Shown here in pieces: positions 1 through 43,389 of a stretch of 43,389 nucleotides of DNA. Under the pieces are notes generated by a model. It worked only from the letters and a program-made list of their open reading frames with translations. It did not search any database and was not told where the DNA came from. This DNA is from a virus. The stretch lies in IMG/VR virus record IMGVR_UViG_3300025732_000080, positions 1 through 43,389 of that record. One strand, 5' to 3'. A program made the translations under genes and the position numbers. How positions within the stretch are numbered: position 1 is the first letter of the stretch; each line of letters begins with the position of its first letter.

Positions 1-123
1 AGCCTCACAAACGACTAAGGACATAGACTTGCCCTCTCTTTTTGCGAATTTCTCAAGCTTTGTTTTTTGCTTTGGTGTCATGTACGCCTTTACGTAATCC
101 TTTTCAATTGTTGCAGTTGCCAT
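1..123 (-). CDS. Ribbon-helix-helix-like small protein (3' end outside window)
   Basis: Open frame from an ATG at 121-123 running off the left edge; 41 codons are visible. The pattern YMTPKQKTKLEKFAKREGKS resembles the helix-turn-helix half of ribbon-helix-helix (CopG/MobC-like) DNA-binding proteins, where a beta strand is followed by an xLTPEExxKLxxLAKREGKS stretch. It follows the 250-residue gene after 11 bases, so it is probably in the same operon. A role as a small transcriptional regulator is inferred only. The C terminus cannot be seen. Confidence 0.6.
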   Translation of the reverse strand, partial: MATATIEKDYVKAYMTPKQKTKLEKFAKREGKSMSLVVCEA

Positions 124-134
124 GTTTTAAAAAT

Positions 135-887
135 TTATGAGTGAATAAAATTGTTTTGCACTACCTCCGGATGGTAAATAAATAACTCCTTTAAATGTGA
201 ACGTCTTACTTCATTTCTTAGTAAAGACTTCCCGTTCAACTTTCCATGCTCTAAATAGTATTTAAACTCATCCTGAATACTTAAAATTTCTCTTTTGATA
301 TCTTCGCACTCTGCATATCCTTTAACCGTGTGCATTTTATTGGTCAATGATTCGCATAGTTTGCTTTGCGTATCTTCAATCAAATCATAAAGTTTTTCAC
401 CCAACTTTTCAGAAATTAAAGCAAAATTTGAAGTATAAACCTTGCCGGTATTCAAGTTTATTTCGCCCGTTCTTTTAAACCATTCAAAACATTCTCTTAA
501 GAGTTTTGCTGAATCGTATTCTTTTGCCGCTTCCGGCAGTTTGTCGTCTGGTTCATCCTGGTAAAGCTTAAATAGTTTTTTGCGAAATTCTGATAGTGAA
601 TATTTTTTAATAAGGCTAATTACGTGCGCCGCGCTGATGTTGTTGTCGTCATTGACCTTGTAAAGTTCAATGGCCAGGCTAATATCAATAAGCTTTATTT
701 TTGGAACAGAAACGCAATACTTCAAAACCTCATCCCGAATGATAGCCAGATTATGTGCGTTCGGCTCAATGTTTTTGAAAAGAAAATAACGGGTAACAAG
801 CTTTGTGATTTCAACCCCTGAATAAATTAAATCCTCAACAACTTTCGGGCTTCGCTTCCATTCCTGTAAAAAATCTTCCGGTTTCAT
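135..887 (-). CDS. Uncharacterised protein next to the replication gene
   Basis: A 250-residue soluble, mostly alpha-helical, charged protein with no motif I can name. It starts 4 bases after the stop of the DnaD-like replication protein, so it is probably translated from the same transcript. Genes in this position of phage replication modules are often helicase loaders or primosome partners. I see no Walker A motif here, so an ATP-dependent loader is unlikely. The function is unknown; the DNA-replication link is by neighbourhood alone. Confidence 0.75.
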   Translation of the reverse strand: MKPEDFLQEWKRSPKVVEDLIYSGVEITKLVTRYFLFKNIEPNAHNLAIIRDEVLKYCVSVPKIKLIDISLAIELYKVNDDNNISAAHVISLIKKYSLSEFRKKLFKLYQDEPDDKLPEAAKEYDSAKLLRECFEWFKRTGEINLNTGKVYTSNFALISEKLGEKLYDLIEDTQSKLCESLTNKMHTVKGYAECEDIKREILSIQDEFKYYLEHGKLNGKSLLRNEVRRSHLKELFIYHPEVVQNNFIHS

Positions 888-891
888 TTTA

Positions 892-1659
892 TCAAAATTT
901 TATGTTTAAACTTTCTTCGGCTGCTTTTATCGTGCGTTCTGCTTTTGAACTTTGTTGATCGCTTCCATTATACTTTTGGACTCCTGTTTGAGGCCTTTCG
1001 TTATTTCTCAAAATCCAGCCCTTCGCTGCTGATTTCCAATTTTTCATTTTTGATTTACCTACCATCCAGTTTTTAGAATCGTAAAAAGCCTCAAACTTTT
1101 GTGCCTCAATTTCGTTTGATCCGCTATCCAAAAATAATAAAAATATTTCTGATAATTCAGGTTTTTGAAAATTATTTTTCCCCCCTTCACCCCCCTTTAA
1201 AGAATCCTTATCCTTATCCTTTTCTTTATCCTTATCCTTAACCCTATGAATAGGGTTTAATTGAGGTCTATTTGAGGTCAAATCTATAAACGTTTGTTTT
1301 TCAATATTATAGTAATTTTCAAGGGTCAAATTTTCGATTTTTAAAAGCTTTAAAATTGACTGGTGTACTTTAGAATTTTCGTTAAAATTTGTGCCATATT
1401 GAAACGAAAAAAAACCAGGAAAAAACCATTTTCCGGAAGCTAAAACAATTACCCGTATTTTGCCGGAATTAAAAAAATCAATGGCCTTTTTGAGGTCAAC
1501 ATGGCCACAAATTGAGGCAAAGATAAGCTTATTTGGCCGCCATATACCGGCATGGTCTGCCTTGTCAAGTGCGTATTGCCATAACAATTTATATTCGTTT
1601 GGCATCTCTAAATACCAATCTTCCGACCATATATCAGTATCAATGAATCTTTTAGCCAT
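892..1659 (-). CDS. DnaD-like phage replication (replisome organiser) protein
   Basis: 255 residues. The N-terminal ~110 residues (MAKRFIDTDIWSEDW, then EYKLLWQYALDKADHAGIW) match the winged-helix start of phage replisome-organiser proteins of the DnaD/DnaT type. A low-complexity Lys-Asp linker (about residues 140-155) joins this to a C-terminal helical part with FEAFYDSKNWMVGKSKMKNW, which resembles the DnaT/DnaD DNA-binding tail. Such proteins bind the phage origin and recruit the host helicase. TTGAGGTCA-type repeats lie inside the gene and just upstream, which fits an origin. The start is ATG at 1657-1659. The family assignment is by pattern, not by search. Confidence 0.7.
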   Translation of the reverse strand: MAKRFIDTDIWSEDWYLEMPNEYKLLWQYALDKADHAGIWRPNKLIFASICGHVDLKKAIDFFNSGKIRVIVLASGKWFFPGFFSFQYGTNFNENSKVHQSILKLLKIENLTLENYYNIEKQTFIDLTSNRPQLNPIHRVKDKDKEKDKDKDSLKGGEGGKNNFQKPELSEIFLLFLDSGSNEIEAQKFEAFYDSKNWMVGKSKMKNWKSAAKGWILRNNERPQTGVQKYNGSDQQSSKAERTIKAAEESLNIKF

Positions 1660-1788
1660 TGCATAAAAATAACCCCAATTTGGGAGCGTGTACCGAGGCC
1701 AAAAACGGGGAAATGACTACCCAGATATTCCGATCACACGCCCCCAGATTGAGGCAATTTTTAATAAAAAAATACAATATTGAGGTCA
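1261..1788. repeat. Iteron-like TTGAGGTCA repeats, candidate replication origin
   Basis: Plus-strand copies are TTGAGGTCT 1261-1269, TTGAGGTCA 1272-1280, TTGAGGTCA 1490-1498, TTGAGGCAA 1512-1520, TTGAGGCAA 1749-1757 and TTGAGGTCA 1780-1788, all in one orientation. Two pairs are spaced 11 and 22 bases, about one and two helical turns. They lie in and upstream of the DnaD-like gene and end in an AT-rich stretch (1755-1830). This is the arrangement of iterons bound by a replication initiator. A weak -7-like element (TATTTTTG on the minus strand, 1811-1818) sits beside them. The same 9-mer also occurs singly elsewhere, for example near 20.38 kb. Confidence 0.4.
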
Positions 1789-1833
1789 TTTCATAAAATT
1801 TTCGGCACTACAAAAATAGTAATTTATTTCAAT

Positions 1834-2070
1834 TTAAACGTGTTTTATTTCGTTGTTTTCCAATTCGTCATGGAAACGGATAGCTACGGCTGATATCTGT
1901 ATTAACTCTTCTTTCATTCTTAAAACGTCTGATTTCTTTTTTTTGATCTCATGCCATAATTCTTCAACTTCTTCAATTAAAACAGCGTATGCCTCATGTG
2001 ATGAGTTAAAATGGCCGTATGTTTCAAGTGCATAGTCTATTTCTGCCTTGATTATTTCATTTGTATTCAC
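1834..2070 (-). CDS. MazG-like (all-alpha NTP pyrophosphohydrolase-like) small protein
   Basis: 78 residues, GTG start at 2068-2070, two bases after the stop of the helicase-methyltransferase gene. The helix with HEAYAVLIEEVEELWHEIKK carries the EExxE-type acidic motif of MazG/dUTPase-like all-alpha pyrophosphatases. A second helix (EELIQISAVAIRFHDEL) follows, as in the family, but the usual ExxD is not clear. Family members hydrolyse (d)NTPs to monophosphates; in phages they may trim nucleotide pools or alarmones. A catalytically weakened or structural homologue is possible. Confidence 0.55.
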   Translation of the reverse strand: MNTNEIIKAEIDYALETYGHFNSSHEAYAVLIEEVEELWHEIKKKKSDVLRMKEELIQISAVAIRFHDELENNEIKHV

Positions 2071-2072
2071 AG

Positions 2073-4259
2073 TTAAAATAGTTCAGCTTGTTTTTTTGAT
2101 TCTAAAATAGATTTTATATTCTTTTTTGCCAATTGAAAATAACTTTCTTTTAATTCAAAGCCTATCGCCTTTCTACCCATTTTTAATGCCTGGTAAACTT
2201 CGCTACCTATACCCATGAATGGAGTAAAAACAGTATCCCCTTTGTTGCTGTATAGGTGAATTAATCGCTCTATAGTGTCAAGCTGCAAAGGGCAAATATG
2301 CTTCTCGTCATTATCCTCCCTACCGTTTCTAAAACCTTGCAGTGTGTTGCCATAATCAATGTCCATCCAGACAGGAGAAGCATACTTTTGCCACAAATCA
2401 ACTGGTAAATCTGTATTTGTTACAGGATTATTTCTGTTTCCGTCTTTTCTGAATATCATAACATAATCTGGTATTCCAACCCTACTCATTGTACTATCTT
2501 TTTTAATTTGCTTGTGTAATAAACCAAGAGCCTTTGTTCTCTGCATTTCAATTACCGGATCTTTCCAAATTGTTATTCTTGATGCATAAACAAACCCTGC
2601 ATCCTCAAATGATCTAAGGATCATTCCTGAAAAATCCCTTAAACCTATAAATCCTTCCTTGCCCTTCTGTATTGGTAAATCCATACAATGCACACAAACA
2701 TTTCTGCCTTGCATCATCACCCTATAAAGTTCTTTTATTAAAAAACCAAACTGAATCAAAAATTCATTGTAGTCCTTTGAATTTCCCATATCTTCTAAAT
2801 GACTCGAATACGTATATAATTCAGCGAATGGAGGACTAAAAACGCTCAATCCTATTGATTCAGAATTTACGTTCTCAATTAATTTAATACAATCACCTCT
2901 TTTTATTTCGCAAAATTCATTAATAAATTCCTTTGTATCAAATTCAGACAAACTCAATAAATTATTATTAAGGTTTTCATTAACCGCCTTACTCATTTCA
3001 TCTTGCATTATTTCAAATTGTTTTTGTTTCGTTTCAATTGATTGTTTTACGTTTGCCATTGTATCTGTTGTTATAAGATAGATGTTAACTTCGTTTTTTT
3101 GTCCGAATCTGTAGCTTCTTCTAATTGCCTGGTAAAGCCCTTCAAACGAGAAATCTAAACTTGCAAATATTTGATTGTTGCAATTTTGATAATTCATTCC
3201 GAAACTTGCTATCTTGGTTTTTGTTATTAATATTCTAAATTCGTTATTTGCAAAGCCTAATAATGTTCGCTCTTTGTATTCAGTTGAATCATTACCTTTT
3301 ACTTCTTTTGCATCTGGAATCATTTTTCTTAATAAATCACCTTCTTCGTTCTGTTTTATCCATATTATAAAGTTCTCATCCTGCTTTGAATTTATAATTC
3401 TTACAACTTCATTTAATCTCTCGTTTTTTGTATTCCTTAACTCGCTATTAAAATTTGTTGCTGAAATGATAGAATCATTAAATAGCATTCCATTATTTCT
3501 TTTAGGCGTTTTTATCTGATTCTCAATAATATTTAGACTCGGTAAATCATAGCCATCAGCATCAAAACCTATATCCTGAGGCTTATTCAGCATTATAGCC
3601 CATGTACTTATAAATTGATAAAATAATTTTATAGCATGTCCTTTTAATCTCCATTTTGCAGTTTCGCCACCATCATGCACAAAATACATTGCTAACATTT
3701 CATTGCGGCTCATAATGTCTAAGAACTCCGAATGATTACCCATCTCCATTGGATCATTTGGGCTTGGCGTTGCCGTACACGCTAATTTATATGGAGTATT
3801 TTTAAACGAATCAATAATTAGCTTTTTTGTAGCCCCTTCAAAATTCTTTAAAATACTGCTTTCGTCTAAAACTATTCCAGAGAACAAAGAACAATCAATG
3901 TTTTCTAATTGCTCATAATTTGATATTTGAATACCATAGTTTGAATTTCCTGTATATTTTACAACTGGTATATTAAACTTTTCGCCCTCTTTTATAGTTT
4001 GACCGGATACTGCCAACGGGCAAAGTATTAAAACTGGCTTACCTGTTTTTATATTTACTTGTTTCGCCCATTCAAGCTGCATTAATGTTTTACCTAATCC
4101 ACAGTCAGCGAGTATGGCATACTTCCCGGCATTCAATGCTCTTTTAACAATAAACCTTTGGAAATCAAACATAAAACTATTTAGATCAGATTCTTTTATA
4201 TCGAATCCACTAAATACATGAGCTTTCTGTTTGCTCTTTAGAAATTCATTATAATTCAT
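2073..4259 (-). CDS. SNF2-type helicase fused to a beta-class DNA methyltransferase
   Basis: 728 residues in two halves. The N-terminal half is a superfamily 2 helicase: Walker A GLGKT (54-58), motif II LDESS (131-135), motif III TATPS (162-166) and motif VI QAIRRSYRFGQ (378-388), the SNF2 signature. The C-terminal half (about 450-728) is an N4-cytosine/N6-adenine methyltransferase with the catalytic motif first: SPPF (475-478, motif IV), then FTPFMGIGSE (678-687, SAM-binding motif I), then IGFELKESYFQLA. That order defines the beta class. No endonuclease domain is seen. Likely role: processive modification of phage DNA, or remodelling bound proteins before methylation. A -7 promoter element lies 31 bases upstream. 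Confidence 0.85.
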   Translation of the reverse strand: MNYNEFLKSKQKAHVFSGFDIKESDLNSFMFDFQRFIVKRALNAGKYAILADCGLGKTLMQLEWAKQVNIKTGKPVLILCPLAVSGQTIKEGEKFNIPVVKYTGNSNYGIQISNYEQLENIDCSLFSGIVLDESSILKNFEGATKKLIIDSFKNTPYKLACTATPSPNDPMEMGNHSEFLDIMSRNEMLAMYFVHDGGETAKWRLKGHAIKLFYQFISTWAIMLNKPQDIGFDADGYDLPSLNIIENQIKTPKRNNGMLFNDSIISATNFNSELRNTKNERLNEVVRIINSKQDENFIIWIKQNEEGDLLRKMIPDAKEVKGNDSTEYKERTLLGFANNEFRILITKTKIASFGMNYQNCNNQIFASLDFSFEGLYQAIRRSYRFGQKNEVNIYLITTDTMANVKQSIETKQKQFEIMQDEMSKAVNENLNNNLLSLSEFDTKEFINEFCEIKRGDCIKLIENVNSESIGLSVFSPPFAELYTYSSHLEDMGNSKDYNEFLIQFGFLIKELYRVMMQGRNVCVHCMDLPIQKGKEGFIGLRDFSGMILRSFEDAGFVYASRITIWKDPVIEMQRTKALGLLHKQIKKDSTMSRVGIPDYVMIFRKDGNRNNPVTNTDLPVDLWQKYASPVWMDIDYGNTLQGFRNGREDNDEKHICPLQLDTIERLIHLYSNKGDTVFTPFMGIGSEVYQALKMGRKAIGFELKESYFQLAKKNIKSILESKKQAELF

Positions 4260-4289
4260 GAAATGTCATTTTAGATTAATTTGGCCTTA

Positions 4290-4297
4290 CAAATATA
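4290..4297 (-). promoter_or_regulatory. Bacteroidota-type -7 promoter element TATATTTG
   Basis: The minus strand reads TATATTTG, matching the TAnnTTTG -7 box, 31 bases before the ATG of the helicase-methyltransferase gene in a 171-bp gap (4260-4430). No good -33 TTTG is visible at the usual spacing. The rest of the gap is T-rich on the plus strand and holds no gene that I can support. Confidence 0.4.
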
Positions 4298-4430
4298 CAA
4301 ATCTTTTTAATATTGGGTACTTTTTTTGATCTTTTTTTGTCAGCCTTTAGCTTTACTTTTAATAATCGGAATGTTTTATGCGTATAGCAATAAGTTACCT
4401 GCAATATTTATTAAAAATTCCACCGCACAG

Positions 4431-4793
4431 TTACGCAGTTTTAAGTTTCTTCAATAATAAACTGTTGTCAACCATGTATTTTCCAAACCCTGATTTTTCT
4501 TCGTTAGAAAGTTGCGGTATTTCGTGTTCAGTATTGTAACTTTCTTTAATCACATTCATGCAGGTTTGGAAATCGTTTCCGCACAGTTTTTTTATTCCTT
4601 CAAGTTCTGCTTTTAGTTCTTGAAACCATTTTGGATTTACCTCTTTCAAGTAATCCATCGCAACTGGCAGATGATGTGTCATTAAGCTATCGCCTGTAAT
4701 GTGGTTTAGCATTTCATACACATCTCCAATTTCAGTTGATAATCTGCCATCCAAAATGGAGAACAGTTGTATCATTGTGAATTTCTTTGTCAT
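4431..4793 (-). CDS. DUF7736-like phage protein
   Basis: 120 residues from ATG 4791-4793. The sequence GRLSTEIGDVYEMLNHITGD followed by SLMTHHLPVA resembles a widespread phage family of unknown function, which I recall as DUF7736. An upstream GTG (4863-4865) would add 24 residues, but that stretch crosses a strong hairpin and looks unlike the family, so I prefer the ATG, preceded by an A-rich leader. It lies downstream of ninG and upstream of the helicase-methyltransferase gene. Function unknown. Confidence 0.7.
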   Translation of the reverse strand: MTKKFTMIQLFSILDGRLSTEIGDVYEMLNHITGDSLMTHHLPVAMDYLKEVNPKWFQELKAELEGIKKLCGNDFQTCMNVIKESYNTEHEIPQLSNEEKSGFGKYMVDNSLLLKKLKTA

Positions 4794-4845
4794 GTTTTTA
4801 AGTTTAAATGCCTCCCTAATTTTTAATAAATACTGACAGGTAACA

Positions 4846-4923
4846 TGGGCTTGGCAAAATGCCACTAATCAGCTTTGTGCCTTGAAATTATCGGTTTGCT
4901 TGGTGGCACTATCGCCAAGCCCC
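4846..4923 (-). promoter_or_regulatory. Structured RNA leader with alternative pairings
   Basis: In the 135-bp gap between ninG and the DUF7736-like gene, the minus-strand RNA can form a 9-bp stem GGGCTTGGC (4922-4914) with GCCAAGCCC (4855-4847), capping an inner 6-bp stem TGCCAC/GTGGCA. The first arm can instead pair locally: GCTTGG with CCAAGC (4903-4898). The two folds exclude each other. There is no U-tract, so this is not a simple terminator. It could be an attenuator-like leader, a processing site or a small RNA. The stems are read directly; the function is inferred. Confidence 0.45.
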
Positions 4924-4928
4924 GTCCG

Positions 4929-5480
4929 TTAAATTTTAACACCATTCCTTTTATTCATTGCCTGTATCATTGCCATTAACCAAATTTCATCAGGTTGGCT
5001 TTTTAGCTGCCCTGATTTTACTTTGATTAAAAAGTCTTCGGCTCGTTTTTCAAGGTCTTTTATCTTTTCCTCTCCATGCAATTTTACAAGGCTGTTTCGC
5101 ATTGCAGGAATTGCGGCCTGTTGTATCATATTGCATTGGTAGCATTGTACATTTGCGTTCAATTCATCGTATGCCAGCATCCAGTAAATTCCTTTAGGAA
5201 AATAATGTCCGATATGTGCTGTATTTGTTACATTGGTTCCCTTTACAAGAATTGATTTTTGGCAAGTGCAACAAATAGTAAACTTCTGGTCTTTGCAAAG
5301 TTTGGCTTTCATTAACTTTGAATACAAAGCCTGTGCCTTGTCCTTTAATGCTTTTCTTTGCGTTGGTTTGCCTTTGGAAGATTTCTTTTCTGCGCTCTTA
5401 ATCCGTGCGCCTTCCCTCCAGCATTGGCCGCAAAGCTCATTTCCTTTAGTATAAATTCCGTGTCGTTCGCAAACTGGCAT
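4929..5480 (-). CDS. ninG: NinG (Rap)-like recombination nuclease
   Basis: 183 residues. A lambda NinG/Rap family protein, a structure-specific endonuclease acting on Holliday junctions and D-loops during phage recombination. Features: an N-terminal zinc-binding pattern C4-H7-C17-C20, then CCTCQ (70-74), AHIGHYFPKG (88-97), and NVQCYQCN (110-117) followed by an HGEEKI helix, the typical HNH-like core. It overlaps the preceding gene by one base (TAATG at 5480), suggesting coupled translation. The neighbours (annealing protein, exonuclease, NinB-like protein) form one recombination cassette. Confidence 0.85.
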   Translation of the reverse strand: MPVCERHGIYTKGNELCGQCWREGARIKSAEKKSSKGKPTQRKALKDKAQALYSKLMKAKLCKDQKFTICCTCQKSILVKGTNVTNTAHIGHYFPKGIYWMLAYDELNANVQCYQCNMIQQAAIPAMRNSLVKLHGEEKIKDLEKRAEDFLIKVKSGQLKSQPDEIWLMAMIQAMNKRNGVKI

Positions 5481-5740
5481 TAAGATGCTTTTAAATACTG
5501 CTTATACAATTTATCCAAACCTTTAAAATGTGCTATCTGGTAATGATCTAAAGCCGTTACCCATTTGTAAGGCTGTTTGCTTTTAATGTTCATTTTCTTT
5601 GTCGATCTACGTTGGAGTGTTTCGATTACTAAAATAGGATGGTAAGGAGATATCGCAAGGTGAACAAATTTTTTATTCTCCTTTTCAAATTCGGGCATTA
5701 CGATCTCACGGATTTTGTTGTAAATTGTTTCTTTGGTCAT
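5480..5740 (-). CDS. Uncharacterised 86-residue protein in the recombination operon
   Basis: Small basic protein with no recognised motif. It overlaps the winged-helix gene upstream by four bases (ATGA) and ninG downstream by one base (TAATG). The tight packing argues for a real gene whose product is made with the recombination proteins. Basic residues in the centre (LQRRSTKKMNIKSKQ) would allow nucleic-acid contact, but that is speculation. Confidence 0.7.
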   Translation of the reverse strand: MTKETIYNKIREIVMPEFEKENKKFVHLAISPYHPILVIETLQRRSTKKMNIKSKQPYKWVTALDHYQIAHFKGLDKLYKQYLKAS

Positions 5741-6084
5741 AACTCCATTTTTGACTGTTTAAAAATTGATTGATTAATTACCCATTTGTGGTTTGGTTTG
5801 CCGTACCGTTCGGCTTTCATTGTTTGGGTTTTCTTTAATGCTCCCTTTGATTCCAGGTTAGTTATTGCCCTACGAATGCTTGTTATAGGAACATCTGGAA
5901 ATTGTTTTTGGTAGATTTCCTGAATTTCAAATGGAGTATAGGCGTTTCCTGTTTTGAAAATTTGGAAGATTCTATATTCCTGCCGTGTGCATTTAATGTT
6001 TGCATTTTCAAGTTCTACGCCCATTAAATCAATGGAGTTGTAAAATGATTCAACTACTGTGTTTATGTTTTGGAATATGCTCAT
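5737..6084 (-). CDS. Winged helix-turn-helix DNA-binding protein
   Basis: 115 residues from ATG 6082-6084; an upstream TTG would give 128 residues and overlap the neighbour, so I chose the ATG. TRQEYRIFQIFKTGNAYTPF, then VPITSIRRAITNLESKGAL and a basic beta-wing ending KPNHKW, make a winged helix domain like those in phage regulators and replication accessory proteins. It sits between the NinB-like gene and the 86-residue gene. It may regulate the early operon or assist at forks. Confidence 0.65.
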   Translation of the reverse strand: MSIFQNINTVVESFYNSIDLMGVELENANIKCTRQEYRIFQIFKTGNAYTPFEIQEIYQKQFPDVPITSIRRAITNLESKGALKKTQTMKAERYGKPNHKWVINQSIFKQSKMEL

Positions 6085-6097
6085 TTTGGTAATGATT

Positions 6098-6655
6098 TTA
6101 AATAGTCTCCATTTGCATTTCAATAATCATTCGGCTATCTTTGCCATCTTCAAAGTATTTTTTAAATTCATCACGGCTTAGAAAGCTGATTCCGTATTGA
6201 TTTGCATAGGTTGAAATAATTTCTTCTTCAAATCGGTTAATGAAATCTCCATCGCTCATTTTTGTTGTAGTCATTGGAACAGCGATATATTCCGGTACGT
6301 TGCCCCTTGCATCTTTTTTGTTGAGCAAATTCTTTACAAGTGAAGGATTGAACATTTGTTTGTGATAATCGTGGAGAGTTTGAATATCAATCGGGATGAG
6401 TTCGCCTGTCATTGGGTCAAGGATTTGATTTATCCCGTTTCGGTTCATGTGTTCAACGATCAATGGAAGCACATGGCCAAAATGAAATTTATATCTCCAG
6501 CCTCCTGTTCTTTTAACTTCCTGAATAAAAACCTTAAACATACCTTCGCCCAAATTTGTAAGCGTTTCTTTTAAGCTTCTGAAAGATTCAGCAATCCAGT
6601 CTATTTTTCCGGATTCGTTTTTCCTTCGGTGTAGGTATAAGGTTTTTGGTTCCAT
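6098..6655 (-). CDS. NinB-like recombination protein
   Basis: 185 residues from ATG 6653-6655, which overlaps the exonuclease stop as TAATG. KFHFGHVLPLIVEHMN followed by TLHDYHKQMFNP, then PMTTTKMSDGDFINRFEEEI and YGISF, follow the order of conserved blocks in NinB/Orf-type proteins (helical N half, then VPxSTTxMsxxEF and a final helix). NinB (lambda Orf) binds SSB and single-stranded DNA and helps RecA-like or Red recombination. The assignment rests on pattern and on NinG and exonuclease neighbours. Confidence 0.5.
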   Translation of the reverse strand: MEPKTLYLHRRKNESGKIDWIAESFRSLKETLTNLGEGMFKVFIQEVKRTGGWRYKFHFGHVLPLIVEHMNRNGINQILDPMTGELIPIDIQTLHDYHKQMFNPSLVKNLLNKKDARGNVPEYIAVPMTTTKMSDGDFINRFEEEIISTYANQYGISFLSRDEFKKYFEDGKDSRMIIEMQMETI

Positions 6656-7347
6656 TACCAAACAATTTTATTTAGAAAATCCCTGCAATCGTTAATCCTT
6701 TTACAAAGAGGATCAATTAACGTTTTATCAAAATCATATTCTTTAACATGAATGCGATCTTTGTACTCCAAATCTTCGTATCTGAATTGCTTTTGCATTT
6801 CCTTTACGTAATCCTGGAAGGCTTCAGAATCGGCACTAACTCCGCTTTGATATAGTGCCTGTTTCAATTCTCGTTCGATCAAAGCCTCCGGAGTATCAGT
6901 TAACACATAAGCAAGTTTTGCTTTTGTCCTTCCGGTTAACCACATATATCCCTGCAATTGCAAAATGTAGTCTTTATTCTCCTCGTTCTTAATTGCAGCA
7001 AATGTGTGTATATCCCAACTCGATTTAATATCAATAATCGTATCTTCCGTAACGATGTCAGGCGTTCCACAAATGAAATTGTTTTTGAAAAATGTTTCAT
7101 TTTTTGTAACAAATTCCATCGTACAAATTGAGTAGGTATCCATACTTAACTCCTCAACTCCTAAACCTTTTTCAAGGAATTTTGACCGGATTTCTTTTTT
7201 CCTGCCGAATCTCTTTTTAATGTATATTTCGTATAGGTATTTCTTTGTCGTTTCGCTTAACTTTTCAGTTTTCGACCTTGCATCGGTCATTAATTTGCCA
7301 AGCTGCGAACATCGAAATAAATGATTGTCGAAATTAATGGGTTCCAT
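6655..7347 (-). CDS. YqaJ/lambda-Exo-type PD-(D/E)XK exonuclease
   Basis: 230 residues. The nuclease core is visible: an acidic helix with GVEEL (63-67), GTPD (94-97), TIIDIKSSW (103-111, the D/E-x-K pair D106 and K108), and QLQGYMWLTG (130-139), the QxxxY motif of YqaJ/lambda Exo recombinases. These enzymes resect 5' ends of linear duplex DNA to give 3' tails for a partner annealing protein. The Rad52-like gene lies immediately upstream with a 14-base overlap, the usual paired arrangement. Confidence 0.85.
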   Translation of the reverse strand: MEPINFDNHLFRCSQLGKLMTDARSKTEKLSETTKKYLYEIYIKKRFGRKKEIRSKFLEKGLGVEELSMDTYSICTMEFVTKNETFFKNNFICGTPDIVTEDTIIDIKSSWDIHTFAAIKNEENKDYILQLQGYMWLTGRTKAKLAYVLTDTPEALIERELKQALYQSGVSADSEAFQDYVKEMQKQFRYEDLEYKDRIHVKEYDFDKTLIDPLCKRINDCRDFLNKIVW

Positions 7348-8005
7348 TCTTTGCAGTTAAAGTGGTTTCTAATTGTGCGAAGATTTCAGCGTGTTCCGGT
7401 TTTAAGTGTGGCTTAATTTTATTTAGGTCCTCAACCGTTTTAGCGTTTAATATCATTTTTGATATTCTATCTTCGGAAGGTGCCGCAAATCGTCCTAACA
7501 TATTCTCGTAATTCATTAAGTCCTTCCGGTTTAAGTCCTTGCCGAATATCCTTCCGATCTTTTCGGCAGCATCTTTTATGGCATAGGTTTCTGCTGCTGG
7601 TAGTGCCATTTGAACGGCTGCATTCTTTACTTCGTTGAAATCACAAGCTTTTGCGCCTTTGTTGGTTTGAATTGGGGCAGCCCCTAAACCATCCTGGAAT
7701 AAAAATTCTTCTTTTTGGTCGTTTAAAATATTCAGATAATGAAGGCGTACATGAACGCAACAAGAGTTTGCAATGACCTTCCATTCGATTACCTCCACAT
7801 ACCAGCGAATAAAAATCCTGGTAAGTAAGTATTCGATCTTATCAATTGGAAGGTACTTTGACCCGTTTGCAAGGTCATTTGTTTTTACCCAATCCTTTAA
7901 AGGTTCCTGATTTAAGAGTACCTGCAAATCATTTTCATTACTCTTTTCTTCGCTTTGGTTTACAAGGTCTGCAAACGTTGGCAGTTTTATTTTTACGTTG
8001 CTCAT
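7334..8005 (-). CDS. Rad52-like single-strand annealing protein
   Basis: 223 residues. YLPIDKIEYLLTRIFIRWYVEV begins the domain; a central LGAAPIQTNKGAKACDF precedes KNAAVQMALPAAETYAIKDA and AEKIGRIFGKDL. That alternation, with the helix of small residues near the end, is typical of Rad52/22-type phage recombinases (Redbeta functional analogues). They anneal complementary single strands exposed by the exonuclease encoded just downstream. The C-terminal 50 residues look like a flexible helical tail. Confidence 0.75.
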   Translation of the reverse strand: MSNVKIKLPTFADLVNQSEEKSNENDLQVLLNQEPLKDWVKTNDLANGSKYLPIDKIEYLLTRIFIRWYVEVIEWKVIANSCCVHVRLHYLNILNDQKEEFLFQDGLGAAPIQTNKGAKACDFNEVKNAAVQMALPAAETYAIKDAAEKIGRIFGKDLNRKDLMNYENMLGRFAAPSEDRISKMILNAKTVEDLNKIKPHLKPEHAEIFAQLETTLTAKNGTH

Positions 8006-8019
8006 TTTATTGATTTTAA

Positions 8020-8229
8020 TTAACTTAATTGGTTTAAAATTTCCTCACATCTTTGTTTCAGAACCTTGCCCTTTACATTCGGCAAAACTTCATTGAATAT
8101 TTCCTTTGCTCTTTTCGGGTCAACAAAGTGCCAATGTGGCAATCCGTTGCCCCCTGTTTCACAGTAGAAAGATACTAATTTATCCGCATTTTTTATACGA
8201 ATAATGTCAAATTTTACGTCTTTTTGCAT
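8020..8229 (-). CDS. Uncharacterised 69-residue protein
   Basis: Small soluble protein, ATG start with an A-rich leader (AAAAAATG context), placed between a 67-residue gene and the annealing protein. FYCETGGNGLPHWHFVDPKRAKEIF has no motif I can assign. Its operon position suggests an early, DNA-metabolism-related or host-takeover role, inferred from location only. Confidence 0.65.
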   Translation of the reverse strand: MQKDVKFDIIRIKNADKLVSFYCETGGNGLPHWHFVDPKRAKEIFNEVLPNVKGKVLKQRCEEILNQLS

Positions 8230-8240
8230 TTTTTTTGATT

Positions 8241-8444
8241 TTAATTATATGATCCAAATTGTTTAAATCCCTTCCAGTCGTTGCCGCTTTCAAATTCATT
8301 TTGTGAATCCTGGCAATCGTCAAGGGTCAGACTACCGTCGCTTTCGCCCGTTAATTCATAAAGGCAATTCCAAAGGTCTATGCCCTTTAAATCGAGCGCA
8401 TACGTCATGCGCTCGAATAGGTTTAATTTGCTCTTGTTGTTCAT
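8241..8444 (-). CDS. Uncharacterised acidic 67-residue protein
   Basis: Start chosen at ATG 8442-8444, which overlaps the upstream stop as ATGA; a further upstream start would read through the neighbour. The protein is acidic in its C-terminal half (LTLDDCQDSQNEFESGNDW). No family recognised. It belongs to the same early operon as its neighbours. Confidence 0.65.
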   Translation of the reverse strand: MNNKSKLNLFERMTYALDLKGIDLWNCLYELTGESDGSLTLDDCQDSQNEFESGNDWKGFKQFGSYN

Positions 8445-8884
8445 AATTCGCTTAAGTATTTTAGTTCGCCTTGATAATGCTCCCAATCTAATAACTCACT
8501 TTCGTGGTTATTTAAAAAATGGTTTTCGCATTCGTTTAAAAGTTGTTTGAAAATTAGAGAATCAATTATCGTAACAGGTATATAATTTTCAGAAATTCCA
8601 TCCTTCGGGCATTGGCTTATGCCATTGATTGTAATTTCAAAGTCAATTTGTCCGTTTTGATCCTCTGTTTCCGGCACATAGTTTGTTATTTCACCTGAAT
8701 ATTCGACCAGGTATAAAACGTTATCGATTTCTATTTCTAATTCTGTGCCGCCTCCCGACTGGTTTACTTTCATGTAGTCCTTATTTTGACTTAAAAGTTT
8801 GCATTCGTTTACGGTTTGCCTTAACGCCTCTACTGTTTTGCGATATTCTGACATTGCTTTGTCTAATGCGTTAAAATTATACAT
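8441..8884 (-). CDS. Uncharacterised 147-residue early protein
   Basis: A helical N terminus (about 1-35) is followed by a Gly-rich turn (QSGGGTELEIEIDN) and an acidic beta-rich part, ending in a helical tail. No recognised family. It is the first gene after the terminator at 8913-8937 and overlaps the next gene by four bases (ATGA). Its leader, rich in AAAATC repeats, resembles that of the 60-residue gene upstream. Confidence 0.7.
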   Translation of the reverse strand: MYNFNALDKAMSEYRKTVEALRQTVNECKLLSQNKDYMKVNQSGGGTELEIEIDNVLYLVEYSGEITNYVPETEDQNGQIDFEITINGISQCPKDGISENYIPVTIIDSLIFKQLLNECENHFLNNHESELLDWEHYQGELKYLSEL

Positions 8885-8904
8885 GATTTTGATTTTGATT
8901 GTTT

Positions 8905-8937
8905 TAAAAATAGGGGGCAGTCGAAGCTACCGCCCCC
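8905..8937 (-). terminator. Rho-independent terminator
   Basis: On the minus strand GGGGGC (8937-8932) pairs with GCCCCC (8918-8913), followed by TATTTTT. It lies between the 60-residue gene and the 147-residue gene, so it would limit read-through into the recombination operon unless antiterminated. A shorter CCTG/CAGG hairpin lies just upstream (around 8960-8980). Confidence 0.6.
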
Positions 8938-9002
8938 GTACCAAAGTTTACTATTCCCAGGTTGCCTGACCTTTGCCAGGTTTGGAAGGATGAAAAGAGT
9001 TT

Positions 9003-9185
9003 TTAATTTTTTATAAAATAAATATCTGATTCAAATACACATTTTTCACCTTGCCCCTCTGTCCCTATTGCTTCCCAAATTCCACCGTTGTATTTTCTTT
9101 TTATTACAAAACAATAACCCTCTGGTGTTATTAGATTAGTTCCCTCTTTAAAATCTTCTTTTGTTGCCCTTCTTAAATTTTTCAT
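9003..9185 (-). CDS. Uncharacterised 60-residue protein, first gene of the early block
   Basis: ATG at 9183-9185; the sequence looks like a small beta-rich fold (NLITPEGYCFVIKRKYNGGIW). It is the first gene after the 348-bp non-coding region and is followed by a terminator, so it could be a separate short transcript. A -7 box (TATCTTTG, 9214-9221) lies 28 bases upstream. No family recognised; by position it could be an early regulator. Confidence 0.65.
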   Translation of the reverse strand: MKNLRRATKEDFKEGTNLITPEGYCFVIKRKYNGGIWEAIGTEGQGEKCVFESDIYFIKN

Positions 9186-9533
9186 AATTTTTGATTGTTT
9201 TAAAATGATAGATCAAAGATAAAACAAGGGTGAATGGTCAGTATTACCCTTTTTAGTATAAATCATATTAGAAAAATCTTTATACGATAAGTCATTGATA
9301 TATAAACAGATAGATATTAAATATTAACCTATACAACCTAAAAAAAATCAGGTCAGGCCAAAATTACCCTGTTTTAGTAATATAATATATTAAAGGAAAT
9401 TTATATATGTTAAAGGGCATACGCACCTATTTGCCCCCAAATAGTAAAATTTATACGAATTTTACGAATATGCTACTAAAATTACGAAATCGGCTTTTAG
9501 GCCGAATATTGAGAATATCGCCTAAATTGGCTA
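9186..9533. promoter_or_regulatory. Main non-coding control region between late and early blocks
   Basis: 348 bases without a supportable gene, very AT-rich. On the minus strand it contains TATCTTTG (9221-9214), a TAnnTTTG -7 box 28 bases before the 60-residue gene. It also holds two copies of a composite repeat, a weak hairpin GGGCA/TGCCC (9415-9436) followed by TTTAAC, and a TCGGC/GCCGA hairpin (9490-9105+400, that is 9490-9505) near the end of the metallophosphoesterase gene. The whole looks like a terminator-plus-promoter region with operator-like repeats. An origin is also possible. Confidence 0.5.
9236..9379. repeat. Direct repeat GGTCAG...ATTACCCT-TTTTAGTA, two copies 120 bases apart
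   Basis: Copy A: GGTCAG 9236-9241, ATTACCCT 9243-9250, TTTTAGTA 9251-9258. Copy B: GGTCAG 9351-9356, ATTACCCT 9363-9370, TTTTAGTA 9372-9379. Both are followed by AT-rich ATATTA tracts. An inverted TACTAAAA (9474-9481) lies further along. These look like protein-binding sites for a phage regulator; nothing in the sequence identifies the protein. Confidence 0.45.
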
Positions 9534-10547
9534 TTAAACTACCCTGCCGTTAATTATATCGCACAGTTTAACATCGAACGTGCCGCCCTCAAATGTTTCA
9601 ACATGGGCGAAACCGTGCATTGAATTGCTAGCCAATGGGTTGTAATCTGGTCGTAATTCACATAGGCAGCCGGTCGAAAAACACATCGTAACATTACCGT
9701 CAATGTCTATTTCTGTTTGTTTGGAAGACCTGTGCAAATGTCCTATTAAGGTAGATTTTTTTGCCTTCATATAAACCCCCCTGGCAGGGTTTACCGGAGC
9801 GAATACTCCCTTAACTAAATGATGCCCGTGCGTTACATTTAATTTGCCCATTTTAACCAGCACTTTGTCATCTATTAAATGTATGCGCTCCTGATTTAAT
9901 GCTAAACGGTTTTCAAGTTGGTAATAAGGATCGTCGAACACCTCCAGCACCTTTGTCATTAACCAACGTTCATATCTCATATCATGGTTCCCTTTGAGCC
10001 AATAAATATGTGCATTCGGGAAAGCTGCCCTCAAGGCAACGTTAAATTGTTTTGCTGCTTCAAACTCTTGCTTTAGGCTTCTTTTGCGTGGGTCTTTTTC
10101 AAATTTTGAGCATCCATGAAAATCAATGAGATCACCGTTTATAAAAATCGTATTGCAGTTATTTTTAAGCCCATAGTTGAACGCAATTTCTATGCTTTGT
10201 GAATCGTGGTAAGGTATATGAAGATCAGACAACACTAATATATTGTTGCATCCAACGGGCAATGTAAACGGTTCACGGTCTGCTTTATAACTTTCTGGCA
10301 AATTAAACGGATTCTTGGGTCTATCTTCTTCCATTAGGTGTGTTTTTAATATTCCTGTTTTGCCTTTGCCTTCAATTGCCCTTAGCATTGTCCTTGCTGC
10401 GTCTATGCTTGAAAATACTGACTTGTTATCATTGTACATTTTACGGGCAAGCGTCAACGTTGGCACATCCATGCCATATTTGTCTCGGTACTCCCTTGCT
10501 AAATTTGATTTTGAAAACCCTTTTATTGTTTCGCCTTTTTTGGCCAT
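9534..10547 (-). CDS. Calcineurin-like metallophosphoesterase
   Basis: 337 residues from ATG 10545-10547 (TAATG overlap with the endolysin stop); an ATG nine bases upstream is also possible. After a helical N-terminal ~65 residues with a helix-turn-helix feel, the metal-binding motifs follow in order: DLH, GDLID (about 138-142), GNHD (about 186-189), GHH, and GHLH near residue 280. The family hydrolyses phosphomono- or diesters with two metal ions. In phages the substrate may be nucleic acid or a cyclic nucleotide, so a counter-defence role is possible but unproven. It is the last gene of the late block. Confidence 0.85.
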   Translation of the reverse strand: MAKKGETIKGFSKSNLAREYRDKYGMDVPTLTLARKMYNDNKSVFSSIDAARTMLRAIEGKGKTGILKTHLMEEDRPKNPFNLPESYKADREPFTLPVGCNNILVLSDLHIPYHDSQSIEIAFNYGLKNNCNTIFINGDLIDFHGCSKFEKDPRKRSLKQEFEAAKQFNVALRAAFPNAHIYWLKGNHDMRYERWLMTKVLEVFDDPYYQLENRLALNQERIHLIDDKVLVKMGKLNVTHGHHLVKGVFAPVNPARGVYMKAKKSTLIGHLHRSSKQTEIDIDGNVTMCFSTGCLCELRPDYNPLASNSMHGFAHVETFEGGTFDVKLCDIINGRVV

Positions 10548-11038
10548 TACTTCCATGTATTTTCATAGCCGCCTTCGACAAGATCAAGCCACACAAGCGC
10601 AAATAAATTATCTGAAATTAAAGGATCACGCCCGTTTTCATGTCGGCAAATTTCACGGGTCAAAAGTTTAACGTTCTCACGGCTCCATTCAAATTTATCC
10701 CTTGCCTTAAATCCGGTTCCTTTGCAAACTTGTTGAACGTAACTGAATGTTTGATTTTCGACGGGCGGGGCATATTTGTTTAACACCTTTTCAATTGTAG
10801 TCAACTTGTACTTAAAATAATATGATCCCAATAAAACTACTAAAGCCCTTACGCCTTGCCAATATTTACCGAATTGCTCGAATGATCTGTCCTTAGAATC
10901 AGAATGTGGAATTTTGCCCTTCCATTGGCTTTTACTTTTTCGAATGTTTCCAGGATTATTATTTCGCATCCCTCTCGGGTATCGACCATCGTTTAAAAAT
11001 GTAACATCTAAAGGGCTGTTTACAATTTCCTGGAGCAT
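10547..11038 (-). CDS. Endolysin-like peptidoglycan hydrolase (P5-like)
   Basis: 163 residues. RGMRNNNPGNIRKSKSQWKG and the later YAPPVENQT.SYV pattern match a phage lysozyme or transglycosylase-like family related to P5-type structural lysins (GxRNNNPGNI hallmark). No signal peptide, so export would need a holin; a two-helix holin candidate lies 0.5 kb upstream. Translation of the metallophosphoesterase seems coupled to its stop. A terminator precedes the gene. Confidence 0.75.
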   Translation of the reverse strand: MLQEIVNSPLDVTFLNDGRYPRGMRNNNPGNIRKSKSQWKGKIPHSDSKDRSFEQFGKYWQGVRALVVLLGSYYFKYKLTTIEKVLNKYAPPVENQTFSYVQQVCKGTGFKARDKFEWSRENVKLLTREICRHENGRDPLISDNLFALVWLDLVEGGYENTWK

Positions 11039-11053
11039 GAAAATAATTTTTAA

Positions 11054-11092
11054 GAAACAAAAAAGGGCAGCCTATTTATCGTACTGCCCTTA
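11054..11092 (-). terminator. Rho-independent terminator
   Basis: Minus strand AAGGGCAG (11092-11085) pairs with CTGCCCTT (11071-11064), an 8-bp stem with a 13-base loop, followed by TTTTGTTTC. It lies between the exported 134-residue gene and the endolysin gene. Its GGGCAG/CTGCCC core is shared with the terminator at 28.2 kb. Confidence 0.8.
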
Positions 11093-11107
11093 GAAAATTA
11101 TTCACTT

Positions 11108-11512
11108 TCAATTCTCTTTTTTTACCTCTGCAAAGATTTTTAATCTTGTGCTTTGGGTTCCTGATGTAATTACCTCGTATTTTATTCGACCGCTCATATA
11201 GTTTCCTGTTATCGCTTTGCTTGTTGTTTGAACTCCGTTTATCGTAACCGTTCCGATGCTTATATATTCAGTACTTGAAGCCTCTTTAGGTTTGTGATAA
11301 AACGTAATTGTTCCGGCAGTTGACCCGCTCAATGAATCAGCGATGATGTGAAAAGCGTAATCAAATGGATAGCTAAACTCCATTGTTTCCCGTGTAATCG
11401 TATCAGCGTTCGTAATTGTGTCAAGTGTTTCCGTAACATACGTACGGTTAACCTGACCAAACGAAACAAACGAAACAGCAAGGAATGAAAATAGTAAAAG
11501 AAATTTTTTCAT
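11108..11512 (-). CDS. Exported 134-residue protein
   Basis: A clear Sec signal peptide (MKKFLLLFSFLAVSFVSFGQ, cleavage likely after FGQ) is followed by a beta-rich, Thr/Ser-rich domain ending in basic KIFAEVKKEN. The product is predicted to reach the periplasm or be secreted. It lies between the holin candidate and endolysin, so a role in lysis, surface modification or superinfection exclusion is possible. No family recognised. Confidence 0.75.
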   Translation of the reverse strand: MKKFLLLFSFLAVSFVSFGQVNRTYVTETLDTITNADTITRETMEFSYPFDYAFHIIADSLSGSTAGTITFYHKPKEASSTEYISIGTVTINGVQTTSKAITGNYMSGRIKYEVITSGTQSTRLKIFAEVKKEN

Positions 11513-11546
11513 TTTAAAAATATTTTAAACGTTTAAAAATACAAAG

Positions 11547-11744
11547 CTATTGATCCCTCTTAAAAAAGAAACCATATAAGGCCACTACCAACCCTATAAT
11601 AACATTAGCAGCATCCCAGACTGCATCTAAATTATTTTGAAGGAATGTTAAAACTGGAAGCCATGCATTGAGGCCAATTAAGCCAATGATAGTTCCAATT
11701 GCCGTTAAAAAATGTCGAATTAAAGATTTTGTTTTCGGATCCAT
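11547..11744 (-). CDS. Two-helix membrane protein, holin candidate
   Basis: 65 residues: a cytoplasmic-like charged start (MDPKTKSLIRH), helix about 12-35 (FLTAIGTIIGLIGLNAWLPV), a short loop with acidic residues, helix about 45-60 (ANVIIGLVVALYGFFF) and a KRDQ end. Size, two transmembrane helices and nearness to an endolysin fit a class II holin. This rests on topology and context only. Confidence 0.6.
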   Translation of the reverse strand: MDPKTKSLIRHFLTAIGTIIGLIGLNAWLPVLTFLQNNLDAVWDAANVIIGLVVALYGFFFKRDQ

Positions 11745-11763
11745 TTTATAAAAATTTTATTTG

Positions 11764-13611
11764 TTACTTATTCCTTTGTCTTGTCTTAACGTACATATTT
11801 CCCTTACCTTCGATGTAATAAATTCCACCTATCGGAATTTCGCTTAACTCTGCTTGTCTTTTACTTTTAAAAGTTCGTATTCCCATATTATCTACCGTAG
11901 GATAATCTGTTTGGGCTGCCCGTTCGGTTAATGCGCTTGGAACAAACGAAAGCTGTTTAGTAATTTCCTTTTTAATCTCTTCTTTAAATTGTCTTTCATT
12001 CCTTTGAATCTCATCCTTTGACAACGGCCGCCCTGCGTTCATTTCAGAGGGCATATACGGTGCTCTCATTCCGAAACAATTAGTATCTAAATACAACTTA
12101 AAGTCGCAAACCTCAACACTCCTACATTCAAGGCCACCGCCACCGCCTCCAGGATCGCACATGAGCATAACATAAGCTGGTGTGCAATCGCCATCCCACG
12201 GCGCAGGTAAACTTCCACAATTGAAAAATTCACTTGATGCCACTCGAACACATGAACCCTCTTTAAACGCTAAGATTGAATCCGGATCGCTTGTTCCAGA
12301 ATTAAAAATCTGTCGCATATCTTCGCAATCCGTAATAAAATTACTGCCTGAAACCCTTTGACAGCTTCCTGTTCCTGTATTCAATGTTAAAATAAAATCC
12401 CCTGCATCCAATGTACCACCGGCACTAAATATGGATGCAATCGTGTCACAGTTAACAGTTGCCGCACCTGGAAATGGAATTTTGACACATTCGCCCCCGT
12501 TATCTGCGTATATTGAATCAGCAGTCGAAGCCGGACTAAATAAAGCATTAAGACTATCGCAATTGAAGTCTAACATTACGGCCTCTCCATACATTCCTTC
12601 GCTTCCGCAATATAATTTAGTAAACCCTGGGGGCGGGACAGGGTCCATAATAGGCGAAGCAATTATATCCCCTGCATCAATCGAAACGTCTATACAATTA
12701 GTTGCCCTTGTTGATATTTCTACTTTAAAACAATTTTCGCCACGCAAAATAAATGCAATGTCATCTTCCATTAATTCGCTCTCCTCTTGTATTTCCTGCA
12801 AAATTCCGCAAATATCAATGTAAATAGAATCTGTTAAAACGCAATCACCATTAGGCAAAATAGTAACATACTTTTGCCCTGCTTCCGTGTTTGCATCTTC
12901 TAATAAATTCAATGCTTCACATAAAATGCCTTCATTAAGACAAGCTAAAACGCTATCGCAAAGGAATGTATTAACACAAGCTGCCACGCTATCACAATTT
13001 AGTGGTGGTATTGACCCGTTTATGCCTCCTTTAATTACACACGTATCAACTGGTGTACCATCCCAATCAGTTAAAGCAAACGTACTATCATTAATGCAAT
13101 TGAGCATATAGCCGTACTGAAAATTAGTTCCATTCTCATTTATCAATGTGTAACTTCCGTCTGCATTATTTACAAGTCTGACAGTGTCCCCAACACCCGT
13201 AATCAAATTAAGATCGTAAAGCCTACAATTATTTGACTGATTGACACCTACTAATTTATCCCCTGTGCCGTAACTTTCGTTTCCGAATGTTCCTAAAACT
13301 TCGCACAAAACTCCACCTGTTAAACAATCTCCAACGCTATCACAATTAAAGCCGCCTCCACCGCCACCACCATCACCACCATAATTGTTTATAATGTCGA
13401 TTAAGTCCTGGATGCTTATACAGATAGTTAGTTTGCCTGTCGTATCTGTCATCCTGAACATTGAATCCAGCTTTACCCCTGCCGTGTCCTGGCATCCGTA
13501 AAGTTGCTTAAAGGAAATTCCTTTTCCGTCATTCTCATAAGTTTGTGAAAATGACACATTCGCTGCAAACATTAGGCAGCCTATAAAGATTATTTTATTT
13601 AACATCCGCAT
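11764..13611 (-). CDS. Secreted Cys-rich repeat protein related to the large fibre
   Basis: 615 residues with a signal peptide ending near NVSFSQ. Residues about 28-75 (DGKGISFKQLYGC) and 146-190 (ADGSYTLINENG..F.YGY) align with the N terminus of the 1241-residue fibre, so the two are paralogues there. A Gly-rich stretch follows. Residues 350-463 hold three ~38-residue repeats of the form [ND]C(D/E)xxxxIFSxG...DSI...GxCxRV, and there are many Cys. The C-terminal 80 residues are charged, then beta-rich (IPIGGIYYIEGKGNMYV). Probably a surface or tail-associated adhesin. A second ATG lies at 13603-13605; it overlaps the upstream gene. Confidence 0.8.
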   Translation of the reverse strand: MRMLNKIIFIGCLMFAANVSFSQTYENDGKGISFKQLYGCQDTAGVKLDSMFRMTDTTGKLTICISIQDLIDIINNYGGDGGGGGGGFNCDSVGDCLTGGVLCEVLGTFGNESYGTGDKLVGVNQSNNCRLYDLNLITGVGDTVRLVNNADGSYTLINENGTNFQYGYMLNCINDSTFALTDWDGTPVDTCVIKGGINGSIPPLNCDSVAACVNTFLCDSVLACLNEGILCEALNLLEDANTEAGQKYVTILPNGDCVLTDSIYIDICGILQEIQEESELMEDDIAFILRGENCFKVEISTRATNCIDVSIDAGDIIASPIMDPVPPPGFTKLYCGSEGMYGEAVMLDFNCDSLNALFSPASTADSIYADNGGECVKIPFPGAATVNCDTIASIFSAGGTLDAGDFILTLNTGTGSCQRVSGSNFITDCEDMRQIFNSGTSDPDSILAFKEGSCVRVASSEFFNCGSLPAPWDGDCTPAYVMLMCDPGGGGGGLECRSVEVCDFKLYLDTNCFGMRAPYMPSEMNAGRPLSKDEIQRNERQFKEEIKKEITKQLSFVPSALTERAAQTDYPTVDNMGIRTFKSKRQAELSEIPIGGIYYIEGKGNMYVKTRQRNK

Positions 13612-14150
13612 GGTGTATCTGTATTTGGATTATCTGATCCGTTTGTTGTACAAAATCCTGAACCTATTAAAATATTGGGTCTGAATCTTACCGAAATTGT
13701 GCATGGTAGTTCTGCTGTTCCCATTTCTTTAGGGCTTCCGTTTTCATCGAAAAACTCAATACGGTAATTATTAGCATCGAAATTTGCCCCGTTCCATTGA
13801 ATTTCATACGTGAACGGGTCCATGCCAGTTGCCATATATCCGCCCTCAATTTTTTGTCCGTTCCAATAAAGTTCAAAGAAAGCATATTGGTTGTTGTCAG
13901 TTGGGTAAACGTATGTTTGCCCTGTTAATGGGTCAACAAAGGGCAAATCAATCTCGGTTTCGCCCGTTAAAATCCAAGACCACATAACCGGTTTACCAGG
14001 AATAGTAAAGGTCAAAAAACCTTTGATCCATTCAAGTATTTTCCGTACAGTTATCCAATTGTTTCTTAGCCCATTTTTAGTTAGCTTTCCACAATTATCA
14101 GGTACTTCGATTGTTGTATTTGCTAAAGCAGCGCACGTATTTACGGCCAT
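13599..14150 (-). CDS. Uncharacterised probable virion protein (183 aa)
   Basis: Soluble, beta-rich in its second half (FFELYWNGQKIEGGYMATG, YEIQWNGANFDANNYRIEFF), rich in Cys at both ends and ending DTPCGC. It lies in the run of late structural genes between the secreted repeat protein and a Cys-rich 135-residue protein. Its hydrophilic beta-sandwich look would fit a fibre accessory or decoration protein. No family recognised. Confidence 0.7.
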   Translation of the reverse strand: MAVNTCAALANTTIEVPDNCGKLTKNGLRNNWITVRKILEWIKGFLTFTIPGKPVMWSWILTGETEIDLPFVDPLTGQTYVYPTDNNQYAFFELYWNGQKIEGGYMATGMDPFTYEIQWNGANFDANNYRIEFFDENGSPKEMGTAELPCTISVRFRPNILIGSGFCTTNGSDNPNTDTPCGC

Positions 14151-14160
14151 ATCTTAAAAT

Positions 14161-14568
14161 TTAGAAAGTTGAACAAATTTTAATAGTACTTCCATCTTCT
14201 GCTAATTCACTTCCGCAAATTTCCTGTGCTGTAACCTCGTCTTGATCCACTTCAAAGAATATTCCTGTCGTTAATCTAAAATGCTTATAAATCGTTTGAG
14301 TTTCATCACATTCGTTTATTGTGTATTCTAACGCACACCCATCCGGTTGCAATATCTGAAAATTAATAAGTGCATCTTCATTCAGTATGTTAGCAAATTT
14401 TAAAGGCTCTCCAATGTCAAATATTCCCTTTACTGAATAAATTTTGCCCCTGAAATTTGCGTAAAATATATGTTGCCCTGCTTGTACGGCTTCTAATGGT
14501 AATTCGATGCAATCCCCACATGAGAAATGCCCGAAATCAAAAACATTACAGCCTCCGCAACAACTCAT
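14161..14568 (-). CDS. Cys-rich 135-residue late protein
   Basis: Starts MSCCGGCNVFDFGHFSCGDC, with seven Cys in the first 20 or so residues and further Cys pairs near the C terminus, suggesting bound metal or disulphides. The rest is beta-rich. It lies 10 bases from both neighbours in the connector and fibre region. Several late proteins here share Cys-dense N termini (60-, 213- and 318-residue proteins). Function unknown; a small virion protein is likely. Confidence 0.7.
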   Translation of the reverse strand: MSCCGGCNVFDFGHFSCGDCIELPLEAVQAGQHIFYANFRGKIYSVKGIFDIGEPLKFANILNEDALINFQILQPDGCALEYTINECDETQTIYKHFRLTTGIFFEVDQDEVTAQEICGSELAEDGSTIKICSTF

Positions 14569-14577
14569 AATTTAAAG

Positions 14578-14985
14578 CTATTTGTTTGCAAAGTTAAGAA
14601 AAAAATATAATAATCCTATCCCGAAAAGCCATAAACAGAACAAGTAAGATAAATCACCCCCAACATTAAACCAAATGATCCCTGTTATGAGAGTAAAAAT
14701 CCAAACTCCCATACAATAAGGGCACATTAACCAATAAACTACCTTCGACCTTTTGGCTACGTGCCAATATACTGTGTCGTTTATCATTGCCTCCGCTTCT
14801 TTTGCGCTATAATCTTCATTTTCGTCTATTGAATCAATTAACATTTTATCTTCTTCGTACATCCACTTTGAAATGATCCAAAATTTTAGTTTTCCGAAAA
14901 TACCGTAATAACTGCTCATGTCAATGAGTGCGTAAGCTATCCAGCCCGAAATTGCACCGGCAAATAAGACTGAAACGGTTAACAT
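14578..14985 (-). CDS. Membrane protein with CPYC motif (DUF1360-like)
   Basis: 135 residues from ATG 14983-14985; an upstream TTG is less likely. Hydrophobic helix at the N terminus (LTVSVLFAGAISGWIAYALI), a cytosolic acidic middle, then two helices after the motif LMCPYCMGVWIFTLITG. The CPYCxGxW signature at a helix start matches DUF1360-type small membrane proteins. Role unknown. It overlaps the upstream gene by seven bases and sits among structural genes. Confidence 0.65.
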   Translation of the reverse strand: MLTVSVLFAGAISGWIAYALIDMSSYYGIFGKLKFWIISKWMYEEDKMLIDSIDENEDYSAKEAEAMINDTVYWHVAKRSKVVYWLMCPYCMGVWIFTLITGIIWFNVGGDLSYLFCLWLFGIGLLYFFLNFANK

Positions 14986-15386
14986 ATCGAACAATTATTT
15001 GGCCTTATGAACTCTTTTAACTCTACTTCTATTTTCATAAATTGTACTTTTGAATCTTTTAATTCGACTTTGTTTAACTCCTTGAAAACCTGTACACTAT
15101 CGTCATTTGTACTTATTAAAATTTGCCCCGTACATCCTAATTCGTGCAAAAATGCACCTAAAAAATTTGCGCTTAAATCAATATACTGAACGTATATGTT
15201 AAATCGTCTTGTTGCTATTAATACATTGCTTGTATTCGTTGCCGTAAATTCAGTCCGGCCGTCTGCTTCCTGAATCGTAAATGCATTATTGCCTCTCCTG
15301 TCATCGAATGCAGGATTTTCTAACTTCACAAAGTTAGCAACGTTACAAAACCATCTTTCTATATTATTTAGCTGCCCTTGAAACAT
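14979..15386 (-). CDS. Probable tail-completion/terminator-type protein (135 aa)
   Basis: Mixed alpha-beta protein (NIERWFCNVANFVKLENPAF, NIYVQYIDLSANFLGAFLHELG). It overlaps the gpS/gp10-like gene upstream by 19 bases. In siphophages the gene after the head-tail closure protein often encodes a tail terminator; size and position fit, but I see no decisive motif. Late virion assembly is the likely role. Confidence 0.5.
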   Translation of the reverse strand: MFQGQLNNIERWFCNVANFVKLENPAFDDRRGNNAFTIQEADGRTEFTATNTSNVLIATRRFNIYVQYIDLSANFLGAFLHELGCTGQILISTNDDSVQVFKELNKVELKDSKVQFMKIEVELKEFIRPNNCSIC

Positions 15387-15829
15387 TCGTTAATTGTATC
15401 GATTATTCCTTGTTGTAAAATTCTTAGCATTTCTTCTTCTTCATTATCTCTTAATCCAAAAATTGGCTCATTTACTTGTATATCGCTTTCCTCTTGAAAT
15501 TGTGCAATATTCGCTAAGTCTAAATCTGTAAAGCCTATAACGTTTCGATTTTCATATTTTCCTACCTGTATTGAGTTTCTTAGATTGCCTTCAAATACAA
15601 GGTTTTTGTTAAGATTGTTTTTTCCCTTTTTTAATCGTTTTAAAAGATAAGCATTTGAATACCCTCCCATTGTTCCACCATCCAACGTTATTCCCTTGTC
15701 AAAAATCCTGCTTAACATTTCACTCATGCCCTGCTCCAACGCTGCAATTTCCACAATATCCTTGCGTTTTGCTACACATTCGGCAATGCTTTCCAGCTTC
15801 TTATTAACCCTTTTTAACGTTGTTGGCAT
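15368..15829 (-). CDS. Virion morphogenesis (gpS/HK97 gp10-like) protein
   Basis: 153 residues. The block LVFEGNLRNSIQVGKYENRN, then IAQFQEE and IFGLRDNEEEEMLRIL, matches the phage virion morphogenesis/tail completion family: a basic helix, GxLRNSI strand and terminal IFGLSxEExExI helix. These proteins close the head-tail joint or complete the tail. Overlaps its neighbours at both ends. Confidence 0.7.
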   Translation of the reverse strand: MPTTLKRVNKKLESIAECVAKRKDIVEIAALEQGMSEMLSRIFDKGITLDGGTMGGYSNAYLLKRLKKGKNNLNKNLVFEGNLRNSIQVGKYENRNVIGFTDLDLANIAQFQEESDIQVNEPIFGLRDNEEEEMLRILQQGIIDTINECFKGS

Positions 15830-15986
15830 TTATTGCGTAAATGTTATTGTTCTTTGGTTTAACTGTTACCGTGTAATTACTGTTTTTTGTTTTATCGGCT
15901 TCAATTTTTTTCAATTGCTGTGCGCGGCTCATTCCTGCCGTGCCGTAACTTCTTGAATAACTTTTGCCGCCTCCACAAGCACACAT
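15804..15986 (-). CDS. Small Cys/Gly-start basic protein (60 aa)
   Basis: ATG at 15984-15986, two bases after the stop of the 381-residue gene; an upstream TTG would lie inside that gene. MCACGGGKSYSRSYGTAG, then a basic helix (RAQQLKKIEADKTK) and a beta-like tail. The gene overlaps the gpS-like gene by 26 bases. No recognised family. Confidence 0.6.
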   Translation of the reverse strand: MCACGGGKSYSRSYGTAGMSRAQQLKKIEADKTKNSNYTVTVKPKNNNIYAINANNVKKG

Positions 15987-15988
15987 AT

Positions 15989-17134
15989 TTAAGGTATTGA
16001 CGTTTGAATTAATAAAGGTTCTTTGCAGCTTAGACAAGCCGTGCCACTTTTCCTAACATATTGTTTCATCATATCAGCGATCGACGCAATCCGCTTTTCA
16101 TAATCACCAGTGATTTTATCGCCTAATGAGGAAACACCCCCCGAAAATTTACGAATATAATAATCTGCCTCACTCTTAGCCAAATCGACCCATTCGTTAA
16201 AACGGCCTGAAAACTTTGATTGTTCGTAAACTTGTATTCCCATTTGATACATTACGGCCTCTGCTATTTCATTTTGATATTGACAAAAAAGCCAATCATA
16301 AGAGCAAAGGCAACTAACCTGGTATCCGAATAGATTAAAATTAGCAGATTGACAAACCGGTTCCAGGAATTTTGTACCATCTTCCAAAGAGTCTTGATAG
16401 CCTAAACTTAAATAGTATTCTTCTGCCGTTTCAAAGCCGTTTTCTTCCAAAAACTCTTCGGTAGGTTCTTCACATTCAATGTCGCCACCTTCGACCGTTT
16501 CAATAGAATAAACATTTGCACATTTATTGCATCCACATAGCCCTGTATCGCAATTAGTTAAACAGCATCCAGGATTCTCATAAGCCACCACTCCGTTGCA
16601 AAGGCGCATCCAAAATTCACCTGTCGAACTTTCAAAAGTATAGTTTATTTTCTTTCGATTTAACCCCCTTGTAAAGGCTAAATTCATTTTAGTTTCCTTT
16701 TCACCATCCAAAATAACGGCCTCTACCGTAAAATCACCATCCACGTACAACTCAATCCAATCTAAACGGTTTTGTCTGAAATTATCCCTGCATGAGTTTT
16801 CAATTCTTAAACCAATGGGAGTATTTTTAGCAAATGTTTTGCATATATTTTTGTCGCCCGACCATGTTTTTGTTACCACATCGAAAACCGGACTAAACGC
16901 AAATTCCTTTTGCAGCGAAATTCTTAGATCGCTTACCGCTTTATGGATCGCTCCCTTTTCTGCATTTAATAAATACTGTTTGCCCGTTGCATCGTCATCC
17001 GCCACATTGGCCGCTTTTCTTAAACTAATTCCAATTAAATCAAGTGTAAAACCACTTGAGCCCTCGTATCCGCAATTACCCCCAACTCCGATTAAAGGCA
17101 AAGTAAAGCAATCCAGTATTTTATTTTCAGCCAT
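15989..17134 (-). CDS. Uncharacterised Cys-rich structural protein (381 aa)
   Basis: The N-terminal half is a beta-rich region (RLDWIELYVDGDFTVEAVILD). A Cys-rich centre (about 192-208: GCCLTNCDTGLCGCNKCANV) could bind metal. The C-terminal half is helical, with a basic stretch (DYEKRIASIADMMKQYVRK) and CLSCKE. It lies between the metalloprotease and small connector-type genes, so a neck or tail protein is plausible. No family recognised. Confidence 0.7.
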   Translation of the reverse strand: MAENKILDCFTLPLIGVGGNCGYEGSSGFTLDLIGISLRKAANVADDDATGKQYLLNAEKGAIHKAVSDLRISLQKEFAFSPVFDVVTKTWSGDKNICKTFAKNTPIGLRIENSCRDNFRQNRLDWIELYVDGDFTVEAVILDGEKETKMNLAFTRGLNRKKINYTFESSTGEFWMRLCNGVVAYENPGCCLTNCDTGLCGCNKCANVYSIETVEGGDIECEEPTEEFLEENGFETAEEYYLSLGYQDSLEDGTKFLEPVCQSANFNLFGYQVSCLCSYDWLFCQYQNEIAEAVMYQMGIQVYEQSKFSGRFNEWVDLAKSEADYYIRKFSGGVSSLGDKITGDYEKRIASIADMMKQYVRKSGTACLSCKEPLLIQTSIP

Positions 17135-17876
17135 GCAGATACTTTATTAATTGGTCTTTAATTTTCATGCTATTTGTTTCAGGTGTTATTCCAAAGTGTT
17201 TTAAAACGTTTGCAAAAACAATTGAAGGAATAAAATTCTTATACTTTTTAAAATTTATAACATCCTTACAGAAATCAAATATAGTACTTTTTTCTGAAAC
17301 ATCGGGCAATTTTTTGATCCGTTCCATTTCACTTTTATAGCGGTCTTTTATTGCTTTGATCGTATCTTCTGTAAAGTGAATTTTGTCATCTGTTTGATAT
17401 TGCCAATACAAAATATCTTCTTTAAAATCTGAATGTTCAAAGCCTAAAGCGTGTAAGGCTTCATGCACAAATACTTTTTTAAGATTGTATTCCTGACCTG
17501 GTTTATCCATTTCAGCCCAACGGTAATGGTCGTTAAAAAACATATCCGAACTATGCTGAAAACTCTCACCATAATTCGCATAAGCATAAGCCAACGTATT
17601 GCCGCTAAATTTATTCGGCAGCCCTGCGCTTGTGTTATTGTAAAATCCTATTAAAATACTTGCCTGACTTTTGTCGCTTGTTGACTTAAATTGTATTGGG
17701 TGAAAATGCTGCTCTAAAATCTTAAATCCATTCTCAAAGGCCATTACTACCTTCATTTTGTCCATATCAGCAGTTAGTCTATCTTCATGGATATGCCATA
17801 AGATATACCCTTCTTTATGGCTTACCACACTACTATTTGGAATTGATTTTAAATTAAGACTTTGAGGTAAGCACAT
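17127..17876 (-). CDS. Matrixin-like zinc metalloprotease
   Basis: 249 residues. The zinc site HEALHALGFEH (138-148) is the full HExxHxxGxxH signature of metzincins; upstream SSDMFFND resembles the matrixin strand before it. Metzincins cleave peptide bonds with one catalytic zinc held by three His and activated by the Glu. No signal peptide is visible, so the protein may act in the cell or ride in the virion. The gene overlaps the 381-residue gene by 8 bases and the 75-residue gene by 23. Possible jobs: capsid or tail maturation, or surface degradation during entry. Confidence 0.8.
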   Translation of the reverse strand: MCLPQSLNLKSIPNSSVVSHKEGYILWHIHEDRLTADMDKMKVVMAFENGFKILEQHFHPIQFKSTSDKSQASILIGFYNNTSAGLPNKFSGNTLAYAYANYGESFQHSSDMFFNDHYRWAEMDKPGQEYNLKKVFVHEALHALGFEHSDFKEDILYWQYQTDDKIHFTEDTIKAIKDRYKSEMERIKKLPDVSEKSTIFDFCKDVINFKKYKNFIPSIVFANVLKHFGITPETNSMKIKDQLIKYLHG

Positions 17877-18081
17877 TTCTTTTGCATTTAATTTGTTTAA
17901 TAGAATCTTCCATAGCCCTAAGTTCTTTCATTAAGTATTGTTCTTTGCGGATCATTTCAATTTGTTGATCTGAATGATCCATACGCCTTTTTTTTACCTT
18001 AGCTGAATCACTCTCAACGATAACGGCAGTTGAAAAAAACATAAAGACACAATACAAAGCAGTTATTTTTAAATCTATCAT
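17854..18081 (-). CDS. Membrane-anchored coiled-coil protein, possible spanin partner
   Basis: 75 residues: one N-terminal hydrophobic helix (ITALYCVFMFFSTAVIV) followed by a charged helical region (QQIEMIRKEQYLMKELRAMEDSIKQIK). Its ATG overlaps the stop of the 95-residue gene as ATGA. Two successive membrane-anchored coiled-coil proteins resemble a spanin pair, but there is no lipobox here, so this is tentative. The long overlap (23 bases) with the metalloprotease gene is notable. Confidence 0.5.
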   Translation of the reverse strand: MIDLKITALYCVFMFFSTAVIVESDSAKVKKRRMDHSDQQIEMIRKEQYLMKELRAMEDSIKQIKCKRNVLTSKS

Positions 18082-18365
18082 ATTCCTGTCTTTAAGTTTT
18101 CAAGTTCAATTTTTAATTCGATAAGCTTTATTAACATCGTATCAAGCCTTTTATTACAATTCTCAATGTCATTAAATCTATCTTTTTCGCAAATTTCTAA
18201 ACGGCTTTCACACCTTGTTAATTGATCTTTTATAAACTTGCTCCCGTTGCTTTCCGATGTTCGCCAATATGCAAAAATTACACTTATTGCCGTTGTCAAA
18301 ATAATGACAATAAACTGAATTTTACCATCGGTAAACTTTTCTTCAATTAGTTTTTTAAGGGTCAT
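18078..18365 (-). CDS. Membrane-anchored coiled-coil protein, possible i-spanin
   Basis: 95 residues: helix about 17-33 (IQFIVIILTTAISVIFAYW) then a long predicted coiled coil with three Cys (RCESRLEICEKDRFNDIENCNKRLDTM, about 51-77). An N-in topology with a periplasmic coiled coil is the design of inner-membrane spanins. No classic Rz sequence match, so the name rests on topology and on the following overlapping gene. Confidence 0.5.
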   Translation of the reverse strand: MTLKKLIEEKFTDGKIQFIVIILTTAISVIFAYWRTSESNGSKFIKDQLTRCESRLEICEKDRFNDIENCNKRLDTMLIKLIELKIELENLKTGI

Positions 18366-18371
18366 TTGTTC

Positions 18372-18821
18372 CTACTTTTTAAGGCCAAACGAAAACGTCT
18401 GTAAATTAATTATTTTGATTAAAGCCTTTGCCATTGCGTTCGGTATTGTAGGTGCTGTTCCTGTTTCTGTTTGCCCGTTATAAATTATAGTATATATGTA
18501 ATTTGTCCCATTAAATATATAATCTGATCTTGAAATTGAACCAATGCTATCTAAATATACATCCATTTCTCTTTTAGTCCAGCGTCTTACTAATGTAGTA
18601 TCTGAATTTTCAATGAAATCACCTGAAACACCATTTGCCGTTATATTTATAGTTTTATAACTTCCATCTTCGTATTGGCCTATTGTTTCATGTATATCAT
18701 TTGCCGCACCATCGTAATAACTTTGAAATTCTGCTATTTTGGGATATGCGCTTTTTGCAATCATTGCCGATTTTAAATCTAAAGCATTTTGATAATTTAC
18801 AAATTCTCTTTTACTTGCCAT
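18372..18821 (-). CDS. Uncharacterised 149-residue protein after the fibre
   Basis: Soluble, Ser/Thr/Asn-rich, alternating helix and strand (SDYIFNGTNYIYTIIYNGQTETG), with a basic start (MASKREFVNYQ). It lies 12 bases downstream of the large fibre gene, the usual place for a fibre assembly chaperone or small tip protein. That role is inference from position. Confidence 0.65.
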   Translation of the reverse strand: MASKREFVNYQNALDLKSAMIAKSAYPKIAEFQSYYDGAANDIHETIGQYEDGSYKTINITANGVSGDFIENSDTTLVRRWTKREMDVYLDSIGSISRSDYIFNGTNYIYTIIYNGQTETGTAPTIPNAMAKALIKIINLQTFSFGLKK

Positions 18822-18833
18822 GTTTTTAATTTT

Positions 18834-21800
18834 TTAAGGTAAAATATATTTTAACATATATTGATTAAGATAACAGTATCTTGTTGTTGTTCCAATATGT
18901 TTTCCAAACCAATTTTGAGAACCTACCGCATCAGTTGCAGGTATATTAGTTGTTAGCCTTCCCTTCATTACTCCGTTAATATAAAAGCGAACTTCGCTCT
19001 TTGCCTTATCTACTGCGACTTGTAAATCGTATGCTACATCTTCCGCAACTGCCACGCCTAAATCAACGGTGCTATATGTACCGCCTGTTGTTGCTGTTAC
19101 CCCTGTCCAATTTCCAGAGTTAAGACTGTCAGAATATACAATTGCCATTGCGTCTGTTCCTATAGGGTCTAAAATACCTTGATATAGATAACTTGCTTGG
19201 TCTATACTATCTTTAATCGCAAATATATATGCGAACCTTTGAGCTGAAGTACTTAAGTCAGAAAATGCTACTAATGATCTTGTAATTATATGGCCAGTTG
19301 TTAGATAACATGGCTCCACCATTCCCTTTGCAACTCCAACTATACAAAATCCCAATGTTGCGTTTGTACTCATCCTTACCGCTCCAAATGGAATAGTAGA
19401 AGAGGCCGGAACGACCGTATTAATCCCATTAAGAACTGTTTGTGTTACCTCTCCGTAGTCTCCTGCCGTTATTGATCCGAATTGTGTATTGTAAGTTATT
19501 GTTTTGTTTTCATCGTATCTATTTTGTGAAAGTATTTGCCACCTTGAGGTCGTCCCATCGTAAATAAATATTATAGAACTTTTAGGATATAAAATTATAT
19601 CAGTATTTGCATTTATTCTATTTGCAGCTGTTCCATCTGGATGCTCTCCTGGAAAATATATAGGGTAATCACCAACATTTATAAATGTCTTTTGCTCGCC
19701 ATCCGATTGCGAAACCATTGAAGTTATCGCCCTTATTCCATTATCACCGCTTATTCTTACAATTGACGCATTATCAAAACCAGTTGGATTGTAGTCATCC
19801 TGGTCAGAGGTAATTTGTGAAGGTGAAATTATACTTGTAACCGCTAACTGCGCTGTATCGCTCACACCATTTACAGTACTTGTTAATATACTTGTTGATC
19901 TATCATAACTAACCGTATGCCCTCCAATGACCAATGAAGTATCCGCAATTGCGTCAACCGTAGAAGTCAAAACATTCCCAGATAAGCTTAAAGTATTTGT
20001 AGTTGCCCCTCCAGTTGCAACTGTTATCTTTGTAGTATCTGAAACACCGTTAACCGCACTTGTTAAAATTTTATTTGTACTATCCCATGAGATTGTATGA
20101 TTGCCAATTACTAAACTTGTATCATAAATTCCATTTACCATTAATTGCATTATGTTGCCTGACAATTCCAAAGAATCTTTTAAAATTACGGTTGTACTTG
20201 CCGGAACTCCGTTTACGGTTGTAGTTAAAGTATTACCGACTACTCCGTTTGATAAATTATGAATGATTAATGTAGTATCAGTTTGATTATTTACCTCTAC
20301 TGTCATTATGTTACTTTGATTATCTAACATAATTTCACCAATTACTAACGATGTATCAATTACACCATCCACATTTGAGGTCATTGTATTTCCTGACAAA
20401 CTCAATGTGTTTGTAGTTGCGCCACCGCTTACCGTTTGCCACGTTGCCGTACTTCCGTTTGAAGTTAATACTTGCCCGTTTGATCCTTTATTTCCTGCTA
20501 TCTCAATATGCAAACTATCATCCACATCAATCATCATTTCATTAAATGATATAAGTTCAAAGGAATCCATTGTCATTCTCACTTTATGCCCTTCATTATT
20601 TGCAGCATAACGCAATGCCATTACGTTACTATCTACGCTCATAATATAATGGCTGTTGATCGCTGCCGTATGCTGCCCGAATGAATTTTTATTATTTTCA
20701 ATACTTAAAATTCCCCAATCTTCATTGATAGAATCGCCCCTTGTCAAGTGAATCCCATCGTGTATTGAAATTGATCTATCCCTTGTATTGTTTATTGAAG
20801 GAAATGTAGGCTGGTATCCGATTGTATAGAATTGAGACTTTGCAATGTGCGAATATGTAGAATCAGGAACCGAGCCAGAACCGGAATAAATACCATTCAA
20901 CCCCGTAACAAACGAAGTATCACTAACTCCATTCACCGAACTTGTCAAAATTTTATCTGTCGCATTCCAGGACAAAACATTTGAACCGATTACTAAGCTT
21001 GTATCTGTTACGTTATTTACTTCTGTTGTTAAAATATTTCCAGATAAATTAGTATTAAGTTCACCAATAACCAAAGTTGTATCTATTACTCCGTTAACTT
21101 CCGTTGTTATTGTATTGCCGCTTAGTGTTGTCGCTAACTCTCCAATGACTAATGAAGTATCATTAACACCATCCACATCACTTGTCAAAATGTTACCGGA
21201 TAAATCTAAGCTAACATCTGAAACGCCACCGCTTGAAACTAAGGCCGTATCTGTTACCCCATTTACCGTACTTGTTAAAATAGGATTTGAATAAGTCAGC
21301 ACATTTGTTGTCGATCCTAAAATTCCCGATAATTGCGCTGTATCGATAACCCCGTTAACGGAAGTTGTTAAAACTGTTCCGCTTAAACTTGACGTTACAT
21401 TTCCAATTACTAATGTAGTATCTGTTACATTATTTACCTCTGTCGTAATTACGTTGCCACTTAAATTAGTGTTTAACTCTCCAATAACTAAACTTGTATC
21501 AGTCAAACCATCTACATATAAATTCAATTCATTGCCGATTAAACCTAAATTTATAGAATCAGCACCGCCACCGCCTATCGTATCACAACAAGGATCAGCC
21601 CAAATAGCATAACTTCCATAAGAAGTTAAGACCTGACCATCCGTACCCCTTGTTCCGTTTATTTCAAGCCCGTAATTTGTCGTACTTGTAAATAGTGTGC
21701 CGTAAAATGTAGTCAAAGAATCCGGTTCCATGTATAAATATCCATACCCACCATTATAAAGCCTTAAATTATATTCTGAAATTGTTAGTCTGGTATCTGC

Positions 21801-22559
21801 TGCCGGAATACCAAACGGATTTTGCATTTTGAATAAAATGTCATCGCACGATATACGACCATATCCAAATAGACCTCCTGGCTTTTGCCCTCCATAAAAA
21901 TGCATCCCTTGTAATCCTATTCCAGACGAACCTACGATCATGCCCCTATCTGAATTATTTGTGCCTGGATGACTAGGGAAGTCTCCAAGCCAAAAACTTG
22001 AATCCTGCGAAACGTGCGCATAGGCCGTATCCGGAACCTCACCACTGCCCCCGTAAATTCCGTTACCGTCATCCCCGAATCCGTTTAATATAACTGTATT
22101 CCCGTTTGAAATTCCAAGCGATAATGTCGCACTATCCCAACTTAAAGTTTGATTATCAAAATCAGCACCTATAAGATAGTCTGCAATATGGCCATCATGG
22201 TCTAACAAATAAAGTGTATCCCCTGAAACGTCTAATTGATAGCCGAAATCAAAGCTATCTCCGTTCTCGTTAAATAGCGTATAAGTGCCGTTTTCATTAT
22301 CAATTAAATAAGTTGAATCCATGCCACCGCCTCCATTTATTAATTGTCGGAGTTGTGAAATATGAATACACCTATTTAATTTTCCGTTTAGTCCGTTCGT
22401 AATTACAAAACAACTATCGCACGGCTGCCCGTTGCTTGTTTTTAAACACCCCTCAAGCTGTATAAATTTTATTCCCTTACCATCTCTTTGATAGCTTTGT
22501 GCATTCAAAGCAAATGAAGCTAAACAAAAGAGAATCAAAAATTTTATTTTATTGCTCAT
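18834..22559 (-). CDS. Giant repetitive tail-fibre/adhesin with signal peptide
   Basis: 1241 residues, the longest gene in the window. Residues 1-20 form a Sec signal peptide (KFLILFCLASFALNAQ). Residues 24-130 are paralogous to the 615-residue secreted protein. Two long modules follow: about 169-556 and 557-907. Each starts IYxGSGxVPDxxYxH, contains a GxxGQVLTSxGSxAxW segment (303-320; 691-707), and ends in blocks of ~25-residue repeats LSGNxLTxxVNGVxDTSLVIG (337-555 and 717-907). The C terminus (about 1090-1241) looks like a LamG/concanavalin jelly roll, likely to bind glycan. A phage fibre with an export signal is unusual. Confidence 0.85.
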   Translation of the reverse strand: MSNKIKFLILFCLASFALNAQSYQRDGKGIKFIQLEGCLKTSNGQPCDSCFVITNGLNGKLNRCIHISQLRQLINGGGGMDSTYLIDNENGTYTLFNENGDSFDFGYQLDVSGDTLYLLDHDGHIADYLIGADFDNQTLSWDSATLSLGISNGNTVILNGFGDDGNGIYGGSGEVPDTAYAHVSQDSSFWLGDFPSHPGTNNSDRGMIVGSSGIGLQGMHFYGGQKPGGLFGYGRISCDDILFKMQNPFGIPAADTRLTISEYNLRLYNGGYGYLYMEPDSLTTFYGTLFTSTTNYGLEINGTRGTDGQVLTSYGSYAIWADPCCDTIGGGGADSINLGLIGNELNLYVDGLTDTSLVIGELNTNLSGNVITTEVNNVTDTTLVIGNVTSSLSGTVLTTSVNGVIDTAQLSGILGSTTNVLTYSNPILTSTVNGVTDTALVSSGGVSDVSLDLSGNILTSDVDGVNDTSLVIGELATTLSGNTITTEVNGVIDTTLVIGELNTNLSGNILTTEVNNVTDTSLVIGSNVLSWNATDKILTSSVNGVSDTSFVTGLNGIYSGSGSVPDSTYSHIAKSQFYTIGYQPTFPSINNTRDRSISIHDGIHLTRGDSINEDWGILSIENNKNSFGQHTAAINSHYIMSVDSNVMALRYAANNEGHKVRMTMDSFELISFNEMMIDVDDSLHIEIAGNKGSNGQVLTSNGSTATWQTVSGGATTNTLSLSGNTMTSNVDGVIDTSLVIGEIMLDNQSNIMTVEVNNQTDTTLIIHNLSNGVVGNTLTTTVNGVPASTTVILKDSLELSGNIMQLMVNGIYDTSLVIGNHTISWDSTNKILTSAVNGVSDTTKITVATGGATTNTLSLSGNVLTSTVDAIADTSLVIGGHTVSYDRSTSILTSTVNGVSDTAQLAVTSIISPSQITSDQDDYNPTGFDNASIVRISGDNGIRAITSMVSQSDGEQKTFINVGDYPIYFPGEHPDGTAANRINANTDIILYPKSSIIFIYDGTTSRWQILSQNRYDENKTITYNTQFGSITAGDYGEVTQTVLNGINTVVPASSTIPFGAVRMSTNATLGFCIVGVAKGMVEPCYLTTGHIITRSLVAFSDLSTSAQRFAYIFAIKDSIDQASYLYQGILDPIGTDAMAIVYSDSLNSGNWTGVTATTGGTYSTVDLGVAVAEDVAYDLQVAVDKAKSEVRFYINGVMKGRLTTNIPATDAVGSQNWFGKHIGTTTRYCYLNQYMLKYILP
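19839..20411 (-). repeat. Second block of fibre repeats
   Basis: About seven degenerate ~25-codon copies (residues 717-907 of the fibre) sharing the pattern LSGN.(L/M)T..V(N/D)GV.DTSLVIG. The DNA copies have diverged but still give related plus-strand words such as ACTAATGAAGTATC. Such arrays can recombine and change fibre length. Confidence 0.75.
20895..21551 (-). repeat. First block of fibre repeats
   Basis: About eight copies of the same ~25-codon unit (residues 337-555), for example NLSGNVITTEVNNVTD and NLSGNILTTEVNNVTD. Some adjacent copies are almost identical, which points to recent duplication. It is the counterpart of the block at 19839-20411 in the duplicated module. Confidence 0.75.
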
Positions 22560-22577
22560 ATTACTTTTTATTTTTTG

Positions 22578-22609
22578 TAAAAATGGGCTGCTTTTTTAGG
22601 GCAGCCCAT
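22578..22609 (-). terminator. Rho-independent terminator after the capsid gene
   Basis: Minus strand ATGGGCTGC (22609-22601) pairs with GCAGCCCAT (22591-22583), a perfect 9-bp stem with a 9-base loop, followed by TTTTACA. It lies between the major capsid gene and the fibre gene. Confidence 0.85.
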
Positions 22610-22645
22610 CCGCAAAAGCACAAAGACAGATAAGGAAGTATATTA

Positions 22646-23761
22646 TTATGCCACTCCGGCAGGTAATGCTAAATCTGCGCAATCCATCACATCACATCCG
22701 ATATTGTATGCTTGTCTTTGATTTGTGTCAAGGCATGAGCCGTACACCTCATCAGGCAAATTATACAAATCATATTGATAAGATAGAATCCAACGGATTT
22801 TTTCACATTCGTATTTCAATGTAAGATCAAAAATTTGACCAAACAAATTAACGGTTGTTCTTTCGATTCCTGGGCTTTGGATATGGTTTTGTGCCAAGTT
22901 TACATTTGACAAATAACGCATAATCCACAATGCACCAGGCGCCCATGTTAACAATGGAGCGGTGAAAGTTTCATCTACCAACGCCTGAACGTTTGAATCC
23001 CACCATGTGTTAACCCCGTTTGGTAACACATAGCCACCAGGACTAAGCGAAGGGCTAAGATTAAGAGATTGATTGTAAGCAAATATATGATCGCCACCAA
23101 CTGCTAAAATTCCACCAGTTGTTTGCATTTTTTGATATTCCAAAAGTGGAACAGTCCAGCCTACTGGCTGCGCTTCCAACCTGGATGCACTTGCTGCCAA
23201 CAAATTAATAGTTGCAGGGCTAACTTTTGAATCCGTGCCGTTTGAATAATTACCCATTGCCGCTAAAGCTTTGGTAACTAAATCCAATTCAACGCTATTC
23301 AAAATTGATATTGCGGCCTTTCCAATTTCTCTGTTCAAAGTTTCTGCAATTGTTCCTTGGCAAAGACAATGAACATCTGATGGTTCAACGGTTCCTGCTT
23401 TATGATAGGCCGATTCGATTCTTACATCTACTTGTACACGGTCATCATTAGGGCTATTTGTATTTGAATCCGTACAAATGTTTCCAGCTCCTGCACTTGC
23501 AGTTCCGCATTGAGGTTTATCTACCCAAAGTTTGAGCGAACAAACGCCTTCGTCATCCGTAATATTAGGATTACCCCAATAACTCTCAATTGCTTGTTTC
23601 AAGCCTCCGTCAATACCGGCCATGTTTTGAGGGCTTTCCAACGCATTGAAAAGACCAAAGTTTCGTAAAATATTAAATGTGTTTGGAGCGTTTACCGCCA
23701 CCAATTGTTTTCTTAATTCTGCACAACACGTTGAAAGTGCAACATCTGCTGTTAAAGCCAT
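22646..23761 (-). CDS. Probable major capsid protein
   Basis: 371 residues. No short motif proves capsid identity, but position and expression signals do much: it follows portal, MuF-like and scaffold-type genes, and stands alone between strong terminators with its own promoter candidates, as expected for the most abundant virion protein. Its mixed alpha/beta composition with a long helix (AETLNREIGKAAISILNSVE, about 139-158) would suit an HK97 fold, but I cannot show this. Many Cys in the N-terminal third, which is unusual for a capsid. Confidence 0.65.
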   Translation of the reverse strand: MALTADVALSTCCAELRKQLVAVNAPNTFNILRNFGLFNALESPQNMAGIDGGLKQAIESYWGNPNITDDEGVCSLKLWVDKPQCGTASAGAGNICTDSNTNSPNDDRVQVDVRIESAYHKAGTVEPSDVHCLCQGTIAETLNREIGKAAISILNSVELDLVTKALAAMGNYSNGTDSKVSPATINLLAASASRLEAQPVGWTVPLLEYQKMQTTGGILAVGGDHIFAYNQSLNLSPSLSPGGYVLPNGVNTWWDSNVQALVDETFTAPLLTWAPGALWIMRYLSNVNLAQNHIQSPGIERTTVNLFGQIFDLTLKYECEKIRWILSYQYDLYNLPDEVYGSCLDTNQRQAYNIGCDVMDCADLALPAGVA

Positions 23762-23858
23762 GATTATAAATTTTAAAAGGTTAAAATAAATCTTGATGCT
23801 GCGCTAACTGTGGAATTTTGATAAGACTAATGGCTTCCACTTGCCACAAATGATAGTG

Positions 23859-23866
23859 CAAATATA
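23859..23866 (-). promoter_or_regulatory. -7 promoter element for the capsid gene
   Basis: The minus strand reads TATATTTG (TAnnTTTG box), about 98 bases before the capsid ATG and downstream of the terminator at 23943-23967. A TTTG 15 bases further upstream could be a -33 element, though the spacing is shorter than usual. Confidence 0.45.
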
Positions 23867-23935
23867 CAACAATTTTTAATACAAATATTTTTTAAAAAAA
23901 ATAAGTAGTATTTTACTTTAAACTTAAATAGTAAA

Positions 23936-23967
23936 ATAAAAAATCCGGCAGGTATGAGTTGCCGGAT
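23936..23967 (-). terminator. Rho-independent terminator upstream of capsid promoter
   Basis: Minus strand ATCCGGCA (23967-23960) pairs with TGCCGGAT (23950-23943), a perfect 8-bp stem with a 9-base loop, then TTTTTATTTT. It lies after the first -7 box, so it would also end any short RNA begun there. Confidence 0.85.
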
Positions 23968-24007
23968 CAAAACCAAAACTCAAAAATCAATGAAAAGGAA
24001 GACGTTG

Positions 24008-24015
24008 CAAATATA
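24008..24015 (-). promoter_or_regulatory. -7 promoter element between two terminators
   Basis: TATATTTG on the minus strand, just after the scaffold terminator and 41 bases before the next terminator stem. If used, it would give an RNA of about 60 bases ending at 23936-23967. No -33 box is seen, since the stem of the upstream terminator occupies that place. Confidence 0.3.
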
Positions 24016-24047
24016 ATAAAAAAGCCTGAACGTTTTAAGTTCAGGCT
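24016..24047 (-). terminator. Rho-independent terminator after the scaffold gene
   Basis: Minus strand AGCCTGAAC (24047-24039) pairs with GTTCAGGCT (24031-24023), a perfect 9-bp stem with a 7-base loop, then TTTTTTATTA. It closes the portal-MuF-scaffold operon. Confidence 0.85.
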
Positions 24048-24075
24048 AATTCGGTTAAAGGTAGCGAAATTCCGT

Positions 24076-24936
24076 TTAACTATTCTTAAACTTGCTATCT
24101 AATGCAGCAAGTTGGTTCATTTGTTGCTGAATGATTTTATCCGTTTCATCGTTGCCCGTTGTATAGGGTTTGCCGCTTCCGGCCTGGCCATTGCCCCCCC
24201 CTGTATTCGCTTGTGGAAATAACTTTCTTTCGGCTGCAATTTGTTTAATACCATCTTCTAAACTTTTAAGAATAGAATGGCCATCAGCATTAATAACTGG
24301 ATCGTTTTCGCCTCTGAAAAGTGTACCATCTTCTTTGAAATTCCAGCCCTTTTCTTTCATTACACTTTGTACAATGATCTTAGCATTTTCTTTGTGTGCC
24401 GGATCACTACCAAAGTCAAGTTTGCCGAACACATCACCAAATAGGCTTTGCCGTTTTAGTTCTGCTTGTTCACGTTGTGTTCTTGTTTCGACTTCTTCCA
24501 GCTTCTTTTTCCAAGCTTGTTCTGTTTGCTCAAACTTTCCTTTGAATGAATTAAATTCAGTTTCGATAGCTTTGTATTTGTCCTGCCATTCGGCAGTTCT
24601 CGCATTCTTTGCTGAATCTAAATCAGTTGAATACTTTTCTTTTACCTTTCCTAAAAACTCGTCAGGGTCAAGCGTTGCCGCTTCTTCACCACTAAGACCA
24701 AGGCTTAATGTATCATTGATCTTTTTTTTGTAGTTTTTTAATTGAACTATTCCAGCTTCTTTTAGCTGCTTTTTGTAGTCCTCACTACTTTTTAAAATCG
24801 CTGCCCTTGTTTCCAAATAATCCTGTGCCGCCTTTTCAAGTTCAAAACCTTCTGGCGGGGAATCTGGTGAATTTGCCGCAATCTTAGCAACTTCTCCCAA
24901 TCCTACTTTTTCCATAAATTCATTAATCCATGCCAT
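24076..24936 (-). CDS. Capsid scaffold protein
   Basis: 286 residues, highly charged and helical throughout; about residues 100-165 (RTAEWQDKYKAIETEFNSFK and the Glu/Lys/Gln-rich helix after it) form a predicted coiled coil, followed by a Gly-rich linker and an Asn/Gln-rich C-terminal helix. This is the typical build of siphophage scaffold proteins (gp8-like minor structural family) that guide capsid assembly and are then lost or cleaved. It lies directly before the capsid gene. Confidence 0.75.
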   Translation of the reverse strand: MAWINEFMEKVGLGEVAKIAANSPDSPPEGFELEKAAQDYLETRAAILKSSEDYKKQLKEAGIVQLKNYKKKINDTLSLGLSGEEAATLDPDEFLGKVKEKYSTDLDSAKNARTAEWQDKYKAIETEFNSFKGKFEQTEQAWKKKLEEVETRTQREQAELKRQSLFGDVFGKLDFGSDPAHKENAKIIVQSVMKEKGWNFKEDGTLFRGENDPVINADGHSILKSLEDGIKQIAAERKLFPQANTGGGNGQAGSGKPYTTGNDETDKIIQQQMNQLAALDSKFKNS

Positions 24937-24948
24937 ATCTGTGCTTTT

Positions 24949-25545
24949 TTATTCGTTACTTGTTGTTTTTGCTTTTCTGCCCCTACGCCCTTTTACCGGC
25001 TCTGTCGACGTTGCGTTCACATTTGTAACATCATCTACCATTTTAACCGTTGCATCCGGTTTAACGGGTTTAACTCCTGATAATGCTTTTCTGACCTCCT
25101 CCTGTATTTTTTCTTCAATCGTTTGTTCTTTAGGGGCTTCCATTCTTGCTTTAATGTCCTTAGCCTCCTGGATTGTTGTTAAGTATTTTTCCCAATGTCG
25201 GTATTCATTGCTGATTTTTTGACCACCATCGTAAACGTTCATTTTAATAGGCGGATTCCTGCGCTGTATTTCCTGGAATAACTCTAAGGTCATTAGGTCA
25301 ATTTTTTTGCCACTTACGATATGAAACAAATCAATCTTTTGCCCTCCGAATTTGTCAATTTCGTAATAACGTTTAGAAAAATCATTGTAAAAACCTAATG
25401 CAGTTTTTTTGTCTGAATTTTTACTAAGTAGTTCAAATCTTCGCCTTGCGACTTTGACCACTTGCCCCGTGTACATATCCCAAAGGGTTATTACATTTTC
25501 GGGCGGTAGTTGCTCTACTTTCTTCGGTTGTTGTGTAATTGCCAT
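24949..25545 (-). CDS. Uncharacterised head-region protein (198 aa)
   Basis: N-terminal ~110 residues look like a compact alpha/beta domain (ITLWDMYTGQVVKVARRRFELL); then a charged helix (TIEEKIQEEVRKAL) and a disordered basic tail ending VKGRRGRKAKTTSNE that could touch nucleic acid or the capsid interior. It lies between the MuF-like and scaffold genes, so a head assembly role is likely. No family recognised. Confidence 0.7.
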   Translation of the reverse strand: MAITQQPKKVEQLPPENVITLWDMYTGQVVKVARRRFELLSKNSDKKTALGFYNDFSKRYYEIDKFGGQKIDLFHIVSGKKIDLMTLELFQEIQRRNPPIKMNVYDGGQKISNEYRHWEKYLTTIQEAKDIKARMEAPKEQTIEEKIQEEVRKALSGVKPVKPDATVKMVDDVTNVNATSTEPVKGRRGRKAKTTSNE

Positions 25546-25578
25546 GTGCTTTAAAATTTATTGTTAAAAAAAAATTAA

Positions 25579-26589
25579 TTACTTCCCGTACTTCTTTACC
25601 TTTTCATCCACTATTTTCTTATTGGCTTCGTATAATTCCTTAGCCCTGCCTTCTAATTTCTTTTCTAAATCTTCTTGTAATTCTTTGCCTTGTCTGTCGT
25701 ATTCATTACTAATATCCTCCTGTGCTTTGCTTCTTTTGTCTGTTACCCATAAAGCCCTGTGCCTACAATTATGGCCGCCTCTTACTACGCTGAATGTTTC
25801 CTTTGATAACGTTGGAAGGTGTTTGCTGTAACCCTCACCATTCTTTTTAGCCCATGCAATTTCTGAATTGACCTTATCGGCAGGAATAAACCCGTTATAC
25901 TTAACTACCCATCTAACACATTGCGGTCTTGAATCTCTTACAAGGTCGCCTAAATACCTTATGTTTTCCGCTTTAATCGCTTTGCCAATTCCCTGATCTA
26001 TGCTGCCTGTATATCCAAATAAAGCATCGTGCGCCACCTGCCCTGCATAACGGGCAAGGATGCCCCCGTTTTTCTTGTCGCTTAACGCCACATCAAACAG
26101 CCTTTTAGTTGCGCTTCCAACGCTTAAGCCTAAGACTGCGTGTTCATAAATAATCGAGCGGAGCGGATTAATTACATTTAACCCGAATGTTTCCTTTTGC
26201 CCTAAACTTCTTGTCAATGTTTCTGCATATCCCTTTTTTATGGGGTTTAATTCTGCTTTTAAAATCTTAGCCTTTAAGTCAGGATTTGCCGCTATACTTA
26301 ACTCCTTTTTAATATCTTCCAGCTTATCGAATTGCTTTACAAGCCCCGTTATTTCGCTGTTATACCCTGTTTTATTGAGTTCTACCAATAACTTTTTTTC
26401 AAAGTTTAGAATCAATTTATTAACGTCATCGTCAATAAATAACCTGCCGTTTTTTTGTGGTAAACTTTCAAGTAAAGCTAAAACCTTTTGAAATAAAATA
26501 GACTGAATCTCTACCATTGAACCACCAAAGTTCGCTAAGTAAACGTCTAAATTCTCAATATCGGCCTTTACTAAATCCTTAATTGACAT
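25579..26589 (-). CDS. MuF/SPP1 gp7-like head morphogenesis protein
   Basis: 336 residues, helical N-terminal half, then DSRPQCVRWVVKYNGFI and VRGGHNCRHRALWV, which correspond to the DxRpxC...H...GxxCRC/H signature of the phage Mu F-like head morphogenesis family. These are minor capsid proteins bound to the portal. The gene overlaps the portal gene by 11 bases. The C-terminal ~60 residues are a highly charged coiled coil. Confidence 0.8.
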   Translation of the reverse strand: MSIKDLVKADIENLDVYLANFGGSMVEIQSILFQKVLALLESLPQKNGRLFIDDDVNKLILNFEKKLLVELNKTGYNSEITGLVKQFDKLEDIKKELSIAANPDLKAKILKAELNPIKKGYAETLTRSLGQKETFGLNVINPLRSIIYEHAVLGLSVGSATKRLFDVALSDKKNGGILARYAGQVAHDALFGYTGSIDQGIGKAIKAENIRYLGDLVRDSRPQCVRWVVKYNGFIPADKVNSEIAWAKKNGEGYSKHLPTLSKETFSVVRGGHNCRHRALWVTDKRSKAQEDISNEYDRQGKELQEDLEKKLEGRAKELYEANKKIVDEKVKKYGK

Positions 26590-28225
26590 TTGAAATTTCT
26601 AATCTGTCAGGAACCAACGTATCTAAAATTGATTCTGTTTGCTTGTAAATCTGCTCTTGCGTTAAATCTTCAACTCCTTTATTTTCGATAATTTCGATAA
26701 TTACATTTAATGCCCTACGGCTCTTTGCTATTTCTCTGGATGTGTAAACTCCCGAAATAAGCAATATTTGCAGGTCTTCGTTCTTTTCTAATGAAGCAGG
26801 ATAATACTTAATCAAAACAGACATTGCCGTTTTCATTAATTCGTTATCCTGATAAATGCTATTATAATATTCCCGTGCTGCTTGTATTTTCTCTGATCCT
26901 ATCGCTTCATTAAAATTCTGTTTTAGAATTTCAGGCGTTTTTATTTCTATTCTCTTAGGTGTAACAATCAAAGGAAAATCTATCCAATCAGCTTTATTGA
27001 CGTTTAAAAGCTTGTGGCACATTTCAAAAAACTTCGTACCGGTAGTCTTGTAAGTAAGGAATAAAAGATAAGAGATAAACTCCTCAAACGATGCAAGCCG
27101 TTTTTTCATTGCCTCACCGCTTTCTGACTTATCAATTAAGGCATCTATTCCAACGCTCTTTTTTGCTTCAAATAGATACTCTTTCCATGTTCTTGAATGA
27201 AATTCGGCAACTGCTGTTTCTGGATTAATATACTTAGGCTCTACTATTTTTTGATTTTCGCCCTGCATTGAATCACCAGGCGGCACGACAAAATCATCTA
27301 AATCGCTCGGCCTCTTTGCTAGTCCTGTGCCTTTACACACGGGGCAATCTACCGTGCGCCCTTCCTGGTTTATAACAGTTCCTTTATCGCATCCTGAATT
27401 ACCACATTTTAAACCTGGCCTAATGAGGATAGAGTTCATTTTAAGCCTGATCGCCTGGTCAGTTGTAAAACTGACTAAGCTTTCATCTAAGTACTCATAA
27501 GTTGAACTTAAAATACTTTCGTTGTATTGTTTATTTGTTGTTGCATCAAATGAATAAAGTCCTGGAAGATAAGTAAAAGGCAACTCGCCTAAATTGTGCG
27601 GATAGATTAACTCATAAGTTATTTTATCGCTTACAGTTCCTACAAACAATTCCATTTTATCGGCCACATAGAATTGGTTGCTACCTTGTTTTAAGATAAT
27701 TACAAAGTCATCCGTTACATAGCGCATATTATACGCTATTATTTTAGGCTTAATTTCTACCGGTGTGAATTGATCTATAAACTTCGGAAAAGGAACAAGG
27801 ATCGCATTCGGGTCAATAAAGGCATAAGGTATCAATGAATTGATCGACCACCTCATAAAATTCATTTTATCGCCTGAAAACATAAAAGGCTCTGAATCGA
27901 ACCAATTTAAAAACTTAGAATTATTTGATCTTACCTCAAGCGGAATATTTGATAAACAGCTAACTACACCTTGAACAATTTTTCTCGGGACCTCTTTTGT
28001 AAACTGCCTTTTATTTGTGTTTCTGTATTTTTGGATTGCGTCATTCTCGTTCGGAAATTTGTCTTTAATCAGATCAATCTCTTTTAACCACACGTTATGC
28101 CTTATCGATTGCTTGTAAACCCTTAACTCATTTTCGATAAAGTCATCCTTTATATAGGTTTTTCCCTTAATAGGGTCTGTCTTTACTACCTCAAAATAAA
28201 CTTTACTTACTTTATCGAAATCCAT
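26579..28225 (-). CDS. Portal protein with a zinc-ribbon insertion
   Basis: 548 residues. Position before MuF-like, scaffold and capsid genes, and a typical portal layout (helical and beta wings, then a long stem helix region near SESGEAMKKRLASFEEF) make this the portal, the dodecameric ring through which DNA enters and leaves. Residues about 274-301 carry C274-x4-C279 and C294PVC297KGTG, a DnaJ-like CxxCxGxG zinc-ribbon pattern, which I do not expect in most portals. It may stabilise the crown or bind a partner. Confidence 0.8.
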   Translation of the reverse strand: MDFDKVSKVYFEVVKTDPIKGKTYIKDDFIENELRVYKQSIRHNVWLKEIDLIKDKFPNENDAIQKYRNTNKRQFTKEVPRKIVQGVVSCLSNIPLEVRSNNSKFLNWFDSEPFMFSGDKMNFMRWSINSLIPYAFIDPNAILVPFPKFIDQFTPVEIKPKIIAYNMRYVTDDFVIILKQGSNQFYVADKMELFVGTVSDKITYELIYPHNLGELPFTYLPGLYSFDATTNKQYNESILSSTYEYLDESLVSFTTDQAIRLKMNSILIRPGLKCGNSGCDKGTVINQEGRTVDCPVCKGTGLAKRPSDLDDFVVPPGDSMQGENQKIVEPKYINPETAVAEFHSRTWKEYLFEAKKSVGIDALIDKSESGEAMKKRLASFEEFISYLLFLTYKTTGTKFFEMCHKLLNVNKADWIDFPLIVTPKRIEIKTPEILKQNFNEAIGSEKIQAAREYYNSIYQDNELMKTAMSVLIKYYPASLEKNEDLQILLISGVYTSREIAKSRRALNVIIEIIENKGVEDLTQEQIYKQTESILDTLVPDRLEISNVN

Positions 28226-28236
28226 TCCTTGAATTT

Positions 28237-28263
28237 AAAAAAAGGGCAGCCTCCCAACTGCCC
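28237..28263 (-). terminator. Rho-independent terminator at the end of the tail operon
   Basis: Minus strand GGGCAG (28263-28258) pairs with CTGCCC (28249-28244), 6-bp stem, 8-base loop, followed by TTTTTTT. It separates the 213-residue structural gene from the portal gene. The stem core matches that at 11.06 kb. Confidence 0.8.
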
Positions 28264-28292
28264 CAATTTTTAAAGTTAACGCATTTATTTTA

Positions 28293-28934
28293 CTAAAACA
28301 CACCTTGAAATCCTGGTATGTCCGCACTTCTTAACACACAATCGTACATCACTTTTAGCTGCATTCTCCAGCGGCAAGGCTCGTCAATATTGAACGGAAC
28401 CAAGTACGGGGCAACTGAAAACGTTACGGGTATTCCCATTTGAGTATCTGGAAGGTCCCCGGCGCCACCTGCAAACCACCAATCCATCCAATCAGGCGCA
28501 AGTGCTGTATAACCATCCGTATATTGGAAAATCATTCCAAATTTGTTATTCAGTCCGCAAAGATCATAAAAGAACTGTTCGTCTTCGTGATCTTCTGAAA
28601 CATCGAACACCTCAACATCTATCAATTGCTCTTTTCTTACGACAATTTCCTCACCGCAAGGCTTTCTGTAAAGTGTTTCAGTTGGAGTGTTAAACGTTAC
28701 CCCAACGTCCGGGAAGGTCATCATTTTACCGGCTGTTTTAAGAGCCTCAATATCTGCCGGATCGGTTACGGTTGTTGGCTGCGCTCCGCTATCGCACATT
28801 ACAAAAGCAATTCTTTGAACGCAACATGACCGTGTTTCCTTTGCAGGACATGGGTCAAGTTCGGTAGGCTGTGGTATATAAGTTTCAGGAAACTGTAAAG
28901 TTCCTCCACAAGTTGTTGAACAATATGCTGACAT
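28293..28934 (-). CDS. Candidate tail-tube or other major structural protein (213 aa)
   Basis: Cys-dense N terminus (MSAYCSTTCGGTLQFPE), then a beta-rich soluble protein with acidic middle (VFDVSEDHEDEQFF) and a C-terminal RWRMQLKVMYDCVLRSAD strand. Size (about 23 kDa), predicted beta-rich fold, and a dedicated terminator right after the gene suggest an abundant virion protein such as the tail tube protein. No clear motif. Confidence 0.5.
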   Translation of the reverse strand: MSAYCSTTCGGTLQFPETYIPQPTELDPCPAKETRSCCVQRIAFVMCDSGAQPTTVTDPADIEALKTAGKMMTFPDVGVTFNTPTETLYRKPCGEEIVVRKEQLIDVEVFDVSEDHEDEQFFYDLCGLNNKFGMIFQYTDGYTALAPDWMDWWFAGGAGDLPDTQMGIPVTFSVAPYLVPFNIDEPCRWRMQLKVMYDCVLRSADIPGFQGVF

Positions 28935-28954
28935 TTATAAAAGATTTTAGTTAA

Positions 28955-29218
28955 CTAATCGTATTGATCGCCAACTTCCTCTTTTTCTGTCTTTGTGCTT
29001 TTCTTTTTGCGTGTTTTTTTCTCAACTTCCAAAACCGTTCCAGGTATTGAAATTTCGTACTTCTTACCATCTTCCATTTCTGACCATCCCTTACGTTTAA
29101 GGGATTCAACTACTTTCTTTTGATTCTTTGTTTCAGGACTATTCCACATGGATGCCTTTATTTCCATCCATACGGTTTTCCCTTTATGCTCTCTGACTAT
29201 TTTAATTTTATCCTGCAT
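28955..29218 (-). CDS. Small basic protein (87 aa)
   Basis: Basic N-terminal domain (IKIVREHKGKTVWMEIKASM) and an extended Lys-rich tail (KKTRKKKSTKTEKEE). The start overlaps the 318-residue gene by 11 bases. It may bind DNA or protein in the tail or head region; no family recognised. Confidence 0.65.
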   Translation of the reverse strand: MQDKIKIVREHKGKTVWMEIKASMWNSPETKNQKKVVESLKRKGWSEMEDGKKYEISIPGTVLEVEKKTRKKKSTKTEKEEVGDQYD

Positions 29219-30164
29219 TACACGAATTACATTTAACTTTCCAACTCCATTCTACTACCGCACTATTCGGGTTTTCGCTATCTACATTTAGTGCAAAGTT
29301 AGTAATATTTTTTAATATATTGCCATCTATCTTTATTGTACGTGCTGACAATACATTTGTGTACCAACTTATGAGATAGTTATGAAGGAAAACCCTGCCA
29401 GGTTCTGTTGCATTGTGCTTTGTTGAAAACTCGTAATTCTCCACTAAAATATTGCGGTCGTTCTCGACTTCGATCTCTGGAATGAGTTTCTTAATCTTAG
29501 CTTCAATCCTTGTCAAATTTGAATACTTGAAAACAACTGCTCCGGCCTGCGCCCCATCTTCGCACTCCGGTTGCCCGTACCAATTTCCAACGCAATCGAA
29601 TTTATTATAAAGACCCTCTACCGTGTGTGTTTCTTCGCACTCGTCAGCTTCTCTGTAAACGTGTGTGCACCGTTCGTCAATTACTATGCTTTCATCGTCT
29701 ACACCGTTATATGCGTAAAATTTAGCGTACCACGCACACGGCACTCCAATTTCGCCCGTGTCTATTTCTATTTGCTGATAACTGTTTTCACCGTTATGGC
29801 AAACAAAATATCGATCTACCATGTTATGCGATAATGTGCCGAATATTATACCTGTTTCACCATTGTATAGTTCAATCAAAACCCAATCCCCCCAACCTAA
29901 TGTTGGGTTTGTTGGGTCAGCATTAACCAAATCTCTAAATTGCAATTGAAAATGGATTTTATCGCCCCGTACAAATGGAATAGTTGTAACATCTTCCCAC
30001 GGGCAATTAACATCGCACGGCTTTTGATCGCAAAGGAAAAGAAAACCATCGGTGTCGGTTTCTCTACATTGAATTACCTGTGGCAAACAAAATGTGCTGC
30101 TTTTGCCGTTCATTGACGAACAAACCGCACCCATTTTATTTACAAATACATAATTTACTGGCAT
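29208..30164 (-). CDS. Uncharacterised tail-region structural protein (318 aa)
   Basis: Cys- and aromatic-rich N-terminal two thirds (CETDTD..CDQKPCDVNCPW) with beta-strand character (KIHFQLQFRDLV, DWVLIELYNGETGIIFG), and a C-terminal domain of about 100 residues (RIEAKIKKLIPEIEVENDRN, TIKIDGNILKNITNFALNV). It follows the 780-residue tail protein and the 59-residue membrane gene. Probably a baseplate or fibre-base protein; not recognised. Confidence 0.7.
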   Translation of the reverse strand: MPVNYVFVNKMGAVCSSMNGKSSTFCLPQVIQCRETDTDGFLFLCDQKPCDVNCPWEDVTTIPFVRGDKIHFQLQFRDLVNADPTNPTLGWGDWVLIELYNGETGIIFGTLSHNMVDRYFVCHNGENSYQQIEIDTGEIGVPCAWYAKFYAYNGVDDESIVIDERCTHVYREADECEETHTVEGLYNKFDCVGNWYGQPECEDGAQAGAVVFKYSNLTRIEAKIKKLIPEIEVENDRNILVENYEFSTKHNATEPGRVFLHNYLISWYTNVLSARTIKIDGNILKNITNFALNVDSENPNSAVVEWSWKVKCNSCNAG

Positions 30165-30334
30165 CTTTTATGAAATTTATAGGCCACAAATAAGCAATAT
30201 AATAGCGTTGGCAAGGCCATTACCTGAAACGATGCAAAGCTTAAGCCCTGCACTATCATTGTAATGTCGTATAAGTCAAGGCTATTGCCTGACAAGCAAA
30301 ATAAAACATCGTTTGGGTTTATGGTAGTGCGCAT
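30155..30334 (-). CDS. 59-residue membrane protein in an overlapping frame
   Basis: ATG at 30332-30334 in the last codons of the 780-residue gene (16-base overlap), TAA at 30155-30157, 10 bases inside the 318-residue gene. It fills the entire gap between two tail genes with an open frame. About residues 25-52 (TMIVQGLSFASFQVMALPTL, then LYCLFV) are hydrophobic, forming one helix or a re-entrant pair, followed by a basic AYKFHKRC end. The tiling argues for a real gene; the role is unknown, perhaps membrane contact or tail-tip assembly. Confidence 0.6.
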   Translation of the reverse strand: MRTTINPNDVLFCLSGNSLDLYDITMIVQGLSFASFQVMALPTLLYCLFVAYKFHKRCQ

Positions 30335-32661
30335 TGTTCTTCTGTTAAACAGTCATATAATTCAATGTAGCAATCAGCATATGTCAACTGCCAACGAAAT
30401 TCAACTTTCCATGAAGGCGGTATTGTCAATGGAACCGTGTAATTTACCCATGCGCCCCCGTTTTGCCTGTATTGCTTTACCTGTGAGCTCGGTAAACCTG
30501 GATTGGTGAATACTGGTGTTACTGTTTTATTTGGCAGGCTTCCGGTTCCTGCAAAATTCCACACAATCGTATGGCTTAATATTGGGTTTTCATCGCAATA
30601 ATGAAAAGTTGGTGGCGTACAAATATCAAAAGTAAATGAAGTTCCAGCCGGATTAACCGTAACATTTTCAATCTCTAAATAATAAGTAAACCCATCCGTA
30701 CGCCTTATATAAACGCCCAATGTAAACGGGCTTTTAGTATCAAAATAGTTTTCCTGAAATAACTTACAATCGGCTTTCGTGTCAAATGATTGTAGTAATA
30801 TTTCGCTTGGGTCTTTAATGCTTAAGATTACCTCCGCTATATCAGCATCGACCCACGCAGGAATATCATAACAAAGATTAATCCAAATTTCGCCTGCAAA
30901 CTCTGTGCGCTCGAATGATATTTCCATATCTGTACATGGCGCACCGCCTCCGGTTGTAGTCTGGTCGTGCGCTCTCATTTTAAGGCAGTATTCTGTATCA
31001 GGGTCTGCCTCCGTAAAATCAAAGTCTAAACAAGCATCTAAAGCCGTGCTAAAATTCGGCTCCTTGTTGCTAATTAACTCTTGAGTGGTTTCTACACCAT
31101 CCTTTAATAAATCTAATTCAAATTGATGTCCTGCGCTAGGATTTTCAAAGCATATATTTAATTCGGCTGCATCTTCCACGCAAATTTCAAGCGGCAACGC
31201 TGCACCTTTTAACTCTATGTCTGTTTGATCGCTTACGTGTACTTGCAATGAAGTATAAGCAACTATATGACTAATGTTCGGCCCGTATTCAAACACCCAA
31301 ACGAAATTAAGAAATTTATTTTCGCCCTCCCAATCTTCAGGAATTTTAAAATCCCATTGGATAATTGCTTGCCCTCCTGCCTCGGTGTATATAACTGAAT
31401 TTATAAAAGGATTAAAGCCCAATTGGTTAACACCATCCGAAACAAAACAATATACTTCTTTGAAATAATCCGCCCAAACTCCCGTTAAACCTTTTGCCAA
31501 TAAATCAGCTTCATAACTTGCTATGTCCATTTGCATTTCATAACGCATTACGGAGCAACTCGGCACATCGTATAAACAAGTGCCGTTTGCCGTTACAACT
31601 GTTGTGCCATCTATTGTTATAGCGTGTATATCTATGTCGCCCGTTGGGCTGTCGAATGTAGTATCTTCTCCAAATTCATCAAATAAATAGCTTCTATACT
31701 CGCAATTTTCAATTGCTATCAGGAAACAACGATAACGGCCACCTGAAACAAAGTAATCAGCGTCGATCGTAAAATCTGCTATACTTTCAAATGTATCAAA
31801 CCTGAATCCATGAAAATCTTTTAATTGATCTCTTTTAAAAGTGTTTGTTGCGTATTGGAAAGGCTCGTCTGCTGTATTATTGGCTTTTGCATATTGAAGG
31901 AATATTTCGTCATAAAATTCCATTGAAGTTCCTAATAACTCATCAATGCGAAATATTCCAGCGTAATACTGCGAATTAGTGTACTGCGGAAAATTCCTTA
32001 GATTGACCTTTAAATCTTCGCCTAAAATAAATCCGTTTGTTGTTTGTCCGTTTACTTCTAAAAAATACTTGTTATCCACGCTCGGATAATTGACAAACTT
32101 CCAGGGGTTGCCCTGTACGAATTTATCATTTTGCACCCATGTTTCGTCATCGATTGAAACACGCATCCCAATTACACGGTTTCCTGTATTGTAAACGTTC
32201 AGCTTCTTACCATCCACACTTTGTTTAGTCCAAAGCTGTAAAGGCTGATATGTGTAAGGGTATAGGAAATTATGAGTATCGGCTAATGCTACGTATTCAA
32301 GTTCAATCAGAAATACAGAACTATTAAAAATTCTGATCCGACAAATCATATTTTTGTATTTCGGATCAATATTTATTAAGTTCATAGAGTAAATCCCTGC
32401 AACGTGGATGTAAGAAAAAGACCAGACCGGTTCAAAGTCAGGCGCATTTCCTAACTGCCATTTAGCCTGGTAGTTTTCATCCCATAAAGCAGGTGCAACG
32501 TAAATAATAGTACCAACGGGAATAGGCCACACCACATCGGGCATTGGGTCTGCCTTATCTTCCATTCCTGTTATTGATAAACATTCCTTATAAATCCCAC
32601 CTTGCGCAAAACCCTCTACACCCGTTCGCCCATTTATTTTTAAATAATAAGGTAATGCCAT
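30319..32661 (-). CDS. Large beta-rich tail protein (780 aa)
   Basis: 780 residues dominated by beta strands; the C-terminal half consists of domains resembling fibronectin-like or carbohydrate-binding folds (for example IWNFAGTGSLPNKTVTPVFTN-type strands near the end). No signal peptide. Its ATG overlaps the stop of the 565-residue gene as TAATG. By order after tape measure and distal-tail candidates it is probably a tail-tip or receptor-binding (Tal-like) protein. Confidence 0.65.
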   Translation of the reverse strand: MALPYYLKINGRTGVEGFAQGGIYKECLSITGMEDKADPMPDVVWPIPVGTIIYVAPALWDENYQAKWQLGNAPDFEPVWSFSYIHVAGIYSMNLINIDPKYKNMICRIRIFNSSVFLIELEYVALADTHNFLYPYTYQPLQLWTKQSVDGKKLNVYNTGNRVIGMRVSIDDETWVQNDKFVQGNPWKFVNYPSVDNKYFLEVNGQTTNGFILGEDLKVNLRNFPQYTNSQYYAGIFRIDELLGTSMEFYDEIFLQYAKANNTADEPFQYATNTFKRDQLKDFHGFRFDTFESIADFTIDADYFVSGGRYRCFLIAIENCEYRSYLFDEFGEDTTFDSPTGDIDIHAITIDGTTVVTANGTCLYDVPSCSVMRYEMQMDIASYEADLLAKGLTGVWADYFKEVYCFVSDGVNQLGFNPFINSVIYTEAGGQAIIQWDFKIPEDWEGENKFLNFVWVFEYGPNISHIVAYTSLQVHVSDQTDIELKGAALPLEICVEDAAELNICFENPSAGHQFELDLLKDGVETTQELISNKEPNFSTALDACLDFDFTEADPDTEYCLKMRAHDQTTTGGGAPCTDMEISFERTEFAGEIWINLCYDIPAWVDADIAEVILSIKDPSEILLQSFDTKADCKLFQENYFDTKSPFTLGVYIRRTDGFTYYLEIENVTVNPAGTSFTFDICTPPTFHYCDENPILSHTIVWNFAGTGSLPNKTVTPVFTNPGLPSSQVKQYRQNGGAWVNYTVPLTIPPSWKVEFRWQLTYADCYIELYDCLTEEQCALP

Positions 32662-34358
32662 TATGAATTACATTTAAAACGTATGTCCTGAAAATCAATA
32701 GAACACGTCTGATAATTAATACTAAAACCTCCCATTATTACCCCATCACCATACTTACTACTTATTTTTATATTCAATTTGTTTGATCTTAAAAAATTAA
32801 CTGCGCTGCAAAAATCTTCCGGCTTCCAAGTTATCGTTTGAATTTCTACAAACCTTTGCAAATTTAAGGCAGGATCGTTAATAAAATGAAATTTATCGTA
32901 TAAATTAGTGAACCAGAACGGATAATTGTATTCATATTTGCCTGAATAGTCAGGTATGTCGCCTTGATTATTGTTTTGTGGCGGTTCTATTTGCGTTTTA
33001 CAAACAAAGTGAAATTTGCCTGACCGATAGCCCAATGTGTTAGTCTGGTCAATACAGAGCAACTTAAAATTTGAAGCAAATGTTTGAGTTAAAACAATTG
33101 AATGCAGGTAATTAATTTGTCCGAAAGCATCCCAATAAAATGAAAGTAAACCATCCTTGAACTTATCTTCCGTGCAACGAACGGGGCTAACTTCAATCTG
33201 TGGCCTTATGTCGCCTTTCCTGTTTTTATAGATTAAACCTGGATTGTATTCTGCATTCTTACGATAAAACTCAGTTGCTCTATTACCCTGTGTATCAATT
33301 GAATCATATGCAAATTCGCCTAAAAATCTGGCAGGATTCTTTTGATTATCAAACGTATATTCAAATTCATTCGTTATACGCCCAGCTTTTACCTCCTGCT
33401 CTAAGTTAAATGTAACTTGTTTTAAGTTGTCAAAGAAATCAATACGTTCAAATATTAATTCGTTACCTATTATTCGATAATCAGCATTGAATACGGGCTT
33501 AAGAATATTCAATAATTCTACCGGATTAATATTTGGTGCATTTTCTTCGTCAAAGTGATATTTGTCAATGTCCGTAATATCAAAACCTTTGGAAAATTGT
33601 TTTGCAAAAATAGCCGTATCAATGTAGGCAGGATCGTAAAGTATTGAAGATCGAAAAGTTAATCCTGACTTATTCGCCCAAAATTCCAAAATATCCTTAA
33701 TGTAGCATACAGTAGTGTATTCCCCGGCTCCAAGAACGTCATCCCCGATTTCGCCTACTGTTTGATTAACGTCTATATTGTCAATGTCAACTCCTGGCAA
33801 TGTATTAACCGCATCAATAATTGCATTTATTACTGCGGCAATGGCTAAAACCAATAATCGCAAAGGCGCAAGTACAATGAACCAAAAAATAACGATAACC
33901 TTTGAAATATAATCTAAATGATTAACAGTTAATACTTTATGGATTCTATTTTTACCTAACGCCCAATTAACAAACCCATGCTCAAAATCCCAGAAATACG
34001 TTTGTTTTAGTACTTCGGTTGCCTGGTCGTATTCGTTTTTTGTATTAAGATTTAGTTTGATCGTACAGTTAACCGGATCAATTGAAACGCCTTGAGATTT
34101 TAAAACAAAGTCTAATGATAGTTTGCAGTCGCCTATCTTAATTCGTACATCGTATTCATTATTGATTGAATTACATGAATCGTTAAAAAAAATATCATTC
34201 CAATATTCGTAACCTTCGCCTGACAAAATTACCTGACTTGTCTGCCCTAATTCAATTAAACCATCTTCTTTAAGACTGAATGATTCTGTTAATTCGTCAA
34301 GCCCTGCCGCCCATTGTGTAAAATCCTGACCACCTATAAATAAACGATTTCCAGCCAT
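32661..34358 (-). CDS. Distal-tail/baseplate protein with an internal hydrophobic segment
   Basis: 565 residues immediately after the tape measure gene (TAATG overlap at 34358), the usual place of the distal tail protein. Most of the protein is beta-rich. Residues about 154-184 form a long hydrophobic stretch (VIVIFWFIVLAPLRLLVLAI, then AAVINAI), which is odd in a soluble structural protein and could insert into the host membrane when DNA is ejected, or simply pack into a multimer. No motif identifies it further. Confidence 0.65.
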   Translation of the reverse strand: MAGNRLFIGGQDFTQWAAGLDELTESFSLKEDGLIELGQTSQVILSGEGYEYWNDIFFNDSCNSINNEYDVRIKIGDCKLSLDFVLKSQGVSIDPVNCTIKLNLNTKNEYDQATEVLKQTYFWDFEHGFVNWALGKNRIHKVLTVNHLDYISKVIVIFWFIVLAPLRLLVLAIAAVINAIIDAVNTLPGVDIDNIDVNQTVGEIGDDVLGAGEYTTVCYIKDILEFWANKSGLTFRSSILYDPAYIDTAIFAKQFSKGFDITDIDKYHFDEENAPNINPVELLNILKPVFNADYRIIGNELIFERIDFFDNLKQVTFNLEQEVKAGRITNEFEYTFDNQKNPARFLGEFAYDSIDTQGNRATEFYRKNAEYNPGLIYKNRKGDIRPQIEVSPVRCTEDKFKDGLLSFYWDAFGQINYLHSIVLTQTFASNFKLLCIDQTNTLGYRSGKFHFVCKTQIEPPQNNNQGDIPDYSGKYEYNYPFWFTNLYDKFHFINDPALNLQRFVEIQTITWKPEDFCSAVNFLRSNKLNIKISSKYGDGVIMGGFSINYQTCSIDFQDIRFKCNS

Positions 34359-36853
34359 TAAATTGCCATTCTTTTAAGTCTTAAACTTTGTGCATCGTTT
34401 GCCAGGATTTCAATTTTAACTTGTTGCCTTCTTAATAGCTTAGTATTCTGCTTCAATAGTCTGTTAGTTTCCCTTTGCTCTTTTGTTATGTTCTTATCGC
34501 TCAAACCCTCTCCTGTTCCTGCTCTTAATCCTAAATGAATTAAGCCCGGCACATCCTTGTTCCTAACAAATGAAGGGATTAAAGAATTTTGTTTTGCCGT
34601 TAAAATTCGCTCCCTACCATCCGCCCAAATCAAATGTCCATCACGCCCCGACCTTGTTCTCTTTATCTTATCCCCTACATTTTCGGCACCTTCCCAGAAT
34701 TTAGGTAATGAGTTTAGCTGACCTTGAACGGCTGCTACCGTTGAAGCAATTGTCGCAATAAGCGCAACTGAAGCCGCAATGCCACCGAATACATTACCCT
34801 TCCCGAATGCTGTCGCAATTGCCTTTATACTTTCGCTTGCCGTAACTGCATTATTCGCTATTATCTGCGCTGTATCAATTGCCCTTTGACGTTCAATAAA
34901 TTTCTGCCTTTGCTCATTTAATCGGTCCAATCTCTTTTGTTCCAATGAAATTTGTGAAGCATTACCGCCCTCTTGAATGCTCAAAAGCTGCCCCAATCTT
35001 TTTTCCGTTTCTGAAATTAGGAAGTCTGTTTTATCCAATTCGGCCTGTGTAAATGTATCGAATGCTTTTACCGCCTCCTGCGAAAATGTTTTTAATTGGT
35101 CGTTAATTACTTGCTTGTCTTCGTCTGACAAATCAAATAGCTTCTCAAAAAATGAAGGCTGCTCAAAGTCAACTACCTGAATACTTGCCGTTAATTCCTT
35201 TGCATCTTTAATGAACTTTTGACGTGCTGCGTCTGTGCTGACAACTTCGGGCGTTATGCGAATAGGCGTTACAACTTGTATTCCCCCTTCCCTGCTTATC
35301 TTTTCGCTTTCCTGCCTTGCTTTTTCTTCTAATGCATCTTTTAATTTTGAAAAATTTATTTCAAAATCAGGATCAACTATTAAGCCTTCTTTTTTAAATA
35401 CATCAAACTGCTTTTGTAGATTAGTTAACTCTCTTTCCAAGTCTAAGCCTATTTTCTTAACCCTCTTAGAAACATCTGTGGAGTCTGATATTTCAATACT
35501 TACGTCTTGCAATGTTCGTTCAACACCTTCTTTGAACTTTACTAATTGCGCCCTTAAGTCATCAAGTCTTTTTTTCTCTTCTTCGCTTAGTTCTTCAGTT
35601 GCATTATTCCCTACCTTGTCAGCTGCTTTTTGAAATAATGACAAATATTCTTGAATAAATTTCTCATCTCTTTTTTTAGCGTCTTCTAAATCTTTTTCCA
35701 ACTTATCCTCTTCGATGATAAATAATCTTCCTCCGAATTTCAAACGACCTTCTGCGATCGCTTCAAACAGTTCACCAATTTTACCAGGCGCATTTGCGAT
35801 AGCTTGAACAAATTGAGTAATTCCCGAAAAGGCCGCGCCGATTACTTCGCCAAATACTTTTAATCCTGGAGTGATGAACTTAATTACATCCAATAACGCC
35901 CTTAGTCCAGCATTTACGGAAGGTAGTAATGCTTCGCCTACTTCTTCCAAAACATCTCCTAAGCCTTCTTTAAATTGCTTTGCCGTACCTTCCGCAGACT
36001 TACCGAATTGATCTAAAACTTGCCCGTATTTGCCCGTTTCGCCTGTTGCTTGTTCTATCCCTTTAGCAAAATCCTGAAACGATAACTTACCCTGTTTTCC
36101 TAATTTTACGACTTCTTCCAAGGTTTTACCCGTGCTTTTACTTATGCTTTCCGCTAAGCCTGGAATGTTTTTATACAATTGCAAAAAATCCCTTCCAAAT
36201 ACTTTGCCCGTGCTGTTTGCTCTACCGTATGCGTCTGACAAATCATTGAATGATACACCGGCTCCACTTGCAATCGCTGCAATTTGTTGGACTATTTTAG
36301 GCGTGTCCTTTGCGCTTATATTGAACTTGATTAGGTTTTGTGCAACTTCTACAATCTGTTCGCCTTCAAATGGCAATGTAGCTGCAAGGCCATCTAATTC
36401 ATTTACTAAATTCTTTGCAGTTGTAGCATTAACTCCGAACGCCTCAAATGACTTTGCCATTTTTTCAAGCTGTGCGGCTGCCTGGATTGATCCTGTTACA
36501 AATCTTGAAAACTCAATTAATCCGAATGCGATTCCTAATCCTCTTAATGCCTGACCTGCTATTCCGGCTGCTCCTTGTAATTTGCCTAATGCTGTTGTTT
36601 GCTTGTTTATTCCTGCCTCCGCTTGTTTTAATGCAGCATCTAATTTCCTTCTTTCTAATGTTAGTTGTCCTATTTCCTCTGTTATCTTTGCAAATTGCTT
36701 CGGGGCTGTATCTCCTAATTTAACAGCCTCTTTTTGCAATTCTTCAATAGATTTATCAAGTTGTTGTATAGCTGCTGTGGCTTGTTTAATAAGCAACTGA
36801 TTAAACTGTGTTTCAATATCAACGATTACGGATTGGACTATTGGCTGCGCCAT
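34358..36853 (-). CDS. Tape measure protein
   Basis: 831 residues from ATG 36851-36853; an upstream TTG would add 14 residues within the chaperone frame. The N-terminal part carries a tape-measure domain (LEKMAKSFEAFGVNATTAKN, SGAGVSFNDLSDAYGRANS, KVFGRDFLQLYKNIPGLAES). Long charged coiled coils follow, then a hydrophobic Ala/Ile-rich stretch (GGIAASVALIATIASTVAAV), and a C-terminal domain (GRDGHLIWADGRERILTAKQ). The length of this protein sets tail length; about 830 residues suits a siphovirus tail of moderate length. It overlaps the upstream frameshift product by 35 bases, as in lambda G/T-H. Confidence 0.85.
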   Translation of the reverse strand: MAQPIVQSVIVDIETQFNQLLIKQATAAIQQLDKSIEELQKEAVKLGDTAPKQFAKITEEIGQLTLERRKLDAALKQAEAGINKQTTALGKLQGAAGIAGQALRGLGIAFGLIEFSRFVTGSIQAAAQLEKMAKSFEAFGVNATTAKNLVNELDGLAATLPFEGEQIVEVAQNLIKFNISAKDTPKIVQQIAAIASGAGVSFNDLSDAYGRANSTGKVFGRDFLQLYKNIPGLAESISKSTGKTLEEVVKLGKQGKLSFQDFAKGIEQATGETGKYGQVLDQFGKSAEGTAKQFKEGLGDVLEEVGEALLPSVNAGLRALLDVIKFITPGLKVFGEVIGAAFSGITQFVQAIANAPGKIGELFEAIAEGRLKFGGRLFIIEEDKLEKDLEDAKKRDEKFIQEYLSLFQKAADKVGNNATEELSEEEKKRLDDLRAQLVKFKEGVERTLQDVSIEISDSTDVSKRVKKIGLDLERELTNLQKQFDVFKKEGLIVDPDFEINFSKLKDALEEKARQESEKISREGGIQVVTPIRITPEVVSTDAARQKFIKDAKELTASIQVVDFEQPSFFEKLFDLSDEDKQVINDQLKTFSQEAVKAFDTFTQAELDKTDFLISETEKRLGQLLSIQEGGNASQISLEQKRLDRLNEQRQKFIERQRAIDTAQIIANNAVTASESIKAIATAFGKGNVFGGIAASVALIATIASTVAAVQGQLNSLPKFWEGAENVGDKIKRTRSGRDGHLIWADGRERILTAKQNSLIPSFVRNKDVPGLIHLGLRAGTGEGLSDKNITKEQRETNRLLKQNTKLLRRQQVKIEILANDAQSLRLKRMAI

Positions 36854-37621
36854 CTTGTTTTTTAGCTTGTCGATTAAATACGGCCAAATATTCAAAATAT
36901 TCTGCCGCTTTCATTTCGCTAACCTCCTTTAGTGTTATCGTGCCTTTTGATGCAATTGCAAAGTTATGCAAATTTTCGTTAATTCTTTCACTTATATGGC
37001 CTAACTCCTTACGGTATAACTCCCAAAAAATACCAAGTTGAACAAAACCTTTATTGTCTAAATCCCAATACTTTCTAACATTTCGTATGCTCCGGCCTTT
37101 GGGCTCTTCCAGTATTCCTCGAACTCTGAGGTCTTGAAAGTAGCGTCCAAGTTCGCTAGATATTGCGTTGCTATGTTCGTAAAAAAAAAGCGAACATCTG
37201 GATTCTTACTTAGCAAATCCCGTTTGATCTTATTATGTTCGGGGCTAATTTCGTTTAACGGCTCGTCGTCGATCAATACGAACGCCTCAATGATTGCAAT
37301 CGTTAACCAATACCATTTATCTTTTTGTCTGTTAATTGCGAACCTGATCATTTCAGCTAATTTAGGAGCATTGATTTGTAATTTATTCGGGTCTTTACAA
37401 AGTGCGTCTAATTGGTCAGCAATTGCAGCGAAATAGTCCAATGGTACGCCTGTATTGATTTCTTCATTCTTTGCCACAAAATAAAAGAAACGGTTAACAC
37501 AATAATTCGGAAGCGCATCTAAAACATAGTATGTATGTCCATCCATTTCAAGGGCTTTTTTTAACCCTTCACGTTCTTTTTTTATTTCCCTTTTATACCA
37601 GGCTTTGAGTTTTGCTATCAT
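36819..37621 (-). CDS. Frameshifted tail assembly chaperone (GT-like, 267 aa)
   Basis: If ribosomes slip -1 at CCCAAAG (37103-37097), translation of the 187-residue protein changes after Lys175 and continues for 92 codons (GRSIRNVRKYWD...) to TGA at 36819-36821, giving 267 residues. The second frame has no upstream ATG and is open throughout; its sequence looks protein-like (FWELYRKELGHISERINENL, TLKEVSEMKAAEYFEYLAVF). This matches the lambda gpG/gpGT arrangement directly before the tape measure gene. gpGT-type proteins bring tail-tube subunits to the tape measure. A Shine-Dalgarno-like AAAGGAGG at 36923-36930 also precedes an internal ATG. Confidence 0.75.
37058..37621 (-). CDS. Tail assembly chaperone, short form (G-like, 187 aa)
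   Basis: 187 residues if the ribosome does not shift. Helical protein (basic start IAKLKAWYKREIKKEREGLK, hydrophobic helices around IRFAINRQKDKWYWLTIAII, acidic C terminus). Position between terminase and tape measure and the slippery site near its end identify it by context as the chaperone G form. Stop TAG at 37058-37060. Two products from one gene are expected at a ratio set by slippage. Confidence 0.75.
   Translation of the reverse strand: MIAKLKAWYKREIKKEREGLKKALEMDGHTYYVLDALPNYCVNRFFYFVAKNEEINTGVPLDYFAAIADQLDALCKDPNKLQINAPKLAEMIRFAINRQKDKWYWLTIAIIEAFVLIDDEPLNEISPEHNKIKRDLLSKNPDVRFFFTNIATQYLANLDATFKTSEFEEYWKSPKAGAYEMLESIGI
37097..37103 (-). promoter_or_regulatory. -1 ribosomal slippery heptamer CCCAAAG
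   Basis: On the minus strand C CCA AAG reads as X XXY YYZ in the zero frame: P-site CCA slips to CCC and A-site AAG to AAA. Codon phase was checked against the stop at 37058-37060. It is the same type as lambda GGGAAAG. A run of nine U (37189-37181) upstream could also slip, but it sits farther from the end of the zero frame. Confidence 0.7.
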
Positions 37622-37622
37622 T

Positions 37623-37895
37623 TTAGTTCATTAAAATTTGTTCCTGTTCTGCCTCGTATGCATCTACCGCCCCTAAAATTACGGCTGCAAATTCTACATT
37701 GTCATTCATTAAGTCAACTAAGTTAGAACAAAGTTGTGCCGGGCATCCTGAAAACTGTAAACTTGTTAGTGTTTCGTTGCCCTCAACGTAACTGCCAACG
37801 ATTAATAAAGATTGTGGCGAATCTCTTTTAAGTTGCTTTTCATCGACTTGTTTAGTTAATACAAGGTCTTTAATCTGTTTGCTTATCTTATCCAT
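37623..37895 (-). CDS. Uncharacterised 90-residue protein between TerL and tail chaperone
   Basis: Small acidic protein (QLCSNLVDLMNDNVEFAAVI near the middle) that overlaps terL by eight bases and is followed directly by the chaperone gene. Position in the packaging-to-tail operon suggests a small head-tail or tail accessory role. No motif recognised. Confidence 0.7.
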   Translation of the reverse strand: MDKISKQIKDLVLTKQVDEKQLKRDSPQSLLIVGSYVEGNETLTSLQFSGCPAQLCSNLVDLMNDNVEFAAVILGAVDAYEAEQEQILMN

Positions 37896-39171
37896 TGTTT
37901 CCGTTTACTAAGCTTGAAAATCTTAAAATGTCTTTTATGCTTTTAAATTCAGCATGGATGCCATAACGCATTGCGTCAAATGAATCCATTTTATTTGTTG
38001 CCCTGTCCTTTATCAATTGCGAACTACCTTCTTTTGGTTTCGCTATTGAAATATCCCGTGCTAAGATAGGGCATTTATTTTTATCCACAAAGACTAAATT
38101 GTGAAAAAATGCTGTATTGCATAAATCCCTTGAATAATCCAGCATAGGGTTTTGTTTCCTTGTATCAATGAATCTGCTAAATGGTATTCCCAAGGTCCGG
38201 CTTATTATCTCATAATCCGTTGTATTACCCCGTGTATCTGACTTGCTTCCGGAACTGTCGCCCGTTACAAAATATGCTCCTTTAAAGAATGTCAATGAAT
38301 CGAGATAACGCCTTACCATTTGCGCTAAATGGTGCGTTCCACCATCTGCTGTTAACTCCATAAAGAAATTAATACCGCCCCCGTTCTCTGCCTTGTCTCT
38401 TATTGTTTGTTTGAAAATACAAGTACATGGATCGACGTTAAAATCCCAACAAAGTGTAATAGGTGCATATTCATCAATCGGAATATCCTCAATTATATGA
38501 ACATCCGGCTTTAACTCATAAAGCCATAACTGACCGCTAAAGTCAACAAATTGCGCTTCCCATTCCTGTGCATAAACTAATGGGCTTAAAATCTTCTTTT
38601 GCGTAATTATTTCTTCTGGTCTTATGTATGGGTTATTTGTTGCCCTCATAGTCCAATGACCCCACTCATCGCCTTTGTTTAGTGTGATCGCTTCTATTGC
38701 TGTATTCTTTTTTGGAGTGCCAAAAAACCATACCTGACCGTTATAGTCTGCAATCGTTGGTAAAAGCACGGCCATTAATATATCCAAATCATAGTAAAAG
38801 AATTGGAACTCGTCAAACAAAACCTTGTGGAATTTCTTGCCTCTTAGCTTTTCGAAGGCTTCGTAACTATAAAACCTTATCCGGCCTCCGGTTATTGTTC
38901 GTATAGTTAACCTTTGCTTAGAAACCATAGCCACGCAATCTGCCATTCCGCTAACAAGTGATTCGTACATTTCAGCACAATAACCGTAATCAGGTTGCAC
39001 TATTGCCACCTCCTGCCCAGCCAACGCCCACACGTTTGAAAAGTAAATGATGCCGGAAGTCTTGCCCGACCTCCTTGTCGATGGGACCGAATTTAGTTTT
39101 TTATCAGACCCAAAAACTAACTTTTGATCCGGTATTGGAATAAAATCCGAATCAATTTCAACAGTTACCAA
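37888..39171 (-). CDS. terL: Terminase large subunit
   Basis: 427 residues. Walker A STRRSGKT (31-38), Walker B VLFDEF (117-122), motif III VWFFGTP (147-153), then a C-terminal RNase H-like nuclease domain with acidic residues in CWDFN (D243), GDSSGSKSD (D305) and DSFDAMRYG (D396, D399). TerL packages DNA into the prohead using ATP and cuts the concatemer. The start is TTG at 39169-39171, since no in-frame ATG lies before the Walker motif and an upstream stop limits the frame; the gene overlaps the 62-residue gene by 14 bases. Confidence 0.9.
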   Translation of the reverse strand: MVTVEIDSDFIPIPDQKLVFGSDKKLNSVPSTRRSGKTSGIIYFSNVWALAGQEVAIVQPDYGYCAEMYESLVSGMADCVAMVSKQRLTIRTITGGRIRFYSYEAFEKLRGKKFHKVLFDEFQFFYYDLDILMAVLLPTIADYNGQVWFFGTPKKNTAIEAITLNKGDEWGHWTMRATNNPYIRPEEIITQKKILSPLVYAQEWEAQFVDFSGQLWLYELKPDVHIIEDIPIDEYAPITLCWDFNVDPCTCIFKQTIRDKAENGGGINFFMELTADGGTHHLAQMVRRYLDSLTFFKGAYFVTGDSSGSKSDTRGNTTDYEIISRTLGIPFSRFIDTRKQNPMLDYSRDLCNTAFFHNLVFVDKNKCPILARDISIAKPKEGSSQLIKDRATNKMDSFDAMRYGIHAEFKSIKDILRFSSLVNGNNG

Positions 39172-39346
39172 TGCTGTAAACTCTTATTTTCTGCTTTTCT
39201 TCGTTTGAGAATGGAAGATTTTTAAGGCAATCCCTACGCATTGAACGTGGCACTTGCCCTGACAATTTTAAAACGGCTTTCTTTTTAACCTTTGCCTTTT
39301 TTGGAGTGCCAAAATACTTTTCTCTTAAGTTCTTTAAAAATCCCAT
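39158..39346 (-). CDS. Small very basic protein (62 aa)
   Basis: Rich in Lys/Arg (KKAKVKKKAVLKL, RSMRRDCLKNL), ATG at 39344-39346. It lies between the probable small terminase and TerL and overlaps the latter by 14 bases. DNA binding in packaging is a reasonable guess. No family recognised. Confidence 0.6.
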   Translation of the reverse strand: MGFLKNLREKYFGTPKKAKVKKKAVLKLSGQVPRSMRRDCLKNLPFSNEEKQKIRVYSIGNC

Positions 39347-39357
39347 GCTTTGCGTTT

Positions 39358-39723
39358 TTAAATTTTATCGTTCCAGGTCTGTTTAACAATGATCTTCTGC
39401 CCTTCTATTTTGATACTTGAACCTTCACCCTCTTTATTCTTTGGCTCCCATCCTAAATACTTACCTAATAATTCAACTGCCTTTAAGTCTGTTTTCATGG
39501 CCTTTTGTATCAATCCCTTTGCTATTTGACCCTCCCAACTTATTAACAAGTCTTCGCCTGTTTCAGTTGTTTCCTTTGAATAGAGCTGTGCACCCAAATA
39601 TAATAATGCCTCCTTCATTGTCTTTAACTCTCTATTTGCCCGTTTACGGTTCTCTGGCTTTGGTTGCCTGTCCTTTGAGAATTTTACCCCTCCTTTGCCC
39701 TTAAAATTATCTCCCTTTGGCAT
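39358..39723 (-). CDS. Probable terminase small subunit
   Basis: 121 residues. Basic N terminus (MPKGDNFKGKGGVKFSKDRQ), then helical segments (TMKEALLYLGAQLYSKE, GLIQKAMKTDLKAVELLGKY). This basic-tail plus helical-core design directly ahead of terL fits a TerS-like DNA-recognition subunit. A TAATTTTG element (39748-39741) precedes it. Confidence 0.55.
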   Translation of the reverse strand: MPKGDNFKGKGGVKFSKDRQPKPENRKRANRELKTMKEALLYLGAQLYSKETTETGEDLLISWEGQIAKGLIQKAMKTDLKAVELLGKYLGWEPKNKEGEGSSIKIEGQKIIVKQTWNDKI

Positions 39724-39740
39724 ACATCGTATTTACATCG

Positions 39741-39748
39741 CAAAATTA
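39741..39748 (-). promoter_or_regulatory. -7-like element before the packaging/tail operon
   Basis: The minus strand reads TAATTTTG (TAnnTTTG box), 18 bases before the ATG of the probable TerS in the 123-bp gap 39724-39846. There is no clear -33 box. The spacing to the ATG leaves a very short leader, so it is weak evidence. Confidence 0.3.
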
Positions 39749-39846
39749 CGATTTTATTCTATATACAGGTTTTCTTAATATGTTCGGGATATTTTTCACC
39801 CCTTCGGGTATTGTTAATTTATTTTAGTTTGGTTTATGAATGATTT

Positions 39847-40716
39847 TTAATACTTCAAATACGTTCCATTCGGCTGCAATTTGTATTTTCCCCATGCTGT
39901 GAAAATGGATTTCCATTTCTTTGATTGCAAATTGGCAACAAGACTGTCAACCATTGCCTTAAATACTTCACCTGAAATTGCCCGTAAATCCGCAAGTTCG
40001 CCACCCTCTTTTATTGCGTACACTATATTATTCAACAATTCAGGCACGTTCCCATCATAACTGTAAGGAATAGCAAACCCATAGCAAGGGTAATTCCAAA
40101 GTTCAAATGGAAGGTTTCCTAATTGAGGCAATCGGAAATACATTTTATTCTGGTGAAAGCTTCCAAAACTCAATTTCTTTCCGGTAATTAGGCTGATTTC
40201 ATTTTTAGGAGTACTAAGCTCTAAATCGGTTTGGAACGCAAAGGCGAATTGTAAGGTGTCTTCTTTTGTGTCGATATACCATTCGTTTAGGATAATGTCG
40301 GATTCTTGAACTCCGTAAATTGATTTTAAGTAAATGGCGAATGCTTCATTTGCTCTCTCTGTTGGCAACTGAACTGTTTTGCCGCTAAAGATTTCAATTG
40401 TAAACTGTCCGTTTTCCTTAAAGTCATAATAGCCGCCCCGTATTGAGAACTCCCCTGTAATTAGGTTTTTCTTTTTTGTTGGCTTATTTAAGATGTCCTC
40501 AAGATCATCTTTTAAATCTACCAACGGGCTTAAAACAGGTGAGAATATTTCGTCATGTTGCTGTGATAACTCCCCTGAATGAATTAGCAAATCAATTTCG
40601 TTTTGCAAATTTTCGATTGCCTGTAATGTCTTTTCTATTTGGCTCATGTTATTTGGTTGTGTTTGTGAATAATTTATTTCCTCTGGGAGGGGTGCGAGGT
40701 CTCGAAGTTTTACCAT
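39847..40716 (-). CDS. Uncharacterised 289-residue protein upstream of terminase
   Basis: A helical, acidic N terminus (about 24-60) is followed by a beta-rich domain (EFSIRGGYYDFKENGQFTIE, YGVQESDIILNEWYIDTKED) and ends with KWKSIFTAWGKYKLQPNGTY. An internal ATG at 40645-40647 (MSQIEKTL) is an alternative start. It lies last in the accessory block. No known family recognised. Confidence 0.7.
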   Translation of the reverse strand: MVKLRDLAPLPEEINYSQTQPNNMSQIEKTLQAIENLQNEIDLLIHSGELSQQHDEIFSPVLSPLVDLKDDLEDILNKPTKKKNLITGEFSIRGGYYDFKENGQFTIEIFSGKTVQLPTERANEAFAIYLKSIYGVQESDIILNEWYIDTKEDTLQFAFAFQTDLELSTPKNEISLITGKKLSFGSFHQNKMYFRLPQLGNLPFELWNYPCYGFAIPYSYDGNVPELLNNIVYAIKEGGELADLRAISGEVFKAMVDSLVANLQSKKWKSIFTAWGKYKLQPNGTYLKY

Positions 40717-40728
40717 GCTTTACAGATT

Positions 40729-41154
40729 TTAGTTTACCCTATGCATTATTACCGTTTCTTTTGCCGTGTCAATTTGGGAAAAATCTTTGTTCCGGTACTC
40801 TATCTCTGTAATTCCTAATTCGTGACCGTAAAATGAAGTTCCCTTATTTTTTTCGATAAAAATGCCACGCCTTGAATAAATGCATTCGTTTTCCTTTGTC
40901 TTGTTTGAGATTATTAAAGTACATTGGAAGGTGTCAGTTTTGGCAGGTGAACTTTGATCGTTCGGGTGTATATTCGGATAATAAGCTACCTTATTACAAG
41001 GAAGATTAACAGGTTCAAATATTGCTGAATTTCCTACTTCAATAGTATCAACATTTCCATAAGTATAAATAGTATCAAGTTGGCTGTATATTCCATTTCC
41101 ATTTTGAGCCAATCCTAAATTGTAGAAAAGAATAAAGAATAGCACGTATTTCAT
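40729..41154 (-). CDS. Exported 141-residue protein
   Basis: An N-terminal signal peptide (MKYVLFFILFYNLGLAQ, cleavage after LAQ) leads to a Ser/Thr/Asn-rich beta-like domain with two Cys. Overlaps the stop of the 61-residue membrane gene as ATGA. Together with lipoproteins and membrane proteins nearby it forms an envelope-directed block, perhaps for superinfection exclusion or envelope remodelling (inferred). Confidence 0.7.
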   Translation of the reverse strand: MKYVLFFILFYNLGLAQNGNGIYSQLDTIYTYGNVDTIEVGNSAIFEPVNLPCNKVAYYPNIHPNDQSSPAKTDTFQCTLIISNKTKENECIYSRRGIFIEKNKGTSFYGHELGITEIEYRNKDFSQIDTAKETVIMHRVN

Positions 41155-41336
41155 ACATCAGAATTTAATGTTTTGAAAATTAAAAACAAGGAACAAATGC
41201 CTAAAAATAATTCAATGGATGTAAAATCTCTTGTCATAAATTTGTATAACATCCAAAGGAAAAATGAACTGCTATAAATTACAATGGATAATACGATTGT
41301 AACATTCAAAATCGTTCTTACTTGTTCGGTAGTCAT
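41151..41336 (-). CDS. Two-helix membrane protein (61 aa)
   Basis: Two hydrophobic helices (LNVTIVLSIVIYSSSFFLWM and IELFLGICSLFLIF) joined by a short basic loop. ATG at 41334-41336; stop overlaps the exported-protein start as ATGA. Small size would also fit a holin or antiholin, but no lysis gene is adjacent. Function unknown. Confidence 0.6.
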   Translation of the reverse strand: MTTEQVRTILNVTIVLSIVIYSSSFFLWMLYKFMTRDFTSIELFLGICSLFLIFKTLNSDV

Positions 41337-41348
41337 GTTATTGATTAT

Positions 41349-41453
41349 TTACAGATTTTTAAAAATTTCATCATTGCTCACCGGCTTTGGCTTCTTTGAA
41401 AACCAGCCTTTGAGGATTTTGTAAACTGATATAAAGTTTATTTTAAAGTTCAT
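41349..41453 (-). CDS. Very short basic protein (34 aa)
   Basis: ATG 41451-41453, stop 41349-41351; it begins one base after the lipoprotein gene and ends 12 bases before the membrane protein gene. Hydrophobic-basic start (FKINFISVYKILKGWFSKK) may be an amphipathic helix. Fills the gap between neighbours, which supports it, but length makes it uncertain. Confidence 0.4.
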   Translation of the reverse strand: MNFKINFISVYKILKGWFSKKPKPVSNDEIFKNL

Positions 41454-41454
41454 T

Positions 41455-41682
41455 TTACCTTATTTCACATACCCAATTTTGGCCATTTCTTAACCCCTGT
41501 ATTTGCATTGAATCAATCCAGGTGCGCTTATCTTTTGGGTTACCATCACACATCGGCCCGGCAATGAAGTGTAAATTAACTTCTTCGCAATAGGCGCATC
41601 CTTCAGAATCTATGTAGTAATAAACGCATGAAGTTATCAATGCAAGTGCTGAAATTAAGACAATGGCTTTAAGGGTTTTCAT
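41455..41682 (-). CDS. Small Cys-rich lipoprotein B (75 aa)
   Basis: Signal peptide with lipobox (ALALITSC; acylated Cys19) and four further Cys in a CAYC...PMC...VC pattern. It is a paralogue of the 70-residue lipoprotein upstream: both have CAxC soon after the lipidated Cys, then PxC and a final VxCxI. Expected at the inner or outer membrane. Phage lipoproteins of this size often exclude superinfecting phages or act as outer spanins; neither is shown here. Confidence 0.7.
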   Translation of the reverse strand: MKTLKAIVLISALALITSCVYYYIDSEGCAYCEEVNLHFIAGPMCDGNPKDKRTWIDSMQIQGLRNGQNWVCEIR

Positions 41683-41683
41683 G

Positions 41684-41812
41684 TTACTTTGTTTTGGTTA
41701 ATCCTTTTATAAACTGATCGAAAGCGTAGGCAATGGCTTCACCTACCTTTGGGAATTTGATTGCCACAACAAGCAGGGCAATGGATAAAATGATTGAGGC
41801 TGCTATTATCAT
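41684..41812 (-). CDS. 42-residue single-helix membrane protein
   Basis: ATG 41810-41812 overlapping the previous stop as ATGA; TAA one base before the lipoprotein B start. A helix (MIIAASIILSIALLVVAIKF) is followed by a basic cytosolic-like tail (YAFDQFIKGLTKTK). Tight ATGA packing and a hydrophobic profile make it likely real although very short. Confidence 0.6.
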   Translation of the reverse strand: MIIAASIILSIALLVVAIKFPKVGEAIAYAFDQFIKGLTKTK

Positions 41813-41928
41813 TTGACTTTGTTTTGATCGTTAAAAAAATTCCAAACTCTGTAAAGAACATACCCAACTACCAAAATAAGGCAACTTAATAAAACGAATC
41901 CGAGATCAATGTAAATTTCTAACAACAT
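41809..41928 (-). CDS. 39-residue single-helix membrane protein
   Basis: ATG 41926-41928; a hydrophobic helix (IDLGFVLLSCLILVVGYVLY) with an acidic start and an RVWNFFNDQNKVK tail. It starts three bases after the upstream lipoprotein A stop and ends in an ATGA overlap with the 42-residue gene. Fits the same envelope block. Confidence 0.6.
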   Translation of the reverse strand: MLLEIYIDLGFVLLSCLILVVGYVLYRVWNFFNDQNKVK

Positions 41929-41931
41929 GGT

Positions 41932-42144
41932 TCAATCAATTGTACACCTCACCGTATTTGGAGCATACTTCTGTTCCTGCCAACGGATATGTGAGTTAAT
42001 AAAATCCTGGTCTCCGCAAACGGGTTGAATGTAAATATCCGGCCTGTTTAAGACCTGACAAAGTGCGCATTTCTCTTGACTGCATCCAAATAGACAGGTC
42101 AGGATTAAAGCGAATAGCGAAATTTTAAAATGGCATTTCTTCAT
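41932..42144 (-). CDS. Small Cys-rich lipoprotein A (70 aa)
   Basis: Signal peptide with lipobox (ILTCLFGC; acylated Cys21), then CALC, PVC and VRC, the same spacing style as lipoprotein B. ATG at 42142-42144 lies in another frame inside the end of the SSB-like gene (20-base overlap). The pair with lipoprotein B probably arose by duplication with the two tiny membrane genes now between them. Confidence 0.7.
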   Translation of the reverse strand: MKKCHFKISLFALILTCLFGCSQEKCALCQVLNRPDIYIQPVCGDQDFINSHIRWQEQKYAPNTVRCTID

Positions 42145-42436
42145 TGTTTACTTTTATGGGTTGTTGTGGATTTCCGGTTGTTGGTTTTTCCCAATCGTCA
42201 ATTTTAACGGAGTGTGTGCGGTAGGTTGTACGGTTTTCAGGCTTCAATGGGAAAACTGCAAGGTCAATGCTTTTGTGAACTTTGCCTGTTTTGTCCTTCC
42301 ATTCTTTGATCTTGTGCTTTGCTGCTCCTTTGGTGTATTCAAATAGTTCTGTTAAGTCCAATTGAATTTTCATTCCGTTACCGTTGGCTATCTCATTTGC
42401 GGAACCGACATACATACTTTGTTTTTCTGCGCTCAT
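42125..42436 (-). CDS. SSB-like protein with acidic EEMPF tail
   Basis: 103 residues ending VNNEEMPF, similar to the acidic tip (DDxPF) by which SSB proteins bind partners. The rest has a beta-rich core with basic residues (AAKHKIKEWKDKTGKVHKSI, FPLKPENRTTYRTHSV), as in small phage OB-fold single-strand binding proteins. Its ATG follows the AlkB-like stop with a one-base overlap. No full SSB family match is claimed. Confidence 0.5.
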   Translation of the reverse strand: MSAEKQSMYVGSANEIANGNGMKIQLDLTELFEYTKGAAKHKIKEWKDKTGKVHKSIDLAVFPLKPENRTTYRTHSVKIDDWEKPTTGNPQQPIKVNNEEMPF

Positions 42437-42918
42437 TATATATTGATTTTTTCTTTTGAATTTCTGAATACTATTGAATATCGTTTATCTTCGGCCACCG
42501 CTTTATGCTGCCACTTCCAGCGATATTCATTCTCTAAAATAGTCAAACTTCGTGGCTTCAATTCCAGGTGCTTTACTTCCAATGATTGCGGATTTCTTAG
42601 ATAAAATTTAGCCGTTCCTAACAAACTTAAAATTATTATCCGATTTCCTGAATTGTGAAGGTCAATATGATAATCAATCATTTGACCCTCAAAATATTCA
42701 TTGATCGTAACGCTGTCAAATTCTCCTGGAATATCCAGCTTTCGGAATATTTCAGGTATTTTATGACTTACCAAATTTGAAGGATAAGGGTGAACACTTC
42801 CAAACCTTAAAACCTGGTTCCTGCCCTGCCCTAAACTTTCCTTTTCTGGAATTAACTTTAAAATTTCAGCTTCCTGAACTTTTGAAATGTAATCTTCTAT
42901 ATAAATTACCGGATTCAC
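42436..42918 (-). CDS. AlkB-like 2-oxoglutarate/Fe(II) dioxygenase
   Basis: 160 residues. NEYFEGQ (73-79), the iron ligands H84-x-D86 and H138, and the R146-Y-S-x-x-x-R152 cluster that binds 2-oxoglutarate follow the AlkB order (AlkB: NxY..., HxD, H, RxNxTxR). AlkB enzymes remove N-alkyl damage from bases; phages carry them to repair or to protect modified DNA. The start is GTG at 42916-42918, overlapping the 38-residue gene stop. Confidence 0.8.
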   Translation of the reverse strand: MNPVIYIEDYISKVQEAEILKLIPEKESLGQGRNQVLRFGSVHPYPSNLVSHKIPEIFRKLDIPGEFDSVTINEYFEGQMIDYHIDLHNSGNRIIILSLLGTAKFYLRNPQSLEVKHLELKPRSLTILENEYRWKWQHKAVAEDKRYSIVFRNSKEKINI

Positions 42919-43031
42919 AACTTTAAAAAAAGTGAATGAATTACATTTGCTAACATCATGGACAAGCCCATAACCGCTAAAACAATTGCTGCCAATTCTG
43001 CGCCCTTTACTTCATTATTATTTGCTTTCAT
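42915..43031 (-). CDS. 38-residue membrane protein after the tRNA terminator
   Basis: Start chosen at ATG 43029-43031; translation further upstream would cross the terminator at 43048-43077. MKANNNEVKGAELAAIVLAV then MGLSMMLANVIHSLFLKL: one hydrophobic helix. Ends TGA overlapping the GTG of the AlkB-like gene. Confidence 0.55.
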   Translation of the reverse strand: MKANNNEVKGAELAAIVLAVMGLSMMLANVIHSLFLKL

Positions 43032-43041
43032 TTTTTGCTTT

Positions 43042-43077
43042 TTAAAAAACAGGGCGGCGAACATGAACCGCCCTGTT
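43042..43077 (-). terminator. Strong terminator downstream of the tRNA
   Basis: Minus strand AACAGGGCGG (43077-43068) pairs with CCGCCCTGTT (43057-43048), a perfect 10-bp stem with a 10-base loop, then TTTTTTAAAA. It lies 48 bases after the tRNA 3' end and defines the end of the tRNA transcript. Confidence 0.85.
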
Positions 43078-43124
43078 AAATCATTCTGGTAAACAATCAA
43101 AAATCATGTATAAACATAAAATCG

Positions 43125-43196
43125 TTGCAGGGGTAGGAGTTGAACCTACATTTTCCGAAATATGAACCCGGAGTTCTGCCATTAAACTACCCTGCT
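43125..43196 (-). tRNA. tRNA with anticodon CAU (Met or Ile2)
   Basis: 72 bases on the minus strand. D stem GUUU/GAAC with loop AAUGGCA (G18G19 present), anticodon stem CCGGG/UUCGG with loop UUCAUAU (anticodon CAU), variable AAAAU, T stem GUAGG/CCUAC with loop UUCAACU, acceptor AGCAGGG/CCCUGCA with A1xA72 unpaired and A73 as discriminator. CCA is not encoded. CAU could be elongator Met, initiator Met, or Ile2 with lysidine. The unpaired 1-72 and 5' GGG of the anticodon stem recall initiators, but the opposite strand is not CCC. Confidence 0.85.
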
Positions 43197-43218
43197 ATAA
43201 AAGCCCCACTTTTGGGGC
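43197..43218 (-). terminator. Terminator-like hairpin just before the tRNA
   Basis: Minus strand GCCCC (43218-43214) AAAAGT GGGGC (43207-43203) then TTTTAT, directly ahead of the tRNA 5' end. It could end transcripts from an upstream gene, or be a processing leader for the tRNA. If it terminates efficiently, the tRNA needs another promoter. Confidence 0.55.
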
Positions 43219-43248
43219 ATGGTAAAAATTCCTGAGTGAATGAGTGTA

Positions 43249-43256
43249 CAAATATA
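43249..43256 (-). promoter_or_regulatory. -7 promoter element upstream of the tRNA
   Basis: The minus strand reads TATATTTG (TAnnTTTG), about 53 bases before the tRNA 5' end with the hairpin 43203-43218 between them. No -33 TTTG is visible in the T-rich DNA further upstream (43257-43319). Confidence 0.35.
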
Positions 43257-43319
43257 ATTTATTTTTCTTAATTTATTCGTTTTTTGGTATGGATTTTTGT
43301 GGTTTTTTTAATAGAAAAT

Positions 43320-43389
43320 TTACAGCCTCTCCAATATTCTTTTCTCAAGTTGGTTAATTGTTGCTATCATTGTTACACGCTGAATTTCT
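43320..43389 (-). CDS. C-terminal end of a gene (5' part outside window)
   Basis: An open frame enters from the right edge and ends at TAA 43320-43322; the visible C terminus is ...EIQRVTMIATINQLEKRI-LERL, a charged helical tail. An internal ATG would give a 16-residue peptide, but a longer gene is more likely. Function cannot be seen. Confidence 0.5.
   Translation of the reverse strand, partial: EIQRVTMIATINQLEKRILERL

Follow-up and report, generated by a model that had tools for sequence, protein, structure and literature searches.

A tail-assembly-chaperone-like gene of uncultured phages, probably expressed in two forms through -1 slippage on a conserved T-run

The closest described system is gene G/GT of phage lambda, which, according to PMC5009743 (citing Levin 1993 and Xu 2004), lies immediately before the tape measure gene, encodes both a short form and a long form extended in frame -1, and has a -1 extension without a long ORF start of its own. 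A cluster of phage tail chaperone genes expressed via frameshifting, comprising HK97-like proteins, was described by Antonov et al. 2013 (PMC3711429), and the reporter efficiencies of 6–7% given there provide a scale for expectation. U_UUU_UUU slips less readily than A_AAA_AAG in E. coli (PMC5009743). Two products of one gene are also obtained from a nine-base run of identical bases in Thermus dnaX, Shigella mxiE and IS elements, with slippage on a U-run yielding the longer product in the case of mxiE (PMC1088944), and for many bacteria polymerase slippage becomes likely once a run reaches about nine A or T (PMC1088944; PMC3711429; PMC5009743). None of these three examples is a phage tail gene, all being cellular or belonging to IS elements, and no paper linking tail chaperones with slippage on a T-run was found in the open-access literature.

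The DNA analysed here, termed the window, is the whole 43,389-nucleotide stretch of the IMG/VR virus record IMGVR_UViG_3300025732_000080. It carries a chaperone-like gene directly upstream of the tape measure gene, and the three lambda traits of position, a short form with a -1 extended long form, and an extension lacking a long ORF start of its own all recur, whereas no sequence relation to lambda G/GT is detectable. The HK97-like proteins of the Antonov cluster likewise belong to another family, and, unlike the nine-base runs of dnaX, mxiE and the IS elements, the run at the proposed slip site is only T7 in half of the present family. The following features were assigned, all on the minus strand:

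37888..39171 (-), terminase large subunit (TerL), two genes upstream (PHROG terminase, 1.4e-23)
37058..37621 (-), 0-frame gene coding for the short, 187-aa form of the tail-assembly-chaperone-like protein (ORF; family N-domain profile); predicted peptide FFFTNIATQYLANLDATFK
36819..37205 (-), open -1 frame, ranked first among 652 reading-frame segments of the window when scored with the extension profile of the relatives (E=0.23)
37181..37189 (-), T9 run, proposed slip site, with the in-phase T_TTT_TTT at 37187-37181 (homologous heptamer in 48/48)
37181 down to the stop at 36821-36819 (-), 120 residues in frame -1 added to the long form; predicted peptide of the long form FFFYEHSNAISSELGR
37058..37180 (-), dual-coded overlap of the short-form tail (frame 0) and the extension start (frame -1), both frames open
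37097..37103 (-), CCCAAAG, in phase, unconserved and judged incidental
34358..36852 (-), tape measure protein gene (Pfam TMP_3, 1.7e-22; PHROG tape measure, 1.5e-19)

The layout in the window agreed with the original prediction, which had been made from the letters and an ORF list: the 187-codon ORF at 37621-37058 is present in that list, 205 bases separate its stop from the tape measure ATG (36852), the -1 frame stays open as far as the TGA at 36821-36819 without an ATG until 36914, and C_CCA_AAG, then proposed as the slip site, is present in phase at 37103-37097. The -1 frame begins at 37205, directly past a TAA and 16 nt before the T9 run, and overlaps the tape measure gene by 34 bases at its end, an alternative TTG start for the latter lying at 36895. 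It comprises 128 open codons and holds no listed start-to-stop ORF of at least 60 aa. The T9 run (context CGC TTT TTT TTT ACG), on which the prediction had been silent, falls within the open part of frame -1, with CCCAAAG following about 80 nt downstream. Since the two frames have similarly coding-like codon usage across the overlap, the window by itself does not discriminate between the slip sites. An assembly error in T9 is unlikely because the near-identical contig L001 has the same T9. Two further runs, T9 at 25566-25574 and G8 at 24194-24201 (-), are among the window's longest homopolymers and represent possible slippage sites.

Direct searches with the window gene, its -1 extension and a 565-aa tail protein matched no phage record, the window gene itself retrieved only contig L001, and neither Pfam nor PHROGs nor a set of 50,697 phage records gave a match to it. 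Relatives were reached via the terminase instead. A first terminase alignment reached L010, in which TerL is followed by small genes, a gene of about 200 codons and the tape measure gene, and in which the -1 frame opens at a T9 run; a refined alignment extended the set to 80 viral contigs and 9 genome loci. The gene was located in these by an N-domain profile, and 63 loci were found to span the slip region, 48 of them distinct (window included). Against a family profile built without it, the window gene scored E=2.9e-8, and the match stops right at the Phe-Phe encoded by the T-run. For the window lineage no nearer relatives were found except near-identical contigs, and the gene profile, run against 395 genomes of the phylum of G001, matched none besides G001 itself. 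Two divergent copies were detected in Bacteroidota MAGs (L210 and L211; profile E 9e-11 and 5e-9), in which T9 is likewise present and the -1 extension runs to about 100 codons, and the occurrence of family copies in these MAGs suggests Bacteroidota hosts. Judged from these comparisons, the family is absent from Pfam, PHROGs and the phage records searched, the frameshift trick itself being known.

The order of the chaperone-like gene and then the tape measure gene is the same in the relatives, sometimes with inserted genes between the two (L098 11305-11886; L092 11999-12899; L104 4904-5389), and in several relatives some of these inserts look like HNH/AP2-type homing endonucleases by eye. L005 (PP511318.1, Dulem virus 31) is recorded as Microviridae, yet it is 35.8 kb long and has genes for a tail sheath, a tube and a tape measure protein, and its taxonomy looks wrong. 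The window also encodes, at 26579-28225 (-), a 548-aa protein with CxxC zinc-ribbon-like motifs, without a significant Pfam or PHROG match or a relative in IMG/VR, which is perhaps the portal, by position.

An in-phase T_TTT_TTT occurs at the homologous protein position in all 48 distinct sequences, as T7 in 25 (mostly GAT TTT TTT ATC), T8 in two and T9 in 21 (the window and 20 others). The window is the sole member with its T-run in a codon phase different from that of all relatives. Both slip codons are TTT throughout (96/96), as against 35% TTT among Phe codons elsewhere in the same genes, and the codon ahead of them always ends in T. In every sequence not truncated by a contig end the -1 frame runs on for 19–79 codons past the 0-frame stop, and the conserved dual-coded tail measures 24–65 codons across the family. 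Comparison of the sequences thus establishes two-frame coding and the position of the T-run family-wide. CCCAAAG was present in 0/47 distinct relatives, being confined to the window's own sequence, and was rejected as the slip site. Because T_TTT_TTT is conserved in 48/48 and CCCAAAG in 0/47, the junction is placed after Phe147, and not at Lys175 as had been predicted; with the T-run as the slip site, the stretch from 37180 to the 0-frame stop would be dual-coded. The predicted length of 267 residues stands, as it results wherever within the overlap a -1 slip falls. The alignment of relatives that had been proposed as a check therefore upheld the second frame but put T_TTT_TTT in the place of the slippery word, and the relatives lend strong support to a programmed -1 frameshift ahead of the tape measure gene that yields a long form of 267 residues.

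Selection in both frames was assessed for 49 pairs of relatives, which are non-independent, although the contrast is large, and which do not include the window lineage, since this has no moderately diverged relatives: past the 0-frame stop, the -1 extension has a pN/pS of 0.14, equal to that of the upstream 0 frame, and within the overlap pS is only 0.17 in frame 0 and 0.11 in frame -1, as compared with 0.45–0.52 outside. By this pattern the overlap reads as dual-coding, with synonymous change suppressed in both frames. Members of the T7 clade conserve the second codon position of frame 0 within the overlap, though it is the wobble position of frame -1, which argues that the short-form tail is also constrained. 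For the window, the top rank of its -1 extension among the 652 segments is suggestive of homology to the relatives' extension, at a weak E-value. Support specific to the window comes from its N-domain match, from a T9 lying at the homologous point, and from an open frame of 128 codons with its codon usage.

The gene probably makes two tail-assembly-chaperone-like proteins through a -1 ribosomal slip on the U-run. Ribosomal frameshifting is favoured as the most likely mechanism because half of the family has just T7, in phase, a length below that usual for polymerase slippage. Most ribosomes would stay in frame 0 and give the 187-aa short form, and a fraction would slip back by one base as two tRNA-Phe re-pair on U_UUU_UUU at 37187-37181, then reading frame -1 to 36819 and giving the 267-aa long form (residues 1–147 plus 120). 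A downstream RNA hairpin was searched for in 46 sequences and none was found, the mean z being 0.05. This result, the lesser slip tendency of U_UUU_UUU in E. coli, and the standing of the window as a lone lineage with its run in another codon phase and a weak extension match weigh against the reading. In the main T7 clade (24 distinct sequences, among them L142, L162 and L121) the heptamer is preceded, at a distance of 16 nt, by an SD-like AAGGAGG, the codons 7–10 ahead of the slip codons being CGC TGG AAG GAG (AAG and GAG in 24/24), and third positions at this site vary less than further upstream. It is perhaps a stimulator, but the 16-nt spacing is long, the window lacks the element, and Bacteroidota seldom use SD sequences.

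The same two products could arise by RNA-polymerase slippage on T9, a programmed transcriptional realignment in which some mRNAs receive ten Us; in the T9 lineages it could act by itself or alongside ribosomal slippage. Runs of exactly nine Ts, as the window and 20 further distinct sequences have, would suit this reading, since in many bacteria A/T runs become prone to slippage at that length (PMC1088944; PMC5009743). So would the retention of nine Ts in the window despite its different codon phase, and the process requires no hairpin, in keeping with none having been found. Against it, 25 of the 48 sequences have only T7 and two have T8, all in phase, so that a run of about nine or more A/T at the junction, expected of transcriptional realignment in all members, is not found throughout the family. 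Nor is the length of T9 clean evidence, since a Leu TTR in frame 0 combined with a Phe TTT in frame -1 can yield nine Ts from coding alone. We regard polymerase slippage as the source of the two products as unlikely. Division by lineage, with the T9 members (window included) using polymerase slippage and the T7 relatives slipping on the ribosome at the same place, draws on the fact that slippage becomes likely at about nine A/T and is judged rather unlikely, if slightly less so; if true, one phage gene family would have moved between two decoding mechanisms while its conserved dual-coded tail was kept.

A -1 shift at C_CCA_AAG (37103-37097) has on its side that the word is a canonical XXXYYYZ, in phase and within the overlap. 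In-phase words of this kind are common, the genes of this phage having 3.1 per kb of coding sequence and the chaperone-like gene four, so that one in the overlap is unremarkable by itself; its absence from all 47 distinct relatives, and the dual coding that the relatives show directly after the T-run and that a later slip leaves unexplained, make this site very unlikely. Least probable of all is that no programmed shift takes place, the T-run carrying an indel, through sequencing or real, or the -1 frame being a separate gene with its own start. Homopolymers are indeed error-prone and the -1 frame opens near one, but the two-frame layout is repeated in 48 distinct sequences and two MAG copies, purifying selection acts in both frames, T9 is identical in L001, and the -1 frame contains no ORF of at least 60 aa with a common start.

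By analogy, the most likely role of the protein is that of a tail assembly chaperone: its position, two-form architecture and conservation match those of lambda G/GT. The earlier comparison with lambda accordingly holds in the sense of 'works like', the chaperone identity following from position and architecture. By extension from lambda, the N-domain common to both forms would be the part that binds the tape measure protein, the tail-tube protein would be recruited through the extension, and short and long forms would be made in a fixed proportion. Sequence libraries including Pfam and PHROG gave no link to a known tail chaperone, and neither did Foldseek, in which a low-confidence model (pLDDT 63) had no significant match. 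What the comparison describes is a new protein family with a known trick, its putative U-run slip site placed early and followed by a long dual-coded tail. A separate case was noted in Bacteroides phage BKO1-TP4 (L212, 2078-2808), where an unrelated 163-aa gene without a T-run lies ahead of the tape measure gene, and the open -1 frame after it enters a gene annotated as 66 aa from a different start; this looks like a further frameshifted tail chaperone that has escaped annotation.

For this family, the case illustrates that a canonical-looking heptamer alone can mislead. The combination of the N-domain profile with the T-run rule may allow both proteins to be annotated in uncultured phages, and the T7, T8 and T9 members offer a natural series at one homologous site, in which ribosomal and transcriptional slippage could be compared.
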